Source: Candidatus Tectimicrobiota bacterium (GTDB lineage: Bacteria; JACPUC01). From it: 64,000 bases of DNA. Below the pieces are notes generated by a model, which was not told where the DNA came from, made no database searches, and worked only from the letters and a program-made list of their open reading frames with translations. Positions 1-64,000 of the stretch are shown here, one piece after another. The stretch covers positions 1 through 64,000 of the forward strand of contig JACPUC010000016.1 in the NCBI GenBank assembly GCA_016192455.1, in the 5' to 3' direction. Made by a program: the position numbers and the translations under genes. Each line of letters begins with the position of its first letter. The first letter of the stretch is position 1.

Positions 1-792
1 ATTGGCCATCTGGATGAGGCGCTCCCGGGTCTGGCGCACCTCGTCAAGCTGCAGCGGCGTGTCGCCGAAGGCGATGTCGGGGGAGGCGCCGCCGGAGCCG
101 GTGATGTTGTTCTTCGCGGCTTGGGCGTCGAAGAAGCCATCAATCTCTGCCGCCGAGGGCTGCGGCGCCTCCACGGCCATGCCGTTGATCGCCGGCTCGG
201 GGCCGGCCGAGCCGTCCGGGTTGCGATCCTTCCCCTCGATGGTGAATGAGTTGCCGCGGAAATCGAGCTCGTACTGGGCATCCAGGACGCTCACGGCCGC
301 CGGCGGCGTGGCGAGGTTGGCCTTGCTCACCAGGGCGGTGATGACCTTGCGCGCGCTTGAGTCATTGAGCTTGCCGGTGCTGGTGATGATGACGCGTTGA
401 TCCCGGTCGCGGCTCGGATCGTTGTCGCCGTCGTCGTTATCGGTCACCCGCACCGTGTACGCGCCGTTGCGGAAGGCGACGGTCTCGCTCGCGAAGATGA
501 TGCCGTTGTCACCAAGTGTGGCGGGGTTGCCATCGGGACCGGCCAGGGCTTGCTTGAAGGGGAGCGAGCGGAGGACAGACTTGGCATGCTCCAGCCCGGC
601 CTCGGCGATGAGGAGCGCATCGACGGACTGCCGGTAGTTGGCGCTGGTGCGCAGCGTGAAGACGGTGCTGGAGATGGCGCTCAACCCCAAGATCGACAGC
701 AGGCTGAGCATCACCAGGGCGACCACCATGGCAGTGCCGCGTTCGCCTCGCAGGAACCCCTCGCCATGCTTCGGCGTGCCGACGGTTGGCAT
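1..792 (-). CDS. pilX: PilX-like minor pilin assembly protein (partial, C-terminus off window)
   Basis: This is the first 264 codons of a gene that continues past the left edge. The N-terminus carries the PilX signature: a short basic leader, the segment RGTAMVVALVMLSLLSILG (about residues 19-37) forming the membrane/pilin helix, then ANYRQSVDALLIAEAGLEHA (51-70), the usual AL-AEAGLE stretch of PilX/type IV pilus assembly proteins. The rest is hydrophilic and rich in D/N/G, typical of the pilus-exposed part. The ATG at 792 is preceded by GGAGGGGG about 15 bases upstream. It is the last visible gene of the pilin operon; in known operons a PilY1-type adhesin follows, which would lie outside the window. 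Role as a minor pilin that helps initiate pilus assembly is family knowledge. Confidence 0.85.
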   Translation of the reverse strand, partial: MPTVGTPKHGEGFLRGERGTAMVVALVMLSLLSILGLSAISSTVFTLRTSANYRQSVDALLIAEAGLEHAKSVLRSLPFKQALAGPDGNPATLGDNGIIFASETVAFRNGAYTVRVTDNDDGDNDPSRDRDQRVIITSTGKLNDSSARKVITALVSKANLATPPAAVSVLDAQYELDFRGNSFTIEGKDRNPDGSAGPEPAINGMAVEAPQPSAAEIDGFFDAQAAKNNITGSGGASPDIAFGDTPLQLDEVRQTRERLIQMAN

Positions 793-894
793 TGCCTTTC
801 CCTCACCCCCTCCGAGGGGCCGGAATGGGTTGCACCCTGGTGGGACCACCCTTTCTGCTCTGCCTCCACCGCAGAAGGCGGCGTGTTGCGCCTC

Positions 895-1665
895 CTACCC
901 GTGGTCTGCGTAGTCCTGCACGCCTTGCTCGCTCAACTGCTGGATGCGCCATGTCCCCCCTTCCTGGCGGAAATCCGCCGCGTAGAGGGCCTTGCGCATG
1001 CGCGGCTGGCGCTCGTCAAGGTCATAGGCGGTGAGGAGACGAAACCGTGCGGAGATACTCCCCCCCTGCCGCTGAACGTGGAGTGAGCGCACCTCCACGT
1101 TCTTCAGCACGCGCCGCGCGAAGTAGCGCTCCAGGCGCGCACCGTAGGCTTGCTGCGACAACGTCGCGCCGGCTTCGGCCTGAAAGGAGAAGTCGCGCGT
1201 CAGCAGGCTGAGGAGAGCCGGGACATTGCGCTGCTGAAACGCCATGGCGAACTCCTGGGTGAGGATGCGGCTAACGATCTCTTCCGGCGCCAGCGCGGCG
1301 TCGGCCGGCTGAGCCGAGCCGGCGCCGCCGGGAGCCACACGCGGCGGGGCCTGCGGCTCCTTGGAAACGCCCGCCGCCCCCGCCGCACCTTCGGCGGGGC
1401 GCGTCTCGCCCTCCTTCGACCCCTCCCTCAGGGGAGGCGTCGCGAGCTTGTCCTTGTAAAGGGCGCGGTACCGCGGCGGCAGCTCCTGGTAGTTATCCGT
1501 GAAGTGGACCACGCCGTTCTCGTCCACCCACTTGAAGAGTTGCGCCGCGGCCCCGCCGACGCGCCAGGCGGAGAGAAGCATCAGGCCCACAACGAGCGCC
1601 AGAAACCACCGACCCGTGCCGCCCTGAGAGGAGCGAGGGGTTGTGGTGGTTGCTGCGCCTGCCAT
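895..1665 (-). CDS. DUF4124 domain protein with C-terminal NTF2-like domain, within pilin operon
   Basis: 256 aa. A hydrophobic segment at about 20-42 acts as a signal peptide or anchor. It is followed by a DUF4124 motif (LFKWVDENGVVHFTDNY, about 43-59), a domain common in periplasmic proteins of Gram-negative bacteria and often found beside pilus or envelope genes. After a low-complexity linker, residues about 130-256 (EEIVSRILTQEFAMAF ... GGTWRIQQL) look like a SnoaL/NTF2-type fold. The ATG at 1665 is chosen because GAGGGA lies about 8 bases upstream; longer in-frame starts reach back towards 1779 but add unconserved Arg-rich sequence. It lies between pilW and pilX on the same strand with about 100-base gaps, so it is probably co-transcribed. 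The exact role is unknown. Confidence 0.8.
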   Translation of the reverse strand: MAGAATTTTPRSSQGGTGRWFLALVVGLMLLSAWRVGGAAAQLFKWVDENGVVHFTDNYQELPPRYRALYKDKLATPPLREGSKEGETRPAEGAAGAAGVSKEPQAPPRVAPGGAGSAQPADAALAPEEIVSRILTQEFAMAFQQRNVPALLSLLTRDFSFQAEAGATLSQQAYGARLERYFARRVLKNVEVRSLHVQRQGGSISARFRLLTAYDLDERQPRMRKALYAADFRQEGGTWRIQQLSEQGVQDYADHG

Positions 1666-1765
1666 GCTCGTTTCCCTCGCCTTCACGGTGCTCTCTCCAC
1701 GCTGTTGTGAGGGAGTTCCGCGCCGCGTTCCGCAGAGGTCTTCGCCCGGCTGGCCACTCCGCACC

Positions 1766-2362
1766 CTACGGCGCGGCAAAGCCGGCCAGATTGCGCGGCC
1801 GCACGTAGGTCTCCAGCTTCACCACCTTGTACGTGTTGCTGATGGGATCGAGCCGATTCGTCTGCACGGCGATGAGCACCTTCATGCTGCGAATGGTGTT
1901 GCGCTGGGCCTGCGTCGAGGTATCGATCACCGCCCCGCCATCCTTATCGTAATACTTGAACTGTACCCCTGCGGACGGCTCGAGGTGCTTCACGAGGGTT
2001 TGCTCCGCACCTGCGTTCTCAATCCGGACCAGGCTCGCCGCTCCTTCCTGCGAAACTTCCTTGAACTCCACCTGCTCAAGCGTCCCGTCGTCGTTGAGAT
2101 CGGCCCGGAACGAGACCTGCTTGGGGTTGGCGAGAAGGATCGGGTTGCCGCTGCTGTCGCGGTAGCCGATGGTCCGCAGGTCGCGCAGCATGACATCGAT
2201 GCCGGTCAGCGCCGCCTCGTTCATCGCCACCACCGAGCTCTGGAACTCGTAGACGCGATTCTGGCTGATGAAGACGTTGTAGATCGCCGCCATGACCACA
2301 AATCCGAGACCGACAGAGATGAGCAGCTCAATGAGCGTGAAACCGCGCTGCGTCCTTCCCAT
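1766..2362 (-). CDS. pilW: PilW-type prepilin-like protein
   Basis: 198 aa. The start MGRTQRGFTLIELLISVGLG is a classic type IV prepilin leader: a short basic peptide ending in Gly, cleavage before Phe, Glu at position +5, then a hydrophobic helix. The later sequence (ALTGIDVMLRDLRTIGYRD) is typical of PilW/PilJ-type minor pilins. The ATG at 2362 is preferred over longer in-frame starts because it leaves a normal 7-residue leader and has AGGTGGG just upstream. It follows pilV with a gap of about 80 bases. By family knowledge it is processed by PilD and joins the minor pilin complex at the pilus tip. Confidence 0.88.
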   Translation of the reverse strand: MGRTQRGFTLIELLISVGLGFVVMAAIYNVFISQNRVYEFQSSVVAMNEAALTGIDVMLRDLRTIGYRDSSGNPILLANPKQVSFRADLNDDGTLEQVEFKEVSQEGAASLVRIENAGAEQTLVKHLEPSAGVQFKYYDKDGGAVIDTSTQAQRNTIRSMKVLIAVQTNRLDPISNTYKVVKLETYVRPRNLAGFAAP

Positions 2363-2444
2363 GCCCACCTGCTTTCTCCGCCGGCAACGGACCCTTGGCG
2401 AGGCGCCGCCGCGAACTGAGCCCTTCGCTGCCGTGCTCCACGGG

Positions 2445-2891
2445 CTAACGGCTGATGTAGGTGGCAACGCTCACGCTGGGTGAGGTGCCATCGCTTGCAG
2501 TCCACTCCACGGTCACGGTGATGCGCTTGGTGTTCGCAGGCGCGGCTTCATCTCCTGGCTCAAGCGGCGGATCAACGTCAGTGGTGCGCCGAAAGCCGTC
2601 GTACCCCGGCACCGGATTCTCCACTTCCGCCTCAGGCAGGTTCGCGTAGCCCCGACCCCGCAGCTCTTCAATCTTCGACTGGGCCAGGGTGGTGGCGGTG
2701 GTGAGCTGGCGCGACCGGTAGTTGCCGCTCACCACCGAGATCGAGATGGCCGAGAGCGCCAGCAGCCCGATGCTGAAGATCGACGCGGCCAGCAGCACCT
2801 CGAGCAGCGTGAACCCCTGCTCACCGGCCCTTCGGGTTGAGGAGCAGGCCCCCACCCTCCACAGTGACCCCAACCTCTCTGCGCGTTTCAC
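2445..2891 (-). CDS. pilV: PilV-type prepilin-like protein
   Basis: 148 aa. Residues 24-45 (EQGFTLLEVLLAASIFSIG) form the prepilin cleavage site and N-terminal helix; the following SRQLTTATTLAQSKIEELR is typical of PilV. The start is a GTG whose last two bases overlap the TGA of the upstream fimT gene (GTGA arrangement), which implies translational coupling. The leader of about 25 residues before the Gly-Phe cleavage site is longer than usual. Function as a minor pilin is from the family. Confidence 0.85.
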   Translation of the reverse strand: MKRAERLGSLWRVGACSSTRRAGEQGFTLLEVLLAASIFSIGLLALSAISISVVSGNYRSRQLTTATTLAQSKIEELRGRGYANLPEAEVENPVPGYDGFRRTTDVDPPLEPGDEAAPANTKRITVTVEWTASDGTSPSVSVATYISR

Positions 2892-3421
2892 TGCACTTGC
2901 ACTCCCACAAACGTGATCGTCACCGTCTTCCGGTAGGGCTCGGTGGACGCGGAACTCACCACCACCGTGTTCTGCCCCTGTTGCAGGAACGACCCCTGCA
3001 ACCCTCCTGAAGCGACCTGGTAGAAGCGACCGCGCGTATCGAGGTAGACCTTCTGTCCGGGGATGGAAACGCTCTCAAGGGCGACCCCGCTCGCAACCTC
3101 GGAGACGTTGAGCGTCTCCTCCGTCTCTTCCCCACCCCCCAGGAGCTTGATGAAGGTGACGCGGTTCGCGCTCGCATCGAACTCGATGCGGAAAGGCACC
3201 CCCTCTCCCAAGGCTTTCAGCCGCGCCTCCTGGAGCTTCGACTGGATGCGGCCGGCAACTGATTTCACCCGCGCCGCCTCCAGCATGCTGTCAAATTGGG
3301 GGAGGGCCATGGTCGCCACAATCGCGACGATCCCCATGACGACCATGAGCTCAAAGATCGTGAACCCCGTCCCGCTCCGAACGTGCCGGGGGATCGCGGG
3401 CGTGCACGCCTCCCGAACCAT
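2888..3421 (-). CDS. fimT: GspH/FimT-type pseudopilin, first gene of the pilin operon
   Basis: 177 aa. The leader MVREACTPAIPRHVRSGTG is followed by FTIFELMVVMGIVAIVATMALPQ, a type IV pseudopilin helix with Glu at +5. The pattern AARVKSVAGRIQSKLQEARLKAL and a beta-rich C-terminus match GspH/FimT. The ATG at 3421 has only a weak Shine-Dalgarno (GGAG far upstream); the reading frame stays open to 3751, so the start is uncertain. It heads the operon fimT-pilV-pilW-DUF4124-pilX. A TAGAAT box on the minus strand at 3816-3821, without a convincing -35, could be the promoter; that would give a leader of about 390 bases. Confidence 0.8.
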   Translation of the reverse strand: MVREACTPAIPRHVRSGTGFTIFELMVVMGIVAIVATMALPQFDSMLEAARVKSVAGRIQSKLQEARLKALGEGVPFRIEFDASANRVTFIKLLGGGEETEETLNVSEVASGVALESVSIPGQKVYLDTRGRFYQVASGGLQGSFLQQGQNTVVVSSASTEPYRKTVTITFVGVQVQ

Positions 3422-3916
3422 CCGGCTGCTGCGACTCCGGCGCAACGCTGGCGTCACTTCTCGGACGCTTGACCGGTACAGCTCTCGACGCCCCGCTTGT
3501 GTCACCTCCTCGCAAGGTGTTGCGCCGTGCCTCATGGCTGCGTCGGAGCGACCTCCCTCGAGATCCGCAGGAAACGTCACACCCTCACACCACCCCATCG
3601 CCCTGCGGGCAGCATTCACTTTTCCCCCAATCTTCTTATGGACGGCCGCGCCAGGCAAACCTTGCAGAGTTTCGCGGCGAGGTGGAGCACCCAAGAGAAG
3701 CTCCTGCACTACCTCCCTTGTCCTGCGGTGGAGCGCGATTCCGCGTCTCATCGAGGACTCCCTCTCCGGCGCATCTTCCGGCCCAGCCGCATGCTCGCCT
3801 GGTGCTGCACTCCCTATTCTACTCTTACTCCTTGGCGTGCGTCCGTGAAATTTCTTCAGGACCTCTCGGCAGCGCTCCAGCCGTGAAACGCTCTCAGCAC
3901 CTTGCTGGCTCCAGCG
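3422..3916. other. Intergenic region between pilin operon and hbd
   Basis: About 495 bases with no convincing gene. On the minus strand it is probably the promoter and long leader of the pilin operon; the clearest sign is TAGAAT at 3816-3821. The leader contains a small hairpin-prone stretch at 3473-3532, but it does not match a riboswitch consensus well enough to name. Confidence 0.4.
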
Positions 3917-4771
3917 CTACGTTGTGTAGGTATAGAACCCCTTGCCGGTCTTGCGCCCGAGCTGGCCGGCGCGCACCATCCGGCGCAGCAGGGTCGGCGG
4001 CGCGAAGCGGCTCTCGCGGAACTCCTCGTAGAGCGCCTCGGCGCAGTACATCGCCGTGTCGAGGCCCACCAGGTCGAGGAGGGTGAATGGCCCCATGGGG
4101 TAGCCGCAGCCGAGCTTCATCGCCTTGTCGATGTCCTCGATGCTGCCGATCCCCTCCTCGAGGGCGCGCACCGCATCGATCATGTAAGGGACCAGCAGTC
4201 GGTTGACAATGAACCCCGGCTTGTCCACCGTCGCCACCGGCTGCTTGCCAAGGCTGGCGGCGAAGTCGAAGGCGGCCTGGAAGGTGGCGTCGCTGGTGAC
4301 GATGCTGCGGATCACCTCGACGAGCGCCATGAGAGGCACGGGGTTGAAGAAGTGCAGCCCCACAACCCGCTCCGGTCGCTGCGTCGCCACGGCGATGTCG
4401 ATGATGCAGAGCGTCGAGGTGTTCGAGGCCAGGAGAGCCTCCGGCTTGGCGACCGCGTCGAGGGCCTTGAAGGTCTGCTGCTTCAGCGGCATGTTCTCGG
4501 TCACCGCCTCGACGATGATCTCGCACCCCGCCAGGTCGTCGAGTTTCGTCGTCCCCTGCAGGCGCGCCATGATCTCCGCCTGCCGCGCCGCCTCCAGCTT
4601 GCCCTTGCGCACGCTGCCGGCGAGGAAGTCCTCGATCCTGCCTAGCCCCTTGGCCAGCAGCTCGTCGTTGACCTCCCGCACCACCACGGAGTACCCGGCC
4701 ACCGCCGCCACCTGGGCGATCCCCGCCCCCATCAAGCCGCATCCCACCACCCCAACCTTGCCGATCTGCAT
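3917..4771 (-). CDS. hbd: 3-hydroxyacyl-CoA (3-hydroxybutyryl-CoA) dehydrogenase
   Basis: 284 aa, normal length for the Hbd/PaaH family. The N-terminal Rossmann fold shows the NAD-binding loop GCGLMGAGIAQ (10-20); the catalytic region has SNTST (116-120) and LHFFNPVP with the catalytic His140 and Asn at 190 (GFIVNRLLVPY). The C-terminal all-helical domain includes GCGYPMGPFTLLDLVGLD, diagnostic of short-chain 3-hydroxyacyl-CoA dehydrogenases. It oxidises 3-hydroxyacyl-CoA to 3-ketoacyl-CoA with NAD in the cytoplasm, or runs in reverse in polymer or fermentative pathways. It lies 173 bases downstream of the thiolase gene on the same strand, so the two catalyse consecutive steps and may be co-transcribed through the hairpin-rich spacer. 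Confidence 0.93.
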   Translation of the reverse strand: MQIGKVGVVGCGLMGAGIAQVAAVAGYSVVVREVNDELLAKGLGRIEDFLAGSVRKGKLEAARQAEIMARLQGTTKLDDLAGCEIIVEAVTENMPLKQQTFKALDAVAKPEALLASNTSTLCIIDIAVATQRPERVVGLHFFNPVPLMALVEVIRSIVTSDATFQAAFDFAASLGKQPVATVDKPGFIVNRLLVPYMIDAVRALEEGIGSIEDIDKAMKLGCGYPMGPFTLLDLVGLDTAMYCAEALYEEFRESRFAPPTLLRRMVRAGQLGRKTGKGFYTYTT

Positions 4772-4855
4772 CGTTCAGCCCCTCGATCGTCATCGATGTG
4801 TTGCAGACTACCGTAGTGTTGTGAGGGGCTCTTGCTCCCCCACATCCCCTGTTCC

Positions 4856-4883
4856 GTAGGGGCGGTTCGCGAACCGCCCCTAC
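4856..4883. repeat. 28-bp perfect palindrome between thiolase and hbd genes
   Basis: The arms GTAGGGGCGGTTCG and CGAACCGCCCCTAC join without a spacer into a perfect 28-bp palindrome. It lies in the 173-base spacer between the two genes. Palindromes of this GTAGGGGCGGTTCG type recur as dispersed REP-like elements in several high-GC or thermophilic lineages, from memory. Only one copy is seen in this window. Confidence 0.8.
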
Positions 4884-4894
4884 CAGCCGGGGTG

Positions 4895-4919
4895 TGCGAG
4901 GGGGCGCGGCCCCCTCGCA
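4895..4919. repeat. Strong GC hairpin downstream of thiolase gene
   Basis: TGCGAGGGGGC and GCCCCCTCGCA form an 11-bp perfect stem with a GCG loop. On the minus strand a short T tract precedes rather than follows the stem, so it is not a classic intrinsic terminator. It may attenuate transcription or stabilise RNA between the thiolase and hbd genes. Confidence 0.6.
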
Positions 4920-4944
4920 GAAAAACTTCTACACAAGAAGGTTC

Positions 4945-6126
4945 CTACAGCGCCTCGAGGACGAGCGCGATCCCTTGGCCCCCGCCGATGCAGGCCGTCG
5001 CCAGCCCGAACCTCTTCTGCCGGCGGCGCAGCTCGTAGAGGATGGTCAAGGTCAGCCGTGCGCCGGTCGCCGCCAGGGGATGACCAAGGGCGATAGCGCC
5101 GCCGTTGACGTTGGTGATCTGCCGGTTCAGCCCCAGTTCCTTCTCGACCGCCAGGTACTGCGGCGAGAAGGCCTCGTTCACCTCGATGAGGTCCATCTCC
5201 CCGAGCCGCATCCCGGCGCGCCCCAGGGCCTGCTTCGAGGCCGGCGCCGGGCCGATGCCCATGATCGTCGGATCGCACCCCGCCACGCCCCACGACACCA
5301 AGCGGCCGAGCGGCGACAGCCCGCGCTCGGCTGCAATCTTCGCCGTCGTCAGGACCATGGCGCCGCCGCCGTCGTTGATGCCGCTGGCGGTGCCGGCGGT
5401 GATGACACCGTCCTTCTTGAAGACCGGCGCCAGCTTCGCCAGCCCCGCGAGCGCCGTCTCCGGCCGGGGGTGCTCATCCACCTCGAAGCTCACCGGCCCG
5501 GAGCGCGATTTCACCTCCACCGGCACGATCTCCTCCTTCAGGAAGCCGGCCTTGATCGCCGCGGCGGCGCGCTGCTGGCTGGTGTAGGCGAACGTATCCA
5601 CCTCCTCGCGAGTGATGCCGTAGCGCTGCGCCAGGTTCTCCGCCGTGATCGCCATGGGGAGATTGGGGTAGTAGTCGTTCAGGCCGTCCCACAGGGCATC
5701 CTCCAGCTTGCCCTGCCCAAGGCCGATGCCGGTGCGCGCCCCCCGCACCACGAAGGGCGTCTGCGTCATGTTCTCCGCTCCCCCGGCCAGGACGAAGTCC
5801 GCCTCCCCCAGCAGGAGGCGATGGGCCCCCTGCACGACCGCCTCGAAACCCGAGCCGCAGAGCCGATTCACCGTCACCGCCGGCGTCTCGATCGGCACGC
5901 CGCAGCGCAGGCCGACGTGGCGGGCCAGGTAGGCGGCGTCGCGACTGCTCTGGATGACGTTGCCGAAGATGACGTGGCCGATCTCCGCCGGCGCCACCCC
6001 CGAGCGCTGCAGCGCCGCCTGCGCGGCAATCACCCCCAAGTCGGTCGCCGTGTGGTCCTTCAGCGCTCCGCAGAACTTGCCGAAGGCCGTTCTCACCCCG
6101 CCCAGAATGACGACATCGGATGCCAT
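4945..6126 (-). CDS. Acetyl-CoA acetyltransferase (thiolase)
   Basis: 393 aa, standard thiolase length. The nucleophilic Cys90 lies in NRLCGSGFEA; the second active-site block GGAIALGHPLAATGARL carries the catalytic His, and the third Cys is in ATACIGGGQG near the C-terminus. Together these define a thiolase II/acetoacetyl-CoA thiolase-like enzyme. The ATG at 6126 is preceded by GGGAGGAGAGC, an excellent ribosome site; the frame is open upstream but noncoding in character. A minus-strand promoter at 6227-6255 would give a leader of about 95 bases. Together with the downstream hbd it forms a two-step module between acetyl-CoA, acetoacetyl-CoA and 3-hydroxybutyryl-CoA. Confidence 0.94.
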   Translation of the reverse strand: MASDVVILGGVRTAFGKFCGALKDHTATDLGVIAAQAALQRSGVAPAEIGHVIFGNVIQSSRDAAYLARHVGLRCGVPIETPAVTVNRLCGSGFEAVVQGAHRLLLGEADFVLAGGAENMTQTPFVVRGARTGIGLGQGKLEDALWDGLNDYYPNLPMAITAENLAQRYGITREEVDTFAYTSQQRAAAAIKAGFLKEEIVPVEVKSRSGPVSFEVDEHPRPETALAGLAKLAPVFKKDGVITAGTASGINDGGGAMVLTTAKIAAERGLSPLGRLVSWGVAGCDPTIMGIGPAPASKQALGRAGMRLGEMDLIEVNEAFSPQYLAVEKELGLNRQITNVNGGAIALGHPLAATGARLTLTILYELRRRQKRFGLATACIGGGQGIALVLEAL

Positions 6127-6226
6127 GCTCTCCTCCCAATGCTCTCGCCCTCGGTGCGCCCGCCTCCGCTGCGGCCCAGCCGCCGCCAGCGCGCAGCCAC
6201 TCGCCTGATTCTCCTGGATGGTTCTT

Positions 6227-6255
6227 ATTATACCGTTTGGAGCAGAGTCCGACAG
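6227..6255 (-). promoter_or_regulatory. Sigma-70-type promoter for the thiolase-hbd genes
   Basis: Reading the minus strand, CTGTCG (6250-6255) is separated by 17 bases from a perfect TATAAT (6227-6232). The -35 is weak but the -10 and spacing are consensus, and the box stands out in a GC-rich region 100 bases upstream of the thiolase start. Confidence 0.6.
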
Positions 6256-6425
6256 GGTGAAAAGCTGCACCCTCCTCCGCTCCCCTCCGGCGGCTGGGTG
6301 CCGCGGCCTTCAGCAGTAGGCGCCCCGACCCGGGGGACGCAACCGCGGCGAAGCACGGGCGCGGGGCGCCGCTGGCCAGCAGCAGGCAACGCTCCTCTCA
6401 TCGCGACGGGGAGATTCTCCATCAT

Positions 6426-6464
6426 TTGACAGAACAATTTCCAAGACGTACCTATTAGGGTACT
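6426..6464 (+). promoter_or_regulatory. Candidate promoter with overlapping inverted repeat upstream of radical SAM gene
   Basis: A perfect TTGACA lies at 6426-6431. Seventeen bases on, the -10 region is poor (TACCTA), or TATTAG at 21 bases. It overlaps an inverted repeat GTACC-N6-GGTAC (6448-6463), so a regulator could bind across the -10 region. A weak promoter needing an activator is one reading. Confidence 0.4.
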
Positions 6465-6659
6465 TCGCCGATCAGGAGCGGCAGCCGCGCCGGAGAGACC
6501 GCCCCCTGAAGTTCTTGGGCTGCCGACGGCCTGGTTCGCCCCTCGATCGTGCACCCAGGGGTCGTCCCCTACGAGCTCGTCCGCAAGGAGTTATGGGGAC
6601 GGACCTGCCCGACCACCCCAGATCACGAGACCCAGCACCAGCGCGGGAAAGGATGCCGG

Positions 6660-8057
6660 ATGGCTTCGACTGCAAGGAGAGGCGCCAATGAGGAGGAGGC
6701 GCCACAGCCTCCCCTGGCTGCGCCGCACCACCCCCACACGCGCGGGACCGCGCCCGATCAGCCGAAAGCGGCGAACGACGCGGTCACGAAGCGCTACGGC
6801 ACGGGGGGGAAGCCGCCGTTCGTCGATCTCGACTTCACGCAGTCCCCCTTCATCGTCATCTGGGAGGTGACGCGCGCCTGCGACCTCGCCTGCGTGCACT
6901 GCCGGGCCGAGGCCATGCCGACGCGGCACCCCCTCGAGTTCACCACCGAAGAGGGCTTCGCGCTCCTCGACGAGATGCGGCGCTTCGGCCGCCCCCTCCT
7001 TGTGCTCACCGGCGGCGACCCGATGAAGCGGCCCGACGTCTACGACTTCATCGAGTACGGCAGCAAGCTTGGGCTGCGCGTGACGATGACGCCCTCCGGC
7101 ACCCCCTTGATGACCAAGGAGGTCATCGCCCGCTGCCAGGAAAAGGGGTTGACGCACCTGGCGGTAAGCCTAGACGGGCCGACGAGGGAGACCCATGACG
7201 CCTTCCGCCGCGTCGACGGCTCCTTCGACTGGACCCTCAACATCCTGCGCTGGGCGCGGGAGCTCAACGTCAGCACCCAGATCAACACCACGGTGACGCG
7301 CCACAACCTGAACGTCTTTGACGCCCTGCGCGACCTCATCGAGCCCCTCGGCATCCTCCTCTGGAGCGTCTTCTTCCTCGTCCCCACGGGGCGCGGGCGG
7401 GCCGAGGACGAGGTCTCCGCCGAGGACTACGAGCGTGTCTTCGCCACGCTCTACGAGCTGACCAAGACCGCCTCCTTCGACATCAAGACGACGGCGGCCC
7501 CCCACTACCGCCGCTACGTCGTGCAGCAGCGCGCCGCCGAACGCAAGGCGGCCCGTCTGGCCGGGCAGGCGGACAGCCAGGCGCCGTTCCTTACCGGCGG
7601 GATCGGCTTCGCCATGGCCGGCGGCCTCGGCGGGGGCATCAGCCGCGCCGCCAAGAGCGTCAACGATGCGAACGGCTTCGTCTTCATCTCGCACACCGGC
7701 GACGTCTACCCGAGCGGCTTCCTCCCCTTGAGCGGCGGCAACGTGCGCCGGCGCAGCCTGGTGGACATCTACCGCCACAGCGAGCTCTTCACCACCCTGC
7801 GCGACTATGACCAGCTCAAGGGCAAATGCGGCGTCTGCGAGTTCGTCTCCATTTGCGGCGGATCGCGGGCGCGCGCCTACGGCATGTTCGGCGACTACCT
7901 GGAGAGCGACCCGTTCTGCGCCTATATTCCAACTCCCTACCAGCGCCTGGTGGAGCGCGGCGAGGCCGAGCCCGCGCACGACTACTTTGCGCAGCGCCTG
8001 CTGGCACGCGGGCATGGCAACCTCGTCCCCCTCGTGCCGCGGGCGCCCGCGGCCTGA
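6660..8057 (+). CDS. Radical SAM/SPASM domain protein (NirJ/PqqE-like, TIGR04053-type)
   Basis: 465 aa. The radical SAM cluster motif is CDLACVHC (Cys74, Cys78, Cys81), followed by LVLTGGDPMKRPD. The C-terminal SPASM region (about 390-420, GKCGVCEFVSICGGSRARAYG ending ESDPFC) can bind one or two extra Fe-S clusters. The order and spacing resemble heme-modifying (NirJ/AhbD) and peptide-maturase SPASM enzymes; the sequence best fits the TIGR04053 group, whose substrate is not established to my knowledge. The first 50 residues are disordered and His/Pro-rich. The ATG at 6660 is chosen because the preceding in-frame sequence is unconserved. No short precursor peptide gene or heme d1 gene is adjacent; the next gene is glnE, 178 bases downstream. 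Confidence 0.85.
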   Translation: MASTARRGANEEEAPQPPLAAPHHPHTRGTAPDQPKAANDAVTKRYGTGGKPPFVDLDFTQSPFIVIWEVTRACDLACVHCRAEAMPTRHPLEFTTEEGFALLDEMRRFGRPLLVLTGGDPMKRPDVYDFIEYGSKLGLRVTMTPSGTPLMTKEVIARCQEKGLTHLAVSLDGPTRETHDAFRRVDGSFDWTLNILRWARELNVSTQINTTVTRHNLNVFDALRDLIEPLGILLWSVFFLVPTGRGRAEDEVSAEDYERVFATLYELTKTASFDIKTTAAPHYRRYVVQQRAAERKAARLAGQADSQAPFLTGGIGFAMAGGLGGGISRAAKSVNDANGFVFISHTGDVYPSGFLPLSGGNVRRRSLVDIYRHSELFTTLRDYDQLKGKCGVCEFVSICGGSRARAYGMFGDYLESDPFCAYIPTPYQRLVERGEAEPAHDYFAQRLLARGHGNLVPLVPRAPAA

Positions 8058-8235
8058 CGCCGCCGCTGCCGCGGGTCGAGGCCAAACGGTTCGCAGCGGC
8101 GCCGCCCTCCCCGCATCCAGGGTTCGAGCCGCCGGCTGCGTCGCCGCGGGTGGTTGTGTCGTCGCGCCTCCGCCTTGGGTTCCTTCGCCCCGGCAAGCAC
8201 GCAGATGTCGTTGGAATGCTCCTCGAGGCGTGGTG

Positions 8236-11200
8236 ATGAGCCTCAGAACGATCGGTGTGTCCCAGCTTGCCGAGGCCATGCTCGCCTCCTCTCCTCCCCC
8301 GCGCGAGGCGCTCGACGTCCTGCACGCGGCCGGCTTCCGCGATGCGGCGGGCGCCTGGCGGCGGCTGCGCCGCGTGCTGGCGCAGGAGGAGCACGGTCTC
8401 CCTTCCCCTGCCTTCGCGCCCCGGCTCCTCGAAGAGTTGGCGGCCTCGTTCGATCCCAATAGAGCTCTCAACAACCTGGAACGCTTCATTGCGGGCGGGC
8501 CCGACCGGGCGAGCCTCTTTACCCTGCTCAACGACAACCCCGAAACGCTGCGCGCCCTCGTCGCGATCTTCTCCGGCAGCCAGTACCTCAGCGACATCCT
8601 CATCTCCGATCCTTCCCTTCTCGACTGGCTGAGCGGCGAGGAGGCCCTGGCGCAGCCGCGCTTCAAGGATGAGATGCAGGCGGCGCTGCGCGCTCTCATC
8701 GACGCGGCGCCGACGTACGGCGCCTGCCTGGCGCAGGTGCGGCGTTTCAAGAAGCGCGAGGTCCTACGCATCGGCCTGCGCGACCTCCTCCTGCAGGCGG
8801 AGCTGGCGGAGACCCTCGAGGACCTCTCGAACTTGGCGGAGGTCTGCGTCGAGCTGGCGCTCGAGCTGACGCACCGCGACCTCGTGGCCCGTTACGGCCA
8901 GCCGATGATCATCGCGGCGGCGCCCGACGACGCGGAGTCTGTCGGCGTCGGCCCCCCGCCGGCGAGGCCGTGCGAGTTCGTCGTCCTCGGCCTGGGGAAG
9001 CTGGGAGGCCGCGAACTCAACGTCAGCTCGGACATCGACCTCATGTACCTCTACACCTCCTCGCAGGGGAGCACGAGCGGCATCCCGGGGCCGGATGGTC
9101 AGCCGCTCCAGCAGTTGAGCAACCATGAGTTCTACGTGAAGCTGGCGCAGCGGCTCACCAGCGCCCTCCATGAGATCACCAGCGAGGGGCACGTCTACCG
9201 CGTTGATCTCAACCTGCGCCCGGACGGCAGCCGTGGCGAGCTGGTGAACTCGCTGCGGAGCTGCGAGATCTACTATGAGTCTTGGGGGGAGACCTGGGAG
9301 CGCCAAGCGATGATGAAGGCGCGCCCCATCGCCGGCAGCGCGGCGCTCGGGCAGCAGTTCGCCGACCTCATGCGCCCCTTCATCTACCGCCGGCACCTCG
9401 ACTTCAGCGCCCTGGAGGAAATCCGGGCGATGAAGCAGCGCATCGACGACCACATCGCGCGCCGGCTCACCGCGCAGCGCGACATCAAGCTCGGGCGCGG
9501 CGGCATCCGCGAGATCGAGTTCATCGTGCAAGCCTTCCAGCTCATCTATGGCGGGCGCGACCCCTGGCTGCGCGAGCGCAATACCCTGCGGGCGTTGCAC
9601 CGACTGGCGAGCAAGGAGCTCCTCAGCTACGAGGAGTATGCCCGGCTCACCCGCGCCTACATCTTCCTGCGCGATCTCGAGAACCGCATTCAACTCATGT
9701 ACGGCCGACAGACCCACAGCATCCCGGACGAGCCGGCGGAGCTGCGGGCGCTGGCCGCCAAGATGGGGTTCGCCGAAGCGCCCGATCCCGCCGCCGCCCT
9801 CCTGCAGTGTTACGAGGAGCACGCCGCGAGCGTGCGCGCGGTCTTCGACGATCTCCTGCGGCGTCCCGAGGAGGCGGAGGAGCCGGCCGAAGTCGCCGGC
9901 CTCTCCCTGGAACCTGAGGAGGCCGAACGCGATCGGGAGTTCCTTGAGCGCCGCGGCTTTCGCGACGGCGCGCGCGTCCTGCGCGACCTCCTGCTCTTGC
10001 GCGATGGGCTCCCTTACGCGCACCCCTCCGCCCGCAGCCGGCGCAGCTTCATGCGGCTGCTCCCCACGGTGGTGGCGGAAGCGGCGCGCACGCCGGAGCC
10101 GGCCCTGGCCATCGCCAACCTCGTCAAGTTCGTCGAGGCGCACGCCGCGCGAGAGGCGCTCTACACGCTCTTCCTCGACGAGCCGCGCCTGCTCGAGACG
10201 CTCCTGCAGCTCTGCGGCACGAGCCGCTTCCTGGCCGCGTCCCTGGTGCGCTTCCCCGATGTCACGCACGGACTCGTTGATCCCGCGGCCCTTCGCCTGG
10301 CCGGCGAGCGCGAGGCGATGCGCGCCGAACTGCGCCAGGCGACAGCGGCGCAGCGCCATCACGATGAGCGGCTGGACAGCCTGCGGCGCTTCAAGCAAGC
10401 GGAGGAGCTGCGCATCGGCATCCGCGCCGTGGGGGGGGATCTCGACGACCTCGAGACCAGCCGCGCGCTCTCGGCCCTCGCCGACGCCTTCCTCGAGGGG
10501 GTCCTGGAGCTCGAACAAGAGGTGGCCCGCAGCGAGATGGGGCGTCCCATCTGCGCCCCCGGAGGCGCGGTCGGCTCCCCCGGCGCGGCGCAGGGGGCCG
10601 AGCGGGAGTGCGGCTTCTGCATCGTGGCGCTGGGAAAACTGGGCGGCAGCGAGCTGAGCTTTGGGTCGGACCTGGACCTGTTCTTCGTCTACGACGATGA
10701 CGGGGTGGCGCTGGGCGGCGCGCCGGGAGCGGAGGTGACGAACCAGCAGTACTTCGCCAAGCTGGCGGCGCGCATCATCCACAGCGTCAGTAGCTTCGGG
10801 CGTTCCGGCTTCGCCTACCGCCTCGACTCGCGGTTGCGTCCCGACGGCAAATCCGGCATCCTGGCCAACTCCCTCCCCGGTCTGGCGCGCTACGTCACCT
10901 CGCGCGCCCAGACCTGGGAGCGGCAGGCGCTGACGAAGGCGCGCGTCGTCGCCGGGGACGTGCTGCTGGCAACCCGCCTCATGACGTGCGTGGAGCAGTT
11001 CGTCTACGAGACGCCGTTCTCCGCCGCCACCGCCCAGGCCATCGAGGCGATGCGGCAGCGGCTGGAACGAGAGCTGGCGGGAGAGCGGGAGGCGTGGCGC
11101 AGCCTGAAGTTCGCGCGCGGCAGCCTGCTGAGCATCGAGTTCCTCATCCAGGCGCTGCAGCTCAAGGAGGGGGGGCGGCGGCGCAGCCTGCGGGTGCCCG

Positions 11201-11505
11201 GAACGGCGGCGGCGCTCGAGGCGCTGGCCTCGACCGAGGTGCTGTCGCCGGAGCGCCTGCGCCGCCTGAGCGAGGCTTTCCGCTTTTACAAGCGGCTGGA
11301 GATGCAGATGCGCATCGTCGATGACCGCCCGCACAGCCGCCTCCCCAGCGATCCCGAACGGCTCGCCGTGCTGGCGCGGGCGGTGCGGCGCTTCGACGCG
11401 GAGGTGACGGGAGCGGCAAGCTTGGTGCGGCGCTACCGAGCGCTCCAGGAGGGGATTGCCGAGGTCTACGACGCGGTGATGGGCGAACTCGGCGCCGCGC
11501 CATAG
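8236..11505 (+). CDS. glnE: Bifunctional glutamine synthetase adenylyltransferase/adenylyl-removing enzyme
   Basis: 1089 aa, slightly longer than the E. coli enzyme. It has the tandem GlnE layout: an N-terminal nucleotidyltransferase domain with LGKLGGRELNVSSDIDLMYLY (about 250-275), a PII-uridylyltransferase-like helical region, then a second copy with LGKLGGSELSFGSDLDLFFVY (about 798-822) and another helical domain. The GS and SDxDL residues of both active sites are intact. It adenylylates and deadenylylates glutamine synthetase in response to PII and glutamine, setting nitrogen assimilation in the cytoplasm. The ATG at 8236 follows GAGG at about 9 bases. It starts a same-strand run glnE-archease-rtcB-alr with gaps of 60-90 bases. 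Confidence 0.95.
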   Translation: MSLRTIGVSQLAEAMLASSPPPREALDVLHAAGFRDAAGAWRRLRRVLAQEEHGLPSPAFAPRLLEELAASFDPNRALNNLERFIAGGPDRASLFTLLNDNPETLRALVAIFSGSQYLSDILISDPSLLDWLSGEEALAQPRFKDEMQAALRALIDAAPTYGACLAQVRRFKKREVLRIGLRDLLLQAELAETLEDLSNLAEVCVELALELTHRDLVARYGQPMIIAAAPDDAESVGVGPPPARPCEFVVLGLGKLGGRELNVSSDIDLMYLYTSSQGSTSGIPGPDGQPLQQLSNHEFYVKLAQRLTSALHEITSEGHVYRVDLNLRPDGSRGELVNSLRSCEIYYESWGETWERQAMMKARPIAGSAALGQQFADLMRPFIYRRHLDFSALEEIRAMKQRIDDHIARRLTAQRDIKLGRGGIREIEFIVQAFQLIYGGRDPWLRERNTLRALHRLASKELLSYEEYARLTRAYIFLRDLENRIQLMYGRQTHSIPDEPAELRALAAKMGFAEAPDPAAALLQCYEEHAASVRAVFDDLLRRPEEAEEPAEVAGLSLEPEEAERDREFLERRGFRDGARVLRDLLLLRDGLPYAHPSARSRRSFMRLLPTVVAEAARTPEPALAIANLVKFVEAHAAREALYTLFLDEPRLLETLLQLCGTSRFLAASLVRFPDVTHGLVDPAALRLAGEREAMRAELRQATAAQRHHDERLDSLRRFKQAEELRIGIRAVGGDLDDLETSRALSALADAFLEGVLELEQEVARSEMGRPICAPGGAVGSPGAAQGAERECGFCIVALGKLGGSELSFGSDLDLFFVYDDDGVALGGAPGAEVTNQQYFAKLAARIIHSVSSFGRSGFAYRLDSRLRPDGKSGILANSLPGLARYVTSRAQTWERQALTKARVVAGDVLLATRLMTCVEQFVYETPFSAATAQAIEAMRQRLERELAGEREAWRSLKFARGSLLSIEFLIQALQLKEGGRRRSLRVPGTAAALEALASTEVLSPERLRRLSEAFRFYKRLEMQMRIVDDRPHSRLPSDPERLAVLARAVRRFDAEVTGAASLVRRYRALQEGIAEVYDAVMGELGAAP

Positions 11506-11576
11506 CACCGGCCCCGCAGGCCGCGGCGCCCCCTCCGCCGTGCCCCCCAGCGCGATCCCAGGAAGGACCCTCCGAG

Positions 11577-12029
11577 GTGAGGAGCGCCGGCTATCGCCTC
11601 TTCGGAACGACCGCGGACGTCGGCGTCAGCGCCTGGGGCGGGTCTCTGGGCGAGGTCTGCGCGCAGGCCGCCAGGGGGATGTTCGCGGTGCTGGTTGACC
11701 TGCGCAGCGTCCGGGCGCGAGAACCGTATCCGCTGGAGGCATGCGGCGAGGACGCGGGCAGCATGCTCGTGGCCTTCCTCAACGAGCTGCTCTTTCTGCA
11801 TACCACGCGGGAGATCGTGCTGCGCCGTTTCGAGGTTCTGGTCGCCTCCCCGGATAGGCGTTTGGGCACGGCGCGCCCCCACTCGCGCCTCCGCGCCACG
11901 GCCTGGGGCGAGGCGATCGAGGCGTCCCGCCACACCATCGAGACGGAGATCAAGGCGGCCACCTACCACCGGCTGCTCGTCGCCCGGCGCAACGGCAGAT
12001 GGCGCGCCCGGGTGATCCTGGACGTGTAG
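11577..12029 (+). CDS. Archease-like protein
   Basis: 150 aa. Hallmarks of archease are present: FGTTADVGVSAWG near the N-terminus (TADxG metal-binding motif), SMLVAFLNELLFLHT in the middle, and ETEIKAATYHRL near the end, finishing in VILDV. Archease is the cofactor that lets RtcB turn over efficiently by promoting RtcB guanylylation. The GTG start at 11577 has GGAAGGA about 10 bases upstream. It lies 91 bases before rtcB, the usual partner, which makes the assignment firm. Confidence 0.92.
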   Translation: MRSAGYRLFGTTADVGVSAWGGSLGEVCAQAARGMFAVLVDLRSVRAREPYPLEACGEDAGSMLVAFLNELLFLHTTREIVLRRFEVLVASPDRRLGTARPHSRLRATAWGEAIEASRHTIETEIKAATYHRLLVARRNGRWRARVILDV

Positions 12030-12120
12030 GGAATCCCCGCGGTGGCGCGCCACGGAACTTGATGACCGGACGCGCCTCCGACAGCGGCGAGCTACCGCGG
12101 CCGGGTCCTGGAGGTACCTC

Positions 12121-13560
12121 ATGGAGTTGATCCAGCTCGATCCCTACCGCTGGGAGGTTCCGCAAGACCACGAGCGCGGCATGCGGGTGCCGGCGCGCAT
12201 CTACGCCGACGACCGGCTCATGGCGGCGATCCGCAACGATCAGAGCCTCGTGCAAGTGGTCAATGGCGCCACGCTCCCAGGGATTGTCGGCGCCTCGCTG
12301 GCCATGCCCGACATGCACTTCGGCTACGGCCTGCCCATCGGCGGCGTCGTCGCCATGGACCCCGACACCGGCGTCATCTCGCCCGGCGGCACCGGCTACG
12401 ACATCAACTGCGGCGTGCGCCTGCTGCGCAGCAACCTCGTGGAACAGGACGTGCGCCCGCGCCTGAAGACCCTCGTCGAGGAGCTCTTCCGCCGCATCCC
12501 CACCGGCGTGGGGTCGCGCGGCAAGCTCAAGCTCAGCCCGGCGGACGAGCGGGCCGTCACCCTCCGCGGCGCCCGCTGGGCGGTGCAGCAGGGTTACGGC
12601 AGCGAAGCGGACCTGGCCTGCATCGAAGCCGGGGGCTGCCTCGAGGGCGCCGATCCCGACAAGGTGAGCAGCAAGGCCTTCGAGCGCGGCCGCAGCCAGG
12701 TGGGCACGCTCGGCTCGGGCAACCATTTCCTCGAGGTGCAGATCGTCGACGAGGTCTTCGACGAGCACATCGCCAACGTCTTCGGCCTCTTCGCCGGCCA
12801 GATCGCCGTGCTCATCCACACCGGCTCGCGCGGCTTCGGGCACCAGGTCTGCACCGACTACCTGGTGGTGATGGAGCGCTGCATGGAGCGCTACGGCATC
12901 CAGCTCCCCGACCGCCAGCTCGCCTGCGCCCCCTTCCGCAGCCCGGAGGGACAGGACTACCTCGCCGCCATGCGCTGCGCCGCCAACTTCGCCTTCGCCA
13001 ACCGCCAGTGCATCACCGCCTGGGCGCGGCAAGTCTTCGAGCAGGTCTTGGGGATGGGGCCGCGTGACCTCGGCCTGGCCCTGGTGTACGATGTGGCCCA
13101 CAATATCGTGAAGATCGAGGAGCACCTCGTCAATGGCACGCGGCGCCAGCTCGTGGTGCACCGCAAGGGAGCGACGCGCGCCTTCCCGCCGGGGCACCCC
13201 GAGGTGCCGCCCCAGTACCGGGCCGTCGGCCAGCCGACGCTGATCCCCGGCGACATGGGACGGGCCTCCTACGTGCTGGCCGGCACGCAGCGCGCCATGG
13301 AGGAGACCTTCGGCAGCACCTGCCACGGCGCCGGGCGGGCCCTCAGCCGCCACGCCGCGAAGCGGCTCGCCAAGGGGCACGCCATCCAACGCGAGCTTGA
13401 GGATCGCGGCATCATCGTGCGCTACACCGGTCGCGCCACCCTCATGGAAGAAATCCCCGAGGCGTACAAGGACGTTACCGACGTGGTCAACGTCGTACAC
13501 GCCGCGGGCATCTCCCGCAAGGTGGCGCGCCTGCGCCCCATCGGGGTGATCAAGGGCTGA
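12121..13560 (+). CDS. rtcB: RNA-splicing/repair ligase RtcB
   Basis: 479 aa, full length. All key residues are visible: Cys97 in GYDINCGVR and His202 in LGSGNHFLE, plus His233 (HTGSRGFGH) and His327 (DVAHNIVK), which bind the two Mn ions; His402 in STCHGAGR is the residue that becomes guanylylated; the protein ends in GVIKG with the conserved Lys478. It joins 2',3'-cyclic phosphate or 3'-phosphate RNA ends to 5'-OH ends using GTP. A strong ribosome site (GGAGGT) precedes the ATG. No RtcR-type sigma-54 regulator or RtcA is adjacent; here the gene sits between archease and alr. Confidence 0.96.
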   Translation: MELIQLDPYRWEVPQDHERGMRVPARIYADDRLMAAIRNDQSLVQVVNGATLPGIVGASLAMPDMHFGYGLPIGGVVAMDPDTGVISPGGTGYDINCGVRLLRSNLVEQDVRPRLKTLVEELFRRIPTGVGSRGKLKLSPADERAVTLRGARWAVQQGYGSEADLACIEAGGCLEGADPDKVSSKAFERGRSQVGTLGSGNHFLEVQIVDEVFDEHIANVFGLFAGQIAVLIHTGSRGFGHQVCTDYLVVMERCMERYGIQLPDRQLACAPFRSPEGQDYLAAMRCAANFAFANRQCITAWARQVFEQVLGMGPRDLGLALVYDVAHNIVKIEEHLVNGTRRQLVVHRKGATRAFPPGHPEVPPQYRAVGQPTLIPGDMGRASYVLAGTQRAMEETFGSTCHGAGRALSRHAAKRLAKGHAIQRELEDRGIIVRYTGRATLMEEIPEAYKDVTDVVNVVHAAGISRKVARLRPIGVIKG

Positions 13561-13622
13561 CCGAGGGCGCCCTGCCCCGCCTCCCGTTGCCTCGTTCGCC
13601 AATGCGTTCAGGGAACTCCCGC

Positions 13623-14735
13623 ATGCGACCCACCGTCGCCGACATTGATCTCCGCGCCCTGCGGCGCAATTTCGACGTTGTCCGCCAGCGGCTGCGACCC
13701 AACGTCGCCATCTTGCCGATCGTGAAGGCGAACGCTTACGGCCACGGCGCGGTGCCGGTTGCCCGGACGCTGCTCGAGGCGGGGGTGACCTGCTTGGGGG
13801 TGGCCCTGGTGGAGGAAGCCCTCGAGCTGCGCCAGGCCGGCATCGACGCCCCTATCCTGGTGCTCGGCTGCGTGGCGGTGGCGGACATCCCGGCGCTCAT
13901 CGCCGAGGAGCTCGCGGTGGTGGTCTTCGACCTGGGGTTCGCCGAGGAGCTTTCGCGCCAGGCCCTGCGCCGGCAGCGGCAGGCGCGCGTGCACGTCAAG
14001 GTGGATACCGGCATGAACCGCCTGGGGATACCCCCGGATGAGGCGCCGGCGTTCATCGAGAAGCTCGCCGACCTGAAAGGCCTGGTCCTCGAGGGTCTGA
14101 TGACGCACTTCGCCACCGCCGACGAGCAGGATGACGGCTACCTCCGGGAGCAGCACGCCGCCTTCACGCGGCTGGTGGAGCGGCTCGCCCAGCGCGGCCA
14201 GACGTTCCCGCATCTCCACTGCGCCAACAGCGCGGCGATCATGCACCATCCGGCGACCCATGCCGACATGGTGCGGCCGGGCATCGTCCTCTACGGCGCC
14301 CACGCCACCGCCACGCCGCACAGCCGCTGGCCGGTGGAACCGGTCCTCACCCTGCGCAGCCGCATCGCTCAGCTCCGCTTCGTCAGCCGCGGCAGCACCC
14401 TGAGCTATGGCCGCAGCTACACGACGGCGCGCGACGCGCTCATCGCCACCCTGCCGATCGGCTACGGCGACGGGTACAGCCGCGCCCTCTCGAACCGCGG
14501 CGACGTCCTCGTGCGCGGGCGCCGCGCGCCGATCGTCGGCAACCTCTGCATGGACCTGACGCTCGTCGATGTCACGGAGGTGCCGCAGGCCGCGCTCGGC
14601 GACGAGGTCATCCTCATCGGCAGCCAGGGCGACGAGCAGATCAGCGTCGAGGAGCTGGCGCGCCACTGCGGCAGCGTGCCGCACGAAATCTTCTGCCAGC
14701 TTGGTTCCCGCCTGCCGCGCCGGTACCAGACGTGA
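13623..14735 (+). CDS. alr: Alanine racemase
   Basis: 370 aa. The PLP lysine is Lys35 in VKANAYGHG; the second catalytic residue, a Tyr, lies in SYGRSYTT (261-268), and GYGDGYSRAL and GNLCMDLT follow as in all Alr enzymes. It interconverts L- and D-alanine for peptidoglycan. The ATG at 13623 places the start just before TVADIDLRALRRN, the usual Alr N-terminus; an ATG 21 bases upstream is possible. It ends about 100 bases from the convergent DUF4340 gene. Confidence 0.95.
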   Translation: MRPTVADIDLRALRRNFDVVRQRLRPNVAILPIVKANAYGHGAVPVARTLLEAGVTCLGVALVEEALELRQAGIDAPILVLGCVAVADIPALIAEELAVVVFDLGFAEELSRQALRRQRQARVHVKVDTGMNRLGIPPDEAPAFIEKLADLKGLVLEGLMTHFATADEQDDGYLREQHAAFTRLVERLAQRGQTFPHLHCANSAAIMHHPATHADMVRPGIVLYGAHATATPHSRWPVEPVLTLRSRIAQLRFVSRGSTLSYGRSYTTARDALIATLPIGYGDGYSRALSNRGDVLVRGRRAPIVGNLCMDLTLVDVTEVPQAALGDEVILIGSQGDEQISVEELARHCGSVPHEIFCQLGSRLPRRYQT

Positions 14736-14831
14736 ACCCTCCATCCTCCTACCACGCATGAACAACGCGGCCCGGCCGCGCGGCGGGCGGATGCTGCCCC
14801 GCCGTCGCGCGCGCCGCGTTGCCGTCGCGCC

Positions 14832-15968
14832 TCAGCGGTCCGCGGGGGTCTTGGTCGAGCCGTCATGTGGGGCGCTCGGCGGGGGAGTCACCTGGGGAGA
14901 CTGCTGTGGCGGGGCGGCCTCCGAGGATTGCGATCCAGGCGGCGTAGCGGGCCTGCTGGGCGTGCCGCTCACCGACGCCCCCGCACCAGCGCCGGGCGCC
15001 GCACCGGGCGCCGCCGGCTTCGGCTCTGGCTTCGGCTTTTCGCGCAGCTCCTCCAGCCGCTTCGTGAGGGTGCGCACCTGGCCGCTGAAGAGGCGGTAGA
15101 CCGTGTCGCGATCGGCCCGGCGCGCGTAGGTCTGGCGTTCATCCACCGCCTTGCCGATCTGCAGCGTGAAGTTCTGCCCCTCGGCCGTGGCGACCTCGAT
15201 GGTGCTTGACGGCGCCAGCAGCCCCGCCGCCTCGAGCGACGCCGCATCGTCGATCCCGGCGGCGCGCAGCTTGGCGAGACGCTCCAGGAGGCCGTCGACC
15301 GCCGCCTTGTCAGCAGGCTCCTCCTGTGGTTCGCGGAGGCGCCAGCTCCCCGCGTCATCCCGCCCCACCATGATCCTCGCCACGCCGTCATCGAGGCTGA
15401 GCTGTTGGACGCCGCCGGGATCGAAGCGGAAGATCGTCAGGTCACGCCAGCTCGTCGGTTTCTTGTCGAAGGAGTAGATCAGGACCTCGGGCGCCAGGAG
15501 CACCTCCCTGCCCTGGTCGCGGCGCACGTAGGTGCCGGCGAAGTCGCTGCCGCGCTTGCCGAGGATGAAGCCGGCCAGCACGGCTCCAGCGGCGTCGCGG
15601 ATGGTCACCCGCAGACCGCCGTCGTCCACCTGGAAGAGCGCGTGCTTCTCAGGATTCGTGGAGATCACCTCGACCGGCTTGAGCTGCGCCACCTTTTCGA
15701 GCAGCTTCTGCACCGCCTCGGCATCCGCCTGAAACTCCAGGGGTTTGGCGATCCACCAGCCTCCCGCGCGTTTCTCCAACACCGTCTCTTCAGCGCCTCG
15801 TTGCAGGGCGATCTTTGCCGCGCCGGCGCTGGTGAAGCTCGGAAAGAGCGGCGCATTGAGCCCCACCGAGCCGGGCCGGGGGGGCTCCTCGGAGCCACTC
15901 AGCAGGAACAGAGCAAGGCCCACGAGGACGACCAGGGCAAGGAGGATGAGCGTGGTGCGGAGCTTCAC
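14832..15968 (-). CDS. DUF4340 domain membrane-anchored protein
   Basis: 378 aa from the GTG at 15968. An N-terminal membrane helix (TTLILLALVVLVGLALFLL) is followed by two repeats of the DUF4340 fold, each with a WWIAKPLEF/SWRLREPQE-like stretch and a KLLEKVAQLKP or GLLERLAKLRA helix. The C-terminal 70 residues are Pro/Ala/Gly/Ser-rich and probably disordered. A longer form starting with GTG at 16061 is possible. DUF4340 genes regularly follow GldA/GldF/GldG-like ABC genes, as here; the protein probably works in the periplasm with that complex. The molecular role is unknown. Confidence 0.82.
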   Translation of the reverse strand: MKLRTTLILLALVVLVGLALFLLSGSEEPPRPGSVGLNAPLFPSFTSAGAAKIALQRGAEETVLEKRAGGWWIAKPLEFQADAEAVQKLLEKVAQLKPVEVISTNPEKHALFQVDDGGLRVTIRDAAGAVLAGFILGKRGSDFAGTYVRRDQGREVLLAPEVLIYSFDKKPTSWRDLTIFRFDPGGVQQLSLDDGVARIMVGRDDAGSWRLREPQEEPADKAAVDGLLERLAKLRAAGIDDAASLEAAGLLAPSSTIEVATAEGQNFTLQIGKAVDERQTYARRADRDTVYRLFSGQVRTLTKRLEELREKPKPEPKPAAPGAAPGAGAGASVSGTPSRPATPPGSQSSEAAPPQQSPQVTPPPSAPHDGSTKTPADR

Positions 15969-16128
15969 GTGCAGGGCGCCCTTGTGCGTACCGATGTACG
16001 GGAACTGTTTCGTTCGATTCTCTTTCGGATTCCTTTTCGTGGGGGACCCGTGCTCCCTCACGCCCCCACTCAGCGCGAGTGCTCTGCACTCGCGTTCCGC
16101 CGACGAACCGACTCGCGGCGACGCACCC

Positions 16129-17754
16129 CTACCCCCGCAGATCAGCCAGGGCGCGGCGCAGGCGACGACGCAGGCCGAAGCGCGCCAGGCCGAAGCCGAC
16201 GACGAGGATGGGCATTGCCAGGGTCGCCAGCCAGCGGGCGGTTGTCTTGCCGGTCTCGCTCAGACTCACGAGGGGCCGCTCGGTTGCACCCCGCGAGCGG
16301 ATGCCGATGAGCTCCTCCCCTTGCGCCAACCAGTCGACGGCGTTCTGGAAGAAGAGGAGGTTGTGCGGAAAGGCGCCAAGGTAGCGGTCGGTGATGAAAT
16401 CCGAATCGCCCAGGACGAGCAGGCTGGTTTCGGGGCTCTCCTCGATGACCTTTGGGGCGACCTCGGCGCCGACTCCCTCCGCTTGCGCCTCCCCCTCCTT
16501 GCCGGTGTCGCGCGGCGGCGCCTCCTTGCCTTTAAACAAGCTGCTGAACCGCCCGGTGACGGCAACCGCCAGGGGGAACGCGCGGCGCTCTTCCGGTTTC
16601 ACTTGGAAGCGTTGCTGCGGATTGAGGTTGAAGGGCGGCCCGGCGGCCCAGGCGTAAGGGGTGGTGCGCGCCAGCTCCGTCACCTTCAGGTTTGCCTCCG
16701 GGGGCGCCAGCACCTCGACCGGGCTGGCCCATGGCAGCACCAGGCTCTCCAGGCGGTTCGTGATCGGATGGCTCGTGGACAGGTTCGCTTTCGCAACCTT
16801 GACCCAGAAGGGATAGGGCAGGCTGAAGCGGACGATGCCGGAGTTGAAGGTGGCCGGCGCGTTGGAGCGATCGAGGATGAGCTGCTTGCCGACGCGCAGC
16901 CCGTAGGCGCGCAGGAGATCCTCCGCCACGTTGGTGACCAGGCTGGCGCGCAACCCCTCTTCGAGCTTCACGCTATCCACCAGCCAAAGGGTCCGGCCGC
17001 CGCGCATGATGTACTGGTCGATGGCGAACTTCTCCCGCGGCGTCAAGCCGGCCAGGCCCGGCAGCACCAGCACCGTGACCTCCTTGGGCACCTCCTTGCC
17101 GTCCGCCACATCCACCGGCGTGACGCGGTACTGCTTGGCGAGGGCGCGGCGGCTGGCGGCGTAATCCTCGAAGAGCGCGTGCGCCGACTTCGTGCTCAGG
17201 AAGCCGACGGTGCGCACCTCGCGCCGCTGCACCTTCAGCATCGCCGCCGTCAGGTCGTACTCGAGGTTCCGCAGGTTGGCGACAACCGGGATCGCCTCCT
17301 TGCGGTCCTCGAAGTAGAGGGCGATGCCCAGGTAGCCGTTGATGATCTGCTGCTCGTCCTTCTCGATGACGTTCATCTGCACCTGCTGGATGCCGAGCTG
17401 GCGCACCAGCTTCTCCGTCTCGGGATCGCGAGCCGGGTCGATGAACTTCACCTGCAGCTTGCCCTTCGAGAAGGCGCGGTACTCATCCAGCAGGTCCCGC
17501 ACCGCGGCGCGCAGGTTCACGAGGTAGGGGGGGAGCTTCTCGGAGAAATAGACGGTCACGGTAAGGAGGTCGTCGAGGTTGCCCACGACCTTGCGGCTGG
17601 CGGGCGCCAGGGTGAACTCCCGGCCCTCGGTCAGGTCGAGGCGCGCGAAGCGATGCGCGGCGAGCACGTTTACCAGGACGAGCAGCGCTGTCACCAGGAG
17701 CACCGTGACCAGGGAGTTCGTGCCGTACTGCCATCTGCGGCGCAGGCGAAGCAT
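16129..17754 (-). CDS. GldG-like ABC-associated periplasmic protein
   Basis: 541 aa. One N-terminal membrane helix (LVTVLLVTALLVLVNVLAAH, about 15-34), a large periplasmic part starting RLDLTEGREFTLAPASRKVV, and one C-terminal helix (about 508-527) followed by an Arg-rich tail. The LTEGREFTLA motif and the later VGFLSTKS and LVLGDSDFI segments are typical of the GldG/ABC_transp_aux family. It starts 4 bases after the stop of the permease gene, so the genes are tightly coupled. In Bacteroidetes the Gld ABC complex supports gliding; in other phyla the substrate is unknown. Confidence 0.85.
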   Translation of the reverse strand: MLRLRRRWQYGTNSLVTVLLVTALLVLVNVLAAHRFARLDLTEGREFTLAPASRKVVGNLDDLLTVTVYFSEKLPPYLVNLRAAVRDLLDEYRAFSKGKLQVKFIDPARDPETEKLVRQLGIQQVQMNVIEKDEQQIINGYLGIALYFEDRKEAIPVVANLRNLEYDLTAAMLKVQRREVRTVGFLSTKSAHALFEDYAASRRALAKQYRVTPVDVADGKEVPKEVTVLVLPGLAGLTPREKFAIDQYIMRGGRTLWLVDSVKLEEGLRASLVTNVAEDLLRAYGLRVGKQLILDRSNAPATFNSGIVRFSLPYPFWVKVAKANLSTSHPITNRLESLVLPWASPVEVLAPPEANLKVTELARTTPYAWAAGPPFNLNPQQRFQVKPEERRAFPLAVAVTGRFSSLFKGKEAPPRDTGKEGEAQAEGVGAEVAPKVIEESPETSLLVLGDSDFITDRYLGAFPHNLLFFQNAVDWLAQGEELIGIRSRGATERPLVSLSETGKTTARWLATLAMPILVVGFGLARFGLRRRLRRALADLRG

Positions 17755-17758
17755 GCCC

Positions 17759-18475
17759 TTACTTCCACTTGCGGCTCTCGACGGAGCGCACGTTGAGGAA
17801 CAGGAAAAAGACCATCACCGACAGGTAGTAGATGACATCCCGCGAGTCGAGGACGCCGCGGCCGATGCTCTCGAAGTGCGTGTGCAGGCCGAGGTACTCC
17901 AAGAGAGGCGCCACCCAGCCGGGCGCCGCCAGGAGGACGAAGCTCTCGCCCAGAATGAGGAGGAGGAACGACAGGGCCACGCCCAGGATGAAGGCAACGA
18001 TCTGGTTCTCGCTGAGGCTGGAGACAAAGAGCCCGAGGCTCAGGTAGGCGCCGCCAAGGAGGATCGCCCCCAGGAAGCCGCCCCAGAGCTGGCCGCTGTC
18101 CGGGTCGCCGAAGGTTGCGACGACGATGACGAGGGGAAAGGAGAGGACCACCGTGAGGATCAGCAGGCCGTAAGCGGCGAAGAACTTGCCGAGGACCACC
18201 TCGTAGTCCTTCAGCGGCAACGTCATGAGGACCTCCATGGTGCCGAGTTTGCGCTCCTCCGCCCACAGCCGCATGGTGATCGCCGGCACGAAGAAGAGAA
18301 AAACCCAGGGGAGGAGGGCGAAGAAGGGCCGCAGGGTGGCCTGGTTGAAGAGGAAGAAGCCGCGGAAGAACAGCCAGTGCGTCAGCACCAGGAAGACCGT
18401 CATGAAAATGTAGGCGATGGAGGAGTTGAAGTAGCTCTGAAACTCTTTGGCCGTGATCAGGAGGATGTTCTTCAT
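17759..18475 (-). CDS. ABC-2 type permease, GldF-like
   Basis: 238 aa with about six membrane helices. The N-terminus MKNILLITAKEFQSYFNSSIAYIFM and the following RLWAEERKLGTMEVLMTLPL are the standard signatures of ABC-2 permeases of the GldF/NosY type. The ATG at 18475 gives the expected length; upstream in-frame sequence overlaps the ATPase gene antisense to its own reading and is not coding. It pairs with the ATPase (32 bases upstream) and the GldG-like gene (4 bases downstream). Confidence 0.88.
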   Translation of the reverse strand: MKNILLITAKEFQSYFNSSIAYIFMTVFLVLTHWLFFRGFFLFNQATLRPFFALLPWVFLFFVPAITMRLWAEERKLGTMEVLMTLPLKDYEVVLGKFFAAYGLLILTVVLSFPLVIVVATFGDPDSGQLWGGFLGAILLGGAYLSLGLFVSSLSENQIVAFILGVALSFLLLILGESFVLLAAPGWVAPLLEYLGLHTHFESIGRGVLDSRDVIYYLSVMVFFLFLNVRSVESRKWK

Positions 18476-18507
18476 CGTCGTCGAGGAGAGCGAGGGGACC
18501 GCAGGCG

Positions 18508-19485
18508 CTACTTCTCGCGCGTGGTCAGGCGCGAGAAGACTTCTTCCAGGCTCACCGCTTCGCGCCGCAGCTCGGAGAGCGTCCAGCCGTTCTCCACGGC
18601 GAGCCGGAAGAGCTCCTCGCCGAGATCGCGCGCGGCATCGGCGCTGACGCGAAAGCGCGCCCGCCCGCCGTCGATGGTCTCGAGGCATTCGGGTCGCCTG
18701 ATGCCAGGCATGGCTTCCAGCTTGGCCCGCACCTCTCCGAGGGCGGCGTGGCGGCCATCCCCCTCCGCCGGCAGCCCCTGCGGCGGGCGCAACGTAAGGT
18801 GGTAGACCGCATCGCCGGCCGCCTGGCGGGAGAGCTCTTCCGTCGTTCCCTGCGCCACCAGCCCGCCATTGCTGAGGATGAGGATGCGATCGCAGGTCAT
18901 CGACACCTCCGGCAGGATGTGCGTGCAGAGGATGACGGTGCGCTCTCGTCCCAGGGTTTTGATGAGCTGGCGAATCTCGGCGATCTGGTTCGGGTCGAGG
19001 CCGCTCGTCGGCTCGTCGAGGATGAGAATCTGCGGCTCGTGGATGAGCGCTTGGGCCAGCCCGACGCGCTGCCGGTAGCCCTTCGAGAGCTCGCCGATCA
19101 CGCGCCCGAGGACCGCCTGCAGGCCGCAGACGGCGGTCATCTCCTGGATGCGGCGCTCGATGAGCCGGGCGGCCAGCCGGCGCACGCGCGCCATGAAGCG
19201 CAGGTAATCGCGCACCGTCATGTCGCCGTAGAGCGGGGCGTTCTCCGGCAGGTAGCCGATGCGGCGGCGCACCTCGAGGGAGTGCTCCACGGCGTCGAAA
19301 CCGCCCACCTTCACCTCGCCGCTCGTCGCCGGAAGGTAGCAGGTGAGCACCCGCATCGTCGTCGTCTTGCCCGCGCCGTTCGGGCCAAGAATGCCCACCA
19401 CCTCGCCGGCACGCACCCTGAAGGAGAGATCGCGCACCGCGGTGATCGGCCCGAAGCACTTCGTGAGATGCGCAACCTCGATCAT
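18508..19485 (-). CDS. ABC transporter ATP-binding protein, GldA-like
   Basis: 325 aa. Walker A is GPNGAGKTT, the signature is LSKGYRQRVGLAQAL, Walker B is ILILDEPTSGLD and the switch His is in CTHILPEV, so the ATPase looks active. The C-terminal 80 residues (RARFRVSADAARDLGEELFRLAVENGWTL) are the extra domain seen in ABC-2 exporters of the NodI/CcmA type. The ATG at 19485 gives the canonical MIEVAHLTKCFG start. It is the first gene of a four-gene operon with a promoter at 19628-19656. Confidence 0.92.
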   Translation of the reverse strand: MIEVAHLTKCFGPITAVRDLSFRVRAGEVVGILGPNGAGKTTTMRVLTCYLPATSGEVKVGGFDAVEHSLEVRRRIGYLPENAPLYGDMTVRDYLRFMARVRRLAARLIERRIQEMTAVCGLQAVLGRVIGELSKGYRQRVGLAQALIHEPQILILDEPTSGLDPNQIAEIRQLIKTLGRERTVILCTHILPEVSMTCDRILILSNGGLVAQGTTEELSRQAAGDAVYHLTLRPPQGLPAEGDGRHAALGEVRAKLEAMPGIRRPECLETIDGGRARFRVSADAARDLGEELFRLAVENGWTLSELRREAVSLEEVFSRLTTREK

Positions 19486-19627
19486 CGGCGTTCTCGGCAA
19501 AGGATGCGGCAAGACATGAAAGGCGGGAAGCTCGCTCAGCTCCTGCAGGCTCGTCCCCTGGGAAGCCCCCTTCGTGAATTTCCCCTGCATCACCTTTGAT
19601 CCCAATGGAACCACGAGGTTCCGCGAA

Positions 19628-19656
19628 ATTGTAGGCATCGTCCCCCTGCGAGTCAA
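19628..19656 (-). promoter_or_regulatory. Strong sigma-70-type promoter of the gld-like operon
   Basis: On the minus strand TTGACT (19651-19656), a 17-base spacer and TACAAT (19628-19633) match consensus at five of six positions in each box. It lies 140 bases upstream of the ATPase start and stands out by its AT content. Confidence 0.75.
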
Positions 19657-19872
19657 TTGGGGGAGACACTCGAGGCCGTCACAGGACCGCTCCTGGCCCC
19701 CCTTCCCGATTCGCCTCGAAAGCGCGTTCTTGAAGCTTCTTGGCGCCGGCGCGCAGCTTGACGCCCCTGCCAGCCATTGTTACACTACGGCACCTCTTGC
19801 AGAGGGGGAGGCGGGGCGCGCCGGCGCGCCTCGGACGATGAGCTCCAGCCAGCCAGGAGCGGAAGGCCAGTC

Positions 19873-21648
19873 ATGCCCAGAACGATCGCAAAGAAGGCAG
19901 GATCAGCGAGCCGGGCGCGGGCGAGCGGCGTTGCGCAGCCCACGACGGTGGCGGTGGAGACCACCGCGCAGGCGTACCTCGAACTGCTGCGCGACCGCGG
20001 CGTCGAGTACGTCTTCGCCAATGGCGGGACGGATTTCGCCTCGATCGTGGACGCGTTCGCCAAGATGGCGACGGAGAAGAAGGAGACCCCCCGGCCCATC
20101 ACCGTGCCGCACGAGGCGACCGCGGTGAGCATGGCGCACGGGTACTACCTGGCGACCGGCCGGCCGCAGGTGGTGATGGTGCACGTCATCGTCGGCGCCG
20201 CGAACGCCTCGGGCTCCATCATGAACGCGGCGCGGGCGCGCGTGCCGATCATCTTCTCCGCCGGCCGCAACCCGCTCACCGAGGAGGGCCTGCCGGGCTG
20301 CCGCAACCGCCCCATCCACTGGGCGCAGGAGTCTTTCGATCAGGGGAACCTGCTGCGCGAGTTCACGAAATGGGACTACGAGTTGCGCAGCAGCCTGCAG
20401 CTCCAGTCGGTGGTGGACCGCGCCCTGGCGATCGCTATGCAGGAACCGCGCGGGCCGGTCTACCTCACCCTGCCGCGCGAAGTCCTGGCCGAGCGCCTGC
20501 ACGGCTTCACCCTGACGCCGTTCCGCCAGCAGACGAACGGGCTCCTCTACCCCGATCCCGACTGCATCGCCGAAGCCGCGAAGCTGCTGGCGAAGGCCAA
20601 AAATCCCCTCGTTATCGCGCAGGCGATCGGGCGCGACCCCGCCGCGGTGCCGCAGCTCGTCGAATTGGCGGAGCTGTTCGGCCTGCCGGTGGTCGAGATG
20701 CACCGCTACACCATGAACTTCCCCACCACCCACCCGCTGCACCTCGGCTTCGATCCCGATCCCTTCCTGGATGAGGCGGACGTCATCCTGGTGCTCGACG
20801 CGGATGTGCCGTGGTTTCCCTGCGTCAAGAAGCCGAAGGAGAGCGCGCGCGTCATCCAGCTCGGCGTGGACCCGCTCTTCTCCCGCTACCCCATTCGCGG
20901 CTTCCCGGTCGATGTGCCCTTGCAGTGCGACGGCCGCGTCGGCCTCCAGGCGCTTGTCGCGGAGCTGCGGCGGTACGCGCCGGGGGCGGCGCGGGCAATC
21001 GAGGCGCGCGCCAAGCGCCTGCGCGCCGAGCACGATCGGCAACGCGCCACCTGGGCGGCCGCGGTGCGCAAGGTCGCCAAGGACGCGCCGCTCGACTTCG
21101 CCTGGGTCGGCCACTGCATCAACGAGGTGAAGCAGGAGCAGGATATCGTCGTCAACGAGTACGACCTCATGCCCACCGTGGCGGAGTTCACCGCTCCGGG
21201 CACCTACTTCGGGCTCTCCCCGAGCGGCGGCCTCGGCTGGGGTCTCGGCGCGGCGCTGGGGATCAAGCTCGCCCTCCCGGAACGCACCGTGATCGCCGCG
21301 GTCGGCGACGGCAGCTACATGTTCAACAACCCCACGCCCGCCCACTTCGTCGCGCGCGCCCAGAACCTGCCGATCCTGGTGGTCATCTTCAACAACCAGT
21401 GCTGGCGGGCCGTGAAGAATGCGCACCTGTCGGTACACCCGGACGGCTGGCCGAGCGCGTCGAATAACTTCCCGCTCTGCAACCTCGACCCATCCCCCGA
21501 CTATGAGAAGATTGTCGGGGCGCACGGCGGCTACGGCGAGCGTGTGGAAACTCCCGACCAGGTGATTCCGGCGCTGCGGCGGGGACTGCGCGCGGTGCAG
21601 GAGGAGGGGAGGCAAGCCGTCCTGCACATGGTGTGCAAGCACGCCTGA
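19873..21648 (+). CDS. Thiamine diphosphate-dependent enzyme (acetolactate synthase-like)
   Basis: 591 aa with the three-domain layout of the ThDP decarboxylase/acetolactate synthase superfamily. The Pyr domain has VPHEATAVSMAHGYYLATG with the catalytic Glu; the PP domain has GDGSYMFNNPTP, the GDG-N Mg/ThDP motif. Compared with true acetolactate synthases, the middle and C-terminal parts diverge (QCWRAVKNAHLSVHPDGW), so the substrate is not clear; phosphonopyruvate-, oxalyl-CoA- or aromatic 2-oxoacid-type reactions are alternatives. The ATG at 19873 follows GGAAGG. It precedes an LLM oxidoreductase and a MaoC-like gene, suggesting one catabolic unit. The 611-base gap that follows argues for separate promoters. 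Confidence 0.8.
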   Translation: MPRTIAKKAGSASRARASGVAQPTTVAVETTAQAYLELLRDRGVEYVFANGGTDFASIVDAFAKMATEKKETPRPITVPHEATAVSMAHGYYLATGRPQVVMVHVIVGAANASGSIMNAARARVPIIFSAGRNPLTEEGLPGCRNRPIHWAQESFDQGNLLREFTKWDYELRSSLQLQSVVDRALAIAMQEPRGPVYLTLPREVLAERLHGFTLTPFRQQTNGLLYPDPDCIAEAAKLLAKAKNPLVIAQAIGRDPAAVPQLVELAELFGLPVVEMHRYTMNFPTTHPLHLGFDPDPFLDEADVILVLDADVPWFPCVKKPKESARVIQLGVDPLFSRYPIRGFPVDVPLQCDGRVGLQALVAELRRYAPGAARAIEARAKRLRAEHDRQRATWAAAVRKVAKDAPLDFAWVGHCINEVKQEQDIVVNEYDLMPTVAEFTAPGTYFGLSPSGGLGWGLGAALGIKLALPERTVIAAVGDGSYMFNNPTPAHFVARAQNLPILVVIFNNQCWRAVKNAHLSVHPDGWPSASNNFPLCNLDPSPDYEKIVGAHGGYGERVETPDQVIPALRRGLRAVQEEGRQAVLHMVCKHA

Positions 21649-22259
21649 CACGCGCCGCCCGCCGTCAGAGGAGGGGCTGGTCGGTGGCCGCCCTGGCCCG
21701 TCACTATGGCGGGCCGGCAGGCTCGGACCCCCTCGGAGCGGCAGACCCGATCGGCGCGAGGTCGAACGCTGCCGGAGAAGCCTTCCTCTCACTCCAGCAA
21801 AGGGGAGAGGCGGCGGGTGCAACGGAAGGTCCGCGCCTGGACGCGAGCGGCCGCGTGGAGAGGCAGGTAACGAGGCGCCTTGCGGTCCCGGCGAGCGCCA
21901 GGCGGAGACCCCCGCGCGAGCGCGAAGCGTCCACCGGCCGCCTCCCGGCGGCCATTTTGTTCCCGGCGGACCGGTGGGCGGAAGTGACGCCAAGCGAACG
22001 AGGAGTGACGCATGGCTTGCGCGCACGGCTTCTTCGACATGGGCTGACGTGCTGCCGCTGGCACCCATGCAGCCGTCGAACAGGGAACACCGCGGGGTCC
22101 CGGCGCGTTTGAGCCCCAGACGCTCCTTCGCGGTGCGCGCGCTTCGTCTCACTGCTCAACGGGGTGGTACCGCGCAGACTTCCGGGGAATGCAGGTGTGG
22201 CAGGCACCTGGTTCTAGGCGCCCGCCGGCACACCACTTCATAACTCAAGGGGTACGGCG
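21649..22259. other. Long intergenic region upstream of LLM oxidoreductase gene
   Basis: About 610 bases, very GC-rich. No reading frame has a credible start, ribosome site or recognisable product on either strand, and no convincing promoter, hairpin terminator or repeat was seen. Confidence 0.4.
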
Positions 22260-23285
22260 ATGACGCTGCCTATGGGGGTGACGATTTCAGATCACTACGA
22301 GATGACGATTCAGGATATGGTCGAGTATGCCCAGCTCGCCGAGGAGTTGGGATATGACGGGTTCTGGTTGACGGAAGATAATACGAAAGACGCCTTCGTG
22401 GTCCTCGGCGTCATCGCCGGCCAGACCAAGCGCATTCGCCTCGGCACCGGCATCGTCAACATCTACTCCCGCACCCCGACGACCCTGGCCCTCAGCGCCT
22501 CCACCGTCGCCAACGCCGCGAAGGGCCGCTTCTTCCTCGCTTTGGGAACGGGCGGAGTGGGGTTCATGACGCGGGGCCATGGCATCAAGATCGAGAAGCC
22601 TCTCCAGCGCATGCGCGAGTATGTCTCCATCATCCGCCGGCTTATCGCGGGCGAACGGGTCTCCCACGACAGCGAGCTCTTCCACATCGAGCAGTTCCAC
22701 CTTCGTCAACCGGCGAAAGACGCCGAGGTCCCCATCTACGTCTCGGCCCTGAACGAAAAGATGACGCAGTTGGCCGGCGAGATCGGGGACGGCGTCTACA
22801 TGAACTTCATCTGGGATCGCTACGTCAAGGATGTCGTCCGGCCGCGCCTGGAAGCCGGGCGGGCCCGCGCCGCGCAGCCGCGCGACAACCGCACCATCTA
22901 CACGCTCGCCATCGCGCCGGTGCAGTCCGACGACCCTGCGGCCTTCGAGCGGGTGCAGCGCCGGGTGACCTTCTACTGCGCCTCCGAGCACTACCACCGG
23001 GTCTGCGAGGCGGGGGGGTTCCTGAAGGAAGCGCAGCGCATCAAGGAGACCTGGGAGGGCGGCGATCAGGAGGGCGCCACGGCGATGGTAACGCCGCAGA
23101 TGGCCGAGGCGTTCACCCTCTACGGCCCGCGCGAGCGCGTGGAGCTGAAGCTGCGCCGCTACGCCGACGCCGGCATCTACCCGGTCGTCTACCCCGTGCC
23201 GCGCCACGGGCGGACGAAGCGCGACTACCTCGACGCCATCACCTACATGGCCGACTATGCGCGGGGCGCCGGCATCGAGCGCTGA
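22260..23285 (+). CDS. LLM class flavin-dependent oxidoreductase
   Basis: 341 aa, standard luciferase-like monooxygenase length. Typical features are YAQLAEELGYDGFWLTED near the N-terminus, RIRLGTGIVNIYSRTPTTLALSA (about 60-82) forming the first barrel strands, and GRFFLALGTGG. The overall pattern resembles F420-dependent methylenetetrahydromethanopterin-reductase-like proteins as well as FMN-dependent ones, so the cofactor cannot be told by eye. It probably oxidises or reduces a small organic substrate in the catabolic cluster with the ThDP enzyme and MaoC-like protein. The ATG at 22260 follows AAGGGG. Confidence 0.88.
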   Translation: MTLPMGVTISDHYEMTIQDMVEYAQLAEELGYDGFWLTEDNTKDAFVVLGVIAGQTKRIRLGTGIVNIYSRTPTTLALSASTVANAAKGRFFLALGTGGVGFMTRGHGIKIEKPLQRMREYVSIIRRLIAGERVSHDSELFHIEQFHLRQPAKDAEVPIYVSALNEKMTQLAGEIGDGVYMNFIWDRYVKDVVRPRLEAGRARAAQPRDNRTIYTLAIAPVQSDDPAAFERVQRRVTFYCASEHYHRVCEAGGFLKEAQRIKETWEGGDQEGATAMVTPQMAEAFTLYGPRERVELKLRRYADAGIYPVVYPVPRHGRTKRDYLDAITYMADYARGAGIER

Positions 23286-23405
23286 GCCCTCCGCCGCCCG
23301 CGCCGCCGCGTCAGGCTGCGTCGCCGCACCCGCCGGGGTGGCGGTTGGAGCGCGGCGCCGGCCCCGGCGGTGTCTCCTACCTGTTGCAAGAAGGGTTTGA
23401 TCACG

Positions 23406-23888
23406 ATGGGTGCAACGTACGACGAGCTCGAAATCGGCAAGACCTTCCTCTCCAACCCGGTCACCCTGACGATGGCCCACACCCTGCTCCTGGGCAGCCT
23501 CATCCATAACTGGCATCCGTCGCACATCAATCAGGACTACGCCTCCCGCGGCCCGTTCGGGAAGGTGATCATGCACGGCGAGTTGACGCACAGCCTGACG
23601 GTGGGCGAGTTCTCGAAGATACTCTTTGATACGAGCCTTGGTCAGCTTGGCGCCAGCTACCGCCTCACTGCCCCCGTCTTCGAGGGGGATACGATCTATA
23701 CGGAGATCGTGGTCAAAGAGAAGCGGCCCAGCAAGAAGCGCAGCGGCGGCGTCGTCACCTTCGGCATGACGGCCTACAAGCAGGACGGCACCATTGTGTC
23801 GGAAGGCGAGGCGACGTTCCTGGTGGGGAACGAGCGCATTCAGGTGTACTCGCCGCACACCCCCGCCGGCAAGGCGCGGGCCTCCTGA
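23406..23888 (+). CDS. MaoC-like hot-dog fold dehydratase
   Basis: 160 aa. The sequence NWHPSHINQDYASRGPFGKVIMHGELT (about 47-73) is the MaoC/(R)-hydratase core with catalytic Asp/His-type positions, followed by the SYRLTAPVFEGDTIYTEIVVKEK strands. Such proteins hydrate enoyl-CoA or dehydrate beta-hydroxy/methylmalyl thioesters. The ATG at 23406 is preferred over one 36 bases upstream because family members begin just before the conserved EIGKTF. It is 120 bases downstream of the LLM gene on the same strand. Confidence 0.85.
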   Translation: MGATYDELEIGKTFLSNPVTLTMAHTLLLGSLIHNWHPSHINQDYASRGPFGKVIMHGELTHSLTVGEFSKILFDTSLGQLGASYRLTAPVFEGDTIYTEIVVKEKRPSKKRSGGVVTFGMTAYKQDGTIVSEGEATFLVGNERIQVYSPHTPAGKARAS

Positions 23889-24141
23889 AGCCTCCCGGGG
23901 GACCTGCAAAGAGAAGCCGCGCGCAACGTGACGCTCGGATGACCCAGGTGGTGCGGAACTTTTTCGGGGCGACCCTTGATCCCCCAGACCTCCTGGCAGC
24001 GCGAGGGATCCGCATTCGCGCGGCGGGAGTGCGTCTGCCTGCGCCTGCCTCCGCCGCCCCGGCGGACAGGCGCTCCGCCAGGGTGGGTGAGAGGCCACAG
24101 CACTCGCGCCAGGACTGCAACCTGGAGGCGCGTCACGCCGC

Positions 24142-25323
24142 TCACGGCAGCCGCACGTAGGCGCCGTCCTTGATCATGAAGACGTAGCGCTCCTTGTCCG
24201 CATCGCCATCCGCCCGGATGTCGGTGACCCCCGTGATGCCCTGGAAGCCTTTCAGGTTCGTCAGGTAGCGCATGAGGCGCTCGCGATCCTGCTCGAGGTC
24301 CTCCGGCCGGTTCGTCACGCCGCTGTCGCGCAGCGCCTGGGCCAGCATGAGGACGGTGTCGTAGTGGCTGGCGCTGTAGTGGGGGGGATCGCTCGTCGTC
24401 GCGTCGCGGAAGCGTTGGATGAAGCGCTGGGCGCGGGGATCGGGGTTCTCCAGCCAGAAGTAGCTCGGCAGAACCGCGCCGTTTCCAGCCGCGCCGACGC
24501 GTTGCGGCAGCATCCCGGTGCTGGCGCTGATCCCCATGACGATCGGCTGCGTCACCCCTTGGCGGCGCAGCTCGCGGATGATGTGCACAGTCTCGTTCTG
24601 CATGGCGTTCACCACCAGAGCATCCGGATTCGCGGCCTTCACCTTGGTGACCTGCCCGGCAAAGTCGATGTCTCCCGTGCCGTGCGTCGTCGTGGCGATG
24701 ATCGTGACGCCGCGCGCCTCCAAGAGCGACGGGAAGACCTGTGTGCCCTCCGATTTGGCGATGATCGCTTTGTTGTCATACATGATCGCCGCCGTCTTGA
24801 CCCCAGGGTAGAGCTTCAGGAAGCGCTCGATCACCGGGCCGATGGTGCGGTCACTCGTCATGACGTTACGGAACGTCCAGGGGCGGTTCTCGGCGGCGAT
24901 CCCCGGCGCCGCCGAGACGCTCGAGATGGCGACGATCTTGCTCCGGTTGGCGACGGGGAAGAGGACGCGGCTTTCGGTGCTGAAGTACGGCCCCAGGATC
25001 GCCAGCACCTTGTCCTGCGTGATGAGTCGATTGGCGGCGCGGATGGCCTCTTCCGGTTTGCTGGCGCTGTCGTAACGGATGAAGCGCAGCGGCAGCCCAT
25101 GGATGCCCCCCGCGGCGGTGAGATCGTCGAGCGCGAACTGCAGCGCATACTCGTTCGCCTTGGCGAACTCCGCCCCAAAGCCGGTGATGGGAGAGATCCA
25201 GCCGAGGGTGAAGGCGTCACCGGCAGGCTTTGCGACGGCGCCCTGCGACTTCGCCCCGGCACTGCCCAGCAGGAGGATGCCGGCCAGGAGACAGCAGAGA
25301 CTGGCGAGTGCATGGTTCTTCAC
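24142..25323 (-). CDS. ABC transporter substrate-binding protein, LivJ/Peripla_BP_6 type
   Basis: 393 aa. A signal peptide (NHALASLCCLLAGILLLGSAGA) precedes a type I periplasmic binding fold: GWISPITGFGAEFAKANEYALQFA, then LGPYFSTESRVLFPVANRSKI and AIMYDNKAIIAKSEG. This is the branched-chain amino acid/amide-type receptor family; the ligand cannot be assigned. The GTG at 25323 follows AAAGGAG at ideal spacing and overrides a longer Arg-rich frame. No LivF/G/H/M partner is adjacent, so it is an orphan receptor in this window. It converges with the MaoC-like gene. Confidence 0.88.
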   Translation of the reverse strand: MKNHALASLCCLLAGILLLGSAGAKSQGAVAKPAGDAFTLGWISPITGFGAEFAKANEYALQFALDDLTAAGGIHGLPLRFIRYDSASKPEEAIRAANRLITQDKVLAILGPYFSTESRVLFPVANRSKIVAISSVSAAPGIAAENRPWTFRNVMTSDRTIGPVIERFLKLYPGVKTAAIMYDNKAIIAKSEGTQVFPSLLEARGVTIIATTTHGTGDIDFAGQVTKVKAANPDALVVNAMQNETVHIIRELRRQGVTQPIVMGISASTGMLPQRVGAAGNGAVLPSYFWLENPDPRAQRFIQRFRDATTSDPPHYSASHYDTVLMLAQALRDSGVTNRPEDLEQDRERLMRYLTNLKGFQGITGVTDIRADGDADKERYVFMIKDGAYVRLP

Positions 25324-26261
25324 GAGGCGCTCCTTTCGTCGAATTCGCCGCGGCTGGGGGAGATGGAGCCGGCTGGGGAAGAGGGTGCGACCCTCCTGAG
25401 AGGTGGCGGAGGGCTTCTGCCGCGGCAGCGCGCGGCTGCGCCGAGGACGCGGCCGCGTCGACCCGGGCGGGGGCTCTCTTAAGCCAGGGCTGCCCTTCCG
25501 GGGCGCCCTCTCAGAGTCGGGCCTTCGCAGCACCGGCGAGGAACCCGCACTTTATGCCTCAGCCTCTCTGGGCGTGGTAACCTGAGCCTGGCAACTCTGG
25601 CGTTGGAGAACGCCGCCGAAACCGCGACGGTGCCGCAAGGGGCGGGCCGGCACGATCGTCGTATCCCCACACCCCTGCCGCTGCGGCGTGACGACCTGCC
25701 GCTGTCCTGGCGCACTCACCCCGGCGCTTTCCAGACGCTCCGGCCCCAGCCGCGCACCACCAGCGCCAACGCAAGAACCGCGCAACCCGGCGTTCCTTCC
25801 CGCCTCGCGACAGAACGGTGCTCTCCGGCGCAGGAGAGAATTTTTTTCGCCTGGCCCGGCAGAATTTTGCTTCCTATCGTGTTGAGGCTCTCTATATAAT
25901 TAGAACAAGGGATACTTGAGTTTCCCCGGCTGTTCTTCGTGGGAGGGGTAAGGTAACGGTCAGAGTTCAAGATTGGTCTTGGAAGTCAACCCCACCAGCG
26001 GTCACGCAAGGTGTCCTGCGAAGATAGCGAGGTGTCTCCCTTGGAGGGTTTGTTGCGAGACCTGGCGGCCGGGAGCGGCCGACACCGACTCGAGTGCTCC
26101 CACGTCCGTACGCCAAGGAGGTCAAGCCGGGATCTTCCTTCGTCACCGGCGTGACCAGACGTCGTGAGCATCTGGGCAAGAGTGTTGAGTGCCGTCTAAC
26201 TCCGGCGGGGGGGTTCCGCTTCCCCACGTGGTTAGGGGCGTTCAGGTCGCAGGTAAGTGCC
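25324..26261. other. Long intergenic region with promoter and leader of the zinc-ribbon gene
   Basis: About 940 bases. The first 540 bases show nothing supportable. A plus-strand promoter candidate lies at 25871-25900, leaving a leader of about 350 bases before the GTG at 26262. The leader has several hairpin-prone segments but matches no RNA family I can recognise. The frame of the downstream gene is open back to 26094 and part of the leader may be coding. Confidence 0.4.
25871..25900 (+). promoter_or_regulatory. Candidate promoter upstream of zinc-ribbon gene
   Basis: A perfect TATAAT at 25895-25900 inside the AT-rich TCTATATAATTAG, with a weak -35 (TTCCTA, 25871-25876) at 18 bases. Confidence 0.45.
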
Positions 26262-26678
26262 GTGTTCATCCTTGGAGTGAAGTCGAGTGGCTTCAGCCGC
26301 AGCCATGAATGTCCGCACTGCGGCAGCAGCAGTGTTTCGCGCTCCCATCGCACCCGCCGTGATTACCTCCTCTATGCGTATCGGGTGGCTCGCCTGATGC
26401 GTCCCTATCGCTGTCGTCGCTGCCACACCCGATTCTGGCAGCCGACCATGTCGCGGCGTCGCCTGATCGTCACCTACGTGGGGATCGTCGTGGTCTGTCT
26501 CCTCGCGGCCTTTGGCTCCTTCATGGTTTCGGATCAGTCTTCGACGATCTCGGCTGGCGCGTTCCGCTCGCTCGTCAGCCAAGAGGTCGAGAACCTTGCC
26601 GCTCCGGCTGCCGCGACTGCCCCGGGCGCTCCGGCCACTCCCGCGGTTCAACCGGCGGCGGCGCCGGCGAAACCTTAG
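26262..26678 (+). CDS. Zinc-ribbon single-pass membrane protein, function unknown
   Basis: 138 aa from the GTG at 26262 (AGGT 10 bases upstream); an in-frame start at 26094 would add 56 residues. Two CxxC pairs (Cys17/Cys20 in ECPHCGSSS and Cys51/Cys54 in YRCRRCHTRFW) frame a basic linker and probably bind zinc. An Arg-rich stretch precedes one membrane helix (IVTYVGIVVVCLLAAFGSFMV, about 69-89), which leaves the ribbon in the cytoplasm. The tail is Ala/Pro-rich and presumably periplasmic. The layout suggests a membrane-tethered nucleic-acid or protein-binding module. No named family was recognised. Confidence 0.65.
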   Translation: MFILGVKSSGFSRSHECPHCGSSSVSRSHRTRRDYLLYAYRVARLMRPYRCRRCHTRFWQPTMSRRRLIVTYVGIVVVCLLAAFGSFMVSDQSSTISAGAFRSLVSQEVENLAAPAAATAPGAPATPAVQPAAAPAKP

Positions 26679-26682
26679 CAGA

Positions 26683-26714
26683 GCCGCGGCAGCCCGAGCT
26701 GCTGGCGCCGCGGC
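26683..26714. terminator. Hairpin between convergent genes
   Basis: GCCGCGGC at 26683-26690 pairs with GCCGCGGC at 26707-26714, with a smaller AGC-CCGA-GCT stem inside the loop. It lies between the ends of the zinc-ribbon and AMP-ligase genes. No T tract follows on either strand, so termination is only suggested by position. Confidence 0.3.
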
Positions 26715-26765
26715 GTTCCTCCTCCTGGGTGGAGGCCTCATTCGTCGCCGCAGCATGGCGGTGAG

Positions 26766-28433
26766 TTACGAGCCGCTCTTCGCTCCGGCCGCGGCGAGCC
26801 TCGTCTGGATGTCTCTGCGCAGGGCGTTCTTGTCCACCTTGCCGATATTGGTGAGGGGAAAGTTCTCCACATACTCAAGGCGCTCGGGGAGTTTGAACTT
26901 GGCGATGCCCTTGCCGATGAGGAACGTCCCCAGCTCGCTCAGCGAGGGGCGCGCCGCGCCGCGTGGGATCACGTAGGCGCACACTCTCTCTCCGAAACGG
27001 GCGTCCGGCATGCCGACCACGGCGACATCCTCCACCGCCTCGTGAGTCAGCAGCAGCTCCTCCACCTCGACCGCGCTGATGTTCTCCCCGCCTCGAATGA
27101 TGACATCCTTCTTGCGACCGGTGATCTGTAGGTAGCCCTCCGGCGTGAACCGCGCCATGTCGCCGGTGCAGAGGAAGCCATCCGGTGTGAAGGCGGTGCG
27201 ATTCACCTCGGGAACCCGGTAGTAGCCGCGGATGGTATGCGGGCAGCGCCACAGGAGCTCCCCCTCCGCACCGGGCGCCACCGGATTCCCATCATCATCA
27301 ACGATCCGCAGCTCTGCCTCGGGGCTGTCTGGCCGTCCCACAGTGGTGGCGCTCACCTCAAAGGGGTCCTCCGGGCGCGTCGTGCTGATGGGTCCCTCAG
27401 CCATCCCGAAGGTGTTGAGCGTCACCGCCCCCATCTTCTCCTTCAACCCCCGCACCAGCTCCTCCGCGACGTGCGCGGCGCCGCAACAGACATGGCGGAA
27501 GGAGGAGAAATCCGTGCTGCCGAGAGCTGGGGATTCCAGCATCGCCACGACCTGGGTGGGCACGAAGATGGAGGTGGAGATGCGCTCGCGCTCGATCAGC
27601 TCGAAGGTCGCCTCGGCGGTGAAGTGATCCAGGAGCACCAGCTTGGCGCCCTGGTACACGGAGATCATGAGGCCGCCAAGGAGGGCGGCGTTGTGAGCAA
27701 TCGGCGTGATCGCCAGGTACGAGGTGGTATGATCCCGCCGCCAAGTCGCGCCCCAGTCGCGGGCATTGCAGATGTAGTCGTTATGGGTGCGTGGCACCAG
27801 CTTCGGGTCGGCCGTGGTGCCGCCCGTGGTCAGGAGCACGGCAACATCCATGGGGTCCGGACGCAGCGCAGCCAAGCACGAGGCGGCGTTGGAGCCGCCG
27901 CGGCTTGCGTGGGTGAGCATCCGGCGCACATCGACCCAGCCCGCCGGCACCTCGTCACCCACCATGATGAGGTGGGCGAGGCTCGGCACCTGCCGGCGAA
28001 TCTCGGCGGCCAACGGCGCGTAGTCGAAGCGCCGGAAGTGATCAGGCATCACCAGGGCCACCGCCTCGCTAAGCCGGCCCATGTAGATGAGCTCGCGCTG
28101 CCGGTGCGGCGGCAGGGCCATGACGCTGATGGCCCCCATCTTGGCGAGCGCGAAGTAGAGGATCTCGAACTCCGCCCAGTTGGGAAGCTGCACCAGGACG
28201 CGATCGCCCCTGCCGATCCCCAGCTCGGCGAGCTGCAGGGCGAGGCGGTTAGCCGCATCACGGAGCCCTGCGTAGGTAAGGCGTTGGCGGTGGTCCACCA
28301 CTGCTTCCGCGGCCGGGGAGCGCGCCGCCGCGGCATCGAGCAGATCGCCCAGCGTCCGCTGCTCCCAGAAGCCCTTCTCCACGTAGGCTCGTGCCAGCTC
28401 CGCGGGATAGGGAGTGACCCCGTCGAGTGCCAC
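26766..28433 (-). CDS. AMP-dependent acyl/aryl-CoA ligase (2,3-dihydroxybenzoate-AMP ligase-like)
   Basis: 555 aa. Adenylation motifs are complete: LLTTGGTTADPKLVPRTH (P-loop), TFGMAEGPISTTR, CTGDMARFTPEGYLQITGRKKDVIIRGGENIS, and the catalytic Lys in NIGKVDKNALR near the C-terminus. The N-terminal YVEKGFWEQRTLGDLL and the overall pattern resemble DhbE/EntE-type aryl adenylating enzymes, which activate benzoate or salicylate derivatives; a fatty or aromatic acyl-CoA ligase is the alternative. No carrier protein or siderophore gene is nearby, favouring a CoA ligase role. The GTG at 28433 follows GGAGGGAAGCAGC. Confidence 0.85.
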   Translation of the reverse strand: MALDGVTPYPAELARAYVEKGFWEQRTLGDLLDAAAARSPAAEAVVDHRQRLTYAGLRDAANRLALQLAELGIGRGDRVLVQLPNWAEFEILYFALAKMGAISVMALPPHRQRELIYMGRLSEAVALVMPDHFRRFDYAPLAAEIRRQVPSLAHLIMVGDEVPAGWVDVRRMLTHASRGGSNAASCLAALRPDPMDVAVLLTTGGTTADPKLVPRTHNDYICNARDWGATWRRDHTTSYLAITPIAHNAALLGGLMISVYQGAKLVLLDHFTAEATFELIERERISTSIFVPTQVVAMLESPALGSTDFSSFRHVCCGAAHVAEELVRGLKEKMGAVTLNTFGMAEGPISTTRPEDPFEVSATTVGRPDSPEAELRIVDDDGNPVAPGAEGELLWRCPHTIRGYYRVPEVNRTAFTPDGFLCTGDMARFTPEGYLQITGRKKDVIIRGGENISAVEVEELLLTHEAVEDVAVVGMPDARFGERVCAYVIPRGAARPSLSELGTFLIGKGIAKFKLPERLEYVENFPLTNIGKVDKNALRRDIQTRLAAAGAKSGS

Positions 28434-28633
28434 GCTGCTTCCCTCCTACGCTCCCTGCCACCTTGCCTGTTGCCGGGGGGAACTTCTTCCCATCATACCG
28501 AAAGGGGCGGAGAATAGGTAGTCGGGCCGCGGGGACGGGGGAAAGGGTTCGGAGGAGCAGGAGCCCTCAACGGCTGGGCAGGGGGCGCGGTGCGATAGCG
28601 CCTAGGGAAGGAGCTGTTGATGACACGGCTGCG

Positions 28634-30997
28634 CTAACGCGGCGGGATGTCGATGATAATATCGGCGGTCGCCACTCCGTTCGTGGTGAGGACCGCGTAG
28701 GTGTACGTGGCGGAGGTCCCCGGCGGAAATTCAAGCCGCCTGAGTGTGAAGGTGTAGCGGCGGCCAGTCGCATCCCGGCGATACTCCGTGACGAAGTGGA
28801 TCGGCAGCACTTCGCCTTCGAGGATGAGGCGGTCATCCACGATCTCGGTGCGGGTAAAGGGGACCTCGATCGAAAAGACGAGGTCCACGGGCGCGGCTGA
28901 GGTGATGAGCTCCTGACTGATCGTCAGCTTGAGTTCACGCGCCGGCGGTGGTGGCGGGGGCGGGGGAGGAGGCGGCGCTGCCGCCAGGACGGTCTCGGGC
29001 TCAACCTCTGCGTTTCGGGGCGGCGCGTTAGCCGTCTGGCCGCCCTCCTCCGCACCTGGCTCGGCTATCGGCGCCTCCGCTACCGGCTCCGGCGGCGGCT
29101 CCACGCCCTCGACGCTGAAGACCAGGACGCGACGATCGCCGATGAGCATTGCGAAGACGCCGTCATCATGGGAGAGGGCGCCGGCGGCGAAACCGGCCTC
29201 GGTCAAGTCGAACATCGCGACGACGGCGTCGGCAGCGTTCCCCGCGGCGAGGGCGCGCCGCGGCGCCACGGCGTAGAGACGATCATGCCCCTGCGGGGCC
29301 GCGCTGCGCTCGGCAAGCCAGAGGAGCGCGCCGTCCCAGGCCAGGCCGACGATCTCGCGCCCAGCCCGCCAGGCGTGCGGAGCAAGGAACCATCCCCGGC
29401 GCTCGAAGCGCGTCGCATCGACCTCGACCACGCGGTCCAGGGCGCCAAACTCGGGACGGCCCCGTTCGAGGATCCACAGCCGCGAGCCATTCGTGGCCAA
29501 GAGGCCCGGTGTGTGGCTCGGCGCGAAGAGGCCGAAGTCGGGTCCCCCCTCTCGGAAGCGCAGGTCGCGGAGGTCGCGGCGGCGCAGGCGGCCGCTCAGC
29601 GCGTCCACGGTGAGGAGCGCATCCGCCGAGATATCCAGGTCGCTCACCGGCCGCGACGCGCCCTCCTCGTCCGCCAGGTCCAAGGTCCGCAGGATGGCGC
29701 GGTTGCGCAGCACGAAGGTGCCCGTCGGCGCCTGGAACCCCTCCTCAAGATCGACCGCAAAAAGCCGGTTGGTGCCCTCCGTGTCCTGGCCGGTGACGTA
29801 GAGGGTATTCCCAAGCTTTGTCAGGCGATTCGCCCGCACGCTGGAGGGCAGGAGGTAGGCGATCTCTTGCACGAGCCTGGGGAGGCTCGCCCCCGATGTC
29901 GCCGCGGCCGTGCGCTCGTCCTGCGGTCCACTTGCCGCTGCGTCCTCAGCCGCAACGCTCGCCCGCACGGCGACAAGGTCGACCCGCGCCTGCGGCGGTG
30001 TCGGCGAGGGCCCCCCTGGCAGGAGTCTGACGCGCAGGAACCACTGGCGCAGCCTGGAGATATCCGCGCGCCCGGCGCGGGGCGCAAGGCGGTTGTCCAG
30101 CACCTCCGTCGCCCCCTCGGAGAGCGCCACGCCGGTCAGGGGATCGAGGAGAAGGCGGTAGCCGGCTGCGGGGGCGACGCTGGGGGTGGGGCCGCCGCCG
30201 CGGTTCTCCAGGAGCACGACGCAGCTCCCGAGCTCCGTGCAGTCCGGGGCGGCGGGCGGATCAACGAGACGCTCGGCCAGCTCCACCCGCACCGCGGCGT
30301 TGCGCGCCACACTCCCGATGGCGACCTCGAGAGTCACCGGCAGCTCACCGCGCAGGTCCTGCCGTGCTGCAAGCGTGATGGAAGCAGGCGCCTCGCCGGG
30401 AGCCGCGGCTGCGAGCTCCAGGGTGATCCCCCCGGCCGCACTCCGCAGCCCGGCACTCCCTGCCGGCCCCTCCAGGCTCCAGGTCTGCGGCGACAGGGAG
30501 TCGCCCCGAAAAGCATCGTCAAGGAGCAGGCGGCGCGATGCTCCCTGGGGCTCGAAGACGCGCAGCAGGGGGAGTGAGACGGCGACGGTGGTATCCTCGT
30601 TTACGACGAGGCCCGTCTGGGTGCGCCGCGCGAAGCCGTTGGCGTGCGCGTGCACCACCACGTCGCCGGGTGGGACGAGGAGGAAGAAGAAGCCCTCATT
30701 ATCTGTCCGCGTCGACTGCCCGTCGCTCGTGACGACGCTGGCCCCTTCGATCGGGGCGCCGCCGGCGTTCTCGAGGACGAAACCGGCCACCGCGCTTACC
30801 GCTTGCGACCCGGCTTCAGGCGCCGCCGCCGCGCTGCCCAGGATCAGCAGGAGCAGGCAGAGGCCGGCACGGACGCACCGCCTGGGGCGTCGCCGCAGGA
30901 CCTCTGCCGCAACGAGGTGCTGGCCGCCAACGTGATGGGCCACCGTCGAACCCTTCGAACCACTCAGGAGCGGTTCTCCTCCTGCCTCCGGAGACAT
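28634..30997 (-). CDS. Large secreted/envelope protein with carboxypeptidase-regulatory-like domain
   Basis: 787 aa. A signal or anchor segment (AGLCLLLLILGSAAAA, about 44-59) precedes a carboxypeptidase regulatory-like/CNA-B-type beta-sandwich (AVAGFVLENAGGAPIEGASVVTSDGQ ... TDNEGFFFLLVPPGD, about 68-112). The middle looks like a beta-propeller-like repeat region (NTLYVTGQDTEGTNRLFAVDLEEG; SRLWILERG; ALLWLAERS; GVFAMLIGDRRVLVFSVEG). A run of 11 Pro follows, then a C-terminal beta domain. There is no C-terminal sorting signal. It lies directly downstream of the sigma-54 activator gene on the same strand, so that regulator may control it. Surface or periplasmic structural role is inferred; no named family for the whole protein. 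Confidence 0.72.
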   Translation of the reverse strand: MSPEAGGEPLLSGSKGSTVAHHVGGQHLVAAEVLRRRPRRCVRAGLCLLLLILGSAAAAPEAGSQAVSAVAGFVLENAGGAPIEGASVVTSDGQSTRTDNEGFFFLLVPPGDVVVHAHANGFARRTQTGLVVNEDTTVAVSLPLLRVFEPQGASRRLLLDDAFRGDSLSPQTWSLEGPAGSAGLRSAAGGITLELAAAAPGEAPASITLAARQDLRGELPVTLEVAIGSVARNAAVRVELAERLVDPPAAPDCTELGSCVVLLENRGGGPTPSVAPAAGYRLLLDPLTGVALSEGATEVLDNRLAPRAGRADISRLRQWFLRVRLLPGGPSPTPPQARVDLVAVRASVAAEDAAASGPQDERTAAATSGASLPRLVQEIAYLLPSSVRANRLTKLGNTLYVTGQDTEGTNRLFAVDLEEGFQAPTGTFVLRNRAILRTLDLADEEGASRPVSDLDISADALLTVDALSGRLRRRDLRDLRFREGGPDFGLFAPSHTPGLLATNGSRLWILERGRPEFGALDRVVEVDATRFERRGWFLAPHAWRAGREIVGLAWDGALLWLAERSAAPQGHDRLYAVAPRRALAAGNAADAVVAMFDLTEAGFAAGALSHDDGVFAMLIGDRRVLVFSVEGVEPPPEPVAEAPIAEPGAEEGGQTANAPPRNAEVEPETVLAAAPPPPPPPPPPPARELKLTISQELITSAAPVDLVFSIEVPFTRTEIVDDRLILEGEVLPIHFVTEYRRDATGRRYTFTLRRLEFPPGTSATYTYAVLTTNGVATADIIIDIPPR

Positions 30998-31251
30998 CTC
31001 GCCCCCGCTCCGGCCGCCCTGCGGCGGGCCGCCGGCGCCGGTGGCGCTGCCCGCATGAGGTTGGCTGCCGCGGTGGGATCAGGCCGCGGCAGCCGGGGCA
31101 ACCCATAGGGGTGAAGGGGAAGAGTATGGGTCACCCGTGAGACCTGACGGCAGCATGCCCCGGCGCGGCGCCGCCGCCGCGCGGAGGAAGGCTCACCTGG
31201 GATGTCTGCAACGCGGCAGACACTCCCGCTCAGCTCCTTCCCGCCTCTGCT

Positions 31252-32241
31252 TTATGCTTGGAGATCGTAGCATTTCAGCTTGTTGTAGAGCGTTTTTAAG
31301 CCGATGCCAAGGATCTTGGCGGTTCGCGTCTTGTTGCCGTTCTGGTGCTTCAGAACCCGCAGGATGTGACGCCGCTCAACCTCGGCCAGCGGCAGCGTCT
31401 CCTCATCGACGCGGCGCATGCTCAGCGAGGCAAAGCGGATGTGCGGCGGCAGCTCGTGGAGGCCGACGCGGCCATGCTCCGTCACCACGCGCAGGTGCTC
31501 GAGCAGGTTCTGCAGCTCGCGCACATTTCCGGGCCAGTGGTAGTGCTGCAGCGTGTGCAGCGCCTCGGGGGAGAGCTTCAACGGAGGACGGCCAAGCTCG
31601 CCGCGCGCCAAGAGGAAATGCTCGACAAGCACCGGGATGTCGCTCAGGCGCTGCCGCAACGCCGGCACCTGCAGCGCCACCACATTAAGCCGATAGTAGA
31701 GGTCCTCGCGGAAGCGTCCCGCCTCCACCTCGGCGGTTAAGTCCTTATTCGTCGCCGCGATCACCCGCACGTTGACATGCCGCGTCTTCGTGCTCCCCAG
31801 GCGGCGAATCTCACCCGATTGCAGGACGCGCAACAGCTTCACCTGCATGGGGGGGGTCAGCTCGCCAACCTCGTCGAGGAAGAGGCTGCCGCGGTCCGCC
31901 GCTTCGAAGAGCCCCTGCGTGCTGGCGACCGCGCCAGTAAAGGAGCCCCGCTCATGGCCGAAGAGTTCGCTCTCCATCACGGTCTCTTGCAGGGCCCCGC
32001 AGTTCAACGTGACGAAGGGGCCTTCGCGGCGCTCACTCAGGCTGTGCAGGATCTGCGCCACCAGCTCTTTGCCGGTGCCGCTCTCGCCCTGAATGAGCAC
32101 CGTGACATCCTTTGGCGCCAGTTTCGGCAGCAACCGCCACAGCTCTTGCATGGCAGGGCTGCTGCCGATCATCTGCACCGGCGGCGCATCGTGGCGCTGG
32201 CGCCGTTGCAAAACATTTTCGAAGGGAACGACGTTCGCCAT
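31252..32241 (-). CDS. Sigma-54-dependent activator without receiver domain (AAA+ plus Fis HTH)
   Basis: 329 aa. The AAA+ core starts almost at once: Walker A GESGTGKE (52-59), the sigma-54 contact loop GSFTGA (99-104, a near-standard GAFTGA), Walker B LFLDEVGE (120-127), then YHWPGNVREL. The C-terminal Fis-type helix-turn-helix (NKTRTAKILGIGLKTLYNKL) ends the protein. With only 22 residues before the AAA+ domain there is no sensor domain, like PspF, so activity must be set by another protein or by amount. ATG at 32241 follows GAGAGGCGGG. It is divergent from the RsbW/RsbV genes across a repeat-rich 680-base region. Confidence 0.92.
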   Translation of the reverse strand: MANVVPFENVLQRRQRHDAPPVQMIGSSPAMQELWRLLPKLAPKDVTVLIQGESGTGKELVAQILHSLSERREGPFVTLNCGALQETVMESELFGHERGSFTGAVASTQGLFEAADRGSLFLDEVGELTPPMQVKLLRVLQSGEIRRLGSTKTRHVNVRVIAATNKDLTAEVEAGRFREDLYYRLNVVALQVPALRQRLSDIPVLVEHFLLARGELGRPPLKLSPEALHTLQHYHWPGNVRELQNLLEHLRVVTEHGRVGLHELPPHIRFASLSMRRVDEETLPLAEVERRHILRVLKHQNGNKTRTAKILGIGLKTLYNKLKCYDLQA

Positions 32242-32492
32242 CCCGCCTCTCCCACGGAGCCTGCCAAGGAATCTCCATCGCGCCCTGGCTTCGAATCGCA
32301 TCGTCTCGTCGCCCGTCCCAAAGCAAGCAGAATGCCATCACTCTCCGCCCTCGCAAATCGACCCGGAAGAATCCCAGGAAATCCATGGAACTCCTTGTTA
32401 TGTATAGAGTAACATTTTCAACTCGGAGAACTGCAGCAGACGGCGCTTGGGAGAGCCAGGGGGAGCAAAGGCGGCAGCAACGCAGCTCCTCC

Positions 32493-32506
32493 GCAACTTT
32501 TGTTGC
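32493..32506. repeat. Palindromic site GCAAC-TTTT-GTTGC
   Basis: Five-base arms around TTTT. On the minus strand it reads GCAACAAAAGTTGC, the same core as the two sites at 32573 and 32595. Confidence 0.7.
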
Positions 32507-32532
32507 AACTCGCTGGCCCGCGCTCGAGAGAA

Positions 32533-32566
32533 TCGTGAAACCAATTGAAACTTCACGAGGTTTCAC
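32533..32566. repeat. Two interleaved inverted repeats
   Basis: TCGTGAA (32533-32539) pairs with TTCACGA (32552-32558), and GTGAAACC (32535-32542) pairs with GGTTTCAC (32559-32566). The alternatives share the left arm, so the DNA or RNA could adopt either pairing. A regulator-binding site is the simplest reading. Confidence 0.6.
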
Positions 32567-32572
32567 TTCCAC

Positions 32573-32608
32573 CAAAAGTTGTCGCAAGCGGCAACAAAAG
32601 TTGTTGCC
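32573..32608. repeat. CAAAAGTTGT direct repeat, second copy inside a perfect inverted repeat
   Basis: CAAAAGTTGT occurs at 32573-32582 and 32595-32604, 22 bases apart (about two helical turns). The second copy lies within GGCAACAA-AAG-TTGTTGCC (32590-32608), arms of 8 bp. The spacing puts the sites on the same DNA face. Confidence 0.7.
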
Positions 32609-32920
32609 TTGGACGTTCGCGGCGGCTACACTGTTGCCGTGGCGTGCCTCACCTGGCTCGGATGCCGGCGGCGGCGCACTCCTCGCCACCGAAGGGGAGT
32701 TTTCCGCCGCGGCGGACGGCGGCGGCGCTGTGGCTTGGCGCGGAAGTTGCACCACGAAGCGGCAATCCTCCCGACGAGGTGCGAGGGAGAAGTCCGCGGG
32801 GGTTCCTGCGGCGGTGTGCGTCGTCCGGTTGCGCGGCCCCCAACCTGGCGGAAGTCTCGTCGGTGGGGCAGGCGCGGCGGCGCGCCGTGGATAGGGTCGC
32901 GAGCTCTGCGAGGTAGGCGT

Positions 32921-33430
32921 ATGCCATCCTCTCCGGTCGGCGATCATCCCCCGCTCCCTTCTCCCCTGGTGTTGCTTCGCCTTCCCAGCGATTTTCGCTT
33001 CGAGCGGGTTGCTGTCGACACGGTCACCAGCCTGGCCCGGCAGCTTCGCTTCCCGCACGAGAAAGTGGAAATCCTCAGGACCGCCGTGGGAGAGGCCTAT
33101 CTCAACGCCATCGAGCACGGCAACCGTCGGGACGCCGCGTCGGAGGTGGAAATCTCGTTCGTCGTCGAGGATGGCCAGCTCACCGTGCTGGTGCGGGACG
33201 GCGGCCATGGCTTCGATCTGCAGCGCCTCCCCTCCCCCTGCCTGGAGGAGAAGCTTGCCGGGCACTCGCCGGCGCGCGGCTGGGGGCTCTTCCTCATGCG
33301 CGCCCTGGTGGATGACCTGCGCGTGGATCACTCCGCCACGGGCGGGAATCGCCTCATCATCGTCGTGCGCCGTCAAGCGGGCGAGGGGGCCATGGGAGGA
33401 GCGCCGCCGGCGCGGCCCGGCCTTCCCTAG
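32921..33430 (+). CDS. RsbW-like anti-sigma/serine kinase (HATPase_c_2)
   Basis: 169 aa. The GHKL ATPase boxes are clear: N-box GEAYLNAIEHGN (about 58-69), G1 box VRDGGHGFD (about 91-99) and G2 box ARGWGLFLMRALVDD (about 117-131). This is the RsbW/SpoIIAB-type fold that phosphorylates an STAS antagonist and sequesters a sigma factor or other target. The start at 32921 follows GAGGTAG. It precedes the STAS gene by about 150 bases and a PP2C phosphatase lies 4.7 kb downstream, so a full kinase-antagonist-phosphatase set is present. No RsbW-bound sigma factor gene is in the window; the output target is unknown. Confidence 0.9.
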   Translation: MPSSPVGDHPPLPSPLVLLRLPSDFRFERVAVDTVTSLARQLRFPHEKVEILRTAVGEAYLNAIEHGNRRDAASEVEISFVVEDGQLTVLVRDGGHGFDLQRLPSPCLEEKLAGHSPARGWGLFLMRALVDDLRVDHSATGGNRLIIVVRRQAGEGAMGGAPPARPGLP

Positions 33431-33582
33431 CCCCACGGGGAGGGACCCCGGCGGGCGCATGAGGTGGGCGACAAAGCGACCCCCCGGATGAAACCCGGGC
33501 CGCGGCAGCGCTTGTGGGGAGATTCTTGCGCCTCACGCGGCAGCCGTCGCGCTGCCTCCAGCCGAACCCAGCGAGGAAGGCC

Positions 33583-33936
33583 ATGAGCAACGAGTTCCAC
33601 ATCGAGGTCCAGCGCACCGCCAACGGCCCGCTCCTGCGGTTGCGCGGCGATATCACCGCCTTTGCTGAAGCGCGCTTCGATGAGGCCGTGCAGCCGCTGC
33701 TCAAGGAGGGCTGCGCGCAGATGGTGCTCGATTTCAGCGGCGTTGACTACATCAACAGCGCCGGCATCGCGGTGCTCATCGCCCTCGTCTCCGCCATGAA
33801 GGAGCGCAACGGCGACCTGGCGGCCATCGGCCTCTCCCCGCACTACGAGAAGATCTTCACCATGGTTGGGCTGACGCAGTATATCAAGGTGCGCGGGCGA
33901 TCCGCCGATGCCTCAGCCACAGATGGCCCTGCCTGA
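33583..33936 (+). CDS. STAS domain anti-anti-sigma factor (RsbV-like)
   Basis: 117 aa. It has the STAS pattern LRLRGDITAFAEARFDEAVQPLL, VLDFSGVDYINSAGIAVLIAL, and a C-terminal MVGLTQYIKV helix. Ser59 in YINSAG is the site phosphorylated by RsbW-type kinases. The start has GAGGAAGG at ideal spacing. Dephosphorylated protein would bind the kinase and free its target. It follows the kinase gene on the same strand. Confidence 0.93.
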   Translation: MSNEFHIEVQRTANGPLLRLRGDITAFAEARFDEAVQPLLKEGCAQMVLDFSGVDYINSAGIAVLIALVSAMKERNGDLAAIGLSPHYEKIFTMVGLTQYIKVRGRSADASATDGPA

Positions 33937-34142
33937 GACTGCCCGGCCATCTCCACCTGGAGCTTGCAGACGAGTCCGCCCGAGGTTCGGCCCAAGGTTG
34001 AGGCTGGCGGGCCGATGGAAGAAGTCATGATCGACAGCGGCACGCCCTCCCCGCGGGGATTCCGGTCATCCGCAGCAAGCAGCTTCGCCGTTGCCGCTGC
34101 GGGAGACTCCCTGCTGCGCGCGCGTGCCTTCAGGTGCCTCGC

Positions 34143-36359
<2,217 letters not shown>

Positions 36360-36409
36360 GGGCGGCGCATCCTGCCGCGCCGCGCCCTCCCCGTCCTCGA
36401 GCCTCTACC

Positions 36410-36438
36410 TTGAGCCTGGAGGCACTCCACGCTAGAGT
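36410..36438 (+). promoter_or_regulatory. Sigma-70-like promoter before the binding-protein/phosphatase/OMP genes
   Basis: TTGAGC (36410-36415), a 17-base spacer and TAGAGT (36433-36438) match four of six positions in each box. It lies 35 bases upstream of the GTG at 36473. Confidence 0.45.
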
Positions 36439-36472
36439 AGGATGAGGCTACGGCGAATCCCGGCGAGGCGCC

Positions 36473-38095
36473 GTGGCGCGCTGCACCCTGGTGCCGCCCG
36501 CGCCGGCGGTCCGTCCTTTCGCCCCGCTCTGGAGCCTCGAGCGCTCCCGTGCCGCTGACGATGTGGGGGAAAGCCAGGTGCGCCCTGGTCGCCAGAACCA
36601 GCGCCGGTTCCTCGGCTGCGTGTGCCTCGCCGGCTGGTTTCCATGCTCCCTCCTCAACCTTCCTCGGCGCCGCTGGCACGTCCGCCGGCGGCTGACGCCA
36701 CGCACCGTAGCGTCACCCCTGCGAGCCCTTGGAACCTGCCTCGCCGTCGCCGCCTTGCTGGGGCTGGGGATGTCGCCGCCGCTCGCCGCCCAGCCTCCGC
36801 CGCACGTCTCCCTCTATCGCCCGCTTGCCCCCACCCCCTTCAATGCTCTCCTCGATGCCCTCGTCGCCAAGCTCCGCGAGCGCGGCATGACGGTCCGCGA
36901 GGAGCGCCTGCCTCCTGCGCCGCAGCCTGATCCTCGGGGCGCGCCTCTCGCCGCGGAGCCACCGGATCGCCCCGCGGGGGAAGCCCCCGCAGCGGCGCCC
37001 GGCCAGCCCCCCGGCGTGTTCCTGGTCCTTGGGCTGGAACTGGCGGGGAGGCTGGCAAGCCCAGCATCCCAGCCGCTCCTCGTGTTGAGCGAGAACTGCG
37101 CGAACGGCGCTACGCTGCCCGACTGGCTGCGCCAGCGCCGGGGCCCGACCCAAATCTACTGCCTGGCCCTCTCCACCCAGCAGTGGCTTCTGCCGCTGCG
37201 CCGCCTGCTGCCGCAGGGGAGCCGCCTGGGCCTCATCGCGCTGGAGGCGCCGCCCCCCGCGCCGTCCCCCGCGGCTCCCGGACCGCCGCCGACCGTGCTG
37301 GACGGCAGTCTCGCCGCGCTCGGCGCCGAGCTGGCAACTCTTGGCGTGCAGCTCATCACCCAGGGGGTGCCGAGCCCCGACGCCGTGCCAGCGGCTCTGC
37401 GACTCGCGCGACCCCGCATCGACGCCCTCTGGGTGCCGCCCCGCAGTATCCTCCTGCGCGCCGAGTACATCCCGGAAATCCTGCGCTTCAGTCTCGAGGA
37501 ACGCCTGCCGGTCTTCGTCCCAACGCAGAGTCTCGTGCGCGCCGGCTACCTCGCCGCCGCCGAGGTCGACGAGACGGCGCTCCTGGAGAACCTGCTCCAA
37601 ACCGTCGCGCGGCTCGGCGGTGCGCAACCAGCCGAGCCGCCCGGGCCGACCCCCGCCCCCGCCCCTGCCCGCTACGCCGTGAACGTGGAGACGGCGCGCC
37701 GGCTGGGGCTGCGCGTCCACGCCGAGGAACTGCGCTGGGCGCACGCCGTCTTTCCCTTCCCCTTCGAGGTGCAGGACCTCCTGGATCGTTATGCCGAGGC
37801 CTTTCAGCGCGAGGACGCGCGCCGCTACGAGGCCGCCTTCTGGGAGCCGACGGCGCGTCAGCTCAAGGGCTTTGATCGGTTGATGCGCACCGCGCGCAAT
37901 ATCCAGGTGGAGTTTGAGACCCAACGGGTGGAGTACACCGAGGGAGCGGCGCGCATGCAGATCCACGTCGTTCAGATCTTCACCTTCATCGATGAGATGT
38001 CGGGACGCCAGGTGTCGCTCCGCGCGCCCTTTCAGTTCCAGCTCGAACGCCGGCAGAACGAGTGGCGCATCACCGGCATGCAGCAAGGCGGGTAG
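36473..38095 (+). CDS. Secreted ABC-substrate-binding-like protein with C-terminal NTF2-like domain
   Basis: 540 aa from the GTG at 36473; the true start may lie later (GTG codons at 36578 and 36620), because a signal-peptide-like segment (ALGTCLAVAALLGLGMSPPLAAQ) only occurs at about 85-107. After it comes a fold resembling the DUF/ABC_sub_bind (TrpX-like) family: LVLGLELAGRLASPASQPLLVLSENC, then SRLGLIALEA and LRLARPRIDALWVPPRSILL, with Pro-rich insertions. The last 120 residues (DLLDRYAEAFQREDARRYEAAFW ... NEWRITGMQQ) look NTF2-like. The gene stops 5 bases before the phosphatase start, so the two are coupled. A periplasmic sensor that feeds the phosphatase is a plausible role, by inference. 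Confidence 0.7.
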   Translation: MARCTLVPPAPAVRPFAPLWSLERSRAADDVGESQVRPGRQNQRRFLGCVCLAGWFPCSLLNLPRRRWHVRRRLTPRTVASPLRALGTCLAVAALLGLGMSPPLAAQPPPHVSLYRPLAPTPFNALLDALVAKLRERGMTVREERLPPAPQPDPRGAPLAAEPPDRPAGEAPAAAPGQPPGVFLVLGLELAGRLASPASQPLLVLSENCANGATLPDWLRQRRGPTQIYCLALSTQQWLLPLRRLLPQGSRLGLIALEAPPPAPSPAAPGPPPTVLDGSLAALGAELATLGVQLITQGVPSPDAVPAALRLARPRIDALWVPPRSILLRAEYIPEILRFSLEERLPVFVPTQSLVRAGYLAAAEVDETALLENLLQTVARLGGAQPAEPPGPTPAPAPARYAVNVETARRLGLRVHAEELRWAHAVFPFPFEVQDLLDRYAEAFQREDARRYEAAFWEPTARQLKGFDRLMRTARNIQVEFETQRVEYTEGAARMQIHVVQIFTFIDEMSGRQVSLRAPFQFQLERRQNEWRITGMQQGG

Positions 38096-38100
38096 GTGGC

Positions 38101-40086
38101 ATGAGCTTGCGTACGCTCGGCATTCAAGGCAAGCTCCTGAGCTTCTTCCTGGTGGTGATCATCATCCCGCTGCCACTGCTGGCGAGCGTTGTCTATTGGC
38201 GCAGCAGCGGCGTGGTGAAAGGCCAGGTGCTGGAGCAGCTTGCCTGGATCGCCGGCGAGATGACCGGCAAGGTCGGCAGCGCGCTCTTCACCGCCGGGGA
38301 GCAGGCGCGCCTCCTCGCCAACCTGCCCGACATCCGCAACTACCTACGCGCCCGCGCCTTCGGCCTGCAGGAAGACCTGGCGCGTCAACAGGCGAGCCTG
38401 CGAGAGTACTTCGAGCAGTTCCTGCTGGATCATCCGCGCTTCAGCCACGTCGGCTTCCTCGACGACCGCGGCGGCGCCGTGGCGGCCGCCCCCGCGAGCT
38501 GGAGCGCCGCCGCGCAGCGCGCCGCAGGGGACGAGGAGGCCTTGGCGCTGACCCCGCAACGGGCCACGCGGCGCGTGCTGGCGCCAGCTCAGACTGGGGG
38601 GGAGCCGTTGGTGCGCTTCGTCGTGCCGGTGCAACGTGAGGAGGCCCGCGGCCTGGGCACCGAAGCCGCAAGAGCGGCCCAGGAGCTCCTCGGCAGCTTC
38701 CAGGCCCCCGAGGGCGTGCTCGTCTTGGACATGAACCTCACTGAGCTGCGCAGCATCTTCGCCAGCCTGCGGATCGGGTCGCGCGGGCGGGCGTTCCTCC
38801 TGGACGCCCGGGGAGGGGTGCTGGCAGGGGGTGATGAGCTGAACCGCCTGAACTTTGCCAGCCGCGCCCCCGCCGATCTGGCCTCGCTGCTCGGACGAAT
38901 TGTCGGCGGCATCTCCGGCACCGGCGAGTACGCCTGCTTGGAAACGACCTGCCTCGTCGCCTTCGCGACCCTCACCCAGGAGGGCTGGAAAGCGACCGTG
39001 GTGGCGCCGCAGGCGGACTTCACCCGCTGGGTGGACGAGATGCGCACCCTCACGATCATCTTCACGGCGCTCATCTTCGTGGCCGCGGTGCTGGCCGCGG
39101 TGCTCTTCACCCGGCAGATTTCCGGTCCCCTCCAGGAACTCGATGCCGCCGCCCGCAGAGTTGCCGCGGGTGACTTCTCGGTGCGCGTCAACCTGGCGCG
39201 CCGGGACGAGATCGGCCGCCTCGCCGAGACCTTTGAGAGCATGACGAAACGTCTGCGCGACTACATGGTGGAGATGGAGGAGAAGCAGCGCCTGCAGCAG
39301 GAACTGAGCATCGCCCGGTCGATCCAGGCCAGTTTGCTGCCGCAGCATCCGCCGCGCCTTCCCCGGCTCGACCTGCAAGCCCTCTCCCTGCCGGCCCGCG
39401 AGGTTGGCGGCGACTACTACGATTTCTTCCACCGCCAGGCCGGCCGGCCGAACGAGCGCCTGGGGCTGGCCATCGGCGACGCCTCCGGCAAGGGGGTGCC
39501 GGCCTCCCTGCTGATCTCGATGACGCGCAGCCTCCTGCGCTCGCAGGTGGAGGTCTCCACCTCGCCCGGCGAGGCGGTGGCGGCGGTGAACCGCCTCCTC
39601 TTCGAGGACTGCGTGGGGTTTCGCAACTTCGTCAGCATCTTCTACGCCGAGTTTGAGCCGGCCTCGTTGACCTTGCGCTGCGCCAACGCCGGCCAGCTCT
39701 TCCCTCTGTACTGCCGGGGGCGCGATCGTCATATTGAGTTCCTGACGCTGCCCGGCACGCCCCTTGGGGTGCGCAGCGATGCGCAGTTCCCCGAGGCCAC
39801 CCTGGTTCTGGAGCCGGAGGACGTCCTCGTCCTCTATACTGATGGCATCGTGGAGGCGATGGACGAGCGGCGCCGCATGTACAGCTTCGACCGCCTGCAG
39901 CGCACCATCCAGCGCCTGGCGGCGGGTTCGGCCAGAGCCATCATCGATGCCATCATCGAAGACGTGACAAAGTTTTGCGGCGGCGAGGCGCCGAATGATG
40001 ATATGACCCTCATCGTCATGAAGGTCAGGGAGGGCGCGCCGCGCGACGAGGCGCTCTCCGGCACGGAGGCGGGAGCGGAGGGATGA
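38101..40086 (+). CDS. Membrane-bound SpoIIE/RsbU-type PP2C phosphatase with HAMP domain
   Basis: 661 aa. Two membrane helices (about 13-33 and 317-340) enclose a 280-residue periplasmic sensor of the double-Cache type (RFSHVGFLDDRGGAV; RGRAFLLDARGGVLAGG). A HAMP linker follows (about 340-395) and then a coiled stretch. The PP2C/SpoIIE domain has EVGGDYYDFF (about 435), GDASGKGVPAS (about 459), YTDGIVEAMD (about 579) and NDDMTLIV (about 632), so all metal-binding Asp residues are present. It should dephosphorylate the STAS protein in response to an outside signal. It sits between the secreted binding-like protein and an outer-membrane protein gene, overlapping the latter by 4 bases (ATGA). 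Confidence 0.92.
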   Translation: MSLRTLGIQGKLLSFFLVVIIIPLPLLASVVYWRSSGVVKGQVLEQLAWIAGEMTGKVGSALFTAGEQARLLANLPDIRNYLRARAFGLQEDLARQQASLREYFEQFLLDHPRFSHVGFLDDRGGAVAAAPASWSAAAQRAAGDEEALALTPQRATRRVLAPAQTGGEPLVRFVVPVQREEARGLGTEAARAAQELLGSFQAPEGVLVLDMNLTELRSIFASLRIGSRGRAFLLDARGGVLAGGDELNRLNFASRAPADLASLLGRIVGGISGTGEYACLETTCLVAFATLTQEGWKATVVAPQADFTRWVDEMRTLTIIFTALIFVAAVLAAVLFTRQISGPLQELDAAARRVAAGDFSVRVNLARRDEIGRLAETFESMTKRLRDYMVEMEEKQRLQQELSIARSIQASLLPQHPPRLPRLDLQALSLPAREVGGDYYDFFHRQAGRPNERLGLAIGDASGKGVPASLLISMTRSLLRSQVEVSTSPGEAVAAVNRLLFEDCVGFRNFVSIFYAEFEPASLTLRCANAGQLFPLYCRGRDRHIEFLTLPGTPLGVRSDAQFPEATLVLEPEDVLVLYTDGIVEAMDERRRMYSFDRLQRTIQRLAAGSARAIIDAIIEDVTKFCGGEAPNDDMTLIVMKVREGAPRDEALSGTEAGAEG

Positions 40087-41198
40087 TGCGGCGCCGTCGT
40101 CCAGGCAGCAAGGCGCGTTGGCTGCTCCGCCTCCTGGCGCTGCTTGGGGCCGCGGCGGTAGTGTGGGCGGCGCCGCGGCAGGCCCCTGGGCAGGACCTCT
40201 TCGGCGACCTCCTCATCTTTCGCCCGCAGGCGCAGATTGATCAGGTGCGGCGGGGCATCTCGCGGGGCATCTCGCGCATCCCCTTCAGCTCCACACCCGG
40301 CGGCTTCGTCTTCCGCTTCAATCCCGAGTTGGGCATTCCGCAGCCCGTCTCCGAGAGCCTCGGGCCCTCATTCGTGGAACGCGCCCCGACCCTCGGCCGG
40401 GGCATCATCTCGGCTGGCATCTCGGTCACGCACCTGAACTTCGACCTCCTCGAAGGCGTGGACCTGGACGACCTCTTCGACGCCACGGTGGTGGAGCAAC
40501 CGGGCGGCCTGCTGACGATCACGCGTCGGCAGGACGTCAACCTCAAGCTAGAGCAGACGCTGCTGGCGGTCAGCGGCTTCTATGGCTTGAGCGAGCGCTT
40601 CGACCTCGGGATCGTCGTGCCGTTCGTCTCCAATCGCCTGCGCGCCGTGTCAAGCATCTCCGGAACGCGCCAGCTCGCGGGGGGAGAGCCCCGTCCCCTC
40701 CCCGCCACGGTGACCGCGAGCACCTTGAACGAACAGGGGCTGGGGGATGTGCTCCTGCGGGCCAAGTATTTCTTCGCGGAGTCCCGCTTCCCGTTCGAGT
40801 TTGCCGTTGCGCTCGACCTCAAGCTGCCAACCGGCGATGAAGAGCGACTCCTTGGCAACGGCGATCTTGAGGTGCGCCCCCTGACGATCGCCTCGCGCTC
40901 GTTCGGTCCCTTCACCCCGCACCTCAACCTGGGCGCCATCCTGAACACGCGCAGCAGCGAAGGGAGCGGGTTCTTCTACGGTGCGGGCGCGGACGTGCGC
41001 CTCCTGTCGAGGCTGACGGCATCCGTCGAGTACTTCGCCCAGACGGATGAGGAGGACACCATCGCCGACCTTGCCCTGGGCCTGAAATGGAACCCTTGGA
41101 AGCGCCTGGTGCTGCGTGGCAGCCTGCGCTGGAGCGTCAACGAGGACGGGCTGCGCGACCGTCTCACCCCAACGTTCGGTATCGAGGCGAGCTTTTGA
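40083..41198 (+). CDS. Predicted outer-membrane beta-barrel protein
   Basis: 371 aa. A signal peptide (LLRLLALLGAAAVVWAA) is followed by alternating beta strands with aromatic and Gly residues (LLAVSGFYGLSERFDLGIVVPFVSNRL; FEFAVALDLKLPTGDEERLLGNG; GAGADVRLLSRLTASVEYFAQ; NPWKRLVLRGSLRW). It ends in Phe (GIEASF), the usual BAM signal. It resembles the phenol/MetA-pathway transporter-like (DUF3187/Phenol_MetA_deg) barrels. The start ATG overlaps the phosphatase stop, so it is the last gene of the signalling operon. Function is unknown; a porin or sensor in the outer membrane are options. Confidence 0.8.
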   Translation: MMRRRRPGSKARWLLRLLALLGAAAVVWAAPRQAPGQDLFGDLLIFRPQAQIDQVRRGISRGISRIPFSSTPGGFVFRFNPELGIPQPVSESLGPSFVERAPTLGRGIISAGISVTHLNFDLLEGVDLDDLFDATVVEQPGGLLTITRRQDVNLKLEQTLLAVSGFYGLSERFDLGIVVPFVSNRLRAVSSISGTRQLAGGEPRPLPATVTASTLNEQGLGDVLLRAKYFFAESRFPFEFAVALDLKLPTGDEERLLGNGDLEVRPLTIASRSFGPFTPHLNLGAILNTRSSEGSGFFYGAGADVRLLSRLTASVEYFAQTDEEDTIADLALGLKWNPWKRLVLRGSLRWSVNEDGLRDRLTPTFGIEASF

Positions 41199-41338
41199 GG
41201 GCGGAGGCAGACGCGGCAGGAGTGCGGCTCGGCAGGGCCGGGGGGATGGGGGCGCGGGAGAAGGGGTGCGGCGTCTTGCGGCAGCGGGATCATCGCGCCA
41301 CTGGCCGTCAAGTCGCAGCGGCGCGTTGCGAGGCGAGC

Positions 41339-41527
41339 CTAGTTTCCGAGATAGGCCTTGAGCTGATCAACGACGGCGTCGAGAGAGCTCACGGTCCGCC
41401 ACATCCAGCGGCCAGCCCCTTCATCCCAGAAGCTGAGGATGTAGCCTTCGGCGCCCGGCTCAACGCGAATCTCCTTCCGCGGATGGCCGGGCTTCTTCGT
41501 CGTGGCAGCGGGAGAGGTCTCCGTCAT
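41339..41527 (-). CDS. Small conserved-looking hypothetical protein
   Basis: 62 aa. After a basic Thr/Lys-rich start it reads IRVEPGAEGYILSFWDEGAGRWMWRTVSSLDAVVDQLKAYLGN, with balanced composition, alternating hydrophobicity and a C-terminal helix, unlike the usual GC-rich shadow frames. GAGGA lies 9 bases before the ATG. It stands alone between the OMP gene and dapB. No family was recognised. Confidence 0.6.
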   Translation of the reverse strand: MTETSPAATTKKPGHPRKEIRVEPGAEGYILSFWDEGAGRWMWRTVSSLDAVVDQLKAYLGN

Positions 41528-41714
41528 GGCGCCGTCCTCATCGCGGCTAGAGGGTGGAAGGGTACGCGAGCATCGTGGCAGCTTACGGCAAACAGAGCAC
41601 CCCCCCGCGCTGAATGCGCCTGGTCACGGTACGGGGAAGCCGTGGCGCGAGGCGGCCGCACCGGCGCTCCGTCCCCTGCGCCGAGGGGTGGGGCCGCCTC
41701 CGGTGTGCTGGGGC

Positions 41715-42536
41715 TCAGAGCCCCAGGACATCCTTCATCGAGTACAGGCCCACCGGCTGCTGAACGAGCCAGCGCACCGCCCGCAGCGCCCCATGGGCAA
41801 AGGTGTCGCGGCTGTGCGCCCGATGCGTGACCTCCAAGCGTTCACCCTGACCGATGAAGTAGACCGTGTGGTCGCCCGCCACATCGCCGCCGCGCAGCGC
41901 CATGAGGCCGATCTCCGCCTCGGTGCGCGCCCCCACCATCCCCTGCCGGCCACACACCGCCACGTCACGGTAGCTGCGCCCGGCGGCGGCGGCGAGAATC
42001 TCTCCCAGGCGGACGGCGGTGCCGCTGGGGGCATCCTTCTTCATGCGGTGGTGCATCTCGAGCACTTCGAGGTCGAACCCTGGTCCCAGCAGCCGCGCCA
42101 TCCGTTCGACAATGCTGAAGAGGACGTTCACCCCGACGCTCATGTTCGGAGCGACGAGGCAGCGCGTGGCGCGTCCCAGCTCGGTCAGCTCCCGCTGCTG
42201 GGCCTCGTTGTACCCGGTGGTGCCGAGCACGGCGGCCAGCTTTGCCCGCACCGCGATCCGCAGGTGCTCGAGCGTGGCCGCCGGCACGGAGAACTCGAGC
42301 AGCACATCCCCCTGCCCGGCGGCGGCCTGCAGGTCACTCGACAGGGGGACCTTCAGGACGCCGACGCCGGCCTCCTCCCCCGCATCACGCCCCAGCGCGC
42401 CGTGCCCGGCATGCTCGATCGCCCCGGCCAGGACGAGATCGGGAGCCTCGGCAATGAGCTGGATGAGGCGTTTCCCCATGCGGCCCGCCGCACCCGCCAC
42501 GATGACCCGGAGAGGGTCACGACCTGCAGCAACCAT
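41715..42536 (-). CDS. dapB: 4-hydroxy-tetrahydrodipicolinate reductase
   Basis: 273 aa. The nucleotide-binding loop is VAGAAGRMGK (13-22); the dimer/active-site segment LEMHHRMKKDAPSGTA carries the catalytic His162/His163 and Lys166, and FSVPAATLEH precedes it. It reduces the DapA product with NAD(P)H in the lysine/diaminopimelate pathway. ATG at 42536 is chosen for GGGAGCG at 7 bases; 12 more in-frame residues upstream are not conserved. It lies 69 bases after dapA on the same strand. Confidence 0.95.
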   Translation of the reverse strand: MVAAGRDPLRVIVAGAAGRMGKRLIQLIAEAPDLVLAGAIEHAGHGALGRDAGEEAGVGVLKVPLSSDLQAAAGQGDVLLEFSVPAATLEHLRIAVRAKLAAVLGTTGYNEAQQRELTELGRATRCLVAPNMSVGVNVLFSIVERMARLLGPGFDLEVLEMHHRMKKDAPSGTAVRLGEILAAAAGRSYRDVAVCGRQGMVGARTEAEIGLMALRGGDVAGDHTVYFIGQGERLEVTHRAHSRDTFAHGALRAVRWLVQQPVGLYSMKDVLGL

Positions 42537-42605
42537 TGTGCGCTCCCAGGAAGAAGCGCCGGCCCGACTCATCGCCGCGCCGGCGCCTGGTGGAGCACCA
42601 CGCCG

Positions 42606-43481
42606 TTAGCTGAGAAGCCCGTACTGCTTCATGACCATCTGCAGGCGTTCCCGGTTCGGCGGCGACATGGGGCAGAGCGGCAGCCGGAACTCCTCGCGGC
42701 ACAGCCCCATGAGCGCCGCGGCGGTCTTCACCGGAATCGGGTTCGTCTCCAAGAACATCGCCTCGTTCAGGGGCAGCGCCTTGTAGTGCAGCTCCCGCGC
42801 CCGCGCCAGATCGCCGGCGTTGAAGGCGTTGATCATGCCGGCGATGTCCTGCGGCGCGACGTTCGCGGTCACCGAGATCACCCCCTTCCCGCCCACCGCC
42901 AGGGTCGGCAGGATGGTGAAATCGTCGCCCGAGAGCACCGTCAGCCGATCCTCACACTGCGCGATGATGTCGCTGATCTGTGTGAGGGAGGCGGTGGCTT
43001 CCTTGAGGGCCACGATCGTCTCAATCTCCGCTAAGCGGGCCACGGTGGAGGGGAGCATGTTCACCGAGGTGCGCCCCGGCACGTTGTACGGCACGAGCGG
43101 AAAATCAACGGCCTTGGCGATGGCGGCGAAATGCCGGTAGAGCCCCTCCTGGGTGGGCTTGTTGTAGTAAGGGGTGATCAAGAGGGCGCCGTCTGCGCCC
43201 GAGCGCTTGGCATGCTTGGTCAGGGAGATCGCCTCATCGGTGGAGTTGGAGCCGGTGCCGGCGAGGACCGGGACGCGCTTGTTCACCTGCTCCACGGCGA
43301 TCAAGACAACGCGCTCATGCTCGGCGTGCGACAGCGTTGCCGCCTCGCCCGTGGTGCCGCAGGGCACGATGCCGTGGGTGCCGCTGCCGATCTGCCTTTC
43401 GATGAGGTTGCGGAACGCCGCCTCATCGACCTGGCCGTCTCGGAACGGCGTGATGATGGCCACAAACGAGCCTTCAAACAT
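42606..43481 (-). CDS. dapA: 4-hydroxy-tetrahydrodipicolinate synthase
   Basis: 291 aa, standard length. The Schiff-base Lys160 is in VALKEATAS, Tyr132 in PYNVPGRTS, and the pyruvate-binding GTTGE at 42-46. It condenses pyruvate and aspartate semialdehyde, the first committed step of lysine/DAP synthesis. ATG at 43481 is preceded by AGAGGGGG. A strong promoter at 43638-43666 leaves a leader of about 150 bases in which no lysine riboswitch is apparent. Confidence 0.96.
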   Translation of the reverse strand: MFEGSFVAIITPFRDGQVDEAAFRNLIERQIGSGTHGIVPCGTTGEAATLSHAEHERVVLIAVEQVNKRVPVLAGTGSNSTDEAISLTKHAKRSGADGALLITPYYNKPTQEGLYRHFAAIAKAVDFPLVPYNVPGRTSVNMLPSTVARLAEIETIVALKEATASLTQISDIIAQCEDRLTVLSGDDFTILPTLAVGGKGVISVTANVAPQDIAGMINAFNAGDLARARELHYKALPLNEAMFLETNPIPVKTAAALMGLCREEFRLPLCPMSPPNRERLQMVMKQYGLLS

Positions 43482-43637
43482 GATCAGCCCCCTCTTGCTG
43501 CGCCGACGCCCTCGCGCCGGCTTCTCCTCACCTAACCTCCTGGTTCCTCCCCTGTCGCCGAACCCAGGAGGATGTTCGACGCAGGTAACGATGAGCCCCT
43601 GACCAAGGAGACCGTTTCGTTCCGTGAGGTTGGAAGT

Positions 43638-43666
43638 ATTATACGGCGGTGGTCGAGAGCTGTCTA
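43638..43666 (-). promoter_or_regulatory. Strong sigma-70-type promoter of dapA-dapB
   Basis: On the minus strand TAGACA (43661-43666), 17 bases, TATAAT (43638-43643): five of six and six of six consensus positions. Confidence 0.8.
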
Positions 43667-43767
43667 GCAACCAGTCAGAAACCAGGCTCGAAATCCTCTC
43701 CGCCAGTCTGGCGCGGCTGCGGGCACGGCGCGGCACAGCGCGACCTGGCGCGGCGCACGACTTTTCC

Positions 43768-43796
43768 TTGACTTTAGCGGGGAGAGAGCCTAGATG
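43768..43796 (+). promoter_or_regulatory. Promoter of the thiamine operon
   Basis: TTGACT (43768-43773), a 17-base spacer and TAGATG (43791-43796). It lies about 45 bases upstream of the TPP riboswitch, the expected arrangement. Confidence 0.6.
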
Positions 43797-43841
43797 AATA
43801 CCAGCAAGAGTGCGAGAGTGTGCACGAGCGAGCACGCGCGA

Positions 43842-43951
43842 CCCTAGGGGTGTCTCGGAACTGAGAGACTGTCCGCGCATGCCTTCTGCAAAGCGAGGCG
43901 TGCGGGACGGCAACCCTTTGAACCTGAACTGGGTCATACCAGCGTAGGGAA
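43842..43951 (+). promoter_or_regulatory. TPP riboswitch (THI element)
   Basis: The element starts CCCTAGGGGTGTC, continues with ACTGAGAGAC, and contains the highly conserved 3' part ACCCTTTGAACCTGA, CTGGGTCATACCAGC and GTAGGGA. CCCTA (43842-43846) pairs with TAGGG (43945-43949) as P1. It binds thiamine diphosphate and controls thiSGE. An intrinsic terminator 80 bases downstream gives the expression platform. Confidence 0.96.
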
Positions 43952-44029
43952 GCGGTTCGCGGTCTGCGGCGTTGCGCTCCTTCGCAGGTGCTGCTCAGGT
44001 TGTGAGCCGCGCAGCGAAGCGAGAGCGGG

Positions 44030-44060
44030 ACCGGCTTCCGACGTGAAAGCCGGTTTTTTT
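44030..44060 (+). terminator. Intrinsic terminator of the TPP riboswitch
   Basis: ACCGGCTT pairs with AAGCCGGT, followed by seven T, ending 4 bases before the thiS start. Placed after the riboswitch and before the first gene, it should stop transcription when thiamine diphosphate is bound. Confidence 0.9.
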
Positions 44061-44064
44061 GTGA

Positions 44065-44298
44065 GTGAACGCGGTGCGCCTGACGATCAATGGCGAGGAA
44101 CGAACCTTCGACGAAGCGCTGACGGTTGCGGAGCTGCTTGCCGCACTGCGGCTTGATCCGCGCGCCAAGGCCGTCGCGGTGAACGCCGAGGTCGTGCCGC
44201 GTGGCCAGTTTTCCACCTGGAGGCTGCGCGCCGACGATCGCGTTGAGATCGTCCAGGCTATCGGGGGAGGATCCTGTTCGTGGAGCATGAACTGCTAA
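44065..44298 (+). CDS. thiS: Sulfur carrier protein ThiS with C-terminal extension
   Basis: 77 aa from the GTG at 44065 (a GTG at 44074 is also possible). The ubiquitin-like fold is plain: [37 protein letters not shown], and the C-terminal [12 protein letters not shown]. ThiS normally ends at Gly-Gly; here SCSWSMNC follows before the stop, so the carrier would need trimming before thiocarboxylation, or a frame error lies near 44270. The reading frame overlaps the thiG start by 19 bases. It supplies sulfur for thiazole synthesis with ThiG. Confidence 0.88.
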
Positions 44299-45074
44299 AT
44301 GATGAACCGCTGCGCCTGGGGGCGTATTCGTTAACCTCCCGGCTGATCGTGGGAACCGGGAAGTACGCCTCGAACGCCCAGATGAAAGAAGCCATTGAAG
44401 CCTCCGGGGCGCAGATGGTGACGGTGGCGGTGCGGCGCGTCAACCTGGACCGCGGCGATGAGGATTCCCTCCTCAACCACCTCCCCGAGGGGACGATCAT
44501 CCTGCCGAACACGGCGGGCTGCTACACGGCGAGGGACGCCATCCTCACGGCGCAGCTTGCGCGCGAGGCCGGGCTCTCCTCGCTGGTGAAGTTGGAGGTG
44601 ATCGGCGACGAGCGCACCCTGTTCCCCGACAACGAGCAGCTCCTCGAGGCCACCAAGGAGCTCGTGGCGCAAGGCTTCACGGTGCTGCCGTACACGAACG
44701 ACGACCCGATCATGTCCCGCAAGCTCGAAGAGGCGGGGGCGGCCGCGGTGATGCCGCTGGCGGCCCCCATCGGCTCCGGGCTGGGGATTCGCAACCCCTA
44801 CAACCTGCAGATCATCCTCAACCAGGCGTCAGTGCCGATCATCGTCGACGCCGGGGTCGGCATCGCCTCCGATGCCGCCATCGCCATGGAGCTGGGGGTG
44901 GACGGCGTGCTCATGAACACCGGCATCGCCGGCGCCAAGGACCCTGTCCTCATGGCGCGCGCCATGCGCTGGGCCATCCTGGCGGGGCGCGCCGCCTACA
45001 AGGCCGGCCGCATCCCGAAGAAGCTTTACGCCACGGCCAGCAGTCCCCTCGAAGGGGTCGTGACCGCCAGCTAG
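44280..45074 (+). CDS. thiG: Thiazole synthase
   Basis: 264 aa. TIM-barrel protein with [11 protein letters not shown] near the start, Lys104 in VKLEVIGD that forms the imine with DXP, and [28 protein letters not shown] and [11 protein letters not shown] as phosphate-binding loops. It builds the thiazole phosphate from DXP, dehydroglycine (or iminoacetate) and ThiS thiocarboxylate. The GTG at 44280 has GGAGG 10 bases upstream, inside the end of thiS. It is under the TPP riboswitch. Confidence 0.96.
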
Positions 45075-45221
45075 GCTCCATCTTATCGTGGGAACCCCTT
45101 GCTTCCCCATACCCTAATGCGACAGGAGTGAGGAGAAAGGGGAAGGAGCCTTCCCGATGCTCCCCTCTCTCCTTTCGGCTTTCACTTATCTCGCCGCGGC
45201 GCGGCGCACCTCCACGTTCCC

Positions 45222-45884
45222 ATGCCCGAGCAATCAGCCGCCGCCGAGTCCGCTCCGTCGCGCCCACCCTGGGCCCCCCGCCTCTACCTGGTAACCGATC
45301 GCTGGCAGGCGCGCGGACCGCTGCCCCAGGTCGTTGCGGCCGCCCTCGCCGGAGGCGTCGACGCGGTGCAGCTCCGCGAGAAGGACCTCGGCGCGCGCCA
45401 GCTCGCCGAGCTGGCGGCGGCGCTCCTTCCCCTCACCAGGGCTGCGGGTGTGCCGCTCCTCATCAATGACCGCATCGACGTGGCCCTGGCCTGCGGCGCC
45501 GCCGGGGTGCAGCTTGCCGGCACGTCCCTGCCCACCCCCCAGGCGCGCACCCTCGTCGGTCCCAGGCGCTACCTGGGCGTCTCCACCCACAGCCTTGAGG
45601 AAGCCGAATGCGCCGCGCGGGAGGGCGCCGACTTCGTCCTCTTCGGCCCCGTCTTTGCGACGCCGTCCAAGCTCGCCTTCGGCTCGCCGCAAGGGATCGA
45701 GCGCCTGCGCCAGGTCTGCCGCGCCGTGTCCTGCCCGGTGCTGGCAATCGGCGGCATTAAGGCGCAGCACCTGCCGGAGGTGCTGGGGGTAGGCGCCCAT
45801 GGCGTCGCCGTCATCTCGGCGATCCTCGCTTCCCCGGACCCCACGGCGGCAGCCGCCTGCTTCGTGGAGCAGCTCCGGGCCTAG
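45222..45884 (+). CDS. thiE: Thiamine-phosphate synthase family protein (ThiE/TenI)
   Basis: 220 aa. It has LYLVTDRW, VDAVQLREKDL, LLINDRIDVA, FGPVFATPSK and LAIGGI, the core of the ThiE/TenI family. The GVQLAGTSLP loop differs from GVHLGQxD of classical ThiE and leans to the TenI-like branch, so either pyrimidine-thiazole coupling or thiazole aromatisation is possible. With no second copy in view and a place in the thiSG operon, ThiE activity is the simplest call. The 147-base gap after thiG holds no clear terminator. Confidence 0.85.
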   Translation: MPEQSAAAESAPSRPPWAPRLYLVTDRWQARGPLPQVVAAALAGGVDAVQLREKDLGARQLAELAAALLPLTRAAGVPLLINDRIDVALACGAAGVQLAGTSLPTPQARTLVGPRRYLGVSTHSLEEAECAAREGADFVLFGPVFATPSKLAFGSPQGIERLRQVCRAVSCPVLAIGGIKAQHLPEVLGVGAHGVAVISAILASPDPTAAAACFVEQLRA

Positions 45885-46082
45885 ACCTCCGCAAGCACGC
45901 CACCCCTCACGCCTCCAGCGTAACCAACGCCGCCTCGCGCCTCCCCACCGCGCACGCCCCACGTCGCTCGTCTCGACGCGGCGGGCGGCGCGCCGCGCGG
46001 AGCTCGACAGGCCGGGCCCCGCCGGCGCGCCATAGCGCTGCTTGAGGTGAGAGGAGAAGTTCGGCAGACCGCGGAGGGGGGA

Positions 46083-46895
46083 TCATATGCCGATGACGGT
46101 CTCTTCTTCCCGCCAGGCGAGGGAGCGCGATTGAACCCGCGACAACGCCACGTCGACCAGCATGATGAGGATGGTGACGACGAGCACGCCGAGGATGACG
46201 CCCGTCATGTCGAACATCGACCGCGCCCGGTCGATGCTGGAGCCCAGTCCCTTGTAAGGGCTGAGGAACTCGCCGACCACCGCGGCGCTGATGGAGCGCG
46301 GCAGGGAAATCTTCATGCCCGCGAAGACATAGGGGCTGGCGGTCGGCCAGACGATGTGGCGGCTGATCTGCTTCTGATTGGCGCCGAAGATGCGGGCCAC
46401 TTTGATGAGGTTGGGATCGACGGCGCGCACACCTGCGTAGGTATTGAAGAAGATAAGGAAGCAGACGACGATGACGACGAAGACGACCTTCGAGGTCATG
46501 TCAATGCCGAACCAGAGGATGAGGAGCGGCGCCATGGCCAGCTTCGGCACCCCCATGGCGGCGGTGATGTAGGGATCGAGGACCGCGGCGAGTCGCGGGA
46601 AGAGGCGCAGGATGAAGGGCAGCCCCAGCCCCAAGGCAGCCCCGATGACGAAGCCGAGAACCGACTCCGCCAGGGTGATCCCCGCGTCGATGAGGAGGTT
46701 CAAGTTCAGGAGCTCTTCCCAGAAGCGCGCCACGATGGCGACGGGGCTGCTGAACCACAAGGCGCCCTTGGTACTGCTCAGCACCTGCCAGACAAGGAGG
46801 AGGGCTACGATCAAGGCGGCGCGCCAGAGGCGCACTTTGGTCCGCCACGCGGTTCCCTCGTAAGAGGCAGTCGCCAGCTCCTGTGCTGTCTGCAC
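46083..46895 (-). CDS. ABC transporter permease, SsuC/TauC type (copy 1)
   Basis: 270 aa with about six membrane helices. The BPD_transp_1 EAA loop is at NLIKVARIFGANQKQISRHIVWPTASPYVFAG. The GTG at 46895 gives the family-length protein; the upstream open frame is Arg/Gly-rich shadow. It is a paralogue of the next permease, sharing most of the segment from PKLAMAP to the EAA loop. Together with the NMT1-type binding protein it forms an importer that lacks its own ATPase in this window. Confidence 0.88.
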   Translation of the reverse strand: MQTAQELATASYEGTAWRTKVRLWRAALIVALLLVWQVLSSTKGALWFSSPVAIVARFWEELLNLNLLIDAGITLAESVLGFVIGAALGLGLPFILRLFPRLAAVLDPYITAAMGVPKLAMAPLLILWFGIDMTSKVVFVVIVVCFLIFFNTYAGVRAVDPNLIKVARIFGANQKQISRHIVWPTASPYVFAGMKISLPRSISAAVVGEFLSPYKGLGSSIDRARSMFDMTGVILGVLVVTILIMLVDVALSRVQSRSLAWREEETVIGI

Positions 46896-47049
46896 GACCT
46901 GTACGTCCTCTCCGTGGGCGCCGATGCGGGGTGCTGCTCGGAACGCCCCACCACCCCGCCGCCCTCCTTTCGCCCCCTCGCCTCGGCGGCTGGGACGCCA
47001 GCTTCGCAAAGCCCCTCCCCAGGCGGCAGCTTCATCGCCGCCGGCGGCG

Positions 47050-47823
47050 CTACATGCCGATGATCTCACGCTCCTCGACGCGCCAGGAGAGGAGCTTCGC
47101 CTCCACCACCTTGACGACCTGATTCATGATGACGATGAGGAGACTCAGCACGATGAGCCCCACGAACACGCCCGCGGTATCGAACTCGTTCGTGGCATAC
47201 TCGATGAAGTAGCCGATGCCGCGGTCGGCGCTGATCAGCTCGCCGATCACCGCGCCGGCGATGGCGTAGGGGACGGAAATCTTCAGGCCGGTGAAGATGT
47301 AGGGGACGGCGCTCGGCCACAGGACGTGGCGCACGATGTGGTCCTCCCGCGCCCCCATGATGCGCGCCACCTTGATGAGGTTCGGATTGACCCCCTGGAT
47401 GCCGGCGGTGGTGTTGAAGAAGACGAGGAAGAAGACGATCGAGAAGACCACCGCCACCTTCGAGAGCATGCCGACGCCGAACCAGAGGATGAAGATGGGC
47501 GCCAGGGCCAGCTTCGGCATGCCGTAGCCGCCGACCATGAGCGGGCCGAGCACCTCGGAGGCGAGGGGATGACGGCGCAGGAGGAACGGCAGACCCACGC
47601 CAAGGACGATGCCGAGGGCGAACCCCCAGAAGGCCTCCTGGATGGTCATCAGGATGTGCGGCCAGAGCGTCCCGTCCAGCAGCCATCGCAGCATGCGCTG
47701 CAGGACCAGCAACGGCGGGCTCACCCACTCCGGCGACGCCAGGATGGAGAGCGCCTGCCACAGCCCCAGGCAGCAAAAGCCGGCGATGATGCGGAGGGCC
47801 AGGAGGGCGACGCCGGGATGCAT
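47050..47823 (-). CDS. ABC transporter permease, SsuC/TauC type (copy 2)
   Basis: 257 aa, about six membrane helices, EAA loop at NLIKVARIMGAREDHIVRHVLWPSAVPYIF. The ATG at 47823 has GAGGAG at 7 bases, better than the GTG 12 bases upstream. A strong promoter at 48111-48139 probably drives this gene and the second permease, leaving a 280-base leader. Two paralogous permeases suggest a heterodimeric channel. Confidence 0.9.
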   Translation of the reverse strand: MHPGVALLALRIIAGFCCLGLWQALSILASPEWVSPPLLVLQRMLRWLLDGTLWPHILMTIQEAFWGFALGIVLGVGLPFLLRRHPLASEVLGPLMVGGYGMPKLALAPIFILWFGVGMLSKVAVVFSIVFFLVFFNTTAGIQGVNPNLIKVARIMGAREDHIVRHVLWPSAVPYIFTGLKISVPYAIAGAVIGELISADRGIGYFIEYATNEFDTAGVFVGLIVLSLLIVIMNQVVKVVEAKLLSWRVEEREIIGM

Positions 47824-48393
47824 CGTACTCCTCACGAGGGGAGGGGACGGCAGAGATGCGCCACGCCCGCGTGCGGCGGCAACGAAGCGACCGCGTGGGG
47901 CTCCGCCGCCTTCCCGCCAAGGTGGATCTCGAATATCCCCTTCACGAGCCTGAAAGCGCCGCCGCGCCGCAACGCCGTTCGAGGACCGCGCCGGCGGCCC
48001 TGTTCTGAAGCAGGGCCCTGAGGAGCCGCCGCCTCTGCTTCACCTCCCCGCCAGGCTGAACGACAGTTTTCCATCTTGAGGCTGCGCTGCTTGACGTAGG
48101 GAGTGAGTGAATTCTACGTGCGGTTGGCGGTCGAGTCAATGAACGAACAAACCCCCTCGCCCCCCCTACCTCCCGCCGGGCTGCGGCGCGGGCCAGCGCC
48201 ACGCTCTCGGGGCGCAGGGCGAAGCGGACGGGCGGCACGCCGGGGAGAAGCCCGGCCCTCCGCCAGGCGCAACCCTTGGCGGGACGCGTTCCACACCAGA
48301 GAGGCGCAAGGACGGAAGCGATTCATCGGCAAGGTCGGGGGGAGGCCCCTCGCGCGGCGGTTCCTCCCCTCCCCCAAGCCTTTCCTCTCGAGT
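47824..48393. other. Intergenic region with promoter of the permease pair
   Basis: About 570 bases. A strong minus-strand promoter lies at 48111-48139. Between it and the permease start no supportable gene or RNA was found. Confidence 0.5.
48111..48139 (-). promoter_or_regulatory. Strong sigma-70-type promoter upstream of permease genes
   Basis: On the minus strand TTGACT (48134-48139), 17 bases, TAGAAT (48111-48116): five of six matches in both boxes at ideal spacing. Confidence 0.75.
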
Positions 48394-49419
48394 CTAGTCA
48401 AAGAGCCCTTGGATAAGCCGCGACTGCAGCTCCGCGTCGGTGAGACCCGGCTTCTCCAGGTCGCCGGCGGCTAGCATCATGGTTTGCACCGTCTTCAGAG
48501 CTTGCAGCGTCGGCTTGCCGGAAGGAGCGACCCCGCTCTTGTACATGCGGTAGGAGGCCTCCACCCATTCGCTGCGCAACTTGGGGAATTCTTTCTTCAG
48601 AATGGCGAGGGAGTTCGCGTCGTTCGTGCGCAGGATGTCGAGTGATTTCTGGTAACCGCGCGCAACCTTCTTGCAGGTGGCCGCTTGCTCCTTGCAATAG
48701 TCGGGGTGGGCGGCGACGTAGATGTACCCGAACGGCTCCAGGGCGGGGATATCGCCCCGCGGGCCGCTGATGAGCAGGGTTCCGAAGCCTTCCAGCTCGC
48801 TGGCCACGGTCCAGGGGAGCGACAGCGAGAAGCCATCGATATCACCGCGCTTGAGGGCCGCGAAGAGCGACGGCCCGGTGCCGACGGCGCGGATCGTGTA
48901 GTCCTTCCCCGCCTGCAGACCCGCCAGGCTGCCGACGTATTGCAGCCAGGCATCCGGGATGCCGCGCAGGCGATCGATGCCGATGACCTTCCCTTTCATG
49001 AACTGGGCGCGATCCTTGATGCTGCTGGCGCTGGTGATCCCCGCTTTCGCCGCCTTGGCCTTATCGACCGCAAGTTCGAGGTTCACCCGGTGGAGCAGCA
49101 TGACGAGGCCATCGAGCGGCGCCTTGGCGACGTGTCCCTTGATCAGGGAGACGCCGCTCGCCATGGCCAGCTCAACCTTGCGGCCTCGCGCTGCCGTCGA
49201 GGACCCCAGCCCCTTGATTTCGCGGTACGTGAGATCGAGACCCTCATCCTTGAAGAAGCCTCTGTCAAGCCCGATGAAGGTCGCCGCGAAGCTGAAGGAG
49301 GGTCCGGGATGGGCGATCGTGATCTTCGTCAGCTCCGCCGCCGTGGCCGGCCCCGCCACGAGCAGCGCCAGCGCCATGCCGATCCAGACGAGGTTCCTGA
49401 CGCGTCGTCCCCTAGCCAT
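48394..49419 (-). CDS. ABC transporter substrate-binding protein, NMT1/SsuA type
   Basis: 341 aa. Signal peptide NLVWIGMALALLVAGPATAA, then KITIAHPGPSFSFAATFIGLDRGFFKDEGLDLTYREI, the usual NMT1/THI5-like start, and the hinge region KVIGIDRLRGIPDAWLQYV. The family carries sulfonates, nitrate, pyrimidine precursors and aromatic acids. AGGAGGAT precedes the ATG. It is followed by two permeases and preceded by amidohydrolase and MmgE/PrpD genes, hinting at an organic acid or aromatic substrate. Confidence 0.9.
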   Translation of the reverse strand: MARGRRVRNLVWIGMALALLVAGPATAAELTKITIAHPGPSFSFAATFIGLDRGFFKDEGLDLTYREIKGLGSSTAARGRKVELAMASGVSLIKGHVAKAPLDGLVMLLHRVNLELAVDKAKAAKAGITSASSIKDRAQFMKGKVIGIDRLRGIPDAWLQYVGSLAGLQAGKDYTIRAVGTGPSLFAALKRGDIDGFSLSLPWTVASELEGFGTLLISGPRGDIPALEPFGYIYVAAHPDYCKEQAATCKKVARGYQKSLDILRTNDANSLAILKKEFPKLRSEWVEASYRMYKSGVAPSGKPTLQALKTVQTMMLAAGDLEKPGLTDAELQSRLIQGLFD

Positions 49420-49666
49420 CGCGCAATCCTCCTCTCCAGGGAGCCTCTACCTGCACCCGGCGACACGGCATGACGCAGCCATTGCGGCATGCGCCGCCAA
49501 GGTGAACCAACGCACCTCCGGCCCCATCATTCCAGCTCGGCGGCGAACCGCGCCCTCTGCCGCGGCGACCGCTCGACACTCTCAGCCGCCCCTCCCGCCT
49601 GCTCTCGGATGATGCTCCCGCACCCAAACGCTCGAAGGGAGACCGCGCGGGGGGTAGGTTCGCTCC

Positions 49667-50689
49667 TCAGCTTCCGTTCAAACGATAGAAACGGCGCGGG
49701 TTGTCATCGAAGATCTTGCGCTTGGCGCTGTCGCTGATGTCGGTCCGTTTCGTGATGTCGTGCACCATGTTGGGCCAGGTCATGTCCCAGTGCGGGTAGT
49801 CGCTGGCCCAGATGACGATGTCTTCGCCGAGCTTGTCGAGCGCGTAAGCGAGCCCCTCCTCTTCCGCCTCGCAGGAGAAGAAGATGTTGCCCTCCTTGCA
49901 GTACTCGCTCGGTTTCCTCTTCACCAGCGGCGCTTCGCTGCGGCGCCGCTCCCACTCCTCGTCCATACGCTCCAGCCAGTACGGCACCCAGCCGACGCCC
50001 GCCTCCAGGAAGGCGAGCTTCAGGTTGGGGAACTTCTCGGGAATGCCGCCGAGCACCATGCCGGTGAGCGCCAGCATGATGTCGAGGGGGAAGGCGACGG
50101 TGTGCACCTTGATGAAGCTCTGGAAGCGCTCGATCCCGGTGGCGGCAAAGCTGTTGCCGTGCACGCCTAGGCCGACGCCGAGGCGCTCCGCCTCTTCGTA
50201 CAGCGGCCAGAACTCCTCGTTGCTGAGGTCCTTCGGCGGGCCGTTGCAGGGGAGCATGGCGCCGGCCGCGTTGAGCTTCGTGCAGGCCCGATTCAGCTCC
50301 TCCACCGCCGCCGGCATGTCCTGGATGGGAAGGAGCGCCACGTAGGCCAGCACGCCGCCGCTCTGGGCGCAGAACTCCGCCAGGTAGTCGTTGTAGGCGC
50401 GGGCCACCTCCACCGCCCAGCTCTTCTCCTGGATGGCGATGTGGTTCAGCCCCACGGTGGGGTACATCACCGAGATGTCGATGCCCTCGCTCTTCATGTC
50501 GGCGAGGCGGGCCTGCAGGTCCGCCCGCCGCTTCTCCGACGGGTGGCCTTCGAGGTAACGCTGCCAGGTGTCGAGGGGGATGAGCGTGCGCCGCTCCCGC
50601 GCCTCCGGCGGCAGCTTCCTGCGCAGCTCGGCGTCGTTCTCCATCATGTGGCCATCCGCATCGATCACCGAGAACCTGTTGACGGACAT
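49667..50689 (-). CDS. Amidohydrolase family protein (amidohydrolase 2 / ACMSD-like)
   Basis: 340 aa. Metal-binding pattern of the amidohydrolase-2 family: VIDADGHMMEN at the start (DxH), LGVHGNSF in the middle, and ASDYPHWDMTWPN near the end (catalytic Asp). Members decarboxylate or hydrolyse aromatic and alicyclic acids. ATG at 50689 has GGAGGAGGAG upstream. It lies in a same-strand catabolic run after the kynB-like and MmgE/PrpD genes. Confidence 0.88.
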   Translation of the reverse strand: MSVNRFSVIDADGHMMENDAELRRKLPPEARERRTLIPLDTWQRYLEGHPSEKRRADLQARLADMKSEGIDISVMYPTVGLNHIAIQEKSWAVEVARAYNDYLAEFCAQSGGVLAYVALLPIQDMPAAVEELNRACTKLNAAGAMLPCNGPPKDLSNEEFWPLYEEAERLGVGLGVHGNSFAATGIERFQSFIKVHTVAFPLDIMLALTGMVLGGIPEKFPNLKLAFLEAGVGWVPYWLERMDEEWERRRSEAPLVKRKPSEYCKEGNIFFSCEAEEEGLAYALDKLGEDIVIWASDYPHWDMTWPNMVHDITKRTDISDSAKRKIFDDNPRRFYRLNGS

Positions 50690-51088
50690 GATCTGGGTAC
50701 TCCTCCTCCGCTCCCCACGGCCTGACGGCCCGGCCCCTCGCCATCCGACCCCGCCGCGGAATCCGTCAACCCCCGCGCCTGTGGCAGGCCCGGGCTCCGC
50801 GTTCGGCATCCTTACTTTTCCGCTCCTCCGCCGCGTCCTGGCGAGGCGGAGCGCCGGCGTCGCCGCGCCGCCGCTGCGACTGAAAGAGGGACTCCGCCGG
50901 CAATGACTGCGGCACGCTGATCGTGAAGCGAGGCTCAGGTACCAGCCGCGTGGGGTGCGCGCGTTTAGGCTGATGTGCTCGCGCCACCTGCAACGCCGTT
51001 CATCCGCGCTGGGTAACGTGCAACGTCGGGAAGACGCGTGGACCGAACGGGGGTGGTAGACGCAGGCTAACAGAGGGGAAGGTTTGGG
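50690..51088. other. Intergenic region between MmgE/PrpD and amidohydrolase genes
   Basis: About 400 bases, GC-rich. No gene, promoter with both boxes, or repeat was supported. Confidence 0.4.
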
Positions 51089-52498
51089 TCAAGACGCCAC
51101 GCCGAAGCGACAGAGCGCCAGGAGAGGGTGGAGCGAGGCGGCCTTTTCGAGCCCGCGCAGCAGGCTCAGGCAGCGGTCGGCATCCTGGGGTGCCAAGTGC
51201 AGGCTGGCGCACTGGCGGAACTTCTGCTCCAGGTCCGCCGCGCTGGCAGGATTGGCGGCGCTGCCGTAGGGCGCCAGGACGCGCCGGCTGTGCACGTGGC
51301 CGCTGCGCAGGGTGATCGTCACCTGGGCCGGCGAGAGGCGGGCAGCCTCCTCCCCAGCCAGTTCTTCGCTCGGCAGCATGGTGATGCGGCGCATCAGGTC
51401 GCGCACCGCAGCCGACCGCACCACCTCGTCGGTCACCTGCGCCGGCCCCACCTCGCCAAAGCAGAGCGCCGCCGCCAGGCAGAACTCCATGCTGAACTTC
51501 CCTTCGAGGGCCGTGCGCGGCGCATGGTGGATGAGGATCGCCGGCGCCAGTGGGTTGACCAGGCAGGCCACCTCCGCCACCTCGGCGGCGGCGAGGCGAT
51601 GCCGCCGGCGGAGTGCGAGCGCAGCGTCGATGGCGCAATGCGTGAAGGCGCAGGTGGGGTACATCTTGAGCGCGAAGCCGGGCGCCACAAGATCGAAGGG
51701 AGCGCCGAGGACCTCGCCAAGACGCGGCTCGCGTACCACGCCGGCGCCTCCACCGCTCCCTCCCTGGGGTCGTCCCGCATAGACCTCCAGGTACCCGCCC
51801 GGCCCGTCCAGGATGTCGGCGCCGCCGCTCATCCCCGCCTCCGCCAGGAGCGCGGCGGTAACCGCGTTGCGGGCAGCCTGGCCCACCTGGAACGGCTTGG
51901 CCATGGAGCCGAAGTTGCGCGCCAGGCCGCCGCTTTGCGCCGCCGCCAGGCCCAGGGCGTGGCCAAGTTGCGCCGGCGTCAGCTCGAGGAGCCGCGCCGC
52001 CGCGCAGGTGGCACCGAAGACGCCCAGGGTGCTGGTAGCGTGCCAGCCGTGCTCGTAGTGCGGCGGACAGAGCAACCGCCCGAGCTTGCACGACACCTCG
52101 ACGCCGATGGCGTAGGCGGCGAGCGCCTGCATGCCCGTGGCCTCGCAGCGCTCGGCCAGGGCCAGGACGACCGGCAGCACCACCGCGGTCGGGTGGCCGA
52201 AGAGGGTCCAGGAGGTGTCGTCGTAGTCGACCGCGTGGGCAATCACGCCGTTCGCCAGGGCGGCGTGGACGACGGGCGCCCGCCGCGTGGCGCCGAGGAC
52301 CGTCGCCTCCTCGCTTCCCCCGCAGGCTCGCGCGAAGCCCCGCGCCTGCGCCGCGGCGGGCGTGGCGAGGCCGGCGAACGCCGCCGCCAGGCAGTCGATC
52401 CAGGAGCGCCTGGCCGCCTCGAGGACGGCGCCGTCGAGGGCGCTGCGGTTGCTCGAGCAGACAAAGTCGATGATCTCTCCGGTGACCGAGGCTGCCAT
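51089..52498 (-). CDS. MmgE/PrpD family protein
   Basis: 469 aa. Family pattern: ARRSWIDCLAAAFAG, NGVIAHAVDYDDTSWTLFGHPTAVVLPV, GLAAAQSGGLARNFGSMAKPFQVGQAARNAV and MYPTCAFTHCAIDAAL. Known members include 2-methylcitrate dehydratase and cis-aconitate decarboxylase; the exact substrate cannot be read. It lies 85 bases after the kynB-like gene and upstream of the amidohydrolase, so it is probably part of the same degradation pathway. Confidence 0.9.
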   Translation of the reverse strand: MAASVTGEIIDFVCSSNRSALDGAVLEAARRSWIDCLAAAFAGLATPAAAQARGFARACGGSEEATVLGATRRAPVVHAALANGVIAHAVDYDDTSWTLFGHPTAVVLPVVLALAERCEATGMQALAAYAIGVEVSCKLGRLLCPPHYEHGWHATSTLGVFGATCAAARLLELTPAQLGHALGLAAAQSGGLARNFGSMAKPFQVGQAARNAVTAALLAEAGMSGGADILDGPGGYLEVYAGRPQGGSGGGAGVVREPRLGEVLGAPFDLVAPGFALKMYPTCAFTHCAIDAALALRRRHRLAAAEVAEVACLVNPLAPAILIHHAPRTALEGKFSMEFCLAAALCFGEVGPAQVTDEVVRSAAVRDLMRRITMLPSEELAGEEAARLSPAQVTITLRSGHVHSRRVLAPYGSAANPASAADLEQKFRQCASLHLAPQDADRCLSLLRGLEKAASLHPLLALCRFGVAS

Positions 52499-52582
52499 GG
52501 AACGAGGACTCCTCCTTGCCTGCGAGTGGCGAAACCTGGGCGGTCGGAGGCAATCCTGGAGCGCGGCGGCAGGTAAGCCCGG

Positions 52583-53212
52583 TCAGGCGGCGGAGAGCTG
52601 CCGCAGCACCGCCCGCACCGGCGAGCTGTCCACCCCGATGAGCTTGAGCGGCAGGGCAAGGAGCTCGTACCAGCCTTCGGGCACGTGGCTCAGCTCCAGG
52701 CTCTCGAGGATGGCGATGCCGCGGTCAAGGAGGCGGCGATGCACCTCGAGCGCCGCACTCGTCGCGGCATCGACGCTGGGAGCATCAACCCCGACGAGGA
52801 GCACACCGTGCCGCGCCAGGAGGTCCGCCGCTTCCAGCGTCAACGGTTGATAGGCGCCGTCAAACCCATAGTCGGGTGGCCCCACCCCGGTCTTCAGGAG
52901 GAGCCGTTCGATGCGCCCCAGGTCGAGGTGCGCGAGGGAGCGCGCCGAGATGGGGGCCGTGCCGCGCACCTCGGCGAGGTAGGCGCGGCCAAGGTACGGG
53001 CGCAGGGAGACGGCATCGATGCTCGCCGCCCGCTCCTCGAGGTGACGCGGGGCGTCGGCATGGGTGCCGGCATGGGAGCTGAGGGAGAGAGCCGCACTGT
53101 TGTAATCGTCCCCGCGGTCGCGACGCGCGGTCCATTCCAGCCGGAACGCGGCATCCCCCGGCCAGACGGCCATGCCGGGCTGAAGCGGTCGCGTCACGTC
53201 GTAGAGCTCCAT
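52583..53212 (-). CDS. kynB: Cyclase family hydrolase, KynB (arylformamidase)-like
   Basis: 209 aa, the size of KynB. The metal-binding motif HAGTHADAPRHL has His47, His51, Asp53 and His57; His158 and Glu170 complete the set as in kynurenine formamidases. The end YELLALPLKLIGVDSSPVRAVLR also matches KynB closely. It hydrolyses N-formylkynurenine or a related cyclic/aryl amide. No other tryptophan-degradation gene (kynA, kynU) is adjacent, so a different amide substrate is possible. It is divergent from the ferredoxin-ASKHA gene. Confidence 0.8.
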   Translation of the reverse strand: MELYDVTRPLQPGMAVWPGDAAFRLEWTARRDRGDDYNSAALSLSSHAGTHADAPRHLEERAASIDAVSLRPYLGRAYLAEVRGTAPISARSLAHLDLGRIERLLLKTGVGPPDYGFDGAYQPLTLEAADLLARHGVLLVGVDAPSVDAATSAALEVHRRLLDRGIAILESLELSHVPEGWYELLALPLKLIGVDSSPVRAVLRQLSAA

Positions 53213-53314
53213 GATCGGGCATCCTCTCCCTGCGCTTCCCTCATCCGATGATGGCGGAAGGACGAATCTCACCTGCCGCCGGCATCTCTGGGCTGGTTTG
53301 CAGTGGCGTGGTAG

Positions 53315-53320
53315 TATAAA
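53315..53320 (+). promoter_or_regulatory. Candidate -10 box upstream of ferredoxin-ASKHA gene
   Basis: TATAAA in the AT-rich stretch between the divergent genes. No good -35 was seen at 16-18 bases, so it is only suggestive. Confidence 0.3.
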
Positions 53321-53427
53321 CTTACAACGGCGCGGTGAGCATGCCGATTTTCTTGTCAGCGCTTCCCCCTTGCCGCGAGCGGCGATTCCCCAGGTCCGCG
53401 TGGCTTCCAGGTGCGAGTACCAGCCCC

Positions 53428-55299
53428 ATGCAACTCCGTGTGACGTTCCATCCCGAAGGGCGCGCCGTGTTTGTGTCCCCCGGGACGAGTTTTCTCGACG
53501 CCGCCTACGAGGCGGAGCTCGACGTGCAGGCCATCTGCGGCCGCCGCGGCCGCTGCACGAGCTGCCGCATGAAGATCATCCGCGGGCGCGTCGAGCCGCC
53601 CACGGATTTGGAGCGCCAACAGCTCAGCGAGGACGACCTACGCGAGGGCTTCCGCCTCGGCTGCCAGGTGGCGGTGCAGGAGGAGAGCGTGGCGCACGTC
53701 GCGCCGCTGGTGAGCGAGACCTCCTTCCGCATCCTCGTCGAGGGCGACAGCAATGGCCTTGCGATGCCGCTCGATACGGGGCTGACGAAGCGGGTGGTGG
53801 TGGCGAAGGCGCCGACCACCGAGGAGCACCAAACATCGGATGTCGAGGAGGTCCTCGCAACCTGTCCCGGCATCTCCGAGACCCTCTCCCTCGAGGTCAT
53901 CCGCGCCATCCCCGCCGCCCTGCGCCAGGAGCGAGGCAGGCTCACCCTCACCCTGGATGAGGGCCGCCTCCTCGCCGTGGAGCCTGGGGATACCAGCGAA
54001 GCGCTCTACGGCATGGCCTTCGACATCGGCACCACCACGGTGGTGGGCTACCTCCTCGATCTGCGGACTGGCGCGCGGCTCAGCGCCGTCTCTGGGCTCA
54101 ACCCCCAGTCCAGCTACGGCGGCGACCTCATGTCGCGCATCAAGTTTGCGCAGGATGATCCGGCGGGCGCCCGCAAGCTGCACGGCAAGATCATCCAGGG
54201 GATGAACGAGCTGATCGCCAACGCCTGCCGCGAGGCGGAGGTGCGGGCGGACCGCATCTACAAGGCGGTGGTGGTGGGCAACACCTGCATGCACCACCTC
54301 GTCCTCGGCATCACCCCCCTCTTCCTCGGCCAGGCCCCGTACGCCCCGGTGCTGCGCCGGCCCGTCAGCCTGCCGGCGCACCGCCTCGGCCTGCACGTGC
54401 AGCGCGAGGCGCGCGTGGAGCTGCTGCCGAATATCGCCGGCTTCGTGGGGGCGGACACCGTGGCGATGATCCTGGCGACGCAGATTTACGACGCTCCCAC
54501 GGTGCGGGTGGCCGTCGATATCGGCACCAACGGCGAGGTGGTGATCGGCTCGCGCCAGGGGCTCATGGTCTGCTCGGCGCCGGCCGGGCCGGCCTTCGAG
54601 GGGGCGCAGATCAAGCACGGCATGCGCGGCGCCATGGGCGCCATCGATCAGCTCAGCATCAGCGACCGCCTCTCCTACCACGTCATCGGTGAGGTGCCGC
54701 CCGTCGGCATCTGCGGCTCGGGGCTTATCGACGCGGCGGCGGCGCTCCTCGATGCCGGCCTCATGGATGCCACCGGCCGCCTGCAGGCGGAGCCCCTGCG
54801 GCCGGTGAGCGACGACGTCCGCCGGCGCATCGTTGCCGAGGGCACGAACCGGCGCGTCATCCTCGCCTTTCCTGACGAGACCGGCACGGGCGAAGCGATT
54901 GTGCTGACGCAGCAGGATATCCGCGAACTGCAGCTCGCCAAGGCCGCCATCTGCAGCGGCATCCTGATGCTCATCAAGGAGATGGGCCTCTACCTTGGCG
55001 ACGTTGAGGATCTCTCCCTGGCCGGCGCTTTCGGCACCTACCTGAATCGCAGCAGCGCCCGGCGCATCGGCCTCATTCCGCCGCTGCCGCTGGAGCGGGT
55101 GCGCTTCATCGGCAACGCCGCCGGCTTCGGGGCCCAGCTCGCCTTGCTGTCGCGGCCGCACCGCAAGCTGGCGGAGGACCTGGTGCGCTCCATCCGGCAC
55201 GTGCCGCTGGCGACGAACCTGAGTTTCATGGACATCTTCACCGGGGCGATCAACTTCCCGCAGCAGATCAACGTGGTCGATGCGCCCGTCCAGGCATGA
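53428..55299 (+). CDS. Ferredoxin-ASKHA domain protein (RACE/RamA-like reductive activator of corrinoid enzymes)
   Basis: 623 aa. An N-terminal plant-type [2Fe-2S] domain has Cys37, Cys43, Cys46 and Cys79 (CGRRGRCTSC ... LGCQV). After a linker, the DUF4445/ASKHA ATPase follows: MAFDIGTTTVVGYLLDLRTG, VVVGNTCMHHLVLG, VAVDIGTNGEVVIG, VGICGSGLIDAAAALL and LSLAGAFGTYLN. Relatives reductively reactivate cob(II)alamin methyltransferases at ATP cost. No corrinoid protein or methyltransferase gene is in the window, so its partner is elsewhere or unknown. ATG at 53428 gives a typical ferredoxin start, though the ribosome site is weak. Confidence 0.88.
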   Translation: MQLRVTFHPEGRAVFVSPGTSFLDAAYEAELDVQAICGRRGRCTSCRMKIIRGRVEPPTDLERQQLSEDDLREGFRLGCQVAVQEESVAHVAPLVSETSFRILVEGDSNGLAMPLDTGLTKRVVVAKAPTTEEHQTSDVEEVLATCPGISETLSLEVIRAIPAALRQERGRLTLTLDEGRLLAVEPGDTSEALYGMAFDIGTTTVVGYLLDLRTGARLSAVSGLNPQSSYGGDLMSRIKFAQDDPAGARKLHGKIIQGMNELIANACREAEVRADRIYKAVVVGNTCMHHLVLGITPLFLGQAPYAPVLRRPVSLPAHRLGLHVQREARVELLPNIAGFVGADTVAMILATQIYDAPTVRVAVDIGTNGEVVIGSRQGLMVCSAPAGPAFEGAQIKHGMRGAMGAIDQLSISDRLSYHVIGEVPPVGICGSGLIDAAAALLDAGLMDATGRLQAEPLRPVSDDVRRRIVAEGTNRRVILAFPDETGTGEAIVLTQQDIRELQLAKAAICSGILMLIKEMGLYLGDVEDLSLAGAFGTYLNRSSARRIGLIPPLPLERVRFIGNAAGFGAQLALLSRPHRKLAEDLVRSIRHVPLATNLSFMDIFTGAINFPQQINVVDAPVQA

Positions 55300-55462
55300 G
55301 TCAAGCGGGCACGGCTCTGCGGCCGCCTCGGCAGCCTCGGACCGCAGCAGCCGGGCGGGGTGCGTCCCGCGCCGTCCCGGCGGCGCCGGCGCCGTGCTCC
55401 CCGCCGGGCAGCCAGCGCTTCAGCAGGCGCGACACGGAGGTGCCCGAGCTGAGGTGGCGAGC

Positions 55463-56956
55463 GTGACCCCTCCTCCCTTCTCCTACCCCGAGGTGCCGCT
55501 GCACGAGCTGCTGCGGGCCTCGTGCCGCCGTTCGCCCGAGAAGGCGGCGGTGATCTTCGAGGACCGCGCCATCTCCTACGCCCAGCTCGAAGCCCGCGCC
55601 AACCGGCTGGCGCAGGCGCTGCGCGCCAGCGGCGTACAGCGCGGCGACCGGGTGATCGTCTCCACCTACAACCGGCCGGAGTTCCTGGAGTGCTTCTACG
55701 CCGTCAGCATGGCGGGGGGAGTCATCACGCCGATGAACCCCTCCTACAAGCCAGAAGAGATCGCCCATCAGATCACCAACGCCGAGGCCTGCCTGGCCCT
55801 CCTGGAGGCCCCCGTCTATGCGAGGCTCGCCGGCGTGCGCGCCGCGGCAAGCTGCTTGAAGCAGGTGGTGGCGATCGGGGCCGAGCCGCAAGCCGGCGAC
55901 GCCGCTTACGAGGACTTCCTCGCCGCCTTCCCGCCCGAGGCGCCGCCGGAGGTGTCCCTCAATATCAGCGAGGACCTCGCCGCGCTCATTTACTCCAGCG
56001 GCACCATGGGACGCCCGCGCGGCGTCATGATGACGCACCGGAACCTCGTCTGCAGTCACTTCCAGTACATCTACGCCGGCCAGCTCACCGCCGAGGACCG
56101 CTCCCTCATCTTCCTGCCCTTCGTGCACGTTTACGGGCTCATGCTCCTGAACGGCATGATCGCGGCGGGGGGCACCCAGGTCCTCCTGCACCGGTACAAC
56201 CTCGAGCAGACGCTGGAGCTGGTGCAGCGCCACAAGGTGACGCTCTACTATACGACCACCTCCGTCCTCATCAAGATGGGGCAGTTTCCGCGTTTGGGGG
56301 AGTACGACCTCAGCTCGGTGCGCTACATCAACAGCGGCGGCGCCCCGTTGCCCGTCGAGGTGCGCCGGCGCATCCGCGACCTCACCGGGCTGCCGGTGGC
56401 GGATGGCTACGGCATGACCGAGGCGCCCCTCGTCGGCTCATTCGTGCCGGCCGAGGAACGCCGCATCGTTGACGAGGAGACCGGCACCGTCGAGCTGCCG
56501 GCCGGCCAACCCGGCGAGCTCATCATCCGCGGCGACCACGTCATGCGGGGCTACTGGCGGGACCCCGAAGCCACCGCGGCGGTGCTGCGCGACGGCTGGC
56601 TGCACACCGGCGACATCGCCTACCTCGATGCCAAGGGACACTTGCGGCTCGCCGGCCGGAAGAAGGAGATGATCAAGTACAAGGGGTTCGCCATCTCGCC
56701 GTCGGAGATCGAAGGCGTGCTGCTGGACCATCCCGACGTGTCCGACTGCGCCGTCGTCGGCGTCCCCGATGCCGAGGCGGGCGAGGTGCCGAAAGCCTTC
56801 ATCGTCCCCAAGGCCGGGGCGCGCCTCGACGCGGCGGCGCTGCGCGGCTACCTGCGGGAGCGCCTGGCGGAGTACAAGCAGGTGCGCGCCTTTCAGTTCG
56901 TTGACAGCATCCCACGCAACCACTACGGGAAGATCCTGCGCCGCGTCTTGAGCTGA
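55463..56956 (+). CDS. AMP-dependent acyl-CoA ligase
   Basis: 497 aa. Motifs: LIYSSGTMGRPRGVMMTHRN (P-loop), DGYGMTEAPLVGSF, HTGDIAYLDAKGHLRLAGRKKEMIKYKGFAISPSEIE, and the catalytic Lys in NHYGKILRRVL. The P-loop has SSGTMG in place of the common SSGTTG. It is a medium/long-chain or aromatic acyl-CoA ligase type. The GTG at 55463 has GAGGTGG at 7 bases. It precedes a thiolase by 47 bases; the pair would activate an acid and cleave the ketoacyl-CoA. Confidence 0.9.
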   Translation: MTPPPFSYPEVPLHELLRASCRRSPEKAAVIFEDRAISYAQLEARANRLAQALRASGVQRGDRVIVSTYNRPEFLECFYAVSMAGGVITPMNPSYKPEEIAHQITNAEACLALLEAPVYARLAGVRAAASCLKQVVAIGAEPQAGDAAYEDFLAAFPPEAPPEVSLNISEDLAALIYSSGTMGRPRGVMMTHRNLVCSHFQYIYAGQLTAEDRSLIFLPFVHVYGLMLLNGMIAAGGTQVLLHRYNLEQTLELVQRHKVTLYYTTTSVLIKMGQFPRLGEYDLSSVRYINSGGAPLPVEVRRRIRDLTGLPVADGYGMTEAPLVGSFVPAEERRIVDEETGTVELPAGQPGELIIRGDHVMRGYWRDPEATAAVLRDGWLHTGDIAYLDAKGHLRLAGRKKEMIKYKGFAISPSEIEGVLLDHPDVSDCAVVGVPDAEAGEVPKAFIVPKAGARLDAAALRGYLRERLAEYKQVRAFQFVDSIPRNHYGKILRRVLS

Positions 56957-57003
56957 AGCGAGAGCACGAGCCGCGCCGCTATGATCCCCGGGGAGCGTTT
57001 CTG

Positions 57004-58164
57004 ATGGAACGTCATCACCGCGATGCCGTGATCGTCGCTGCCGTCCGCACCCCCATCGGCAGGCGGGGTGGGGCGTTGAGCGCCTGGCGGCCGGACGAAA
57101 TGGCCGCTTTCATCTTGCGCGAGCTGATGGAGCGGGCGGAGGTCTCACCAGGGCTGGTGGAGGACGTGCTGCTCGGCTGCGCCACACCGGTGGGCGAGCA
57201 GGGCTACAACGTCGGGCGCCTGGCCGCCCTCATGGCCGGCTTCCCGGCGCGGGTGCCGGCCGTCACCCTGAACCGCATGTGCGCCTCCAGCGATCAGGCG
57301 GCCCAGTTCGCCTCCCAGGCGATTCGCAGCGGCGACCGCGACGTGGTGATCGCCGCCGGCGTGGAGAGCATGAGCCGGGTGCCGATGGGGTCGGACGGCG
57401 GCAAGCTCAGCAGGCTGCTGCGGCAGCGCTACGACATCGTGCCGCAGGGCATCTCCGCCGAGCTCATGGCGCGGCGCTGGAAGCTCAGCCGCGCCGAGCT
57501 CGACGCCTACTCCCTGCGCAGCCACGAGCGCGCCGTGGCGGCTCAGCGCGCCGAGAACTTCAGGCGCGAGCTGGCGCCCATCGACGTGGCCCTGGCGAGC
57601 GGCGAACGGCTGAAGCTTGAGCAGGACGAGGGGCCGCGACCGGGCACTTCCCTCGAGCAGATCGCCGCCCTGCCTGCCGTCTTCCAGGAGGACGGGGTCG
57701 TCACCGCCGGCAACTCCAGCCAGATGAGCGACGGCGCCGCCGCCCTCCTCATCATGGCCCGCGAGGCCGCCGAGCGCCTCGGCCTGCGGCCGCGGGCGCG
57801 CTTCGTGGCGCATACCACCGTCGGCAGTGATCCCACCCTGCAGCTCGACGGTCCGGTCGCGGCGACCCAGGCGGTGCTTGCCCGCGCCCGCCTGCCCTTG
57901 GCGGCGATGGACCATTTCGAGGTGAACGAAGCCTTCGCCTCCGTGGTCCTGGCCTGGGCGCGGGAGCACCACCCCGACGAGGCGAAGCTGAACCCGCGGG
58001 GCGGCGGCATCTCGTTGGGCCACCCGCTCGGCGCCACCGGGGCGCGCCTTCTCGTCACCATGCTGCATGCCCTCGAGGACCGGGGGGGCCGCTACGGCCT
58101 GCAGACGATGTGCATCGGCCACGGCATGGCGAACGCCACGATCATCGAGCTGGAGCCTGCTTAG
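57004..58164 (+). CDS. Acetyl-CoA acyltransferase (thiolase)
   Basis: 386 aa. Active-site Cys93 in LNRMCASSDQA, HFEVNEAFASVV, GGGISLGHPLGATGARL with the catalytic His, and MCIGHGMAN with the third Cys. The CASS and GHGM variants differ from the other thiolase in this window (CGSG and GGGQ), so it is a distinct subfamily, closer to FadA-like degradative enzymes. It lies after the acyl-CoA ligase on the same strand and is the last high-GC gene before the restriction-modification island. Confidence 0.93.
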   Translation: MERHHRDAVIVAAVRTPIGRRGGALSAWRPDEMAAFILRELMERAEVSPGLVEDVLLGCATPVGEQGYNVGRLAALMAGFPARVPAVTLNRMCASSDQAAQFASQAIRSGDRDVVIAAGVESMSRVPMGSDGGKLSRLLRQRYDIVPQGISAELMARRWKLSRAELDAYSLRSHERAVAAQRAENFRRELAPIDVALASGERLKLEQDEGPRPGTSLEQIAALPAVFQEDGVVTAGNSSQMSDGAAALLIMAREAAERLGLRPRARFVAHTTVGSDPTLQLDGPVAATQAVLARARLPLAAMDHFEVNEAFASVVLAWAREHHPDEAKLNPRGGGISLGHPLGATGARLLVTMLHALEDRGGRYGLQTMCIGHGMANATIIELEPA

Positions 58165-58268
58165 TACGCCTGTGTCATACAGACATCCCGCCCGCGTCGC
58201 CATGTTGCCAGCAAGGTCAACATTGGAATACTGCCACAACGTGGTGTTAGGTCTTCCTTAACCTGGCC

Positions 58269-58978
58269 TTAGAATCTTTTCTCGTAGTCCAGGGATAAAC
58301 GAGTCAACATTGCGCCGTACTCGCTCTTGAGTTGGTCCTCATTAACCCACGCGAAGCGAAAGGGTGCTTCATTTGTGGCTCGGAAGCGCAGCAGGATTGG
58401 TGGTCGAAGGCCGAAAATGCTTCCTGCCTGAGACGGCTCTCCGCTGCGGCCGCCTCTTGAATCGGGTGGCGATAAGCGGCGCTTCCATCGGTTGTGAAAA
58501 CCCTATCGCCTTCATACGAAGTGTAGTGGCTGGCTTGGTTGACGCCGACTATCGCTACGCAAATGGGTTCGCCTCCCGCTTTGCGAAACTGTTCAACCTG
58601 TCTTCGGAGATCGCTGATGACCCGATCGATCTGTTTAATCATCGCCTTTGAAAGAATCTTCGTTTCTGCACCGATTTCTACCGTGGCTAACCGTCCGCGT
58701 GCGACGGCATAGCCCTGATCGACGATTGCATCTACTGCTGGAATAATCTCTCCAAAGGTCCCATCACCGCGCCGTGCTGAGACGCCGACTAACCGATTCT
58801 GCGTGTTCAAGACTCGCCTCGTGGCCTGAACCCGTTGGCAGAACTTGGGTGACCTGCCGAGGTAGTAGAGATCCTCGTAGAGCTGTTGGGACACGTAATC
58901 GCCGAGCTTGCTGCTTCTATGTCGGTAGGTCTTACCCTCGAAGAGACCGCGGAACTCATCCAGGAGCCGATAGACCAT
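58269..58978 (-). pseudogene. Type II restriction endonuclease-like gene with a -1 frameshift
   Basis: The ATG at 58978 overlaps the methyltransferase stop (TGATG). Its frame encodes MVYRLLDEFRGLFEGK to about residue 190 and then runs into unrelated sequence, stopping at 58304. Moving one base near 58394-58430 restores ILLRFRATNEAPFRF ... LSLDYEKRF and a stop at 58269, giving about 236 aa. The middle holds a possible PD-(D/E)xK site: EIIPAVDAIVDQG followed by TVEIGAETKIL. Position next to a methyltransferase supports a restriction enzyme; the recognition site is unknown. G+C is clearly lower than in the surrounding genes. A sequencing error is the alternative to a real frameshift. Confidence 0.75.
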
Positions 58979-59838
58979 CAAGCGGTCTCCCCTGAGACAA
59001 GCTTGAGCGGGCGCTGCGAACGGCAAATGTCAACACGGGCGGTCAGGGTGCCACATTGGAGGCGCTGCTCAACGACACCCAGGTAGGTGGGTTCCACTTC
59101 GATTGAAATCGAGTTCCTTCCTATCTCAATTGCCGCCACGGCGGTTGTTCCCGTTCCTGCAAAGGGGTCGAGGATGGTATCATCGACGAAAGAGAACATG
59201 CGGATCAAGCGGGAGGGAATCTCTACGGGATACGGCGCCGGATGGCTGCGCCGAAGCTGGCCGGTAATGTCCGTCCATATAGGCGAAAACCATTTCGCAT
59301 AATCGTCCGTCGATATGCGGGAGAGCTGCTCTTGCTCCAAAGTTGGTTTCCTATACCCTCCAGGCTTGCGAAAGAACAGAATGTGCTCGATGTCGTTTTT
59401 GACAACCCCATTAGGGAGATTCGGCTTACCAAGAAAGCGCCTGGAATGGGAGGCCTCAAGCGTGATGTTGGCAACTTTCAGCCAACGGATGGGGGTGAGG
59501 TTATCGAAGCCGAGACGCCGCGCTCTTACCTGAATATCAGCAGAGAGGGGGAGCACCTAGTGACGACCGGCACGCCGCCGAGATATGCAGATGTCACCGA
59601 CGACACAGCAGACTCGGCCGCCTGGGACCAGGAGGCGCAGACATTCCGCCCACACCTTGTCAAGCTCGTCCAGGAACTGTTCGTAGGAATCAATGTTCCC
59701 TAGCTGGTACGGCCCCTCGGGATACTCTTTGAGTGAGCCGTATGGAGGAGAGGTAACAACAAGGTGAACGGATTCGTTGTGGAGGAAGGACATATCGCGC
59801 GCGTCACCTTCCTTCACGAGGTGTCTCGTAATCGTCAT
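58978..59838 (-). pseudogene. Site-specific DNA methyltransferase (beta-class N4/N6) split by an in-frame TAG
   Basis: 285 codons plus one internal TAG at codon 94 (59557-59559). The first part (MTITRHLVKEGDARD ...) contains the catalytic TSPPYG motif IV (29-34) and ends SRRRAGRH. The same frame resumes with VLPLSADIQVRARRLGF and later holds SAM-binding motif I, DPFAGTGTT (224-232). The order IV then I defines the beta class. The codon after TAG is GTG, so re-initiation could yield two polypeptides. Otherwise the gene is inactivated by one nonsense change. It is AT-richer than its neighbours, typical of a transferred R-M system, and is coupled to the endonuclease gene. Confidence 0.85.
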
Positions 59839-60126
59839 GGCTGGCCCCCAAAGGGTAGTTTTTTCTAACCGTACATAGAGTATTCTGTTAGTTTAGAGGA
59901 ATCGAAGCACAGGAGCAAACGACTTTCATCTGCAGATGCGCCGCTGTGACGCAACCCCGACGGTGGGCGCATCTGCCTGTGGCCAGGTCCGCCAAGGTGG
60001 GACAGGCAGGCGAGCAGACAAGGTCCCCTCCCGAACGGGCTTCCATCACCTCCACCACCGCCCCCATCAGACGGTTGGATACGACGCCACAACAGCGCGA
60101 CGGCGTGTGACTCCGCCGTTTCCCTC

Positions 60127-61137
60127 CTACTTTTTCAGCTTGGCGGTCTCGACCGCTTTCTCGCCGAAGCCGTGGATGTTCACCTTCTCGATGGGGAGCC
60201 GCTTCTTCAGGGCCTTGTTGAAGACGAGGATATCCTGCAGCGCGTTGGTCGCCTCATCCGAGACGATCGGGTCGCTGCGCCATGTCTGCTGCTTGCGGTA
60301 GCGCTCCAGGGCAGTGACCAGGACCTCTGGCGGCACGCCGTCGTAGTAGGCCGTGATCGCCTGCGCAATCTCCTTCGAGGAGTGCGCGTCGGTCCACTGC
60401 ATCCCCTTGTGGATCGCGTTCGTGAACTTCTGGATGATGTCGGGGTGCGCCTTGATGTACGACGCCAGGGCGGCGAAGGTGGTGTAGGCGAGGAGGCCAC
60501 CCTCCACGCCGATGGAGGCGACCGTCGTGCCGATGCCCATCTTCTCGACCTGCGTGACCGCGGGCTCCGACATGGCTGTATAGTCGCCGCGCCCCTCGAT
60601 GAAGGCCGGCGCTTGGGTGGGGGGCGTCAGGGGCGTTACCGTAACGTCTTTCCCTGGCTGCAAGCCGTGCTTCGAAAGTACCCAGAGAAAGACAAAATGT
60701 GGGGTGCTCGCAGGCCGGACCGTCAGCACCGTCTTGCCCTTCAACCCCGCCCAAGTGAACGCTGGCTGGCCCTTGCGCGCCACCAGGAAGGTCGTGTCGC
60801 GCTGCGTGAGCTGCGCAAAGGTGAGGGCCGGGTCGGGCACGCCCTGCTCGACGGCGTAGTAGGTCACCTCGGGACCGAGGAGCGAGATGTCGTCCTGCTT
60901 CGTGAGCAGGGCCGAGAGACTCTTGTCGCCGCCCCAGGCGGTGCGGAACTCGATCTCCAACCCTTCGTCGCCGAAGTAGCCATTGCTCAAGGCGACGTAC
61001 TGCGGCGCGTAGGCGAGGGACCGTACCACCTCATTGAAGCGCACCTTCTGCTTCGCCCAGCTCTGGGCGTGCGCCGCCGACAGGGCGACGGAGAGGCTGA
61101 GCAGCAGCACCAGAACAAGGAGCACGCGTCTTCCCAT
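60127..61137 (-). CDS. ABC transporter substrate-binding protein, NMT1 type (duplicate A)
   Basis: 336 aa. Signal peptide (LLVLVLLLSLSVALSAAHA), then KVRFNEVVRSLAYAPQYVALSNGYFGDEGLEIEF, typical of NMT1/SsuA receptors. It matches the 61514-62524 protein over its full length, with differences clustered around residues 135-200 (VRPASTPHFVFLWVLSKHG; RGDYTAMSEPAVTQV), the ligand-facing domain. AGGGGGG precedes the ATG. It is the last gene of the importer operon. Confidence 0.92.
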   Translation of the reverse strand: MGRRVLLVLVLLLSLSVALSAAHAQSWAKQKVRFNEVVRSLAYAPQYVALSNGYFGDEGLEIEFRTAWGGDKSLSALLTKQDDISLLGPEVTYYAVEQGVPDPALTFAQLTQRDTTFLVARKGQPAFTWAGLKGKTVLTVRPASTPHFVFLWVLSKHGLQPGKDVTVTPLTPPTQAPAFIEGRGDYTAMSEPAVTQVEKMGIGTTVASIGVEGGLLAYTTFAALASYIKAHPDIIQKFTNAIHKGMQWTDAHSSKEIAQAITAYYDGVPPEVLVTALERYRKQQTWRSDPIVSDEATNALQDILVFNKALKKRLPIEKVNIHGFGEKAVETAKLKK

Positions 61138-61302
61138 GGTATACCCCCCTTGAGCGTGAGTTTACCGAGACCTCTGAGTTAACAGCAGAACCTTGCCGCC
61201 TCGAAACAGCGCCGGCGCCCCTCGGTCTGGCGCTCTGCCGCCGGCGCTCACGGTCTCTCACGCAGCGGCAGGGAGCGGGCAGGCGATGCGGAGGCCATCC
61301 CA

Positions 61303-61425
61303 TCACTCCTTCCAGACCAGGAGCCGCCGCTCGAGGAGATTCACCGCCAGGCACATCGCGGTGGCGAGCACCAAGAGCACGGCGATGCTCGTCATCACGA
61401 GGTGCAGGTTGAAGAGGTTTCCGCC
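61303..61425 (-). pseudogene. Relic of the ABC permease 3' end
   Basis: Translates as NLFNLHLVMTSIAVL, then LATAMCLAVNLLERRLLVWKE and stop, nearly identical to the last 40 residues of the permease at 62700-63554. It has no start and lies between the two binding-protein genes, marking the edge of the duplicated unit. Confidence 0.88.
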
Positions 61426-61466
61426 CCTTCGACCGAATCGGCTCCCATGATGCTGGAACGGGGCGA

Positions 61467-62822
61467 TGCGACGCCATGCCGGCGCGACGGCGTATGACTC
61501 CGCCGTGTTCCTCCTACTTTTTCAGCTTGGCGGTCTCGACCGCCTTCTCGCCGAAGCCGTGGATGTTCACCTTCTCGATGGGAAGCTGCTTCTTCAGGGC
61601 CTTGTTGAAGACGAGGATATCCTGCAGCGCATTGGTCGCCTCATCGGAGATAATCGGGTCGCTGCGCCATGTCTGCTGCTTGCGGTAGCGCTCCAGGGCC
61701 GTCACCAGGATGTCCATGGCAACGCCGTCGTAGTAGCTCTTGATCGCCTCGGCGATCTCCTTCGACGAGTGCGCGTCGGTCCACCGCATCCCCTTGTAGA
61801 TCGCGTTCGTGAACTTCTGGATGATGTCCGGATGCGCCTTAATGTACGACGCCAGGGCGGCGTAGGTGGTGTAGGCGAGGAGGCCCCCCTCCAGGCCGAG
61901 GGAGGCGACCGTCGTGCCAATCCCCATTTTCTCAACCTGCGTGACCCCAACCTCCCACAGGGCGGCGTAGTCGCCGCGCCCTTCCATGAATGCTGGCGCC
62001 AGGGTGGGGGACGACAGGGGCGTTACCATAACGTCTTTCCCTGGCTGCAGGCCATGCTTCGCGAGCACCCAGAGAAAGACCATGTGAGGAGTGACCCCGG
62101 GCGAGGTGGTCAGCACGGTCTTACCCTTCAACCCCGCCCAGGTGAACGGCGGCTGGCCCTTGCGCGCCACGAGAAAGGTGACGTCGCGCTGCGTGAGCTG
62201 CGCAAAGGTCAGGACCGGGTCGGGCACGCCCTGCTCGGTGGCGTAGTAGGTCACCTCGGGACCGAGGAGCGCGATCTCATCCTGCTTCGTGATCAGACCC
62301 GACAGGCTCTTGCCGCCGCCCCAGGCGGTGCGGAACTCGATCTCCAGCCCCTCGTCGCCGAAGTAGCCATTGCTCAAGGCGACGTACTGCGGCGTGTAGC
62401 CGAGGGACCGTACCACCTCACTGAAGCGCACCTTCTGCTTCGCCCCACTTTGCGCCTGCGCCGCCGCGAGGGCGACGGAGAGGCTGAGCAGCAGCACCAG
62501 AACAAAGAGGACACGTCTTCCCATGGTCTACCCCCCCTTTCGAGCGAGTTGAGAGATCAGTCTGGACTGACAGGATCACCTGCCGCCCCAGGAGCGGGCA
62601 GGCTCTCCCTCGTGCCGACGCGCCGCCGCCTGCGCCGGCGGTGTGCAGAGCCGCGGCGGGCGGCGGACGGAACTTGCCGGCGCCGCCCCAGCCGGGCGCT
62701 CACTCCTTCCAAACCAGCAGCCGCCGCTCCAGCAGACTCACCACCAGGTACATCGCGGTGGCGAGCACCGAGAGCACGGCGATGCTCGTCATCACCAGGT
62801 GCAGGTTGAAGAGGTGGCCGCC
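61467..62822 (-). repeat. Tandem duplication unit B (binding protein plus permease 3' end)
   Basis: Probable parent copy: here the permease end belongs to an intact gene. See unit A at 60082-61425. Confidence 0.85.
61514..62524 (-). CDS. ABC transporter substrate-binding protein, NMT1 type (duplicate B)
   Basis: 336 aa, with signal peptide and NMT1 fold as in the duplicate at 60127. Key differences are in the middle domain (TSPGVTPHMVFLWVLAKHG; RGDYAALWEVGVTQV). AAAGGGGGGG precedes the ATG. It follows the permease by 175 bases. Which copy keeps the original ligand cannot be told from sequence. Confidence 0.92.
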   Translation of the reverse strand: MGRRVLFVLVLLLSLSVALAAAQAQSGAKQKVRFSEVVRSLGYTPQYVALSNGYFGDEGLEIEFRTAWGGGKSLSGLITKQDEIALLGPEVTYYATEQGVPDPVLTFAQLTQRDVTFLVARKGQPPFTWAGLKGKTVLTTSPGVTPHMVFLWVLAKHGLQPGKDVMVTPLSSPTLAPAFMEGRGDYAALWEVGVTQVEKMGIGTTVASLGLEGGLLAYTTYAALASYIKAHPDIIQKFTNAIYKGMRWTDAHSSKEIAEAIKSYYDGVAMDILVTALERYRKQQTWRSDPIISDEATNALQDILVFNKALKKQLPIEKVNIHGFGEKAVETAKLKK

Positions 62823-63554
62823 GTAGATGATCAGGTAGCCGAGGCCGCGCTTCGAGACCAGGAACTCCCCCACGATCACGCCGATCCAGGTCAGGCCGAT
62901 ATTGGTCTTTAGCGCGCCGATAATTGCAGGCATACTGCCCGGCAAGACGACCTTCTGGAGCACCTGCCACTTGCTGGCGCCGAAGGTGCGCAACAGCTTG
63001 ATCTTCTCCGGGCTCACCTCGTTGAAGCCAGCGGCGATCATGAGGATGGAGACGATGACGGAGATGGTCAGCGCCACCCCCAGGATGGCGGCGGGGCCGA
63101 AGCCCAGCCAGACGATGAAGACCGGCCCCAGGGCGATCTTCGGGATGCTGTTCGCCACCACGATGTAAGGGTCAAAGACGCGCGCCAGGAACTCCGACCA
63201 CCAGAGCACCGTGGCGGTGAGGAGGCCGAGGAGGGTGCCGATCACAAAGGCGACGATGGTTTCGACGAGGGTGGCCCAGACGTGTTGGTAGAGGGAGCCA
63301 TCGCCAAGCAGGTCGAGGAAGGTGCGCAGGATCTTCAGCGGCTGGCTGGTGATGAAGGGATTGATGAGACCGAGCCGCGCCGCCACCTCCCAGATGATGA
63401 GGAAGCCCACGAAGATGCCGGCCTGCGTCAGGAGGACGGCCCGGTTGCGGCGCCGCAGCCGCCGCAGGTACGCGGCGTGCAGTTGGCTGCGGGCGCCCGC
63501 CGGCAGTCTGGCCTCGGCAGGTCGTGCCCCTGTTCGCGCCTCAGTGGTCTTCAT
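62700..63554 (-). CDS. ABC transporter permease, SsuC/TauC type
   Basis: 284 aa, about six membrane helices. EAA loop at KIKLLRTFGASKWQVLQKVVLPGSMPAIIGALKTNIG. It overlaps the upstream ATPase gene by 14 bases, so translation is coupled. With the ATPase and the two binding proteins it forms a complete importer of the sulfonate/nitrate/taurine class. Confidence 0.92.
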   Translation of the reverse strand: MKTTEARTGARPAEARLPAGARSQLHAAYLRRLRRRNRAVLLTQAGIFVGFLIIWEVAARLGLINPFITSQPLKILRTFLDLLGDGSLYQHVWATLVETIVAFVIGTLLGLLTATVLWWSEFLARVFDPYIVVANSIPKIALGPVFIVWLGFGPAAILGVALTISVIVSILMIAAGFNEVSPEKIKLLRTFGASKWQVLQKVVLPGSMPAIIGALKTNIGLTWIGVIVGEFLVSKRGLGYLIIYGGHLFNLHLVMTSIAVLSVLATAMYLVVSLLERRLLVWKE

Positions 63555-64000
63555 AGCCAGCGTTCAGCTCCTGCCAGAGGCGGTCGAAGTACTCGTTGAA
63601 CTCCGGGGCCTTGCGCGCCAACAAAGGCGACGGTCCCTCGCGGCTCAGGATGATGGGCAGGTCCAGGCGCACGCTGCTGGGCGGCAGGGTGAAGAGGAGG
63701 ACGCGGTCGGACATCGAGATGGCTTCCCCGATGTCGTGCGTCACCAGCACCACCGTCTTGCCCGCGTCGCGCAGGATGGCGTGCACCTCGTCCTCGAGCC
63801 GCAAGCGCGTCTGGTAGTCGAGAGCCGAAAAGGGCTCGTCGAGCAGCACGATCTCGGGGTTGATCGCCAGCGTGCGGATGAGGGCGACGCGCTGCCGCAT
63901 GCCGCCGGAGAGCTGCCGCGGGTAGTAGTGACGGAAGCGCCACAAACCATAGCGCTCCAGCAGCTCAGCCACGTTGGCGCGCGTCGTGCGGCTGGCCTTC
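63541..64000 (-). CDS. ABC transporter ATP-binding protein, SsuB/TauB type (partial, N-terminus off window)
   Basis: The last 152 codons are present; the frame is open to the right edge. Visible motifs: signature LSGGMRQRVALIRTLA, Walker B IVLLDEPFSALD, and the switch His in VLVTHDIGEA. Walker A lies outside. The end NEYFDRLWQEL is typical of SsuB/TauB-type importers. It is the first visible gene of the operon ATPase-permease-receptor B-receptor A. Confidence 0.93.
   Translation of the reverse strand, partial: KASRTTRANVAELLERYGLWRFRHYYPRQLSGGMRQRVALIRTLAINPEIVLLDEPFSALDYQTRLRLEDEVHAILRDAGKTVVLVTHDIGEAISMSDRVLLFTLPPSSVRLDLPIILSREGPSPLLARKAPEFNEYFDRLWQELNAGYEDH

Follow-up and report, generated by a model that had tools for sequence, protein, structure and literature searches.

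A partner-switching gene set beside a GVATGV-loop activator in a Candidatus Tectimicrobiota genome and its possible connection to sigma54-type transcription

Genes of the locus

The window analyzed here, a stretch of 64,000 nucleotides from a Candidatus Tectimicrobiota genome (G000), carries seven genes between positions 31252 and 41198. The types that a sequence-only reading of this DNA had given to all seven are confirmed, for six of them with Pfam at scores above the curated cut-offs, with NCBIfam also run, and with solved-structure matches for the kinase, the STAS protein, and the phosphatase. The first gene, EBP1 (31252-32241, minus strand), encodes a sensorless sigma54-type activator, and the remaining six are on the plus strand. 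They encode an RsbW/SpoIIAB-like GHKL ATPase (the kinase, 32921-33430), a STAS antagonist (33583-33936), the GAF-AAA+-HTH_8 activator EBP2 (34143-36359), a secreted binding-protein-like protein (36620-38095, with an uncertain start in an ORF that opens at 36473), a dCache-HAMP-PP2C phosphatase of the SpoIIE type (38101-40086), and an outer-membrane beta-barrel of the Phenol_MetA_deg type (40083-41198; PF13557, 2e-7). The gaps between kinase and STAS and between STAS and EBP2 are intergenic spaces of 150-200 bp. The last three genes are tightly coupled, as had been described, by a 5-bp gap and then a 4-bp ATGA overlap, and the reported absence of a sigma factor gene from this stretch holds.

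The three switch proteins retain their characteristic residues. The kinase has a HATPase_c_2 domain (PF13581, 4e-25), its best PDB matches are RsbW (6m36, 4e-13) and SpoIIAB, and the alignment shows the N-box EAYLNAIEHGN with its Glu and Asn and the G-box RGWGL. The STAS protein (PF01740, 6e-16) finds its best solved-structure matches among SpoIIAA/RsbV-type proteins, and its Ser59, within INSAG, aligns with their phospho-acceptor; the alignment extends to the STAS counterparts at the loci considered below. The phosphatase has the Pfam architecture dCache_1-HAMP-SpoIIE, a match to a solved structure, and the PP2C motifs GGDYYD, GDASGKG, and NDD. Thus, a PP2C phosphatase, a STAS protein with a phospho-acceptor serine, and a GHKL kinase are encoded together, which is the Rsb-type composition.

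G000 comprises 4.46 Mb in 31 contigs, is 88% complete, and is the single representative of its phylum in the comparison set. Genome-wide, at this completeness, one SpoIIE, two STAS, and three full HATPase_c_2 proteins were counted, the phosphatase of the window being the only SpoIIE-type protein found, and the window locus is therefore the only place in G000 where all three switch parts occur. Nine sigma70-type factors are encoded outside the locus, namely RpoD, one RpoH-like, two RpoS-like, one FliA-like, and four ECF factors (the RpoH-like and RpoS-like labels being our reading from domains and length), and there is one RpoN. A second cluster devoid of sigma factors, kinase-STAS-kinase, lies on contig 22 (G000:C22:94146-95367; L022) and is followed by a secretin-like lipoprotein gene; no phosphatase gene was present in the stretch read around it.

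The secreted protein begins with a hydrophobic leader. It had no Pfam match and so does not reach the gathering score of PF04392, and its phmmer matches range from 1e-8 to 1e-14. Two matched proteins that were tested belong to PF04392 (1e-32 to 1e-34), so that, by sequence comparison, the protein resembles ABC_sub_bind proteins only at a distance; its C-terminal domain matches no assigned family. Its single-sequence structure model had a mean pLDDT of 45, with the C-terminal part alone near 70-80, and its quality could not support a search by fold. A cassette in another genome (L004) consists of a TonB-receptor-like gene, recognized by eye, an ABC_sub_bind gene, and a Cache-HAMP-PAS sensor gene. 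Since the trio of the window is made of the same kinds of parts, the input end seems to follow a familiar scheme in which a PP2C domain replaces the other sensor output. Elsewhere in the window, 60127-61137 and 61514-62524 hold a tandem pair of very similar genes for 336-aa secreted binding-protein-like proteins.

The two activators and the GVATGV class

EBP1 is encoded by an ORF spanning 31252-32301 on the minus strand, with a likely ATG at 32241. Pfam assigns Sigma54_activat, AAA_lid, and HTH_8 domains to it and no sensor domain. Its loop reads GSFTGA, which is among the loop variants that retain activity (PMC4641369).

EBP2 consists of GAF, Sigma54_activat, and HTH_8 domains, and thus has the AAA+ domain with Walker A and the Fis-type helix-turn-helix expected of a sigma54 activator. 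Its best NCBIfam match is NifA (TIGR01817) at 356.6 bits, short of the cut-off of 528.85. It had been described as a regulator without GAFTGA, which is literally true; the loop is GVATGV, one residue shorter, and the Thr-Gly core of the motif is kept. Its best homologues among 386 genomes have the same loop and a one-residue deletion after it. GVATGV-loop proteins form one clade (14/14 members, bootstrap 92). The exact pattern FGIxxGVATGV was found in 11 genes in 9 of the 386 genomes, and the reversed control pattern gave zero matches in that set. G000 has no second copy: it encodes 12 full sigma54-type activators, and among the 11 with a loop read, only EBP2 has GVATGV. A scan of named genomes with EBP2 returned one ordinary GAFTGA activator, from Dethiosulfatibacter.

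The same loop is present in DVUA0100 of Desulfovibrio (Nitratidesulfovibrio) vulgaris, a predicted activator of sigma54 promoters at a type III secretion (T3SS) locus (PMC4641369). By loop and tree, the assignment of EBP2 to this rare, previously seen DVUA0100-type class is well supported. Since the Thr-Gly core is kept and DVUA0100 is predicted to use sigma54, the absence of GAFTGA is no argument for a route free of sigma54. The unusual route to transcription that had been suggested, if it meant a bypass of sigma54, is not supported, given the prediction for this published relative and the sigma54-type sites that flank the genes.

Proteins of about 1800 aa with a C-terminal activator AAA+ domain and xVATGV-like loops occur at L123:5030-10522, L128:5478-11108, and L147:6182-11542. 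The N-terminus of the L123 protein was recognized by eye as a Ser/Thr-kinase-like domain.

The divergent promoter region

EBP1 and the kinase gene diverge from a gap of 0.68 kb, which was scanned for -24/-12 elements with our own simple weighted consensus; the sites reported are sequence matches. Upstream of EBP1 lies the sigma54-type site TGGCATTCTGCTTGCT (32322-32337, minus strand; score 23.5 of 27), and sites like it occur in G000 at 0.038 per kb. Upstream of the kinase gene lies TGGCGCGGAAGTTGCA (32736-32751, plus strand), the best-scoring site in the 64-kb window. In a composition-matched model of the gap, any site that strong arose in 2.7% of trials and the pair in 0/4000. The scan is plausible in that high-scoring sites also precede FlgM and an RpoS-like gene in G000. 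Between the EBP2 gene and the one for the secreted protein, a sigma54-like sequence was discarded as a weak match.

Between the two predicted promoters lie CAACNNNNGTTG palindromes, read as part of a candidate enhancer (32490-32607, without strand). It contains CAACTTTTGTTG at 32494-32505 and CAACAAAAGTTG at 32592-32603, together with the near copy CACCAAAAGTTG at 32570-32581, and the distances to the predicted promoters are about 130-260 bp, a usual enhancer-promoter distance. CAAC-N4-GTTG occurs eight times in 1.26 Mb of G000, and two of these occurrences are in the EBP1/kinase gap, 98 bp apart. No second paired enhancer with sigma54-type sites was found elsewhere in that 1.26 Mb.

Related sites accompany related activators. 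On the plasmid of strain DP4, the 0.7-kb divergent T3SS promoter region contains two copies of CAAC-N3-GTTG, and it is for this region that the DVUA0100 motif has been predicted (PMC4641369). At locus L125, CAAC-N3-GTTG occurs once, just upstream of the sigma54-type site that follows the activator. The spacer is thus 4 in the window and 3 in DP4 and L125. The recognition helix EGLRKK is common to EBP2 and the activators of DP4 and L125, and for this reason CAAC-N4-GTTG was assigned to EBP2 rather than EBP1. From this shared helix, we infer that EBP2 is the probable owner of the candidate enhancer.

Recurrence of the switch beside GVATGV activators

A complete kinase, STAS, and PP2C set adjoins 3 of the 11 exact-loop genes, namely those of the window and of loci L126 (genome G354) and L145 (genome G082). 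The latter two lie outside the phylum of the window, and both have the order activator, kinase, STAS, GAF-PP2C on one strand. The only sigma54-type site of L126 and the best one of L145 both fall in the activator-kinase interval, on the same strand as the genes. No complete switch was found beside other activators in 40 control neighborhoods or beside the 11 other activators of G000 (0/51). The Fisher value for the association is 0.004 and becomes 0.025 when the window is excluded; some control stretches are shorter than 10 kb, and the switch loci are not fully independent because the L126 and L145 activators are sister sequences (support 99). In both loci, a hydrophobic ORF of about 50 aa separates the kinase gene from the sigma54-type site (L126:8887-9054, minus strand; L145:10866-11018, plus strand), and none was seen in the window.

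A fourth case comes from the literature. On the plasmids of N. vulgaris DP4 and RCH1, the DVUA0100 orthologue is followed by one small ORF and a SpoIIE-type gene. In DP4, the loop of this orthologue is GVATGV, the SpoIIE-type protein is a Cache-HAMP-SpoIIE phosphatase as in the window, and the T3SS locus that holds these genes also encodes the kinase and STAS, at a distance of about 25 kb from the activator. The sigma54 regulome paper that describes DVUA0100 makes no mention of STAS, phosphatase, or anti-sigma factors (PMC4641369). No sigma factor gene was noticed near the switch in the L126, L145, and DP4 plasmid tables. Altogether, 3 to 4 of 12 GVATGV activators have switch neighbors and the remainder do not, and in the tree the switch-linked members do not group as a single subclade. 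At L075:3439-6906, a STAS gene and a PP2C gene precede a PAS-type sigma54 activator gene that overlaps the PP2C gene. The link to a switch is not exclusive to the GVATGV class, since this activator has an ordinary GAFTGA.

The full seven-gene set has no second instance among the loci compared here. The description of the 10-kb stretch as an envelope-signaling module agrees with its anatomy, given the Cache-HAMP PP2C, the secreted protein, and the barrel. As a conserved unit it must be shortened to less than 10 kb, because no barrel, secreted protein, or EBP1 turned up at the other switch loci. As far as seen, these three are add-ons of the window lineage.

A possible circuit and its alternatives

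From these observed parts, with their catalytic motifs, the promoter-like and enhancer-like sites, and the recurrence of the switch with a GVATGV activator, a circuit may be proposed in which a partner-switching operon has a sigma54 activator as its output and no free sigma factor. We give this reading about an even chance of being right. The membrane PP2C would respond to a ligand through its Cache domain, and the barrel and the secreted protein could plausibly help to deliver this ligand. The activated PP2C would dephosphorylate STAS, and unphosphorylated STAS would then pull the RsbW-like kinase off the AAA+ domain of EBP2; alternatively, STAS might license EBP2 directly. Freed EBP2 would bind the CAAC-N4-GTTG enhancer and drive two divergent sigma54 promoters, those of its own switch operon and of EBP1, and EBP1 would act further downstream. 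The sequence-only reading had proposed that the kinase acts on or with an AAA+ protein; the partnership is favored by the recurrence beside GVATGV activators and not beside the 51 others, and the contact itself and its direction are what we infer. EBP2 may also need no protein partner, since it has a GAF domain of its own. The broader idea, that GVATGV activators in general, a phylogenetically broad class, are under the control of Rsb-type switches whose GHKL kinase or STAS protein serves as a direct anti-activator or co-activator, is put forward tentatively and with slightly less confidence than an even chance.

Since a sigma54-type site immediately precedes the kinase gene in each of three genomes, the GVATGV activator might merely turn on the kinase/STAS/PP2C operon via sigma54, and the kinase might hold a remote RpoS-like or ECF factor as in the classical Rsb system. 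The two RpoS-like, one RpoH-like, and four ECF factors of G000 are possible targets of this kind, and the RsbW of Chlamydia binds the main sigma factor, which is encoded elsewhere (PMC11619594). Against this stand the lack of sigma factor genes in the window stretch, with none noticed near the switches of the other three loci, and, for FliA, the only group-3 factor, the presence of FlgM in G000, which provides it with an anti-sigma factor of its own and makes it an unlikely target. On balance, a remote sigma factor as the target is rather unlikely. STAS could instead be the effector, a role proposed for SypA and RbaV (PMC8256260), with EBP1, EBP2, or a different protein as its target and with the kinase serving only to phosphorylate it. 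The syp locus of V. fischeri does hold the sigma54-type regulator SypG. Moreover, several STAS-only proteins act in the unphosphorylated form, and their targets are not known (PMC8256260). The kinase, however, has its RsbW-type boxes intact, and the solved structures nearest to it are those of true anti-sigma factors; this speaks against the explanation, which we regard as improbable. A chance neighborhood of two independent regulators, in which a phosphatase of the envelope, accompanied by a binding protein and a barrel, lies beside an unrelated activator pair, would agree with the single occurrence of the seven-gene set and with the intergenic gaps between kinase, STAS, and EBP2. Nevertheless, the same switch stands beside the same rare activator class in unrelated genomes, and in G000 the sole SpoIIE gene and one of the only two STAS genes are about 4 kb apart, and we regard coincidence as very improbable.

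Comparison with known systems and significance

RsbU-RsbV-RsbW and SpoIIE-SpoIIAA-SpoIIAB resemble the window in their PP2C, their STAS protein with a phospho-acceptor serine, and their GHKL kinase; in contrast, the window operon has no sigma factor and has a sigma54 activator in its place. SypA, SypE, and SypG of Vibrio fischeri likewise combine a STAS switch and a sigma54-type regulator within one locus. Unlike the window proteins, SypE combines kinase and phosphatase in one protein, and SypG is a response regulator. The target of SypA is not known (PMC8256260). For the proposed contact, a precedent is NifL-NifA, in which NifA, a GAF-AAA+ sigma54 activator, is contacted at its AAA+ domain by the GHKL/DHp domains of NifL and restrained by the GHKL ATPase domain (PMC12998174); the same arrangement here is a proposal. 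NifL differs in being PAS-based and acting without phosphotransfer, and NifL-NifA has neither STAS nor PP2C.

Targets have yet to be assigned to many STAS/RsbW switches that lack a sigma factor (PMC8256260). Several lineages have one defined, rare activator class next to a complete switch, together with promoter and enhancer sites that match, and this reduces the question of targets to a small set of pairwise tests. If the proposal is true, activators would be a general answer to the targets of orphan switches, and the partner-switching and sigma54 fields would be joined. Among the papers covered by a text search, none has both "GAFTGA" and "partner switching". What is new here is the joining of partner switching to a GVATGV sigma54 activator, an interpretation that is partly supported and limited by small numbers.

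The DVUA0100 locus on pDV1 is among the closest to the window, with a GVATGV activator, Cache-HAMP-SpoIIE, STAS, and kinase genes in the same locus (strain DP4), and CAAC-GTTG sites in the divergent promoter region, there with N3. It differs in controlling a T3SS, of which no genes were seen in the window, in having its kinase and STAS genes in the opposite operon, and in that DVUA0100, unlike EBP2, has no GAF domain by Pfam. One such pair of switch and activator is thereby available in D. vulgaris, which is open to genetic work; in strain DP4 the switch genes and the DVUA0100 orthologue are located at NC_008741.1 45366-46133 and 70538-74912.
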